From the NCBI RefSeq assembly GCF_017255295.1, contig NZ_JAFKDE010000018.1, positions 1-32,063 on the forward strand: a stretch of DNA of 32,063 bases. The letters are read 5' to 3'. Below the pieces are notes generated by a model that saw nothing but the letters and a program-made list of their open reading frames with translations, was not told the origin of the DNA and searched no databases. This document shows positions 1-32,063 of the stretch, piece by piece (the first letter of the stretch is position 1; every line of letters starts with the position of its first letter). The position numbers were made by a program, and so were the translations under genes. The DNA comes from Nitratireductor aquimarinus (GTDB taxonomy: Bacteria; Pseudomonadota; Alphaproteobacteria; Rhizobiales; Rhizobiaceae).

Positions 1-119
1 GCCGACGCTGCAAGCGGGAAACTCTGGTCGGGCTACGCCCTCCCGACGTTCCCCGCTTGCAGCGCAAAGTGGACTACTTTTGCGCCGCCCAATGGCCGAC
101 TTTTACTCCGCCGTTGACA
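1..119. mobile_element. Partial IS21-like insertion sequence, one terminus (element body lies to the left of the window)
   Basis: Read on the minus strand from base 119, the sequence begins TGTCAACGGCGGAGTAAAAG and contains a second block GGGCGGCGCAAAAGTAGTCC. A TGT start and repeated AAAAGT-x-G-x-CCA blocks near the end are what I associate with IS21-family termini. The sequence at 31943-32063 starts with a related TGT...ACGGCGG block and carries a second block matching this one at most positions. Recognisable reductase homology starts immediately inside base 120, so the boundary is placed at 119/120. No transposase gene is in the window; the family call is from terminal pattern only. Confidence 0.65.
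6..64. repeat. Inverted repeat (hairpin) inside the left IS terminus
   Basis: Arms CGCTGCAAGCGGG (6-18) and CCCGCTTGCAGCG (52-64) are perfect 13-bp complements, with a second nested stem GTCGGG (27-32) / CCCGAC (42-47). It lies in the subterminal part of the IS and may be the terminator following its last gene, or a transposition-related structure. There is no long T-run on either side. Confidence 0.6.
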
Positions 120-770
120 CCCGTAATGATCAAGGAACTGGCGAAGCTTGAAGGTGTGAGCATCCGCGTTGTTGATGCGGGTGTCGGCGACGACCCGGCT
201 GCGGCGAAGAAGATCGCAGCGCTCGAAGCGATTGACGGTCATGGTTCCGGCGAGCGTCGCATCACTTTTCGTTTTGGCCTTACCCCGGTCGAGCTTTCCG
301 GTGTCGACGGTCGTCTTCAGGAGGCCCGTTTCGAAGACAGGCAGGGCGAGCTCCTTGTCCTGCCATGCAGCGCCTTTATCACCGCGATTGGGTTCGCGGC
401 GCAGGAAGGGCTGCCCCGCGATGCGATGATCGGCGGGGCTGTGGACCCGGAAGCCGGTGTCATCGATGCTGGCCTTTATGCAACGGGCTGGTTTCGCCGT
501 GGCCCGCAAGGAACCATCCCTGACAACCGCGCTGATGCGCAGCGTCTGGCAGAGCGCATTCTAACTGACCTGCAGACAAATGACGGATCGGCGGTGAAGC
601 CAGGCTGCAAAGCTTTCCCTGGGTGGGCCGATGCGGTCGATTATCAGGGCTGGAAACGCATCGACGCAGCCGAAATCGCCGCCGCCCCGCAGAACCGCTG
701 CCGCGCCAAGATCGCTTCGCGGGACGCCATGCTGGCGCTCGCCTTTCAGAAAAAGGAGCCTCAACAATGA
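120..770 (+). CDS. 5'-truncated FprA/adrenodoxin-reductase-like ferredoxin (flavodoxin)-NADP+ reductase, C-terminal half
   Basis: The open frame runs in from the window edge without a stop (a TTG at 57 would allow a start), but family resemblance begins only about codon 123. What remains is the C-terminal half of the adrenodoxin reductase/FprA family: the FAD-contacting segment ATGWFRRGPQGTIPDN, followed by a helix and the typical tail with a GW-x-RIDAAE segment. The N-terminal FAD Rossmann motif GxGxxG and the NADPH-binding region are absent, so only about 217 residues of an expected 400 or more survive. The intact enzyme would move electrons between NADPH and a small carrier, presumably the flavodoxin that overlaps its stop codon by ATGA. 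Truncation by the IS end at 119/120 makes this very probably a non-functional remnant, although read-through from the IS could still transcribe the genes downstream. Family call good; loss of function inferred. Confidence 0.75.
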   Translation, partial: PVMIKELAKLEGVSIRVVDAGVGDDPAAAKKIAALEAIDGHGSGERRITFRFGLTPVELSGVDGRLQEARFEDRQGELLVLPCSAFITAIGFAAQEGLPRDAMIGGAVDPEAGVIDAGLYATGWFRRGPQGTIPDNRADAQRLAERILTDLQTNDGSAVKPGCKAFPGWADAVDYQGWKRIDAAEIAAAPQNRCRAKIASRDAMLALAFQKKEPQQ

Positions 771-1234
771 ACATTATGCTTCTTTACGGCACCGAGACCG
801 GCAATGCCGAAATGCTGGCCGAGGACATTGTGGGCGAGCTTTCAGGCGAGCACGATGTCGGTTGCTGCAATCTGTCGGATTTTTCGCCCGAAGCATTCGA
901 GACCGGCCGGCTTTATCTGATTGTCTGTTCATCATATGGCGATGGCGAATTGCCGGCTTCGGCGCAGCCCTTTGCCGCCGCTTTGCAGGCATCCACACCG
1001 GATCTGGCAGGCGTCCATTTCGGCATTTTCGGTCTGGGTGACAGCGAATACGAAGAGACTTTCGGCTTCGGCAGCAAGGGGCTTGCGGAACTGTTGGCCT
1101 CACAGGGCGCGGTGCAGATCGGCGAGCGCATAACGCATGATGCGTCAGGCGGCGATATGGCTGAAGATCTGGCTTTCCCCTGGGCCGCGCAGATCGTGGC
1201 GCTGGCCGAGGAAAAAGTCAGCGAGACCGCGTGA
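767..1234 (+). CDS. Flavodoxin-domain protein (short-chain, MioC/CysJ-type)
   Basis: This is a 155-residue single-domain flavodoxin, a cytosolic FMN electron carrier. The phosphate-binding loop GTETGNAE lies at residues 8-15, the second FMN loop SSYGDGELP near residue 53, and the third loop GLGDSEYEETF near residue 90. Length and motifs resemble the flavodoxin domains of MioC and sulfite reductase rather than long-chain FldA. The ATG overlaps the reductase stop (ATGA), with AAAAGGAG about 8 bases upstream as ribosome binding site, and its own stop overlaps the start of the pentapeptide gene. Reductase and flavodoxin were therefore almost certainly a co-translated redox pair. The electron acceptor cannot be read from the sequence. 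Confidence 0.9.
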   Translation: MNIMLLYGTETGNAEMLAEDIVGELSGEHDVGCCNLSDFSPEAFETGRLYLIVCSSYGDGELPASAQPFAAALQASTPDLAGVHFGIFGLGDSEYEETFGFGSKGLAELLASQGAVQIGERITHDASGGDMAEDLAFPWAAQIVALAEEKVSETA

Positions 1235-1833
1235 TGAAGGCGGCCGAGATACGGGCGCTGGTCTGCGCACCCTGGAGGCATGGAGATTGCGTAGACCTTT
1301 CCGGTGTCGTCTGCGAGGGCACCCTGGATCTAGCCGGGCTCGACCTTACGGGTGTGGACTTCACGGGCGCATCTTTTCCTGACGGTATCGATGCGACGGG
1401 CACCCGCTTTCTCGGCGTAAGCTGGTTCAGCAATGCGCGTTTTGGCGGAAAGACCCTTTTCGCACATGCGGTGTTCACCAATGATGCCCGCTTCGATCAG
1501 GCGATTTTTGCTGCTGAAGCATGTTTCGAAGGAGCGGAGTTCCGCGGCATCGCACGGTTTGACAGGGCGGACTTTGCAATGGGAGCGAATTTTCAGCGTG
1601 TCGCGTGCTACGGGAATTTTTCGCTGCACGGCGTGTGGGTGCGGGGAAAGGCGTCTTTCCAAAAGGCCGAGTGGCTGGGCGGATTGTGGTGCGAGGCCGC
1701 GCAATTGCCGGAAAACGCAGACTTCGCTGACACGCAGGTGCATGGTCGCCTTTGGCTGCGCAATGCGCTTGTGGGAAACAGGCGATTGCGGAGCGGCACC
1801 TTCCCGCTTTCCTACGGCTACACCTACAATTGA
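1234..1833 (+). CDS. Pentapeptide-repeat protein
   Basis: A 199-residue protein with a run of A(D/N)-L/F-xx pentapeptide repeats from about residue 25 to 175, for example LDLAG-LDLTG-VDFTG-ASF and later ARFDQ, ACFEG, AEFRG, ARFDR, ADFAM, ANFQR. These should fold into a right-handed quadrilateral beta-helix. No signal peptide or membrane segment is visible. The start at 1234 overlaps the flavodoxin stop (TGATG); a GTG at 1231 in the same frame is less likely. Function is unknown: pentapeptide proteins range from gyrase protectors to structural parts of redox complexes, and the coupling to a flavodoxin and its reductase suggests a partner role. The 3' end overlaps the convergent IclR gene by 10 bp. 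Confidence 0.8.
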   Translation: MKAAEIRALVCAPWRHGDCVDLSGVVCEGTLDLAGLDLTGVDFTGASFPDGIDATGTRFLGVSWFSNARFGGKTLFAHAVFTNDARFDQAIFAAEACFEGAEFRGIARFDRADFAMGANFQRVACYGNFSLHGVWVRGKASFQKAEWLGGLWCEAAQLPENADFADTQVHGRLWLRNALVGNRRLRSGTFPLSYGYTYN

Positions 1834-2642
1834 TCGGCTGACCAGCCGCGATAACCCAGCGCTTCGGACATGGCGCGTGCGACGGCCTTGAGCTCCTGCT
1901 CGATTTTCCCGGCGTGGGGCCCGTCCTCGGCGAAGACGCTGGCGTGGCCGGTTACATTGATGGCGCCGACGGCGCGCGCTTGGTGGTCGTGGATGGCAAC
2001 CGCAGCGGATCCGATCTCAGGTTCGAAGTTCGCGACGCTCCAGGCGATCCCGCGCGCGCGATCCGCCAGTAGCTGTTTTTCAAGCTCGGCAAGCGTCGTG
2101 CGCGTTTTGGTCGTGAAGGATTCCATTGCCTGACCGGCATAGAGCGAACGAAGCGATGCGATCGGCAGTTCCGCCAGAAGAATGCGGCCGATCGTTGTCG
2201 CATGGGCCTGCAATCTTGTGCCTTCGCGCACCGTGCTGGCGAGGTGGGAATTCGGCGTTTCGCGCGCCAGATACACGATCTCACGCCCCTCCAGAACGCC
2301 AAGATGTGCTGACAGGTTAAGCGAATCGACAAGCTGCTTGAGGAACGGTCGCGCCACCTGAAGGATGCTGCGTTCGTTCAGCGCTTCCGACGCCAGCGCG
2401 ATCAGTCCGGTACCGAGGCGATAACCACCATCGTCGGCAATCGGTTCGATGATGCTTTCAGTCTCGAGCGTTGCAAGAAGGCGGATGAGCGTGGTGCGAT
2501 TTATGTCGAGCGCTTTTGCGGCATTGCTGATGTTGCGGCACCGATTGCCCGCCGCGATATAACGAAGCAGTGCAATCGCCCTTGTGACGGGAGGAACGAC
2601 GTAAAGTGGTTCTTTCGTTTCTGTTTTTTGCTCTTCCGCCAC
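1824..2642 (-). CDS. IclR-family transcriptional regulator
   Basis: A 272-residue protein. An N-terminal winged helix-turn-helix (about residues 20-80: ...ISNAAKALDINRTTLIRLLATLE...) is followed by the IclR effector-binding GAF-like domain with the typical segments LGVLEGREIVYLARE, HATTIGRILLAEL and ARGIAWSVANFEPEIGSAAVAI. IclR proteins are dimeric repressors or activators of catabolic or efflux genes that bind small organic acids or aromatics. No target is obvious: upstream lies a 279-bp gap and then the 3' end of the sulfide operon, so it may act on itself or on genes elsewhere. It converges with and overlaps the pentapeptide gene by 10 bp. Confidence 0.9.
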   Translation of the reverse strand: MAEEQKTETKEPLYVVPPVTRAIALLRYIAAGNRCRNISNAAKALDINRTTLIRLLATLETESIIEPIADDGGYRLGTGLIALASEALNERSILQVARPFLKQLVDSLNLSAHLGVLEGREIVYLARETPNSHLASTVREGTRLQAHATTIGRILLAELPIASLRSLYAGQAMESFTTKTRTTLAELEKQLLADRARGIAWSVANFEPEIGSAAVAIHDHQARAVGAINVTGHASVFAEDGPHAGKIEQELKAVARAMSEALGYRGWSADQL

Positions 2643-2887
2643 GAACGGCCCCGCTGAATTGCTCTTATTTGGCCGCGTTTATCATATTTGAACAGCATGC
2701 AGTAGATGGCTGTGCCGATAACTTGGCAAACAGCGGTTTCTGTCACACTTATGGTGCACAGCAGGGATCCATTCAGTATACAACGACTGCACAGCGTAAC
2801 GACGGCTTTTGACGGGGCCGTGGAAAGTCGCGAAAGGGAAGACCTCTGGATCCCCGGTGCTTGCGAAGGAAGAGAAAATTCCTTGCC

Positions 2888-2913
2888 CCCGGAGCCGCTT
2901 TGCGGGCTCCGGG
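2888..2913 (-). terminator. Hairpin downstream of the SulP gene (probable end of the sulfide operon)
   Basis: Perfect 9-bp arms CCCGGAGCC (2888-2896) and GGCTCCGGG (2905-2913) with an 8-base loop, 8 bases beyond the SulP stop. The minus-strand sequence after the stem is GGCAAGGAATTTTC, a weak U-tract some distance from the stem, so termination efficiency is uncertain. The remaining bases up to 2642 hold no gene I can support; they should include the IclR promoter. Confidence 0.55.
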
Positions 2914-2921
2914 CGCGGGCG

Positions 2922-4706
2922 TCAGGCGTCGATGGTCGCTCTTTCCATTACAGGTTGACGGGGTTCCCTGAGCGCCGAAACCGCTTCGTGCTGGCTGAGG
3001 AAGACCCTGCCGTTGAGATGTTTCAGGAATTCAGTGTCCCCGAGGCGGTCCATGACCGGCCCTTTGACCTCCGACAGGTGAAAGCCGAGGTCGGCATCGG
3101 CGAGGCGACGGTTGATCTCTTCGAGGCTTTCCAGCGCCGATGCATCGATCGCGTTAACAGCCGAACACATCAGGATCACGTGCTTGAGGTCCGGCCGGGC
3201 GGCCACGTGCTTGGCGATCGTGTCTTCAAGGTAGCGCGAATTGGCAAAGTACAGGCTTTCATCGACGCGGATCGACAGGATTTCCGGGCTGGTGAGGACG
3301 GAATGCCGTTCGATGTTGCGGTAGTGCTCGGTGCCGGGCACCTGGCCGATGATGGCCGTGTGTGGCTTGCTGGTCCGGTAAAGGTGCAGCAGCAGCGACA
3401 GCAGGACACCGGCAACGATGCCGAGTTCGACGCCCCAGCCAAGCGTGACGAGGATGGTGGCGGCCATGGCTGCGAAGTCGGATCTGGAATAGGCGAAGAC
3501 CCGGCGCACCGCTCCGAAATCCACCAGCGAGAGCACGGCAACGATGATCGTTGCGGCAAGCGTCGCCTGCGGCAGGCTGGCGAGCAGCGGGGTGAGGAAC
3601 AAAGCTGCGAGCGCGATCCCGACAGCGGTGAAAACGCCTGCGGCAGGGGTCTGTGCGCCGGCGTCGAAATTGACCACGGAGCGCGCAAAGCCGCCGGTCA
3701 CGGGATAGCCGGATGAAAGACCGGCAGCAATGTTGGCGGCACCCAGTCCGATCAGCTCCTGATCGGGATTGATGCGCTGCCGCCGCTTGGCCGCAAGGGT
3801 CTGCCCCACGGAAACGGATTCGACAAAGCCGACCACCGAAATGAGGAAGGCAGGTACGAGAAGCGTCGACAGGAGATCGAGCGAGAGAGCAGGTGCGCCG
3901 AAGGCTGGCAGGCCCTGCGGTATCGCGCCAACCAGCGCGACGCCGCGCGTACCCAGATCGAGGGCGGTAGCCAGTGCAACCGTTGCTGCAACCGCGAGGA
4001 TCGGAGCTGCTTTCGCCACCATGTCTGCGGCGCGCGCAGGGATGCCCGCGGCGACCAGCAGGGGCTTTAGATATTTGCGGGCGAAATACAGGAAGGCCAG
4101 AACGCTGACGCCGATGGCGAGCGTGACCGGATTGATGGCGGTGAACTGACCGGACAGCGATCCGAGGATTTCTGGAAGCGTGCCGCCGCCACCCGATACG
4201 CCGAGGATGTGGCGAAGCTGTCCGGCAGCGATCAGCAGGCCCGATGCGGTGATGAAGCCCGATATCACCGGATGTGACAGGAAATTGGCGAGGAAGCCGA
4301 GCCTGAAAATGCCCATGATGATGAGCATGCCACCGGACAGCAGCGCCAGCGCGATTGCTGCGGTGAGATAGTCCAGCGTGCCCTGCGCTGCAATCTGCCC
4401 GACGGCCGAGGCGGTCATCAGCGAGACGACGGCGACGGGGCCGACAGCGAGTGTGCGGCTGGTGCCGAATATCGCATAGGCCACCAGAGGCAGGATCGAG
4501 GCGTAGAGGCCGACTTCTGCCGGCAGGCCGGCCAGCATGGCGTAGGCGAGTGATTGCGGGATCAGCATGATCGTGACGATGACCGCAGCCAGAAGGTCGC
4601 TGGTCAGCACCGTTCCGTCATAGTCCCTGATCCATTGGAGAAACGGAAAATATCGAGATGCTTTGGTCATGATCGGTCTGTCACGCGAATAAGGGGTGGA
4701 CGCCAT
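2922..4706 (-). CDS. SulP-family inorganic anion (sulfate-type) transporter with STAS domain
   Basis: A 594-residue membrane protein. The N-terminal SulP signature is clear (DLLAAVIVTIMLIPQSLAYA, followed by AGLPAEVGLYASILPLVAYAIFG), about 10-14 hydrophobic segments follow, and a cytosolic STAS domain fills roughly residues 475-580 with the conserved NAIDASALESLEEI segment. SulP proteins move sulfate, bicarbonate or related anions across the inner membrane. As last gene of the bigR operon it probably handles sulfite or sulfate made by persulfide oxidation, or supplies a counter-anion; this is inferred from position. Neither possible ATG (4706, or 4670 giving MTKASRYF) has a clear Shine-Dalgarno sequence, so the start is uncertain by 12 codons. 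Confidence 0.9.
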   Translation of the reverse strand: MASTPYSRDRPIMTKASRYFPFLQWIRDYDGTVLTSDLLAAVIVTIMLIPQSLAYAMLAGLPAEVGLYASILPLVAYAIFGTSRTLAVGPVAVVSLMTASAVGQIAAQGTLDYLTAAIALALLSGGMLIIMGIFRLGFLANFLSHPVISGFITASGLLIAAGQLRHILGVSGGGGTLPEILGSLSGQFTAINPVTLAIGVSVLAFLYFARKYLKPLLVAAGIPARAADMVAKAAPILAVAATVALATALDLGTRGVALVGAIPQGLPAFGAPALSLDLLSTLLVPAFLISVVGFVESVSVGQTLAAKRRQRINPDQELIGLGAANIAAGLSSGYPVTGGFARSVVNFDAGAQTPAAGVFTAVGIALAALFLTPLLASLPQATLAATIIVAVLSLVDFGAVRRVFAYSRSDFAAMAATILVTLGWGVELGIVAGVLLSLLLHLYRTSKPHTAIIGQVPGTEHYRNIERHSVLTSPEILSIRVDESLYFANSRYLEDTIAKHVAARPDLKHVILMCSAVNAIDASALESLEEINRRLADADLGFHLSEVKGPVMDRLGDTEFLKHLNGRVFLSQHEAVSALREPRQPVMERATIDA

Positions 4707-4745
4707 CGCGTCCGGCGCGATGGCGTGGGGTCGGTTACCGGCAGA

Positions 4746-5108
4746 TCACTGCCTGATGGATGAGTAGAGCACGGCGGCCCGTGCGCCGGATCGGCAATAT
4801 CCCAGAACCGGCCCGTCGAAGGCTTTCATAGCTTCCTTGAAGCGGTCGGCCTGTGCCGCCGACGGCGCTCCCGTGACCGGGACATGGACGGCTTTCATGC
4901 CGTGGTTCTCCGCCTCGCAGGCAATGACCGCGAATGCGGGCTGACCCGGCTCTTCATTGTCGGGCCGCGCGCAGAGAATGGCGACATAGCCTTCCTGCGC
5001 CAGTTGAGCGATGTCTTCGGGCCGAACCTGCCCGGCGGTCGCGAAACGTTCGTCGATCTTCCGGACGTTCGTTTTCCCGGATTTCCGGAAAAGACTAAAG
5101 GGCCACAT
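4746..5108 (-). CDS. DUF442/TIGR01244-type sulfurtransferase (rhodanese-like, phosphatase fold)
   Basis: A 120-residue cytosolic protein beginning MWPFSLFRKSGK, with the segment RKIDERFATAGQVRPEDIAQLAQEGY typical of this family and an active-site loop GYCRSGARA near residue 107, the cysteine being the presumed persulfide carrier. The open frame extends upstream but the ATG at 5108 is two bases after the stop of the YeeE gene, so translation is probably coupled. In Xylella and Agrobacterium the Blh protein of the bigR operon carries such a domain fused to the persulfide dioxygenase; here the two are separate genes in one operon. Likely role: sulfur transfer between (glutathione) persulfide, thiosulfate and sulfite. 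Confidence 0.85.
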   Translation of the reverse strand: MWPFSLFRKSGKTNVRKIDERFATAGQVRPEDIAQLAQEGYVAILCARPDNEEPGQPAFAVIACEAENHGMKAVHVPVTGAPSAAQADRFKEAMKAFDGPVLGYCRSGARAAVLYSSIRQ

Positions 5109-5110
5109 TT

Positions 5111-5554
5111 TCAGACCGCCTTTCCGGCTGCGCGTGCGGCCATGGTGTGCCGGGCAATTCTGGCAAGCGCGATGCCGGCGACCATCGAGCCGACGAATAC
5201 CCAGGCATCGGAATAGCCCAGCCCCAGCGCCGGGATTGCGCCGCCCGGGCAAAAGCCGGTGATGCCCCAGCCGATGCCGAACACAGCCGAGCCTGCGAGA
5301 AGCGGCAGATCGATATCCCGGCGCGTCGGCAGGTGGAACAGCCGGTCAAAGACCGGTGCTTTGCGCTTCAGGACAAATGTGTATCCGATGGCGGTAACCA
5401 CGAGGGCGCCGCCCATGACGAAGGCGAGGGAAGGATCCCAGCTTCCGGCAATATCGAAGAAGTTCAGCACCTTTGCCGGATTTGCCATGCCGGAGAGTGC
5501 AATGCCGGCCCCGAAGATCAGGCCAATGACGAGAGCGGAGAAGATCCGGGTCAT
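5111..5554 (-). CDS. YeeE/YedE-family (DUF6691) membrane protein, second half-transporter
   Basis: A 147-residue protein with about four hydrophobic segments. It has the family features GAGIALSGMANPAKVLNFFDIAG near the N-terminus and WGITGFCPGGAIPALG near residue 105, where the cysteine lies in the pore-lining loop known in YeeE-type thiosulfate uptake proteins. It forms a pair with the neighbouring half: start and stop share a base (TAATG), implying translational coupling and a heteromeric channel. Substrate is a reduced sulfur species (thiosulfate, sulfide or persulfide) by family and context; direction of transport is not evident. Confidence 0.88.
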   Translation of the reverse strand: MTRIFSALVIGLIFGAGIALSGMANPAKVLNFFDIAGSWDPSLAFVMGGALVVTAIGYTFVLKRKAPVFDRLFHLPTRRDIDLPLLAGSAVFGIGWGITGFCPGGAIPALGLGYSDAWVFVGSMVAGIALARIARHTMAARAAGKAV

Positions 5555-5982
5555 TAAAGACCTCCGATGACGTGACGGATGACAAAGACGGTGATGGCGG
5601 TCGACGCCATGAATGTGAGCGTTGCGACGATCGAGCGAGGCGAAACACGCGCCATGCCGCAGACACCATGGCCGGAGGTGCAGCCCGAACCGAAATAAGC
5701 GCCGGCACCCGCAATCAGCCCGCCGACGATGAGCCAGGGCGCAGGGGTGGGGCTTTCAAAGGGAATGGTGTAGCCCGTCAGGCCCACGATCAATGCCGGT
5801 GCGCCGATGGCTCCGACAATGAATGCCGCGCGCCAGCCCCAGTCGCTTGAAAGGGGTGGGATGAGAGCGGAGAGGATTCCGGTCATGCCGGCTATGCGGC
5901 CGTGGAAAGCCATCAGCAGCACTGCGGCAAGGCCGATCAGGCTGCCGCCCAGCAGCGAGAGCCACGGGGTGAATTCAGTCAT
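5554..5982 (-). CDS. YeeE/YedE-family membrane protein, first half-transporter
   Basis: A 142-residue membrane protein with about four hydrophobic segments and the hallmark [15 protein letters not shown] near residue 100, whose cysteines correspond to sulfur-relaying residues of YeeE-type transporters. A start at 5982 has AAGGA 9-13 bases upstream. It pairs with the second half-protein, which begins on the last base of its stop codon. The 151-bp gap to the upstream dioxygenase gene contains GC-rich inverted segments but no gene. Role inferred: transport of sulfide, thiosulfate or a related species during H2S detoxification. Confidence 0.9.
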
Positions 5983-6133
5983 TTATTCTAGGTCCTTGAT
6001 GTCGACGGTTTGAGGAGTGCTCAGGCCGGGGGAAGTGGTGGGCGGTTCCAGGTGGTGTGCTTCTCCGGGAAGGCGGCCGTTCCGCCCCCTTTCCCTTTTG
6101 TCGCTGGGCTCCACCCAGAACTGCAATCCTCCA

Positions 6134-7018
6134 TCAGTCGTCCCAGGCGGCACCTTCCAGCAGGTTCATCGGAATCTTGAGATAGCGCTGTCCGTTCTTC
6201 TCGGGTTCCGGCAGCCGTCCGGCATTGGTGTTGATCTGCAGGGCGTGCAGGATCAACTTCGGCATGGAAAGCGTCTTGTCGCGCGCGTCCCGTGCGGTGA
6301 CGAACTCCGATTCAGTCTTGTAGACCGACATATGGATGTTCTTCGCCTTCTGCTCGGCCACGGTCGATTCCCACATGGGCTCTCGCCCGCCCGGCTGATA
6401 GTCGTGGCCGGTGAAGATGCGCGTTTCGTCGGGCAGGGCCAGAATATCCTGAATGGACTTCCAGAGTTCTGTCGCGCTGCCGCCGGGAAAGTCCGCGCGG
6501 GCCGTGCCGCCATCAGGCATGAACAGTGTGTCGTGAACAAAAGCGGCGTCACCGATCACATACGTGATCGAAGCGAGCGTATGGCCGGGTGAGAACATCA
6601 CCTTTGCAGGGATGTTGCCGATCTTGAAGGTCTCGCCATCGGCGAAGAGCTTGTCCCACTGCGAGCCGTCTGCCGGGAAATCGGGCCAGTTGTAAAACCC
6701 CTTCCACAGCTTCTGGACCTCTGTCACCTTCTCACCGATTGCGGTCGGCGCTCCGGTTTTGTCCCTGAGATAGGCAGCGGCAGAAAAGTGGTCGGCGTGC
6801 GGATGCGTGTCGAGAATCCACTCGATCTCATAGCCCTTGCTGGCAATGAAGTTGAGAATGTTGTCGGCATGTGTGGTCGCTGTCGCTGCCGACTTCTCGT
6901 CATAGTCGAGAACAGGGTCGATGATGGCGCATTTGCCGGTTTCAGGATCGGCGACGACATACTGGATCGACCAGGTGCGCGGATCAAAAAAGCCGGTAAC
7001 TTCGGGCTTGGCTGTCAT
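6134..7018 (-). CDS. blh: ETHE1-like persulfide dioxygenase (MBL-fold hydrolase, Blh type)
   Basis: A 294-residue metallo-beta-lactamase-fold protein. The iron-binding motif THPHADH lies near residue 66, with further ligands in SPGHTLASI (about 120), VHDTLFMPDGGTARADFPGG (about 140) and FTGHDYQPGG (about 195), the pattern of ETHE1-like sulfur dioxygenases. These use O2 and Fe(II) to turn glutathione persulfide into sulfite. A start at 7018 is preferred over the frame-extending ATG at 7156 because AAGAGGACG lies just upstream and the protein then begins MTAKPEVTGFFDPRTWSIQYVV, as in the family. Compared with Blh of Xylella or Agrobacterium it lacks the sulfurtransferase domain, which is a separate gene here. 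Second gene of the BigR-controlled operon, 156 bp after bigR. Confidence 0.92.
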   Translation of the reverse strand: MTAKPEVTGFFDPRTWSIQYVVADPETGKCAIIDPVLDYDEKSAATATTHADNILNFIASKGYEIEWILDTHPHADHFSAAAYLRDKTGAPTAIGEKVTEVQKLWKGFYNWPDFPADGSQWDKLFADGETFKIGNIPAKVMFSPGHTLASITYVIGDAAFVHDTLFMPDGGTARADFPGGSATELWKSIQDILALPDETRIFTGHDYQPGGREPMWESTVAEQKAKNIHMSVYKTESEFVTARDARDKTLSMPKLILHALQINTNAGRLPEPEKNGQRYLKIPMNLLEGAAWDD

Positions 7019-7174
7019 GGAAACGTCCTCTTGTTCATTGTCATGATCGACAGGCGGCTGACAGTCGAATGATGCTGTCTGCGTTTCTGTGCGGATGTTG
7101 TCTTGTGGTTGATTTGTGCGCTGACGATGAGCGGCGCTGGTTGGGCTGGTTGGCACGCTTCAGGCGGCGGGTGA

Positions 7175-7495
7175 TCAGGTGTCGGCTGAGCAGTAGTGAT
7201 TGTAGAGCACGCCCACCACCTCACGCGCGATGTCGACCTCGATGTGGTACCAGATGGTCTGACCGTCGCGGCGGCCGGCAATGATGCCGTCCCGACGCAG
7301 CAGCGCCAGATGCTGCGAAACCGTGGAATCGCGAATGCCGAGGAACTCCGCGAGTTGCCCAACGGATTTCTCACCGTCGTTCAGGCTGCAAAGGATCAAA
7401 AGGCGGTGCGGGTTCGACAGCGCCTTCATCAGCTCGCTCGCCTGGTCTACGGCGGTGCGCATTTCATCCGGGTTGATGGCAGTTTTAATATTCAT
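7175..7495 (-). CDS. bigR: BigR/SqrR-type ArsR-family repressor, persulfide sensor
   Basis: A 106-residue winged-helix repressor of the ArsR family with recognition helix SVGQLAEFLGIRDSTVSQHLALLRRDG. Cys36 (LLILC) and Cys102 (YNHYC) are 66 residues apart, the same spacing as the redox pair Cys42/Cys108 of Xylella BigR and Cys41/Cys107 of SqrR, which form a polysulfide bridge on exposure to persulfides and release DNA. The metal-binding ELCVCDL motif of arsenic-sensing ArsR is absent. It heads the sulfide operon and sits just behind its own operator. No Shine-Dalgarno sequence precedes the ATG at 7495, and the predicted transcription start falls on it. Confidence 0.93.
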   Translation of the reverse strand: MNIKTAINPDEMRTAVDQASELMKALSNPHRLLILCSLNDGEKSVGQLAEFLGIRDSTVSQHLALLRRDGIIAGRRDGQTIWYHIEVDIAREVVGVLYNHYCSADT

Positions 7496-7502
7496 GAATT
7501 CG

Positions 7503-7531
7503 TATATACGTTAATGCGTATATATAGTCAA
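7503..7531 (-). promoter_or_regulatory. bigR operon promoter with embedded BigR operator
   Basis: A perfect 22-bp palindrome has arms TATATACG (7503-7510) and CGTATATA (7517-7524) around TTAATG. On the minus strand TTGACT (7531-7526) and TATATA (7508-7503) are 17 bases apart, a near-ideal sigma70 promoter. The palindrome covers the spacer and the -10 box. Seven bases separate the -10 box from the bigR ATG, so transcription should start at or next to the start codon. Repressor binding would directly block RNA polymerase. Palindrome and boxes are seen; BigR binding is inferred from family knowledge. Confidence 0.8.
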
Positions 7532-7859
7532 TATCAATTCCGCTGCGGTCGTCGGGTCGGCGAGAAGTGAGCCGCTAAAGGGGCGTGCAATAGCGTTGCT
7601 TTGGCGTTTCAATGTGCGCCAAGGCCGGCTTTTGTTGAGGGGCGGCTGTTGATTTTTGGTGAAGCGGAGCCTGTCCCCGGTGCGTACAGGGCAGGATGGT
7701 TTGCGATAGGCCCATTCGCCCCAATGTGCGCAGGCGCGGTCTTCGGATAAGCATTTGCTGAGCGATGTCGCTCAGCAAATGCTGTGCCGCCAGATCAGTG
7801 GCTTGCCTGAGTGAGGTTGGGCGGTGTCTTGCGCCCGGTCGGGTTGGTTTGCAGCGCCT
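7532..7859. other. Gene-free stretch between the bigR promoter and the DeoR gene
   Basis: About 330 bases with no convincing reading frame. It lies upstream of bigR and downstream of the DeoR stop. The only clear structure is the long palindrome at 7750-7783. Confidence 0.5.
7750..7783. repeat. Perfect 34-bp inverted repeat, possible DeoR-gene terminator
   Basis: Arms AGCATTTGCTGAGCGA (7750-7765) and TCGCTCAGCAAATGCT (7768-7783) match at all 16 positions around a 2-base centre. It is 76 bases beyond the stop of the DeoR gene and could end that transcript, although no T-run follows on either strand. It could also be a copy of a dispersed palindromic element. Confidence 0.6.
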
Positions 7860-8588
7860 CTACGCCGGGGTCCCGTCAACCACTGCATCGAATTCCGAAA
7901 TCTCGGCAAAGGCGGAGAGCGCCGTGCGGCCGAACTTGCTGGGTGCGGCGATCAGGAGCTTGCGGGAGGCTGCCTTCATGGCGGCCTTTTTGACTGCGAT
8001 CTTCGACAGGTCGAAATCCATCACGCGCCCCTCGGTATCCACTGCGGAGCACCCGATCAGCGCGAAGTCGAAGCGCAGGGCTGCGAGAGAGAGCATGATT
8101 TCCTCTCCGACAAGCGAGCCGTCGCGCCCCTCGACCTTGCGGCCAAGGACATTGACGTCATGCTGCGCGGGGTCGAAGGCGAGGGCGACGCGCATTGAGT
8201 TGGTGAATACCCGAAAGCCGGGACGCTGGTTCAGGACGCTGGCTGTCATTTCGCTCGTCGTGCCAACATCGAAGAAAACGCTGGCTCCGTCAGGGAGAAG
8301 GGCGACGGCAGCCTCTGCGACGCGCAATTTGTCGTCCACCGCCATACTGCGCTTGTGCTGGTGATCCAGGCGCAGGGTTTCGGTGCTGCCGATGACACCT
8401 GCGCCGCCGTGAAAGCGCTGAAGCAATCCGGCTTCCGACAGCAGGATGATGTCGCGACGCACCGTCTGCGCCGACACGCCGAACTCTTCAGCCAATCCTT
8501 CGATCGTCACAAAGCCGGATGCTTCCGCGCGGGCCAGTATCTCGCTTTGTCGGGTGTTCAGTTGGGCTCGTTGAGCGTCATGCTTCAT
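7860..8588 (-). CDS. DeoR-family transcriptional regulator (GlpR-like)
   Basis: A 242-residue protein with an N-terminal DeoR winged helix-turn-helix (residues 10-65: RQSEILARAEASGFVTIEGLAEEFGVSAQTVRRDI) and a C-terminal DeoRC sensor domain resembling sugar-phosphate isomerases, with FFDVGTTSEM near 110 and the tail SKFGRTALSAFAEI. Such repressors sense phosphorylated sugars. It is transcribed divergently from the LOG-like enzyme and ABC importer, from which it is separated by 75 bp containing a palindrome, so it most likely represses that operon and itself, with the effector probably a phosphosugar made from the imported compound. Confidence 0.92.
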   Translation of the reverse strand: MKHDAQRAQLNTRQSEILARAEASGFVTIEGLAEEFGVSAQTVRRDIILLSEAGLLQRFHGGAGVIGSTETLRLDHQHKRSMAVDDKLRVAEAAVALLPDGASVFFDVGTTSEMTASVLNQRPGFRVFTNSMRVALAFDPAQHDVNVLGRKVEGRDGSLVGEEIMLSLAALRFDFALIGCSAVDTEGRVMDFDLSKIAVKKAAMKAASRKLLIAAPSKFGRTALSAFAEISEFDAVVDGTPA

Positions 8589-8613
8589 GTGCTTGTTCAG
8601 ATGCTCGCTGTAA

Positions 8614-8629
8614 TGTAAGAAAACTTACA
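8614..8629. promoter_or_regulatory. Palindromic operator in the DeoR/LOG divergent promoter
   Basis: TGTAAG-AAAA-CTTACA is a perfect inverted repeat midway between the two divergent start codons. Longer arms TGTTCAG (8594-8600) and CTGAACA (8633-8639) flank it but are not concentric. A -10-like TACAAT for the rightward operon is at 8626-8631. It is the natural candidate binding site for the DeoR protein. Confidence 0.6.
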
Positions 8630-8663
8630 ATACTGAACATGCGCAAGAAAAGCGAGGCATAAA

Positions 8664-9293
8664 ATGACACAACCGATCTATCGTCTGTCGGACGGGACCG
8701 TCTACAGCGTCAATGGCCGTCTGGATCCCTGGGACTGGTCCTGGAAGCCGGCAGCCGCGCCCGAGGGCGCGCGCGAGGCGACGGCGCGACAGGCCATTGC
8801 GCAGCTTGCAGCTACGGCAGCGCGCCGGATTCCCGTGGGCGTCATCGGTCCGCGCGAATGCGATGCGGAAAAGCTGGCGCTGGCCGAGCAGGTCGGGGCG
8901 GGTATAGGCGCGCTCGGCCTCACGATGATCTGCGGCGGGCGCACTGGCGTTATGGCCGCAGCAGCAAAGGGTTGCCGCGCTGCCGGAGGTCTTACGGTGG
9001 GTTTGTTGCCGGGCCATGACTGGCGCGAGGCCAATGATGATATCATGCTGCCCATTGCAACGGGCTTCAGCGAAGCCCGCAACATGATCATTGCCAAATC
9101 CTGTGCTGTTCTTGTTGCGGTCGGTGGCTCCTACGGGACCCTTAGCGAAATCGCCTACGGGCTGCATTTCTCGAAGCCGGTCATCGTCCTTGGAGATGCG
9201 CCTGATATCGAGGGGACAGAGCGCGCGAACGGCGCTGACGATGCAATCGAGCGTTTGTCGTCGCACCTCATTGCCAGTGCTATATTGTCATAA
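8664..9293 (+). CDS. LOG/TIGR00725-like nucleotide 5'-monophosphate phosphoribohydrolase
   Basis: A 209-residue Rossmann-fold protein with the family motifs GGRTGVMAAAAKG (about residues 92-104) and GGSYGTLSE (about 153-161), the latter a variant of the LOG signature PGGxGTxxE with Ser and Tyr in place of the usual residues. LOG enzymes (often mis-annotated as lysine decarboxylases) cleave cytokinin riboside monophosphates or other nucleoside monophosphates to base plus ribose 5-phosphate. The N-terminal 55 residues are not part of the core domain. A GAGG lies 11 bases upstream of the ATG. Being first gene of an importer operon and facing a DeoR regulator suggests a catabolic role, with a sugar phosphate as inducer. 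Confidence 0.78.
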   Translation: MTQPIYRLSDGTVYSVNGRLDPWDWSWKPAAAPEGAREATARQAIAQLAATAARRIPVGVIGPRECDAEKLALAEQVGAGIGALGLTMICGGRTGVMAAAAKGCRAAGGLTVGLLPGHDWREANDDIMLPIATGFSEARNMIIAKSCAVLVAVGGSYGTLSEIAYGLHFSKPVIVLGDAPDIEGTERANGADDAIERLSSHLIASAILS

Positions 9294-9354
9294 AGGTTAC
9301 ATATTGGCCTGATACGTGTAAACTATCTCACATTCGAGAGGGCGACATACACCC

Positions 9355-10425
9355 ATGTCAGCAATACTTGAGTTGCGCGACGTCACGCGACGCTTTGGCG
9401 ATAAGACCGTGCTGGACAAGGTATCGATCACGATTGCGCAGGGAAGCTTTACCGCGCTTCTCGGCGCTTCCGGATGCGGCAAATCCACCAGTCTGCGCAT
9501 CATGGCCGGTCTCGACCGGCCGACATCCGGCGAGGTGCTTCTCGGCGGCTCCGATGTGAGCGGTCTGAGCGCCTATGAACGCAACGTCGCCATGGTGTTC
9601 CAGTCCTATGCGCTTTATCCGCATCTGACTGTCGCGCAGAACATCGCCCTGCCGCTCACCATGCGGCACCTTTCAGCACTGGGGCGCGTCCCGTTTCTCG
9701 GCTCTCTCGTGCCGGGAGCGGCAGAGGCGCGCCGGACCATTCTCTCGAAGGTTGGCGAAGCGGCTGAAAGTCTGGGGCTGGCAGAACTGCTGGACCGGAA
9801 ACCCGGCCAGCTGTCGGGAGGGCAGAAGCAGCGTGTGGCCCTGGGGCGCGCGCTGGTGCGTGATCCTGCGCTGTTTCTTCTCGATGAGCCCTTGTCCAAC
9901 CTCGATGCGCGGCTGCGCATTCGCATGCGTTCCGAGATCAGCGCGCTGCATCGCAGAACCGGCAAGGCGTTCGTCTATGTGACGCATGACCAGACCGAAG
10001 CGATGGCCATGGCCGACCAGATCGTCGTGATGATCGGCGGCGATGTCGCACAGGCGGGCGCGCCTCGGGAGCTCTATGAGCGCCCGGCAAATCGAGACGT
10101 CGCGGCCTTCATCGGACATAACGCCATCAACTTCCTTGAGCCGGGCGACGGGATCGATGTCGACGGGGCCATCGTCGGCCTGCGGCCCGAAGATCTTGCG
10201 CCCGCCGCGACCGGCGCACTGACCGGGCGGCTGGAATCTGCCGAATATCTGGGCTCGGAAATCGTTCTCAGCCTGCGCAGCGCGAAAGGCACAGAGATCC
10301 GGGCGATAGCGCCTGCCGATTTCGACGTGCCCGCACCCGGCAGCGAAGTCCGCCTCGGGTACGCGCCGCACAAACTGCATCTGTTTGACGCTGCAACGGG
10401 CGTTCGGCGGAGGACAACCCCATGA
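9355..10425 (+). CDS. CUT1-type sugar ABC transporter ATP-binding protein (UgpC/MalK-like)
   Basis: A 356-residue ATPase with Walker A GASGCGKST (38-46), Q-loop at Gln83, signature LSGGQKQR (153-160), Walker B LFLLDEP (173-179), H-loop [10 protein letters not shown] and a C-terminal TOBE-type regulatory region. It energises import through the two permeases that follow. Compared with the second such ATPase in this window (27722-28786), the Q-loop to signature distance is 70 instead of 52 residues because of an 18-residue insertion near residues 105-123. It is 61 bp after the LOG-like gene, and its stop overlaps the next start by ATGA. ATPase first and binding protein last is a less usual order. 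Confidence 0.93.
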   Translation: MSAILELRDVTRRFGDKTVLDKVSITIAQGSFTALLGASGCGKSTSLRIMAGLDRPTSGEVLLGGSDVSGLSAYERNVAMVFQSYALYPHLTVAQNIALPLTMRHLSALGRVPFLGSLVPGAAEARRTILSKVGEAAESLGLAELLDRKPGQLSGGQKQRVALGRALVRDPALFLLDEPLSNLDARLRIRMRSEISALHRRTGKAFVYVTHDQTEAMAMADQIVVMIGGDVAQAGAPRELYERPANRDVAAFIGHNAINFLEPGDGIDVDGAIVGLRPEDLAPAATGALTGRLESAEYLGSEIVLSLRSAKGTEIRAIAPADFDVPAPGSEVRLGYAPHKLHLFDAATGVRRRTTP

Positions 10426-11321
10426 GGCTGTCAATCGAACGGCGTCAGGCGCTGACCGATCTGTGGCTCGTCGGGCCGGCGACCCTTGCGCTGTTTCTCT
10501 TCATCTTCCTGCCAGTTGCCATTGTCGCGGTCCTGTCCTTCACCGACTACCAGTTCGGCGCTGCGAGCTTCAACTGGAGCGGCCTGGACAATTACATCAA
10601 GCTCTTTTCCTCCAGCATCGGAAGGCGCGCAGTCACCAACACGCTGATCTATGTGGCGATCGTGATCCCGTTCTCGGTCGGCTTCGGCCTGCTTGTCGCG
10701 GCCGGGCTGCATCAGATGTCGAACTGGGCTCCGCGTCTCTCCAACGTGTTGAAGACGGTTTACTTCCTGCCGGTGGCGGCAACACTGGTCGCCATGTCCG
10801 TCGCCTGGCAGATGGTTCTGCACCCCTCACTCGGGATTGTGAACCAGACGCTGTTCTCGATGGGGCTGCCGACGCCAAACTGGCTCAGCGACCGCGGGCT
10901 GGTGCTTTACACACTCTCCATGATCGGCATCTGGCAGAGTGTCGGCTACAACATGGTGCTTTTTCTGGCCGGCCTCGCGGCAATCCCGTCAGAACTCTAT
11001 GACGCCGCCGAAGTTGACGGCGCGGGGAGCGGGTGGTCGCGTTTCTGGACCGTCACATGGCCGATGCTCGGACCGACGACACTGTTCGTGATGGTCGTGA
11101 CCGCGACCAATGCGTTCCGCGTGTTTGAAACCGTGGCCACGATGACCAAGGGCGGTCCCGCATTCGCATCGGACACGCTTGTCTATGCGCTTTACCGGGA
11201 AGGTTTCGTCTACTTCAAGGCCGGCTACGCCAGCGCCATCACGATGGTGTTTTTCGCCTTCCTGCTCGCGCTCGCCCTCATCCAGTTCCGTTTTGTCGAA
11301 AAGCGGGTGCATTACCGATGA
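10422..11321 (+). CDS. CUT1-type sugar ABC transporter permease (MalF/UgpA-like)
   Basis: A 299-residue inner-membrane protein with six predicted membrane segments, starting with LWLVGPATLALFLFIFLPVAIVAVLSF, and the EAA loop segment YDAAEVDGAGSGWSRFWTVTWPMLGP near residue 190 that contacts the ATPase. Start overlaps the ATPase stop (ATGA), and its own stop overlaps the next permease start in the same way, so the three genes are translationally coupled. Confidence 0.93.
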   Translation: MRLSIERRQALTDLWLVGPATLALFLFIFLPVAIVAVLSFTDYQFGAASFNWSGLDNYIKLFSSSIGRRAVTNTLIYVAIVIPFSVGFGLLVAAGLHQMSNWAPRLSNVLKTVYFLPVAATLVAMSVAWQMVLHPSLGIVNQTLFSMGLPTPNWLSDRGLVLYTLSMIGIWQSVGYNMVLFLAGLAAIPSELYDAAEVDGAGSGWSRFWTVTWPMLGPTTLFVMVVTATNAFRVFETVATMTKGGPAFASDTLVYALYREGFVYFKAGYASAITMVFFAFLLALALIQFRFVEKRVHYR

Positions 11322-12145
11322 ACCATCCGATCCGCAGCCGCGTGCTACCTCTCGTTCTCCTGCTGACGGGTGCAGCCGTCATTCTGCTGCCCTTCGTGTG
11401 GATGCTGTCACTGGCGTTCAAACCGCGCGACGAGATCTTCACGACGACAATCGAGTTCCTGCCGTCGCAGATCGAATGGAGCAATTTCACCTTTGCGCTC
11501 ACCGAAACGGACATTCCCCTGTTTCTGTGGAACGGGCTTGTGATGGTGACGGGCATCCTTTTCTTCCAGATCCTGTTCGCCGTTCCGTGCGCCTATGCGC
11601 TTGCCCAGCGCAGATTTGCCGGGCGCGGCCTGCTTTTCGGTCTGGTCGTCGCCGCCCTTCTGGTGCCATTCCATGTGACGGCGATCCCGATTTTTCTGGG
11701 CTTTGCCCAAATCGGCATTCTGAACACGATGTGGGCGCTGATCCTGCCGTTCATTCAGACCGCATTCGGCATTTTCCTCTTCCGGCAGTTTTTCGCGCAA
11801 TTGCCGGCGGATCTGTTTGATGCAGCCCGCGTGGACGGGATGAGCGAGACCGCCATTGTCTGGCGCATCGCTTTCCCCCTGGCCCTGCCGGCCGCGACGG
11901 CATTCGCGATCTTCTCGGTCACCGCGCACTGGAACGACCTGTTCTGGCCGCTGATCGCGACGACGGACCCGAATCTGGCCACGCCGCCGCGCGGCATCCT
12001 TTATTTTCGCGATCAGGAATCCGGCGACAATGTCGGCCCGCTGATGGCTGCCGCCGTTATCGTCACCGCACCGCTCGTGATCGCTTTCCTATTGGCTCAA
12101 CGCAAATTCATTCAGGGCATTGCCGCTGGAGGACTGAAGGGTTGA
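11318..12145 (+). CDS. CUT1-type sugar ABC transporter permease (MalG/UgpE-like)
   Basis: A 275-residue membrane protein with six hydrophobic segments and the EAA loop FDAARVDGMSETAIVWRIAFPLALPA near residue 170. The C-terminal segment ending RKFIQGIAAGGLKG is typical of MalG/UgpE partners. It forms the heterodimeric pore with the preceding permease, with which it overlaps by ATGA. A 70-bp gap precedes the binding-protein gene. Confidence 0.93.
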   Translation: MNHPIRSRVLPLVLLLTGAAVILLPFVWMLSLAFKPRDEIFTTTIEFLPSQIEWSNFTFALTETDIPLFLWNGLVMVTGILFFQILFAVPCAYALAQRRFAGRGLLFGLVVAALLVPFHVTAIPIFLGFAQIGILNTMWALILPFIQTAFGIFLFRQFFAQLPADLFDAARVDGMSETAIVWRIAFPLALPAATAFAIFSVTAHWNDLFWPLIATTDPNLATPPRGILYFRDQESGDNVGPLMAAAVIVTAPLVIAFLLAQRKFIQGIAAGGLKG

Positions 12146-12215
12146 GCCGAGCAATTCCAGAATGTGCCCGGATCCAACCGCGCCGACGACTTCCATCAAT
12201 CAGGAGTGAAACGAC

Positions 12216-13469
12216 ATGAGAAAGACACTACTCGCATCAGTCTTTGCCATAGCCGGCGTGACCGGCGTGCACGCGCAGGAAACCGAGATCCGCGTTCACT
12301 ACGCGATCCCCACGATCTGGGCCGACACCCAGAAGACGCTGGCCGATGCATTCATGGAGAAGCATCCGGACGTCAAAATCACGCTCGACGGCGCCGCCGA
12401 GGGTTACGAAGACGGTGTTCAGCGTCTGCTTCGTGAATCGGTTGCCGGCACAGGCCCGGATGTCGCCTATGTCGGGCTCAACCTCTGGCGCGTTCTGGAA
12501 GACCGTGGTCTGGCCCAGCCGCTTGACGGGTTCCTCGGAGACGAGCCGCTCGCGCAGGGCTATACGCCGGCGCTTCTGTCCCTCGGCCGTTTCCAGGATA
12601 CGCAGTATGCGCTGGCCACCTCGGCCTCGACCCTGGTCATGTATGTGAACCCGGTGCTTGTCGAGAAAGCCGGCGGCTCGATGGAGGAATTCCCGGATAC
12701 GTTCGATGGCGTGATCGAACTGGCCGCCAAGATCAATGCGCTCGACGGTGCAACGGATGGCGTATGGATCGGTCGGCATGACTGGCGTTTCCAGTCGCTG
12801 CTTGGTTCCCATGGGGGTCGTCCGATGAACGAGGACGAAAGCGACATCACCTTCGACGGCCCGGAAGGGATCACGGCAGCGGGGCTTTATCAGCGCTTTG
12901 CCGATGAAGCGGGCATGAAGTCCTATTCCGAGAACGACGCCCGTCAGGCTTTCCCTGCCGGAACGCTTGGCATCATGTTCGAAAGCTCCTCACTGCAGAC
13001 GCGCTTTACGGAAGGCGCTGGCGACAAGTTCGACCTGACGGTCAAGCCGCTGCCGGTTGCTGCTGAAGACAAGTCCAAGGTCTACTTCCCGACCGGCGGC
13101 TCGGCCATTGTCATGCTGACCGATGACGAAGCCAAGCAACAGGCTGCCTGGGACTACATGGCCTTCGTGACCGGCCCCGAGGGCCAGAAGATTATCGTGG
13201 AGAACACCGGTTACGCACCGGCCAACGCCAAGGTGATCGAGGACGAAGCCTATCTGGGCGAGTTTTACGCAAGCAACCCCAATGCCCGCGTGGCGCATAC
13301 CCAGGTCGCAAACTATGCCGGCCCCTGGTACGCGTATCCGGGTGCGGAAGGCGTGGCGGCGACTGATCTGATCGCAGCGTCGCTGGTCGAAGTGACCGAA
13401 GGTGCAGACGCTGAAGCAACGACCAAGGATCTCGCCGAGACACTGCGCGACCTCCTTGGCATGAACTAG
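12216..13469 (+). CDS. ABC transporter extracellular solute-binding protein, family 1
   Basis: A 417-residue periplasmic protein with a Sec signal peptide (MRKTLLASVFAIAGVTGVHA, cleavage probably after AHA/QE region near residue 21) and the family-1 layout: N-terminal lobe with FMEKHPDVKITLDG, hinge segments, FPAGTLGIMFESS near 245 and MAFVTGPEGQKIIVENTGYAPAN near 330. It captures the substrate for the adjacent permeases. AGGAG lies 9 bases upstream of the ATG. The likely substrate class is a glycerol-phosphate-, sugar- or nucleoside-like compound; the LOG-like enzyme in the operon hints at a base-ribose compound, but the sequence does not prove it. Confidence 0.92.
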   Translation: MRKTLLASVFAIAGVTGVHAQETEIRVHYAIPTIWADTQKTLADAFMEKHPDVKITLDGAAEGYEDGVQRLLRESVAGTGPDVAYVGLNLWRVLEDRGLAQPLDGFLGDEPLAQGYTPALLSLGRFQDTQYALATSASTLVMYVNPVLVEKAGGSMEEFPDTFDGVIELAAKINALDGATDGVWIGRHDWRFQSLLGSHGGRPMNEDESDITFDGPEGITAAGLYQRFADEAGMKSYSENDARQAFPAGTLGIMFESSSLQTRFTEGAGDKFDLTVKPLPVAAEDKSKVYFPTGGSAIVMLTDDEAKQQAAWDYMAFVTGPEGQKIIVENTGYAPANAKVIEDEAYLGEFYASNPNARVAHTQVANYAGPWYAYPGAEGVAATDLIAASLVEVTEGADAEATTKDLAETLRDLLGMN

Positions 13470-13481
13470 CCCAAGCTCAAT

Positions 13482-13520
13482 GCCGGCGGGCGGTTTTCTC
13501 TACCGCCCGCCGGCGTTTTC
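13482..13520 (+). terminator. Rho-independent terminator of the LOG/ABC operon
   Basis: Perfect 13-bp arms GCCGGCGGGCGGT (13482-13494) and ACCGCCCGCCGGC (13502-13514), 7-base loop TTTCTCT, followed by GTTTTC. It starts 12 bases after the binding-protein stop. One of the strongest hairpins in the window. Confidence 0.85.
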
Positions 13521-13611
13521 TGGCCCCGTGGAGGCGGGCTGTCTTTTGCTTTTTCGCAATCATGCGGTTGTCAGACGCTTCCATCTGACAGCAAGTTGAA
13601 CAGAGCGGGCT

Positions 13612-14343
13612 TCACAGCGAGCGCTGATTGACCCGTTTCGACACTTCCTCCGCGCTCTCAACGCGTTCGGAATAGCGGTCAGTCAGGTATTCCGTGCGGT
13701 CGCGCAGGAGCAGCGTGAACTTCATCAGTTCTTCCATCACATCGACGATGCGATTGTAGTAAGGCGAGGGTTTCATCCGGCCCTCGGCATCGAATTCGTT
13801 AAACGCCTTGGCCACAGACGACTGGTTGGGGATGGTAACCATCCGCATCCAGCGACCGAGCACACGCAGCTGGTTCACCGCGTTGAAGCTCTGTGATCCG
13901 CCGCAGACCTGCATCACGGCAAGGGTCCGGCCCTGTGTCGGCCTTACGCCACCGAGTGACAGCGGCAGCCAGTCGATCTGCGCCTTCATGATCCCGGTCA
14001 TTGAGCCATGGCGTTCGGGCGAGCACCAGACTTGTCCCTCCGACCACATCGACAGATCGCGCAGTTCCTTGACCTTTGGATGGTCCGCTGATGTCGCGTC
14101 GGGCAATGGCAGGCCCGAAGGATCAAAGATGCGAACCTCCGCTCCCAGCTTGCGCAGGATCCGTGCAGCTTCTTCCGTGGCCAGTCTTGAATAGGAGCGT
14201 TCGCGCAGCGAGCCATAAAGCATGAGAATGCGTGGCGGATGCGTCGAAAGGGGCGGCTGGAACAGGGCTTCCGGATCGATCGTCCGAAACTGTTCCTCGT
14301 CGAGGTTGGGGAGGTTGTCTATGGGCTGGCTTGGAAGGGTCAT
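13612..14343 (-). CDS. arsH: ArsH, NADPH-dependent FMN reductase / organoarsenical oxidase
   Basis: A 243-residue flavoprotein with ArsH hallmarks: [20 protein letters not shown] (FMN phosphate loop, about residue 35), [25 protein letters not shown] (about 100-125) and [22 protein letters not shown] (about 135-155). ArsH oxidises trivalent methyl- and aromatic arsenicals or acts as an NADPH:FMN oxidoreductase, protecting from arsenic or redox cyclers. ATGs at 14349 and 14373 are alternative starts; 14343 gives the usual length, but none has a strong Shine-Dalgarno. It stands alone: no arsB, arsC or arsR is in the window, although an ArsR-type palindrome lies just upstream. Confidence 0.93.
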
Positions 14344-14380
14344 TGGCATTCTCACGGGCGCGCAAAGCAGCATTGCCCTT

Positions 14381-14402
14381 TATTTCGATGATTATCGAAA
14401 TA
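14381..14402. promoter_or_regulatory. ArsR-type palindromic operator upstream of arsH
   Basis: TATTTCGAT (14381-14389) and ATCGAAATA (14394-14402) are perfect 9-bp inverted arms around GATT, 38 bases before the arsH start. AT-rich palindromes of this design are typical ArsR-family sites. It differs from the BigR palindrome at 7503-7524, so a different ArsR protein encoded elsewhere is the likely ligand. Confidence 0.6.
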
Positions 14403-14494
14403 TGCGTAACGTCGTGCGAATGCGCAGTCAAGGCCATATGCGGCCAACGAGTCGGCAGGTCCACCATGCCTCCGTTGGCTGAACGGAAGCGTTT

Positions 14495-14523
14495 GGCCCG
14501 TCCAAGCTCCTGAGGGACGGGCC
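14495..14523 (-). terminator. Hairpin after the D-aminoacylase gene (end of the TRAP operon)
   Basis: Arms GGCCCGTCC (14495-14503) and GGACGGGCC (14515-14523) are perfect complements with an 11-base loop, 13 bases past the D-aminoacylase stop. No U-run follows on the minus strand (AAACGCTTCC), so it may slow or protect the transcript rather than end it on its own. Confidence 0.45.
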
Positions 14524-14536
14524 GGTATTTCTGTCG

Positions 14537-15988
14537 TCAGACCACCATGCACGGGGCGGTCTGTTCGAGCGGGCGGCCGGGGCGGGCGCCGGTTTTCTCG
14601 CCATCGACCCAGACTTCGCGTCCGTTGACGAACACCCGGTCAATGCCCACCGCCGGGCGGATTGGCGTCTCGAAGGTTGCGCCCTCGGCGATGGTCTCGG
14701 GATCGAAGATGACGAGATCTGCAAAGCCGCCAACGGCGATGCGACCGCGACCGCCAAGCCCGAAGCGGTCTGCTGGCATGGAGGTCATGCGGCGCACGGC
14801 TTCTTCCAGTGAGAACAGCGACAGGTCGCGGACATAGTGACCCAGCACGCGCGGGAATGTGCCCCAGACGCGCGGGTGGGGGTGCTTGCCGCTGGGGATG
14901 CCGTCCGAACAGATGATCGTGTGTTCGTAAGACAGGATGCGCTGAACATCGTCTTCGCTCATGATGAAGAAAATGCCGGTCGCGGGCAGAAGCTTCTGCA
15001 GCGCGGTGTCGATGTCGGTGCCCCATTCCCCGGCGATGTCGGACAGGTCGCGGCCAGCCATCTGCGGATAGGGCTCGCTTTCAGCCACGATCACGCGGGT
15101 CGCCTGCCTGTGCCTGCCGGAATCGAGGATGGTGGATGACGCAATCCACGGTGTGGTGTCGAGGCCCACATCCTGCTTCTGCATGGCATCGTCGATCATT
15201 TTCAGCGTGGTGACCGACATGCCGTGGTTGGCGAGCCCGGCGCATTTGTGATGGGAGACATGCACGCCGCAGCAGGATTCACGCCCCACGGTGAAGGTCT
15301 CTTCAAGCCCCTGAACGACGCGGTCGCCCTCGTCGCGCATGTGGGTGACATAGAGCTTGCCGTGCGCCTGCGTGATCTTCGCCACCTCGATCAGCTCTTC
15401 AGTGGTGGAGGCGCGTGCGGGAGGGTAGAAAGGGCCGGTGGAAAGCCCGATTGCGCCTTCGCCCAGCGCACGGTCGAGCTTGCGGCACATTTCTTTCAGC
15501 TGCGCTGCATCGGCGGCTTTGTTGAGGTCGGGCAGTTCGTTCACGCGCAGCGTGGAGTGCCCGATCAGGCAGGCTGCATTGACCGCTGCCGGTTCCGCGA
15601 GAAGCCGGTCGCGATAGGCGGCGTAGGTTTCAAAGCGCAGCGCTTCATCCTCGATGATCATGCGCAGAGGGGCGGGGATCTCGCCTTTCGGCACGAGCGG
15701 CGCGATGGAGAAACCGCAATTGCCGTTGATGACGGAGGTGACGCCCTGCGATGTCATGAACTCCATGTCGGGCTGGGTGAGCATCGCGGCATCATGGTGC
15801 ACATGCGGGTCGATGAAGCCGGGCGCTACGACGCGGCCGTTCGCTTCGATCTCGCGTCCGGCGGTCCAGTGTTTCAGGTCGCCGGTGGCGACAATGCGGT
15901 CGTCGGACACGGCCACATCACCCTTGCGACGGGGGGCGCCTGTACCGTCGATGATGTCTGCGCCGCGGATGATGAGATCAGCGTGCAT
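14537..15988 (-). CDS. N-acyl-D-amino-acid deacylase (D-aminoacylase), amidohydrolase superfamily
   Basis: A 483-residue metal-dependent amidohydrolase. It shows the metal-binding motif GFIDPHVHHD (57-66), the family cysteine in INGNCGFSIAPL (Cys91), YVTHMRDEG near 215, VSHHKCAG near 245 and IICSDGIPSGKHPHPRVWGTFPRVL near 365 with the catalytic aspartate, as in D-aminoacylases. These remove the acyl group from N-acyl-D-amino acids to release D-amino acids; some relatives act on N-acyl-D-glutamate or -aspartate. An AGGAG lies ahead of the ATG at 15988. It is the last gene of the dctMPQ operon, so the TRAP system probably imports its substrate. The exact acyl-amino acid cannot be deduced. Confidence 0.88.
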   Translation of the reverse strand: MHADLIIRGADIIDGTGAPRRKGDVAVSDDRIVATGDLKHWTAGREIEANGRVVAPGFIDPHVHHDAAMLTQPDMEFMTSQGVTSVINGNCGFSIAPLVPKGEIPAPLRMIIEDEALRFETYAAYRDRLLAEPAAVNAACLIGHSTLRVNELPDLNKAADAAQLKEMCRKLDRALGEGAIGLSTGPFYPPARASTTEELIEVAKITQAHGKLYVTHMRDEGDRVVQGLEETFTVGRESCCGVHVSHHKCAGLANHGMSVTTLKMIDDAMQKQDVGLDTTPWIASSTILDSGRHRQATRVIVAESEPYPQMAGRDLSDIAGEWGTDIDTALQKLLPATGIFFIMSEDDVQRILSYEHTIICSDGIPSGKHPHPRVWGTFPRVLGHYVRDLSLFSLEEAVRRMTSMPADRFGLGGRGRIAVGGFADLVIFDPETIAEGATFETPIRPAVGIDRVFVNGREVWVDGEKTGARPGRPLEQTAPCMVV

Positions 15989-16018
15989 GGGAAGGCTCCT
16001 GTATTGTTGTGTCGAAGG

Positions 16019-16564
16019 TCAGGTGGCGTCGCTGTCCGCAGGCGGCACGCCGTCATCGCCACACCATCGGGCGGCGAGATGAACGAGAATGAAGACGATC
16101 ATGATTGGAACGGCCACGGCCACCCAGAAGGTGCTGAAGGGCAGTGCGTCGGCCATGGTGCGGCTGTGGCGCAGCAGAAAACCGCGCGCCGGGTTCATGT
16201 TGGGACCATAGAAAACGTACCAGAGGATCGGCAGAAGATAGATCAGAACCACGGCCGACCGCATCAGCGCGGCGGCAAGCCCGAGAAGGGCGCTGCGTGA
16301 ACCTTCGCCGGTGAAGAGCGCCGGATCAAACCGGCGCTTGAATGATATCGTGGCGCCCATGAGGCCGGCCCAGATCATCGCGTATCGGGCCAGCTCCTCT
16401 GTATAGGCCGGCGGCTGGTTGAAGACATAGCGCGCCAGGACCTGCAGCATGACGGCCCCCACGAGGATCACCAGCGCCACGCCGGCCATCACTGTGGCCA
16501 GACGATCGAGTCCGTTGCTGAAGCGGATGACGGATTTGGCGATGTGTTTCATGGGGGCGGCCAT
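16019..16564 (-). CDS. dctQ: TRAP transporter small permease, DctQ-type
   Basis: A 181-residue protein with four membrane segments and the DctQ signature YTEELARYAMIWAGLMGATISF near residue 58. It connects with the large DctM subunit to form the membrane part of a Na+-driven TRAP importer. The start at 16564 lies 3 bases after the dctP stop (an in-frame ATG four codons later is possible). The order M-P-Q is unusual: Q and M are often adjacent or fused. Confidence 0.9.
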   Translation of the reverse strand: MAAPMKHIAKSVIRFSNGLDRLATVMAGVALVILVGAVMLQVLARYVFNQPPAYTEELARYAMIWAGLMGATISFKRRFDPALFTGEGSRSALLGLAAALMRSAVVLIYLLPILWYVFYGPNMNPARGFLLRHSRTMADALPFSTFWVAVAVPIMIVFILVHLAARWCGDDGVPPADSDAT

Positions 16565-16567
16565 TGC

Positions 16568-17551
16568 TTAGTCTGCGACGGAGTCGCGGGCTTTGGTCCA
16601 GATGCTCAGCTGGTCGTCTGGCAGAGACGTCGCCCAGGTGGCGCGGGCCAGCTCGGCCATCTTTCCGCGTTCGCCTTCGGCAAGCTCGGTGATGGTCACG
16701 CCAGCGGCTTCATGCTTTGCGCGCACTTCGCTGGCCCAGTTGTTGACCCAGTCCCTGTTCGCTTTCTTGCCGGCTGCGAGGGCAGCGTCGATCTGGTCCT
16801 TTTCCTCATCACCCAGCGACGTGTACCAGTCTTCCGAAATCAGAACGATGCGCGAGGACGGCGTGATGTCGGCGGGCGTGAAGTGCTTCAGAAACTCGGT
16901 GTGGCCGGTGCGGATGGCCGAGTTCGGCGGGTTGAAATAGCCATCGGCAACGCCGGTCTGGATGGCGTTTGCCACTTCCGACCAGGAGACGATCGTGCCA
17001 GTTGCGCCCAGCGCTTCCTGCAGTGCAATCTGCTCGCTGTTGAGCGCGCGGAAGCGCAGGTCGGACATGTCCTCGACCTTGGCGATCGGCTTCTTGGAAT
17101 TGTGAATGCCGATGTCCATGCCGATGTAATTGACGTCCACGAAACGCACGCCATTGTCGAGAAGCGGACCGTTCATCTGCTCAAGCATGTCCGTTTCCGA
17201 AAGCACGGCGTCGATCTGTTCGCGGTTCTCGAAGAAGAACGGGAGCTGGACGCCCTTCATCAGCGGTGACATGCCGAAACCGGTGGAAAGGGCGGCGAGA
17301 TTGACCTCCAGAAGTCCCTGGGCAACCTGGTCGAAACGCTCTTTTTCCGAGCCCAGCGTGCCGGACGGGAAAATGGAGACCTCGAATTCGGTACCCTTGA
17401 GCGCATCGGCAAAGCCGTGGGCGAAGGCTGCTTCCGGGTTGGTCGCCGTATCGTCGGCGCCGTTCATGGCGATCTTGATGTCAGCGGCCTGTGCAGCGGC
17501 GGTCATGAGCGCAAGCGCCGAGATGGCGAGGGCTTTGGGTAAAAACTTCAT
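16568..17551 (-). CDS. dctP: TRAP transporter periplasmic solute-binding protein, DctP-type
   Basis: A 327-residue protein with a signal peptide (MKFLPKALAISALALMTAAA, cleavage AQA/AD). The body has DctP features: FPSGTLGSEKERFDQVAQGLLEV near 60, and MSDLRFRAL near 165, where the conserved arginine binds a substrate carboxylate. The GGAGGAG Shine-Dalgarno is very strong, consistent with the higher expression usually needed for binding proteins. Carboxylate recognition agrees with import of an N-acylated amino acid for the deacylase in the same operon. Confidence 0.92.
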   Translation of the reverse strand: MKFLPKALAISALALMTAAAQAADIKIAMNGADDTATNPEAAFAHGFADALKGTEFEVSIFPSGTLGSEKERFDQVAQGLLEVNLAALSTGFGMSPLMKGVQLPFFFENREQIDAVLSETDMLEQMNGPLLDNGVRFVDVNYIGMDIGIHNSKKPIAKVEDMSDLRFRALNSEQIALQEALGATGTIVSWSEVANAIQTGVADGYFNPPNSAIRTGHTEFLKHFTPADITPSSRIVLISEDWYTSLGDEEKDQIDAALAAGKKANRDWVNNWASEVRAKHEAAGVTITELAEGERGKMAELARATWATSLPDDQLSIWTKARDSVAD

Positions 17552-17581
17552 TTTTTCTCCTCCGTTTTGTTTCGTTTTCCG

Positions 17582-18865
17582 TCAGGCGAGCCCCAACAGG
17601 CGTGGAATGGCCAGAGAAATCTCCGGGAAATAGGTGAGCACCAGCAGCAGCGCGACTTCGGCCAGAAAGAAGGGCAGGGTGGCGCGTATCAGCCGCCAGT
17701 AATTCATGCGCACCGTGGTCGCGAGGATCAGCAGAACCCCTCCGAGCGGCGGCGAAAGAAGGCCGGTGGTGATGTTGAAGCAGATCACGATGCCCAGATG
17801 CACGGGGTCGACGCCCATGGCGATTGCGACAGGTGCGAAGATCGGCGCGAACAGCGCCACGGCGGCCTTCACATCCATCGCCATGCCGGCCACCAGAAAG
17901 ATCAGGTTGATCAGCATCAGATATTGCAGCGGGCTGAGGTTCCAGTCTTCCACCGTCGCCTTGATGGCCTGCGGCCATTGCAGAAGCGCGGCGATGTAGG
18001 AAAAGGTCGAGATCGCGCACAGGATGATGAACAGCCCGCCAAGCATCACCGCCGTGCGTTGCAGGCTTGCGCCCACCTGGCTCCAGGTGAGATTGCCATG
18101 GGTGAAACCGACCACCAGAGCCGCAATCACGGCCACCGCTGCCGCTTCAGCCGGCGTCATGAAGCCGAACAGCGTGCCGCCGAGAATGATCACCGGGAGG
18201 GTCATGGCGGGCAGGGCCCTCAGGAGCGAGGGGAAGAATGCAGGCACGTCCTCGCCCGGGCCGCCGGGGTGGTTGTCGCGATGGGCGTAATAGGCGTTGA
18301 TCGCCATCAGAACGCCGGCCAGCAGCAGGCCGGGCAGAATGCCGGCGGCGAAAAGCGCAGTGACGTTCGTCTCCATCAGCGCGCCATAGAAGATCAGGAT
18401 GGACGACGGCGGGATGATCGGGCCGATGATCGACGATGCGCCGGTGATGGCCGCGGCGTAGTCGAGCGAATAGCCGCGCCGGCGCATCTCGGGCACCAGC
18501 GAGTTGCCAAGTGCGGCGGCGTCGGAGACCGCCGAGCCGGATACGCCGGCAAAGAACACCGAAGTCATCACGTTGACATGGCCCAGGCCGCCCTTGAGGC
18601 GTCCGAGGAAGGACATGCAGAAATCGATCAGCGCGGTTGCCAGACCGCCACGGTTCATCAAATCGCCCGCGAAGATAAACAGCGGCATGGCCAGAAAGGC
18701 GAACACATCGAGCTGGCTGAAAAGCCGCTGGGGCAGGACCGCCATATACATCTGACGGTCGGCCGCAATGAAGGTCAGGATCGCGGAAGCGCCAATGACA
18801 TAGGCAATGGCGGCGCCGGCCATGAGGCCGAAAACGGTGAATGCGATGATAAGCGGCGCCTGCAT
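17582..18865 (-). CDS. dctM: TRAP transporter large permease, DctM-type
   Basis: A 427-residue membrane protein with about 12 hydrophobic segments and DctM signatures: MPLFIFAGDLMNRGG near 60, GVSGSAVSDAAALGNSLVPEM near 108, AAITGASSIIGPIIPPSS near 137 and FMTPAEAAAVAV near 235. It is the substrate-translocating subunit. It is the first gene of the operon, facing the LysR gene across a 132-bp promoter region. GGGGAGGGG precedes the ATG. A 454-residue open frame on the opposite strand is only its shadow. Confidence 0.93.
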   Translation of the reverse strand: MQAPLIIAFTVFGLMAGAAIAYVIGASAILTFIAADRQMYMAVLPQRLFSQLDVFAFLAMPLFIFAGDLMNRGGLATALIDFCMSFLGRLKGGLGHVNVMTSVFFAGVSGSAVSDAAALGNSLVPEMRRRGYSLDYAAAITGASSIIGPIIPPSSILIFYGALMETNVTALFAAGILPGLLLAGVLMAINAYYAHRDNHPGGPGEDVPAFFPSLLRALPAMTLPVIILGGTLFGFMTPAEAAAVAVIAALVVGFTHGNLTWSQVGASLQRTAVMLGGLFIILCAISTFSYIAALLQWPQAIKATVEDWNLSPLQYLMLINLIFLVAGMAMDVKAAVALFAPIFAPVAIAMGVDPVHLGIVICFNITTGLLSPPLGGVLLILATTVRMNYWRLIRATLPFFLAEVALLLVLTYFPEISLAIPRLLGLA

Positions 18866-18946
18866 GGCTCTTGGGTTCCCCTCCCCGATGGCTCACACAA
18901 ATCTGGCGAAAGCGCTTGCGTTAGAAAATAGAAAAGTTTTCACTAT

Positions 18947-18967
18947 TCCATAGCATTTCTCTATGGA
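18947..18967. promoter_or_regulatory. LysR-type box (T-N11-A) between dctM and the LysR gene
   Basis: TCCATAG (18947-18953) and CTATGGA (18961-18967) form a perfect 7-bp inverted repeat with a 7-base spacer, containing the T-N11-A core of LysR-family sites. It sits 30 bases before the LysR start and 81 bases before dctM, the usual placing for autoregulation plus activation of a divergent operon. Confidence 0.65.
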
Positions 18968-18997
18968 GTGGCGGAAAAACGGGGAGGCAGCACGGCC

Positions 18998-19912
18998 ATG
19001 AAGCCATTGACTTTGCAGCGTTTGCAGGTTTTCTGCGCGGTCTACGAGCGGCAGTCGATCACGGCGGCGGCGCGGCAAATGAACCTGTCGCAACCCACGG
19101 TCAGCCGCCATCTGCGTGACCTCGAAGCGGCCATCGGCCTGACGCTTTTCGTGCTCGACAAGGGGCGCGTGATCCCGACCGTCGAGGCGGACGCCATCTA
19201 CAATGAGAGCCGTTTTCTCTATGACGGGATCAGCCGGCTGGAACAACGCATCGACTCGCTGCGAAAGGGCGTCGGCACGCGCCTTCTGGTGATGTCGGTC
19301 GGGCTTTTCGCTCCCTATTTCGTGCCCACCGCGCTTCGCAGGGTGCTGGATGCGATGCCGGGCCTGCGCGTGGCCGTGGATGTGGGGACAGCGCAGCAGC
19401 AGGTTCAGGCGATACGTGCGGGCATGGTCGATGTAGGGCTCGTCATCGGCAGGTTTCAGGCTGACGACATATCCACTGAGCCGCTGGGGCGTGGCCGTCT
19501 GGTGGTGCTCAGCCCAAAGGACGGCCCGCTGACGCGACTGGACCGCGTCAGGCTGGAGGATCTGAGTTCCGTGCCAATGCTGGGACTGACCCCGCGTGGC
19601 CCCATCGGGCGTGTGCTGAACGAGGCGCTTCTGGAGCGCGGATTGCCTTTCGACAATACGGTGACGGGCAACACACTGGTTTCCGTACCCCATCTCGTTC
19701 TGGCAATGCAGCGCTCTGCGGTGGTTGATGAGTTTACCGCCGCCTTTCACGGTCTGGATGGGCTGGTGACGCTGCCGCTGGAGCCCGACCTGCCGCTCGA
19801 TATCCAGTCGATCTCCATGGGTGCAACGGCGAGCAAAGTGGCCAGCCAGCTCTTCCTGAAGGAAATACGTGGAATGCTCGCGGACTGGCGGGAAGGGAAG
19901 ATGCAGTTTTAG
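18998..19912 (+). CDS. LysR-family transcriptional regulator
   Basis: A 304-residue protein with an N-terminal LysR helix-turn-helix (residues 4-62: LTLQRLQVFCAVYERQSITAAARQMNLSQPTVSRHLRDLE) and a C-terminal periplasmic-binding-like effector domain from about residue 90. The ATG at 18998 is preferred to the upstream GTG at 18968 because GGGGAGG (18981-18987) is correctly spaced and the HTH starts at the usual position. Divergence from dctMPQ and the D-aminoacylase gene suggests that it activates them in response to the imported acyl-amino acid or a product. Confidence 0.92.
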   Translation: MKPLTLQRLQVFCAVYERQSITAAARQMNLSQPTVSRHLRDLEAAIGLTLFVLDKGRVIPTVEADAIYNESRFLYDGISRLEQRIDSLRKGVGTRLLVMSVGLFAPYFVPTALRRVLDAMPGLRVAVDVGTAQQQVQAIRAGMVDVGLVIGRFQADDISTEPLGRGRLVVLSPKDGPLTRLDRVRLEDLSSVPMLGLTPRGPIGRVLNEALLERGLPFDNTVTGNTLVSVPHLVLAMQRSAVVDEFTAAFHGLDGLVTLPLEPDLPLDIQSISMGATASKVASQLFLKEIRGMLADWREGKMQF

Positions 19913-19973
19913 GAGCGGGGCGCGTCCTGCGCGCTTCGGCGTGGTGTGGCTTCACGCCGGTGGATGTCCCCAT

Positions 19974-20008
19974 TGTCCATGATGCTGTGCCGTTGATCCG
20001 CATGGACA
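19974..20008. repeat. Inverted repeat in the lacI leader
   Basis: TGTCCATG (19974-19981) and CATGGACA (20001-20008) are perfect 8-bp complements separated by 19 bases, just before the LacI operator. It could be a looping operator pair or part of the promoter region; no function is evident. Confidence 0.4.
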
Positions 20009-20016
20009 GAATCTCC

Positions 20017-20032
20017 GTGGGAAGGTTCCCAC
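20017..20032. promoter_or_regulatory. LacI-family operator upstream of the lacI-type gene
   Basis: GTGGGAA-GG-TTCCCAC: perfect 7-bp arms (20017-20023, 20026-20032). The core TGGGAA..TTCCCA is the same as in the palindrome at 21162-21179. It lies 47 bases before the GTG start of the LacI-type gene, fitting autorepression and control of the whole operon. Confidence 0.75.
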
Positions 20033-20079
20033 AAGCAAGGGCTCATGCTAATGAAGAAGATGAGGAGGACAGAATCAGA

Positions 20080-21126
20080 GTGACGGATAACGCCGCTTCC
20101 CTGACCATTATCGACATTGCGCGGCTCTCTGGCGTGTCCAAGAGCACCGTGTCCCGTGTGCTGTCCGGGGCGGAGAACGTGTCCGAGGAGGCGCGTCGCA
20201 AGGTGACCGAGGCCGTTGAGGCATCCGGCTTTCGGCGCAACGAGCTTGCGCGGTCCCTGCGGTCCGGGCGCACCGGCATGGTCGGCCTTCTGATCCCTGA
20301 TATTGCCAACCCCTTCTGGGCCGAGGTCGCCCGTGGTGCGCAGGATGCGGCCACGGAAGAGATGGCCTCTGTCCTGATCTTCAATTCTGACTGGGATCCC
20401 GAGCGCGAGCGCCGGCATCTCATGGCGTTGACCCAGTCGCGGGTCGATGGCGCGATTGTGAATCCGGTCCAGAACGGGCTGGATGAACTCTCCCGCAGCC
20501 AGGTTCCGCTGGTGCTGATCGGCTCGTCGGCCGAACGGTTTCCGGAACTGCCTTCGGTCGGCAGCGATATTACGCAGGGTGTGCAGCTCGGGCTTGAGCG
20601 ACTTGTTCAGGCCGATCTCGGAATGCCGGCCCTCTTGGTCGGCGATCCGCATCGTACCGCGCGGGAGCGGTTCGTTGGCGCTGTTCGCGAGTTTGGCGCG
20701 GCGCAGGGCTGGCCGGTCGAGGGGCTGAGGCTTCAGGACGGTCACTACACCATTGAGGGTGGTCGCGACGCCATGAAGCGGCTGCTTCAGGGCGGTGTGC
20801 CGCGCGTTGTTTTCGCGGCCAATGACATGATGGCGCTGGGCGCGCTTCATGCCGTCCGGGAGGCCGGGCTGAACTGCCCGGAGGATGTGGCCATTCTCGG
20901 TTTCGACGGAACGCCGGCGGCGGAGGTCTCGATGCCGGGACTCACAACGATCATGAAGCCTTCGCGCGATATTGGCCGGCGGGCATTTGAATTGCTGAGC
21001 CGGAAGATCGCTGGTGATGAGGATGTTCCGCACATGTCGCTGCCCTGTTCGCTCGTTGAGCGGGGGACGCTGCCGACAAGAGAAGGGCCGCGCGTCGTTC
21101 GCGGGGAGGGGAGGACAGCGACGTGA
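20080..21126 (+). CDS. LacI-family transcriptional regulator
   Basis: A 348-residue repressor with the LacI helix-turn-helix (residues 8-30: LTIIDIARLSGVSKSTVSRVLSG), hinge helix, and a periplasmic-binding-like sensor domain (GLLIPDIANPFWAEVARGAQDAA, VVFAANDMMALGALHAVREAG, AILGFDGTPAAEVSMPGLTT). The frame is open from 19960, but the GTG at 20080 is preferred: AGGAGG ends 11 bases upstream and the HTH then begins at the usual distance from the start. It is first gene of the operon; its stop overlaps the permease start (GTGA). The sensor should bind the imported compound or its first product. Confidence 0.93.
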   Translation: MTDNAASLTIIDIARLSGVSKSTVSRVLSGAENVSEEARRKVTEAVEASGFRRNELARSLRSGRTGMVGLLIPDIANPFWAEVARGAQDAATEEMASVLIFNSDWDPERERRHLMALTQSRVDGAIVNPVQNGLDELSRSQVPLVLIGSSAERFPELPSVGSDITQGVQLGLERLVQADLGMPALLVGDPHRTARERFVGAVREFGAAQGWPVEGLRLQDGHYTIEGGRDAMKRLLQGGVPRVVFAANDMMALGALHAVREAGLNCPEDVAILGFDGTPAAEVSMPGLTTIMKPSRDIGRRAFELLSRKIAGDEDVPHMSLPCSLVERGTLPTREGPRVVRGEGRTAT

Positions 21127-22115
21127 CAAAGCACGACAAGGCAGGGGCTTTTTCGCCCAAAATTGGGAACGTTCCCAATCGCGCACGGCCTCGACAGGCT
21201 GATGCCTATAACTCGCGTGGTGCGAGACTGCGGGACGGGGTGCGCGAATGGTGGCCCTATTATCTGATGCTGGCGCCAGGCCTGATTTACTTCGGGCTGT
21301 TCCATTATCTGCCGATCTGGGAGGCGCGGCTTGCCTTTGAGGATCTGCGCATCATCGGTCCGAATGTCTGGGTCGGCACCAAGCATTTTGCGCAGCTGTT
21401 TGCGTCGCCGACCTTCTTCGAGGTCCTGAAGAACACGCTCATCATCAGCGCGATGAAGGTCGCCTTCGTCTTCCCGCTTCCGATCATCCTGTCTCTGCTC
21501 TTGAACGAGGTGCGCTCGGGACGTTTCCGGCGCGGCGTGCAGTCGGTGATCTATCTGCCGCATTTCCTGTCCTGGGTCGTGATCGCGGGCATTTTCATTG
21601 CAGCGCTCTCGCCGTCCAATGGCGTGGTCAATGATTTGCGCGACTTCGTCGGTCTTGACCGTCGCAGCTTCATGACTGACAGCGGATCGATCCGCTGGGT
21701 GCTGGTCTGGTCCGAGGCCTGGCGCAGCGCCGGCTGGGACAGCCTGCTCTATTTCGCCGCCATCATGGCCATTGATCCGGCGCTGTATGAGGCTGCCGAG
21801 ATGGATGGTGCATCGCGCTGGCAGAAGATGCGTCACATCACGCTGCCGGGCATTGTGCCGACTATTGCGACGCTCTTCATCCTGCATGTCGGGCTCTTCC
21901 TGAACGCGGGCTTCGATCAGGTCTTCAACCTGTCCAACGACGCCATCCGGGACAAGATCGACATCATCGACACCTATGTCTACCGGCTCGGTATCACCGG
22001 CGGGCAGTTCTCGCTCGCCACGGCCGCCGGCCTCTTCAAGGGGGTGATCGGGATGATCCTGATGATCGGCGCGCACACGCTGTCCAAGCGACTAACAGGC
22101 AAGGGGGTCTGGTGA
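21123..22115 (+). CDS. Sugar ABC transporter permease, LplB-type
   Basis: A 330-residue membrane protein with six segments; the core starts WWPYYLMLAPGLIYFGLFHYLPIWEA at about residue 43, as in LplB-type permeases (COG4209) found with large binding proteins. The EAA loop reads YEAAEMDGASRWQKMRHITLPG near 222. A GTG start at 21123 overlaps the LacI stop and is preceded by GGGAGGAC. The N-terminal 40 residues are polar and poorly conserved in look, and their coding DNA contains a LacI-type operator, so a later start such as GTG 21240 cannot be excluded. Confidence 0.9.
   Translation: MTKHDKAGAFSPKIGNVPNRARPRQADAYNSRGARLRDGVREWWPYYLMLAPGLIYFGLFHYLPIWEARLAFEDLRIIGPNVWVGTKHFAQLFASPTFFEVLKNTLIISAMKVAFVFPLPIILSLLLNEVRSGRFRRGVQSVIYLPHFLSWVVIAGIFIAALSPSNGVVNDLRDFVGLDRRSFMTDSGSIRWVLVWSEAWRSAGWDSLLYFAAIMAIDPALYEAAEMDGASRWQKMRHITLPGIVPTIATLFILHVGLFLNAGFDQVFNLSNDAIRDKIDIIDTYVYRLGITGGQFSLATAAGLFKGVIGMILMIGAHTLSKRLTGKGVW
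21162..21179. promoter_or_regulatory. Second LacI-family operator, inside the permease reading frame
   Basis: ATTGGGAACGTTCCCAAT is a perfect 18-bp palindrome with the CG centre typical of LacI-family sites. It shares the TGGGAA..TTCCCA core with the site at 20017-20032. It lies 37-54 bases downstream of the lacI stop, within the first codons of the permease gene as annotated, and could act by roadblock, looping with the upstream site (about 1.1 kb apart), or repress an internal promoter. Confidence 0.75.
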
Positions 22116-23008
22116 TGGCATCCAGCAACAAGACCCGGATGGAGCGGCTCGAAGAAGCGATTATCTATTCCGTCCTTATCGCCATCGTCGTGGTGACGGT
22201 GCAGCCGATCCTGAACCTTCTGGCGATCTCGCTCTCCGATCCGGCCCGCGTGCCGGGGATGAGCGGCATGGACATCGTACCTGACGGGTTCTCGATCGAT
22301 ATCTGGAAGCTTCTCGCAAGCCACCCGGCGGTGCAGCGCGGGCTGATGAACTCGATCTTCATCACCCTCGTCGGGGCGATCCTCAACGTCACCTTTACCG
22401 CCATGATGGCCTGGGCGCTGTCACGCAAGAAGCTGCCGCTGCGCCGGACCCTGTTTGTGCTGATCCTTGCGACCATTGTCTTCGAACCGGGGATCATTCC
22501 CGATTACTTCGTGATGCGACGCCTGGGGCTGATCGACAGCTATGCGTCGGTCATCATCTACAAGCTCGTCAACGCCTGGTACCTCATCATCCTGATCCGC
22601 TTCTTCGAGGAGGTTCCGGAAGAGCTCATCGAGGCAGCGACGCTGGACGGTGCAAATGCGTTTCAGGTCTTCTGGCGCGTGGTGTTGCCGCTCGCCAGAC
22701 CGGCGCTGGCGACCATCACCCTGTTCTACGTGGTTTATCACTGGAACGATTTCCTGCGTCCGATGATCTATTTCAACGATCAGGACATGTGGCCGCTGCA
22801 GGTTGTGCTGCGCCAGTTCGTCGTGGTCGGCGACAAGGCCGCCATCGTCGGACTTCAGGCCATGAACAATTACGAGGGCGCGAGCCAGATCGATCTCCGG
22901 GCGTTCCGCGCCGGGATGATCCTGTTCACCATCCTGCCCGTCCTCGCGATTTACCCGTTCATCCTTCGCTACTTCACCAAGGGAACCATGTCCGGTGCCC
23001 TCAAATGA
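22115..23008 (+). CDS. Carbohydrate ABC transporter permease, LplC/YtcP-type
   Basis: A 297-residue membrane protein, partner of the preceding permease, with six segments and EAA loop IEAATLDGANAFQVFWRVVLPLARPA near residue 180. ATG at 22115 follows AAGGGGG by 8 bases and overlaps the upstream stop (TGATG); a GTG at 22112 is less likely. C-terminal FTKGTMSGALK is typical of this family. Confidence 0.92.
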   Translation: MASSNKTRMERLEEAIIYSVLIAIVVVTVQPILNLLAISLSDPARVPGMSGMDIVPDGFSIDIWKLLASHPAVQRGLMNSIFITLVGAILNVTFTAMMAWALSRKKLPLRRTLFVLILATIVFEPGIIPDYFVMRRLGLIDSYASVIIYKLVNAWYLIILIRFFEEVPEELIEAATLDGANAFQVFWRVVLPLARPALATITLFYVVYHWNDFLRPMIYFNDQDMWPLQVVLRQFVVVGDKAAIVGLQAMNNYEGASQIDLRAFRAGMILFTILPVLAIYPFILRYFTKGTMSGALK

Positions 23009-23030
23009 CCGCATATTCAGGGAGGAAATG

Positions 23031-24446
23031 ATGAAAGACCTAACCATATCCCGTCGCGCCCTGCTTGCAGGGCTTGCCGCAACACCGGCGCTTGCAATGC
23101 TGCCGGGCAGGGCAATGGCCGCAAGCGGCACGATCCGGATCGTCATGAAGGATCTTCTGACGAGCAACCCGGAAGATGTTGCCCACGTCGCACGCATTGA
23201 AGAGGCTCTTGCCGCGCGTGGCCACGATATCAAGATCGAGATCATCGATCTGCCGTCCGAAGGCTATGCGGAAAAGCTCAACCTGATGCTGCTCTCGGGC
23301 GACGTGCCGGACATCATCTATTTCCAGGGCGGTGACGAGCAGATCGCGCAGCAGGGCGTGCTGATGGATTTGAACCCGCTGATCGCCAAAACCGAACATT
23401 TGAGCAAGGCGCTCTGGCCGCACAATACCGCGCGGCTCGGCAACTACCCGCATCTGCTCTATGTCTACCCGGCACGGACCAAGGCGCCGGTGATGCGCAA
23501 GGACCTTCTGGAAGCGACCGGCCTTTCCGCGCCGACCTCGCTCGAGGAATGGGATGCGCTTCTGCGCGCCATCCCCGGCACCGAGATCGGCGGCAAAGCC
23601 GTGAAGCACGGCATCATCGCGCCGAACAACACAGCCGAGCTGGACGCGATCTTCGATCCGGCCTTCGGTATCGAACAGACCTGGATGAAGAACGCCGATG
23701 GCGAACTGATCCACTCGCGCATCAGCGAGGGCGAGCGCGCCAAGCTCGCCTGGTACGCCAGCCTTTTCGCCGACGGGGTGCTCGATCCGGAATTCATCAC
23801 CTCGAACTGGGAAGTGAAGGAAGACAAGTTCTACACTGGCCAGGTCGGCGTGGTGATGGGCACGGCCGGTCCGGTCGTGGGCATCTATGAAGCCAAGATG
23901 GCGCAGGTGAACCCGGGGGCCGAGCTGGTGCTCCTGACCCCGCCCGCCGGCATTCAGGCCGTTGATGTCAGCAAGGAAAGCCGGGGCTTCGCCATTCCGG
24001 TCACCACGAAGAAAACCGATGCCATCATGGCCTTCTTCGATTTCGTGGCTTCGCCGGAAGGGCAGATGATGGAGCGCCTCGGCTTCGAGGGCGAACACTA
24101 CACCCGCGAAGGTGACACGCTGACCGCGACCGACAAGCTCGGCGCCTGGTATCCGCGCTTCATCTACGCAAATCCAAACTACCACCAGCCGCCGCTCAGC
24201 CCTCTGTCGCCTTTGGCCCAGAGCGCGCTTCAGCAGGGCGTCGACTTCTTCCGCGCCGACAACACCTTCGTCTGGTCCCCCGAACTGGCGGCGGCTGTGG
24301 ACGGGGCGGAGACCTACTACCGCACCAATGTCTTCCGCTTCGTCTCCGGCGAACTGTCGACCGAAAACGATTGGGATGCCTTCGTTGCGGGCTGGCTGGC
24401 CGCTGGTGGGCAGGCAATGACTGATCATGCAAGGACCGTAATGTGA
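23031..24446 (+). CDS. Tat-exported extracellular solute-binding protein (LplA-like, family 1)
   Basis: A 471-residue periplasmic protein. The N-terminus MKDLTISRRALLAGLAATPA carries a twin-arginine motif (SRRALLAG) and ends in AMA/AS, so it is probably exported folded by Tat. The body has GYAEKLNLMLLSGDVPDIIYFQGGDEQIAQQGVLMDL-type family-1 segments (about 80-120, given in part) and is longer than usual sugar-binding proteins, as in the LplA group that accompanies LplB/LplC permeases and binds oligosaccharides. ATG 23031 has GGAGG 5 bases upstream; the ATG at 23028 is too close to it. The stop overlaps the next gene (GTGA). Confidence 0.9.
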   Translation: MKDLTISRRALLAGLAATPALAMLPGRAMAASGTIRIVMKDLLTSNPEDVAHVARIEEALAARGHDIKIEIIDLPSEGYAEKLNLMLLSGDVPDIIYFQGGDEQIAQQGVLMDLNPLIAKTEHLSKALWPHNTARLGNYPHLLYVYPARTKAPVMRKDLLEATGLSAPTSLEEWDALLRAIPGTEIGGKAVKHGIIAPNNTAELDAIFDPAFGIEQTWMKNADGELIHSRISEGERAKLAWYASLFADGVLDPEFITSNWEVKEDKFYTGQVGVVMGTAGPVVGIYEAKMAQVNPGAELVLLTPPAGIQAVDVSKESRGFAIPVTTKKTDAIMAFFDFVASPEGQMMERLGFEGEHYTREGDTLTATDKLGAWYPRFIYANPNYHQPPLSPLSPLAQSALQQGVDFFRADNTFVWSPELAAAVDGAETYYRTNVFRFVSGELSTENDWDAFVAGWLAAGGQAMTDHARTVM

Positions 24447-25654
24447 CACAGCAAGGACAAGACGGAACCTCCCCGTTCCGTGGTCGCGTCCGGGCAATGG
24501 TTCATGGCGTCGCTTTCGGCGACGCCATGGGCGCCCCGGTCGAGAAACTTTCTGCCGCCGAAATCCGCGAGCGCTATGGTCGGGTGACCTCGCTGCGCAC
24601 TGCGTGGCATCGTGACGGGCAGAGCGAGGATCAGCGCAAGGGCAGGGTTCGCGGCAACGGGATCACCACCGACGACACGGCGATGACGCTTTCGCTGATG
24701 CGGATCTATGAGCGCGAAGGCCGCCATCTGGACGCCTGGGACATGGCCGAGGGCATGGTGCGCGAAATCGCGTGGGAAAGTCGTTGGGTGCCCGAGCTGC
24801 AGCGCGAAACGCCGCTGATCGAACGCCTCTTCTATCCCGAGAAATGGATTTTCCAGCGCCTGCAGCTATCGGCCTGCGATCCGCGTCAGGGCGGCGTGGG
24901 CAACATGGTGAACTGCGGTGCGACGATGTATATCGCGCCGGTGGGCGCTGTGAACGCCTGCAACCCGCGCGCGGCCTATGATGAGGCGATCAATTTCGCC
25001 GAGGGCCATCAGCAAAGCTATGGCCTTGAGGCCGCCGGTGTGTTTGCCGCTGCGATTGCACAGGCTTTCGTACCGGGCGCGACGCTCTCCGAGGTCGTTC
25101 AGACGGCCTATGATCTCGCCCATGACGGCACCCGCACGGCGATCGGCGAGATCGTTGCTGCCGCAGGGGAGCTTGCCCGCAAGGGAGCCGAAGCCGACGA
25201 GGTCACCGACACGTTCCATCGCCTTATCGCGCCGTTCTCGCCGATGGGGGACAACGTTGCGCACGGGCCCGAGAAGGCCGGGGTGGCGACCGCTGCCTAC
25301 CAGCCCTCGCGTCTGCTTTCGATCGAGGAGTTGCCGCTGGCGCTGGGGTTCTGCATCACGGCCGGCGGTGATTTCCGGCAGGGGGTGATCGACGGGATCA
25401 ACTCGGGCCGCGACACGGATTCCATCGGTGTGATGGTCGGCGCGATCCTCGGGGCAATGCATGGCCCGTCGGTGATCGATGAGGATGACGCCGAGCTTCT
25501 GGATAGCGCCAACCGGTTCTGCCTCTCCGAGAGCGCAGACCGTTTCACCACCGCTGCGCAGGCGATCATCCAGGTGGATGAAGAGGCTGCGCGCGCAAGG
25601 GCTGCGCAGCGTGCGGCAATCTTTGCACAGGACAAGAAGGAAGCCGCCGAATGA
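24443..25654 (+). CDS. ADP-ribosylglycohydrolase (ARH/DraG)-family hydrolase, first copy
   Basis: A 403-residue all-helical ARH-fold protein with the complete set of divalent-metal motifs: GVAFGDAMGAPVE (22-34), TTDDT (75-79) and NSGRDTDS (320-327). The family removes ADP-ribose or similar groups from proteins, nucleic acids or small molecules by cleaving N- or O-glycosidic bonds to ribose; some bacterial members sit in catabolic operons and have small-molecule substrates. The GTG start at 24443 overlaps the binding-protein stop and has AAGGA 7 bases upstream; its stop overlaps the second ARH gene (ATGA). There is no signal peptide, so it acts in the cytosol, presumably on what the importer brings in. 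The substrate is unknown. Confidence 0.88.
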   Translation: MTQQGQDGTSPFRGRVRAMVHGVAFGDAMGAPVEKLSAAEIRERYGRVTSLRTAWHRDGQSEDQRKGRVRGNGITTDDTAMTLSLMRIYEREGRHLDAWDMAEGMVREIAWESRWVPELQRETPLIERLFYPEKWIFQRLQLSACDPRQGGVGNMVNCGATMYIAPVGAVNACNPRAAYDEAINFAEGHQQSYGLEAAGVFAAAIAQAFVPGATLSEVVQTAYDLAHDGTRTAIGEIVAAAGELARKGAEADEVTDTFHRLIAPFSPMGDNVAHGPEKAGVATAAYQPSRLLSIEELPLALGFCITAGGDFRQGVIDGINSGRDTDSIGVMVGAILGAMHGPSVIDEDDAELLDSANRFCLSESADRFTTAAQAIIQVDEEAARARAAQRAAIFAQDKKEAAE

Positions 25655-27720
25655 CCCCGGAGAGCATCCGCGAAAAGATCTATGCCGGACTGATCGGCAA
25701 GGCCGTTGGCGTGCGCCTTGGTGCGCCGGTCGAACCGACGGTCTGGACCGAAAAGCTGATCCGCGAGGTCTATGGCGAGATCGATGACTATGTTCGCGAC
25801 TATCGCAATTTCGCGGCGGACGACGACACCAATGGACCGCTCTTCTTCGTGCGCGCCCTCTGGGACGAAGGCGATGAGCTGACCTACGAATCCGCCGGGC
25901 GTACATGGCTGAACTATATCGGTGACGGCCACGGAATGCTCTGGTGGGGCGGGTTCAATATCTCCACCGAGGAAACGGCCTATCGCTATCTTCAGGACGG
26001 TGTCACCGCGCCGACCTCGGGCAGCATCAAGCTGCGCGGCCAGATCGAAGCCGAACAGATCGGCGGGCAGATCTTTTCGGATTGCTGGGGCTGGGTCTGC
26101 CCTGGCAAGCCAGAGGAAGCCGCGCGGCTTGCGCGGATCATGGCTTCCGTGTCGCATGACGGCGAAGCGCTGCACGGCGCGGCCTATGTCGCCGGAGCGA
26201 CGGCGGCGGCCTTCACCGCTTCGACCATCGCCGAAGTGCATGAAACCGCGCGCGCACTGGTTGCCGACGGCTCGCACTATGCCCGTGTTCTCGATGCGGT
26301 TTCAGCCTACCATGCGGCGAACCCCGAAGACTGGCGCGGCTGCTTTCACATGCTGGAGCGTGACTTCGGCTATGACAAATGGACCGGCGTTTGCCACGTG
26401 ATCCCCAATGCGGGCGTGACAGCACTGGCGCTGCTCTATGGTGAGGGCGACATGCCGCGCACGGCGGCAGTGGCCTCGATGTGTGGCTGGGACACCGACT
26501 GCAATGCAGGCAATGCTGCAAACATAGCAGGCGTGCTTCAGGGTGTTCAGCCACACTGGGCCAAATGGCGTCGTCCGATCAACGACATCCTCATCACCTC
26601 GGCGGTGACCGGTTCGCTCAACATCGTCGACATGCCCTCGGCCGCCCGCGATTTCGCTGTGCTGGCGCTGCGTCGTCGGGGCGATGCGATCCCGGAGGGC
26701 TGGGCCGACAAGGCGCTCGCCCGCGCCGTCGATTTCGACTTCGCGCTGCCGGGCGCGAGCCACGGCATTCGTGCGGAAGGTTCGCATCGTCTGCGCACAC
26801 TGCCGGGCAACGCCGAGGGCGCGATCACCGTCCAGATCGACCGCTGGGCCGCTGGCGACAATGGCCGCGTGTTCTGGAAGCCCTTCTACCGGGAATGCGA
26901 GTTTGACGATAACCGCTATCGTCCGATGCTCTCACCCGTCACGGCCTCGGGGCAGCGCGTCGAGATTTCCCTGACGGGTACCGAGGCGCTCGAAGGTCCG
27001 CGACAGGTGACGTTCGTTCCCTATGTCCGCTTTGCCGCTTCCGGCGAAGTGCGGGAACTGGGAGACTGGTCGCTTCTGCCGGAGGACTGGCAGGTCATCG
27101 GGTTCACGCTTCCCGACAGCGAGGAGGCTATTGACGAGATTGGCATCCTGATGAAGCAGACGGCGGAAGCCCGCGTTTTCATGAACGTGCTGATCCGCAG
27201 CTTCACCGTGACGGGAGCCGGCAAGACGGTCATTAACCCGCAGATCGAATCCGAGGAATGGGGCTCGGTCAGCCGTTTCAGCTTCAATCGCGGAAGCTGG
27301 GGCCTGTCGGAGGGCTGCATTCGCGGTGAGGCGACGAAGGACGGAGATCTCTGGACCGGTCACGCCTTCGCAACCGATCAGACGGCGACGGCGCAGATCT
27401 CGCGTGTCGAGGGTGAGAGCCATCTGGTCAGCGTGCGCGCCTCGGGCAATGAGCGCTTCTATGCCGCGGGCATCCACGAGGGCCAGGCTGTGATCCTCCG
27501 CGAGGATTTCGGAACCGAGATCCTTGCGGCTGCGCCGGTTGAGGTGGGGCAGGACGTGACCCTGACATTCGCAGCGAAGGGGGAGAGGCTCACCCTCTTC
27601 ATCGACGGCAGGGAAATTGTCTCGGCGACTGACAGCCGGCATCCGCGCGGCATGGCCGGTCTGAGGCTCGGTGGCCCCGGTGTCGTGACCTGCCGCCGCT
27701 TCGAGATACTGGAGGGCTGA
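25651..27720 (+). CDS. Two-domain ADP-ribosylglycohydrolase-family protein, second copy with C-terminal beta-rich domain
   Basis: A 689-residue cytosolic protein. The N-terminal ~345 residues are a divergent ARH/DraG domain with [17 protein letters not shown] (13-29), the metal motif ADDDT (56-60) and [10 protein letters not shown] (279-288). The C-terminal ~340 residues lack ARH motifs, are rich in predicted beta strands and end with [18 protein letters not shown] and [20 protein letters not shown], the pattern of a LamG/DUF1080-like jelly roll that could bind glycans or shape the substrate pocket. The two ARH proteins are only distantly alike, so they probably act on different bonds or on successive steps. 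Coupled by ATGA overlap to the first copy; the ATPase gene follows after one base. Confidence 0.85.
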
Positions 27721-27721
27721 T

Positions 27722-28786
27722 TTGGGACGGATCCAGCTGGAGAATGTTGGCAAGACCTATGGCGGAACCAGGGTCCTGCAGGACATCAATCTCGATATCG
27801 AGGACGGCGAGTTCGTCGTCCTCGTCGGACCTTCGGGCTGTGGCAAGTCCACGCTCCTGCGCATGGTGGCGGGGCTCGAGGACATTTCGCAGGGCCGCAT
27901 CATCATCGACGGCAAGGTTGCGAACCGGGTTCCGGCGAAGGAGCGCGGGCTGGCGATGGTCTTTCAGTCCTATGCGCTCTACCCGCACATGAAGGTTGCC
28001 GAGAACATGAGCTTTGCGCTCCGTCTCGCAGGCGTCAAGAAATCCGAGATCGACTCGAAGGTTCGGCAGGCCGCCGAGATACTCGGGCTTGAGCCCTATC
28101 TCGACCGTCTGCCCAAAGAGCTTTCGGGTGGCCAAAGGCAGCGGGTCGCCATGGGGCGCGCCATCGTCCGCGATCCGGAAGCCTTTCTGTTCGATGAGCC
28201 CCTTTCAAACCTCGACGCCAAGCTGCGTGTGCGCATGCGGTCGGAGATCAAGAAGCTGCATCAGCGGCTCGCAAAGACGACGATCTATGTCACGCATGAT
28301 CAGACCGAGGCGATGACGATGGCAGACCGCATTGTCGTTCTGCATGACGGTCATGTTGCCCAGATCGGGCCGCCCTCCGAGCTTTACAACAATCCGAACT
28401 CAGCCTTTGTGGCCAGTTTCATCGGCTCGCCCGAAATCAGCATGTTCAAAGCGAAGGCAGGCGCGAAAGGCGCGCGTCACGTCGTTCTGGACGGCGGCGT
28501 CATCATGCCGCTCGGGCGGCCGCTGGACGTGGCTGAAGGCACCGAGGTGACGTACGGCATTCGTCCGCAGACGATCGAGATCTCTGAAACAGGTCCTGTG
28601 GCCGAGGTGCTGCTTGTGGAGCCGACCGGCGAGACAGCCGAAGTGACGCTCTCGCTCGCAGGGCAGGAGATGGTCGCCGTTCTTCCGGCGAAAGCCGGGC
28701 TGGAACCCGGACGCCAGATCGCGCTTGGCATCCCCGCTGAACGCGCGCTGGTCTTCGACCCGGCGACCGGTGGACGCCTGCTGTGA
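27722..28786 (+). CDS. Sugar ABC transporter ATP-binding protein (UgpC/MalK-like)
   Basis: A 354-residue ATPase with Walker [10 protein letters not shown] (36-44), Q-loop Gln82, signature LSGGQRQR (134-141), Walker B AFLFDEP near 157, H-loop [10 protein letters not shown] and a C-terminal TOBE-type domain from about 240. It should power the LplB/LplC-type permeases upstream in the same operon. The start is a rare TTG at 27722: GGAGG (27711-27715) is 6 bases upstream and the protein then begins [14 protein letters not shown], the normal MalK/UgpC N-terminus. Placing the ATPase after the two hydrolase genes indicates that they belong to the transport unit. Confidence 0.93.
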
Positions 28787-29050
28787 TCCGGATCGGGGGA
28801 GGCTGAACGGAAGGCTCGCCCCCACCCCGGGTGATCGGGCAATGAGCGACTGTCTCGCAGCAGCGGGCCTTCGGATCAAGTCGCAGTCCGCGCCAGTGAC
28901 GCCATGCTCTGGGACCGCCGTAGACTTCCAGTTTCAATGACGCGGTCGGGGCTTCTGTGCGCTGCATGGCGCAATCCCTCACGTAAAATCAGGCATGCAC
29001 CAGGTCTGAAAATCCATGCCAGACGGTCGGTCTGACAGCCGCTGAGCATG

Positions 29051-29069
29051 CCATATCCTTTGGTTATGG
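29051..29069. promoter_or_regulatory. Imperfect palindrome, possible operator for the M55/Dpp operon
   Basis: CCATATCC-TTT-GGTTATGG (arms 29051-29058 and 29062-29069) has one mismatch. It lies about 20 bases before a TTGACC -35-like box. No regulator gene is adjacent. Confidence 0.4.
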
Positions 29070-29088
29070 AGTTATGTCAGATCACAAT

Positions 29089-29117
29089 TTGACCTCCCTG
29101 TTTCCATCTGCCCTAAT
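29089..29117 (+). promoter_or_regulatory. Putative sigma70 promoter of the M55/Dpp operon
   Basis: TTGACC (29089-29094) and CCTAAT (29112-29117) are 17 bases apart and 85 bases before the start codon. The -10 box is a weak match. Confidence 0.4.
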
Positions 29118-29201
29118 TTCGACAGGCCCGGGAACGGAAAAAGAATAAGCTTCGGAACGCCTTTAAAGCGTTGGATTCCAGGCTATCGGGGAGGAGAAAA
29201 C

Positions 29202-30029
29202 GTGAAGGTTTTCATCAGCGTTGATATGGAAGGCATGGCCGGAGTAACCCATTCCGACCACACGAAAATGAGCGGCGTCGAATATGAAATGGCGCGTAAA
29301 TGGATGACCGCTGAGGCCAATGCTGCGGCTGAAGGTGCATTCGAAAGCGGTGCCAGCGAAGTGGTGATCACCGACGCTCATGGTTTCATGCACAACATGC
29401 TTCCGCACGAGCTGCACAGGGACGCCCAACTTGTCAGCGGCATTCCCCGACCGCTCTTTCAGATGGAAGGCATCAATGAGAGGTTTGATGCCGCACTGAT
29501 GCTTGGTTACCACGTCCGGGCAGGCGATCCATTCGGCGTTCTTTCACACACGCATGTCGGCAGGATTGTCTACGATCTCAAACTTAGTGGCGAGGCGGTG
29601 AATGAGATCGCCTTTAACACAGCGGTGGCCGGCCATTTTGGTGTGCCGCTTGCGCTTGTCTCAGGCGATGACAGACTTATCGAGTCTGTAGGGCGGACCC
29701 ATCCCTGGACAGAGCGGGTGACGACCAAATGGGCGATCAGTCGTTACGCGGCGCGCAATCTCAGTCCGGAGGCCGCACAGGAGCGCATCCGGACCGGAAC
29801 GGTGCGGGCGCTCAAGCGGCTCGGTGAGATGCAGGTGGTCAGGCTCAACGACCCCATCGAGCTGGAAATGCACTTCCTTGACCCGATGTATGCACAGCTC
29901 GTTTCCGACATTCCCGGCACAGAGCGCATTGACGGGCGGGGTATCCGTTATGTGGGCAGGGACATGCTGGAGATCACGCGGATCTGGCGTCTAAGCATCA
30001 ATGCCAGTCTGAGCGCATTCCCAGTTTGA
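29202..30029 (+). CDS. M55-family D-aminopeptidase (DppA-like)
   Basis: A 275-residue zinc peptidase of family M55. It begins MKVFISVDMEGMAGV, where Asp8 and Glu10 are metal ligands, then VITDAHGFMHNMLP (about 56-69), LMLGYHVRAGDPFGVLSHT (about 103-121) and VALVSGDD-like PLALVSGDDRLIE near 150. Bacillus DppA cleaves D-Ala-D-Ala and other D-amino-terminal peptides as a decamer; relatives occur with peptide ABC transporters. GTG start at 29202 with GGGGAGG 7 bases upstream. Cytosolic. Coupled closely with two Opp/Dpp ATPases, so it probably degrades peptides imported by that system. Confidence 0.92.
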   Translation: MKVFISVDMEGMAGVTHSDHTKMSGVEYEMARKWMTAEANAAAEGAFESGASEVVITDAHGFMHNMLPHELHRDAQLVSGIPRPLFQMEGINERFDAALMLGYHVRAGDPFGVLSHTHVGRIVYDLKLSGEAVNEIAFNTAVAGHFGVPLALVSGDDRLIESVGRTHPWTERVTTKWAISRYAARNLSPEAAQERIRTGTVRALKRLGEMQVVRLNDPIELEMHFLDPMYAQLVSDIPGTERIDGRGIRYVGRDMLEITRIWRLSINASLSAFPV

Positions 30030-30067
30030 TTCCGGGAACCGAAGGTAGGCGAAACGCGGGAGTGACC

Positions 30068-31078
30068 ATGCCACTACTGGATGTCCGAAATCTTCAGATC
30101 CAGTTCAACACAGGAGGCGGGACGATCAATGCTGTGCGCGGCATCGACTTCTCGCTTGAGAATGGACGGACGCTTGGTGTTGTCGGTGAGAGCGGGTGTG
30201 GAAAGTCGGTAACAGCCATGGCGCTGATGCGGCTGATCAGGGAGCCCGGGCGTGTTTCAGGTGGCGAAATGTTGCTTGAAACTGACGGAGAGATCGTTGA
30301 CTTGGCAACGCTGGAGCCGATGGGGCCGGAAATACGCAGCATTCGGGGCAACCGGATGGCAATGATCTTCCAGGAACCGATGACCTCGCTTAACCCTTTG
30401 CACATGATCGGGCATCAGATCATGGAGCCGATCATGCTGCATCTGGGACTGACCCGGAGGCAGGCGCGTGAACGCGCCATTGAGATGCTGATCGCTGTAG
30501 GTATCCCCGCGGCAGAAACCCGGCTGGAGGATTACCCGCATCAATTGTCCGGAGGCATGCGCCAGCGTGTGATGATCGCCATGGCGCTCTCATGCAATCC
30601 GTCTCTGCTCATAGCCGACGAACCTACGACGGCCCTGGATGTCACCATTCAGGCGCAGGTGCTCAAGCTGATGAACGAGCTACGGACACGGCTTGGAACA
30701 TCCATTGTGTTTATCACGCACGATCTTGGTGTGGTGGCGCAGATGGCTGACGAGGTGATTGTGATGTACCTCGGGCGCATCGTTGAAAAGGCAAGCGTGA
30801 AGGAACTGTTTCGCAACGCGCAGCATCCCTACACGCAGGGGCTCATGAACTCGATTCCCTCAATGGTTCTTGAAAAGGGGGAGCGGCTAGTACCGATCAA
30901 GGGCACCGTGCCCAATCCCATGTCCGTGACACGCGGTTGCGGTTTCGCTTCGCGCTGCCCGCATGTCACGGAACGGTGCCGATTGGATGAGCCTGCGCTC
31001 GGGAAGACGGCCGATGGCCACTTCACCGCATGCTGGCTGCACGATGCCGCTCAAGGCGGGGGTGTCAGCCCCAGTTAA
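30068..31078 (+). CDS. dppD: Peptide ABC transporter ATP-binding protein, OppD/DppD-type
   Basis: A 336-residue ATPase with Walker A GESGCGKS near 43, signature [15 protein letters not shown] near 160, Walker [13 protein letters not shown] near 181 and the C-terminal oligopeptide-transporter extension [11 protein letters not shown]...RC, whose cysteines form the Fe-S-type cluster site known in DppD proteins. The frame is open from 30026, but ATG 30068 with GGGAG upstream gives the normal N-terminus [13 protein letters not shown]. It is 38 bp after the peptidase gene. No permeases or binding protein are in the window; they probably lay beyond the truncated dppF. Confidence 0.92.
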
Positions 31079-31130
31079 TGCGGGATGCCCGCACCTCATG
31101 ATCCTTGTCAGAGCCTGAAGGGAGGACCCG

Positions 31131-31967
31131 GTGACGAATAAGGAGCCATTGCTGGAAGTGCGAAATCTGGAAAAACACTTTCCGGTTCGCAGAGGCATAC
31201 TGCGCCGTACGCAGGGTTATGTAAAGGCGGTTGATGGCGTCAGCCTCACGCTGGACCGTGGAGAAACACTCGGCCTTGTCGGAGAAAGTGGCTGCGGAAA
31301 GACCACTGCCGGGCGCTCGATCCTGCGCCTCATATCGCCGAGCAGGGGCGATATCCTGTTTTCCAGCCGTTCGCTTTCAGGTGAGGGGGAGGAGACCCGG
31401 CGCGTCAATGTCGCGACCGTTTCGCGGGAGGAACTGCGACAGCTGCGACGTGACATGCAGATCATCTTTCAGGATCCCTATTCTTCGCTGGATCCACGCA
31501 TGTCTGTCGCCGATCTGGTGGGGGAGCCGCTCTATGTTCATGGCATCGCCAAGGGGGCAGAGCTACATGACCGAGTCGAGCAGCTTCTGGTTGCCGTTGG
31601 GCTCAACGCGGATCATATGCAGCGTTACTCGCACGAATTTTCGGGCGGTCAGCGGCAACGGATCGGCATAGCGCGCGCGCTTGCTTTGCGCCCGCAGATG
31701 ATCGTTGCTGACGAACCCATCTCAGCGCTCGATGTCTCCATTCAGGCACAGGTTGTCACGCTCCTGCAGGATTTGCAGGAGGAGTTCGATCTGACTTACT
31801 TGATCGTCACGCATGACCTCACCGTAGTGCGCTATCTGTGTGACCGCGTGGCGGTGATGTATCTGGGCCAGATTGTCGAAATCGCCACTGCGGAGGCGCT
31901 TTTTGCCGATCCTTTGCATCCCTATACCGAAGCGCTTCTATCTGTGAGAACGGCGGTGGAAAACTAG
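31131..31967 (+). CDS. dppF: Peptide ABC transporter ATP-binding protein, OppF/DppF-type, 3'-truncated by IS
   Basis: A 278-residue ATPase with Walker [10 protein letters not shown] near 54, signature [15 protein letters not shown] near 170 and Walker [12 protein letters not shown] near 192. GTG start with GGAGG 5 bases upstream. Up to HPYTEALLS (about residue 270) it follows OppF/DppF; the family then continues with a 40-60-residue tail containing a cysteine-rich segment, but here the reading frame changes to VRTAVEN and stops. The change coincides with TGTGAGAACGGCGG at 31943, the presumed IS21-type terminus. The nucleotide-binding core is complete, so residual activity is possible, but the C-terminal domain is lost. 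Confidence 0.85.
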
Positions 31968-32063
31968 ACCACGGTAGCGGCTGGATTGTCCTGCTGCGGG
32001 CGGCTGAAAAGTCGTCCACTTTTTCCCTTTTCTGCTTGGCGCAGGGAGGGACGAGGGATCTAC
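31943..32063 (+). mobile_element. Partial IS21-like insertion sequence, left end (body continues to the right)
   Basis: Begins TGTGAGAACGGCGG and carries two similar blocks, GGAAAACTAGACCAC (about 31957-31972) and CTGAAAAGTCGTCCAC (about 32003-32018); the second matches the subterminal block at the left end of the window (GGGCGGC-xx-AAAAGT-x-GTCCACTTT). The last bases GGGAGGGACGAGGG followed by ATCTAC look like a ribosome binding site for an istA-like transposase just outside the window. dppF homology stops exactly where this begins. The family call rests on termini only. Confidence 0.65.

Follow-up and report, generated by a model that had tools for sequence, protein, structure and literature searches.

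The window, as we call the whole 32,063-nucleotide stretch of Nitratireductor aquimarinus DNA analysed here, carries two different PF03747 proteins inside an AlgQ/LplBC/UgpC-type ABC import operon headed by a lacI gene, with all of these genes on the plus strand. The lacI gene, for a LacI-family regulator (20080..21126; PF00356, PF13377), lies in a frame open from 19960, and its start at 20080 agrees with the annotation of plasmid pOM-1 and has AGGAGG ahead of it. It is followed by an LplB-type ABC permease (21123..22115; PF00528) that could start at 21123, 21243 or 21267, an LplC-type ABC permease (22112..23008; PF00528) and an AlgQ/LplA-like solute-binding protein (22995..24446; PF01547), which probably starts at 23031, appears by eye to carry a Tat-like leader and has AlgQ1/AlgQ2 as its nearest solved relatives. 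ARH1 (24443..25654), a predicted hydrolase of the ADP-ribosylglycohydrolase (ARH) fold whose pOM-1 annotation begins at the equivalent of 24497, precedes ARH2 (25651..27720) and a UgpC/MalK-type ABC ATPase (27722..28786; NF008653, 460.6 bits against a cut-off of 432). An SBP_bac_1 protein, two BPD_transp_1 permeases and a UgpC/MalK ATPase together match the make-up of a CUT1-type carbohydrate ABC importer. A sequence-only reading had described the same arrangement, an ARH pair within a LacI-headed import operon; both ARH frames are indeed open, and profile matches confirm each family it named. Whether lacI and the first permease gene overlap, however, depends on the start codon: position 21164 is occupied by a conserved palindrome, and the pOM-1 permease is annotated from a later start, the equivalent of 21267.

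Two operator-like palindromes, listed without strand, accompany lacI. O1, TGGGAAGGTTCCCA (20018..20031), lies upstream of lacI and recurs ahead of lacI in related loci; O2, TGGGAACGTTCCCA (21164..21177), falls on the 5′ end of the first permease gene or just ahead of it and is conserved. In the whole genome of 4.57 Mb, the pattern TGGKAANNTTMCCA is matched just twice, at 20018 and 21164, both at this operon. Both palindromes recur in related alphaproteobacterial operons, in counts that include near-duplicates (L117, a contig of equal length, is apparently L005 over again, and L095 differs little from the window). At the level of sequence, a lacI gene with conserved, genome-unique putative operators at its own operon supports the LacI control proposed earlier. 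LacI would bind both palindromes and repress its own gene together with the transport and hydrolase genes, and would presumably be released by the substrate or by ribose.

ARH1 and ARH2 score 146.4 and 143.0 bits against the PF03747 cut-off of 26.2 and are the sole matches to this family in the source genome. They are only distantly alike, the best aligned piece showing 32% identity over 87 residues (E 0.002). The metal motifs are as previously described, TTDDT/DTDS in ARH1 and DDDT/DTDC in ARH2. Residues T76, D77, D78, T79, D324, D326 and S327 of ARH1 are kept in 60 homologue rows, with T325 varying, and D57, D58, D59 and D281-G287 of ARH2 are kept in 37. Both proteins thus have acidic metal-binding motifs, those of ARH2 varying at D57 and C284, and we take the roles of these residues to be those in ARH3/DraG. 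Neither belongs to the DraG equivalog TIGR02662, for which ARH1 reaches 47.6 bits against 337.05 and ARH2 gives no match. The predicted structure of ARH2 (pLDDT 93.3) resembles ARH3 (TMt up to 0.76) and DraG (up to 0.73) in Foldseek, consistent with an ARH catalytic domain. Its C-terminal part of about 330 residues, which the sequence-only reading did not mention, is all-beta in the model (26719..27717, plus strand; approximate boundary from the secondary structure) and is predicted to include a CBM66-like part (TMt up to 0.74). ARH enzymes act on ribosyl bonds, and for many of the ARH genes of bacteria a substrate has yet to be assigned.

The association of ARH genes with this importer is regular. 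A search of 199 family genomes that took the binding protein as query, and so made no assumption about ARHs, left aside hits of 28% identity and below and found the protein at 48% identity or more in six; ARH1 adjoins it in all six and ARH2 in five, so homologous operons do not usually lack the ARH genes. We further collected 80 homologous loci by ARH2, a sample in which the number of ARHs bears only on pairing: 77 have two or more, as expected if two hydrolases are the usual pair. ARH2 working alone in L056, L072 and L080 can be set aside, a shorter ARH being found in each genome. The operon occurs in several phyla.

Neighbouring genes in these loci point to what the hydrolases may release. 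A ribokinase-type kinase cluster is represented in 48 of the 80 loci, and the DNA fetched for the remaining 32 holds no member of it. Ribokinases are the closest relatives of those linked kinases that were tested. Three were scored against TIGR02152: one passes, and the other two, which come from plasmid loci not among the 80, narrowly miss the cut-off. Citramalate-type lyase module genes are present in 74 of the 80 loci, in two unrelated kinds that never occur together (0/80). The AtuA+DUF4387 type marks 52 loci (AtuA in 52/80, DUF4387 in 49/80). Its nearest solved relative is the citramalate lyase CmlA/CmlB (PDB 9ERQ/9EVF; E 3e-135 and 4e-23), 9EVF being deposited as 'Citramalate lyase - ADP - pyruvate complex', and one modelled AtuA matches 9EVF with a fold TM of 0.94 and 49% identity. 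In the representatives compared, AtuA and DUF4387 would thus be the large and small subunits of a CmlAB-type enzyme close to 9ERQ. The other 22 loci, all without AtuA, have a CitE-like lyase and/or a family III CoA-transferase, with CitF in five and a CoA ligase in L065; the CitE-like lyase occurs with one of three CoA-handling partners.

Chance neighbourhood of lyase genes and ARH2 was considered and judged unlikely, because the lyase-type labels need seven changes on the ARH2 tree and because DUF4387, in the single genus tested, is uncommon and linked to ARH2. Of 30 genomes from the same genus as Paenibacillus sp. yr247, four have DUF4387, each time some 4.6 kb away from a full-length ARH2, and the two other genomes with an ARH2 of at least 80% identity carry CitE, a CoA ligase and a kinase. 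Other bacteria also have DUF4387 on plasmids, in 43 records; no ARH was seen near it on the two inspected, one of which has a fumarase and dehydrogenases. A lyase-module gene is missing from six of the 80 loci, of which four are on short contigs. L080, with none at the locus, has DUF4387 on another contig, and the genome of L059 has no such gene. Among the annotated plasmid relatives, that of Agrobacterium (L103) has the kinase within 30 kb and no lyase pair, and that of Phyllobacterium (L102) has neither of the two within this distance. One operon (L116) has ARH1 and a kinase without ARH2 or a lyase. Importers with ARH2-like proteins at 33-36% identity (L121, L125) lack the lyase module, so in the few examined the lyase association looks specific to this ARH2 subfamily.

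The earlier statement that no kinase is included is correct for the window and fails for its homologues, given the kinase and lyase counts above; the source genome itself has a ribokinase and a CoA-transferase/lyase pair elsewhere. This pair, a family III CoA-transferase and a CitE-like protein, is on a separate contig (C8), and DUF4387, the small-subunit family of CmlAB, has no match in the genome. Of the 199 family genomes, all six that have the operon also have a close CoA-transferase, against four of the 193 without the operon; in two of the six it is unlinked to the operon. The C8 pair sits in a tripartite-tricarboxylate-transporter operon. Membership in the same LacI regulon was ruled out, the palindrome being absent there, and a congener (G136) has the same C8-type cluster and no ARH2 match. 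For these reasons a role of the C8 pair in trans stays a proposal.

We consider it probable, though well short of assured, that the operon provides the import and first-cleavage part of the catabolism of a small ribofuranoside of citramalate (2-hydroxy-2-methylsuccinate) or a very similar 2-hydroxy-dicarboxylate. The riboside would enter through the LplBC/UgpC importer with the help of its binding protein, and ARH1 and ARH2, as metal-dependent enzymes of the ARH3/DraG fold, would hydrolyse its ribosyl bonds, presumably dividing the labour. A ribokinase would then phosphorylate the ribose, and the hydroxy-acid would pass to one of several interchangeable lyase systems, which would split it into pyruvate and acetate or acetyl-CoA; in the source genome, the C8 pair may do so in trans. 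Gene content and homologous loci support the earlier suggestion of a dedicated uptake and degradation route for a ribosylated compound. Citramalate is named here on the strength of homology and of what the depositors called a single solved enzyme.

The same pathway logic would serve ribose linked to citrate, to a methylcitrate- or malate-like acid or to another beta-cleavable hydroxy-acid, a reading that we find unlikely but deserving of weight. Substrates vary among family III CoA-transferases and CitE-like lyases, and citrate or another hydroxy-acid is possible because the CitF of L038 scores 526.1 against the citrate-lyase alpha cut-off of 501.45 and the CitE of L016 445.1, just above the beta cut-off of 443.4, both loci having a CitD-like protein. 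Aerobes that run a citric acid cycle, however, can do without a dedicated lyase for citrate or malate, and the AtuA of the majority type resembles a citramalate lyase. The sugar could instead be another furanose (fructofuranose, arabinofuranose or apiose), with ARH2 a glycosidase bearing a CBM66-type furanose-binding module. CBM66 is a fructan-binding module, and the fold of the ARH2 C-terminal part and the AlgQ-like binding protein both suit this idea, but it seems quite improbable given kinases nearest to ribokinases, the ribosyl specificity of ARH enzymes and an ARH2 N-terminus with no secretion signal visible by eye, which makes polymer binding unlikely.

The sequence-only reading offered breakdown products of NAD, ADP-ribose or modified nucleosides as examples of the substrate. 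Their salvage, like that of ordinary nucleosides, now appears very improbable. No nucleobase deaminase, phosphorylase, Nudix or amidase, nor other nucleobase or nucleotide enzyme, was found among the conserved neighbour families checked, and 74 of 80 loci have lyase module genes instead, despite the ARH fold, the ribokinase-type kinases, the parallel of E. coli yegTUV and a CNT-type Na+/nucleoside transporter that is present without an ABC importer in one locus of 80 (L054). This transporter also speaks for the hydroxy-acid riboside reading, since it is what a nucleoside-like riboside would be expected to use. That the pair acts on proteins, stripping off ADP-ribose and regulating the importer, and takes no part in catabolism, we regard as far-fetched: DraG controls nitrogenase in this way and shares PF03747, but the DraG model scores above and the frequent linkage to a ribokinase-type kinase and lyase module speak against it.

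Returning to the ribosyl hydroxy-acid reading, we put forward more tentatively that these ARH-fold proteins may be dedicated glycosidases of an undescribed ribosyl- (perhaps diribosyl-) citramalate pathway, in which two unrelated lyase kinds replace one another, common to rhizobia, marine Alphaproteobacteria, Paenibacillus, other Bacillota including animal-gut lineages, and Spirochaetota. If so, a widespread, undescribed natural product is implied, a ribosyl hydroxy-acid common enough in soil, sea and animal guts to feed dedicated uptake in several phyla; the ARH fold would serve as a catabolic glycosidase, and ARH2 would represent a glycoside hydrolase of a new kind. With unrelated lyases exchanged next to an ARH pair and a ribokinase-type kinase, the candidate substrates come down to a few synthesisable, directly testable compounds. 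We know of no ribosyl-citramalate. Titles and abstract openings in the open literature, a set without preprints and with few subscription papers, yielded neither this compound nor an ARH catabolic operon, nor work on DUF4387 or on AtuA with DUF1446, and a paper on 9ERQ/9EVF was not among the matches listed.

The system has partial counterparts among known ones. DraG and ARH3 share the PF03747 family, the paired acidic motifs and, for ARH2, the fold, whereas the window pair stands in a catabolic setting, falls outside the DraG equivalog and, in ARH2, has DDD and DTDCNAG variants and the beta extension. E. coli yegTUV, which encodes a transporter, an ARH and a PfkB-type kinase, shares the idea of transport, ARH and sugar kinase. 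The window instead has an ABC importer, two ARHs and a lacI gene, with no kinase among the proteins scanned and so no adjoining nucleoside permease, ARH and sugar kinase, and its homologues carry the lyase module. The LplABC and AlgQ-AlgM1-AlgM2-AlgS importers have the same binding-protein and permease types, in contrast to a window operon without polysaccharide lyase or classical glycosidase, whose hydrolases are all ARH-fold. CmlAB is a close relative of the AtuA and DUF4387 of homologous operons, although nothing was seen that links the solved enzyme to ARH genes and the source genome is without DUF4387. Itaconate/citramalyl-CoA degradation, by a CoA-transferase and the RipC/Ccl lyase, likewise pairs a family III CoA-transferase with a CitE-like protein, as seen for example in Sinorhizobium sp. 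B11, whose lyase differs in scoring 109.5 against the RipC/Ccl cut-off of 375 bits and in being linked to an ARH importer.

The window, a complete contig (C18, 32,063 bases) of a 4.57 Mb draft genome, encodes PF03747 proteins at 24443-25654 (ARH1, 146.4 bits) and 25651-27720 (ARH2, 143.0 bits; cut-off 26.2), the only matches to this family genome-wide. A LacI-type regulator, two permeases and an AlgQ-like binding protein lie 5′ of the pair, and a UgpC-type ATPase lies 3′ of it. The same operon is present on plasmid pOM-1 of Nitratireductor sp. OM-1, with an ARH2 98.1% identical to the window's. After ugpC (window 28787-29201) these otherwise similar stretches are unlike: the window continues with an M55 D-aminopeptidase and two Dpp-type ATPases, and pOM-1 with an alpha/beta hydrolase and iron-type ABC genes. 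This divergence point is the place of a CoA-transferase/lyase pair in relatives. Elsewhere in the window, TRAP transporter genes adjoin an Amidohydro_3 protein (annotated in pOM-1 as a D-aminoacylase) on the - strand at 14537-18865, near a LysR gene on the + strand at 18968-19912.

A search with ARH2 across genome contigs from 84,980 species yielded 365 confirmed relatives, and the 80 best loci were retained; counts out of 80 presuppose ARH2, by which the loci were collected. At least two ARH frames occur in the fetched DNA of 77 loci, the exceptions being L077 and L081 (short contigs) and L080 (second ARH on another contig); L071 has only a 117-aa fragment of its second ARH, at the edge of the contig. 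Second ARHs come in two types, ARH1-like and shorter (~330-355 aa), and L016, L020 and L057 have both. Two clusters (L039, L040) have four ARH genes each, the two extra ones (333 and 347 aa) following ARH2 and preceding a LacI gene. As an ARH-independent test, we used the binding protein as query against 199 genomes of the window's family. Six have a match of at least 48% identity, five adjoining ARH1 and ARH2 and one (genome G002) adjoining ARH1 only, plus a kinase; the ARH2-like match of G002 lies elsewhere and is weaker (34%). Remaining matches are short or at most 28% identical over most of their length. Using ARH2 as the query gave matches in 19 of the 199 genomes, reaching at least 49% identity in six; in the sixth, G034, the operon stands at a contig start and the binding protein is cut off.

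ARH1 and ARH2 share only a distant likeness. Across 60 ARH1 rows (the window, L116 and loci whose ARH1 frame satisfied score and length limits), E34, T76 D77 D78 T79, D324, D326 and S327 are kept at ≥99%. E28, D57-D59 and D281-G287 are invariant in 37 rows of ARH2, in which D57 and C284 replace the threonines that usual ARH motifs have at both positions. The ARH2 structure model (mean pLDDT 93.3) has an N-terminal half that is ARH3-like (TMt up to 0.76) and DraG-like (0.73), and an all-beta C-terminal half, one part of which is CBM66-like (TMt up to 0.74).

Clustering the neighbouring frames and naming representatives by Pfam and NCBIfam revealed three recurring additions to ARH loci: a ribokinase-type kinase, AtuA/DUF4387 and a CitE-like lyase. 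The kinase is found at 48/80 loci; that of L019 exceeds the TIGR02152 cut-off (321.6 vs 299.65), and those of L103 (279.4) and L106 (290.8), plasmid loci outside the 80, fall just below it. AtuA occurs in 52/80 loci and DUF4387 in 49/80. Among solved structures they are closest to citramalate lyase CmlA/CmlB (PDB 9ERQ/9EVF), and the L019 AtuA model matches 9EVF ('Citramalate lyase - ADP - pyruvate complex') at TM 0.94 and 49% identity. CitE-like lyases are present at 21/80 loci, partnered by CoA-transferase III in 14, by CitF in 5 (Pfam confirms a CitD-like protein in both examined, L016 and L038) and by an ADP-forming CoA-ligase-like protein in L065; the lyase of L071 lies at a contig end, and L011 has a CoA-transferase on a contig that ends before any lyase. 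AtuA and CitE are found together at none of the 80 loci. Neither module is found at six: four are short contigs (L012, L060, L063, L081), in L080 a DUF4387 gene lies close to the second ARH on a different contig, and L059 is a genuine exception. A lyase module is also missing from L121, whose ARH2-like protein shares 33% identity with that of the window. Among annotated plasmid relatives, the CoA-transferase/lyase pair follows ugpC in Sinorhizobium sp. B11, the kinase alone is present in Agrobacterium HAMBI 105, and Phyllobacterium has neither within the 30 kb viewed. A ~660-aa protein with an FGE-sulfatase domain (L007:14208-16196, L014, L015; its cluster spans 6 loci) directly follows the lyase gene in L007 and L014, and a 370-aa protein inside the ARH/kinase/ABC operon of Deinococcus aetherius (L106:5613-6725) matches nothing in Pfam or NCBIfam at the thresholds applied.

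Pfam places AtuA/DUF4387 and CitE-like lyases in unrelated families, and the three CitE modules have the lyase in common and differ in CoA or acyl-carrier handling. In an 83-row ARH2 tree with 74 rows labelled (AtuA; CoA-transferase + CitE; CitF + CitE; CitE + other), labels change 7 times vs a mean of 20.6 for shuffled labels and so are also clustered by descent; the count is approximate because this is a quick LG tree in which some long branches meet. Within the genus of Paenibacillus sp. yr247, six of 30 genomes carry full-length ARH2 at ≥80% identity: DUF4387 occurs in four of the 30, each time ~4.6 kb from full-length ARH2, and two of the six instead have CitE, a CoA ligase and a kinase. 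Two further full-length ARH2 relatives in this genus (44-45%) have no DUF4387 nearby: a lyase module is absent from 19 kb around L125, and the L124 contig is 6.6 kb long. That unrelated enzymes fill one role in separate lineages argues that function, beyond gene order, is preserved.

The window's own genome has no DUF4387 match. A CoA-transferase and a lyase adjoin on contig C8 (289411-291503); their cluster, which also includes an IclR regulator and a tripartite tricarboxylate transporter, is present in pOM-1 too. This lyase shares 53-55% identity with its counterparts beside the closest ARH operons (L003-L006) and 33-44% with the 17 others in the comparison. Close CoA-transferases (E up to 1e-120) are encoded in 10/199 family genomes: all six with an ARH2 operon (4 linked, 2 unlinked) vs 4/193 others (hypergeometric 2.6e-9, not corrected for kinship). 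Counting against a link between C8 and the operon, the congener G136 has the C8-type cluster and no ARH2 match. The top ribokinase match, on contig C9, is 51% identical to the operon-linked kinase of HAMBI 105.

A scan upstream of lacI found the palindrome TGGKAANNTTMCCA, which occurs at two places genome-wide (20018 and 21164), both inside the window's operon, with ~0.5 sites expected by base composition; the control, with the pattern reversed, matches once in the forward and once in the reverse direction. Both sites recur in all of 18 related alphaproteobacterial stretches except L104 (one site), a set that excludes contigs beginning after lacI and becomes 16 without L117 (apparently the same contig as L005) and L095 (nearly the window). 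Among L016-L082 only L063, itself alphaproteobacterial, has a site, and there is none in the C8 or C9 stretches.

The components that recur are an importer, a pair of ARH hydrolases, a kinase of the ribokinase type and a lyase of the citramalate type, and the conserved neighbours that were checked include no nucleobase enzyme. The simplest reading would be a route for a riboside of citramalate or of a similar hydroxy-acid. One locus, L054, has a Na+/nucleoside transporter and no ABC importer, which fits a nucleoside-like small molecule. To our knowledge no natural product of this type has been described, and open-literature searches found none. The gene content of L116, with ARH1 and a kinase and without ARH2 or lyase, weakly suggests that ARH2 would cut beside the acid and ARH1 at another ribosyl bond. 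AtuA and DUF4387 also adjoin a fumarate hydratase and several aldehyde and alcohol dehydrogenases on Klebsiella pneumoniae plasmid pHNLC3 (L129), in what looks like a mesaconate/citramalate route without ARH.
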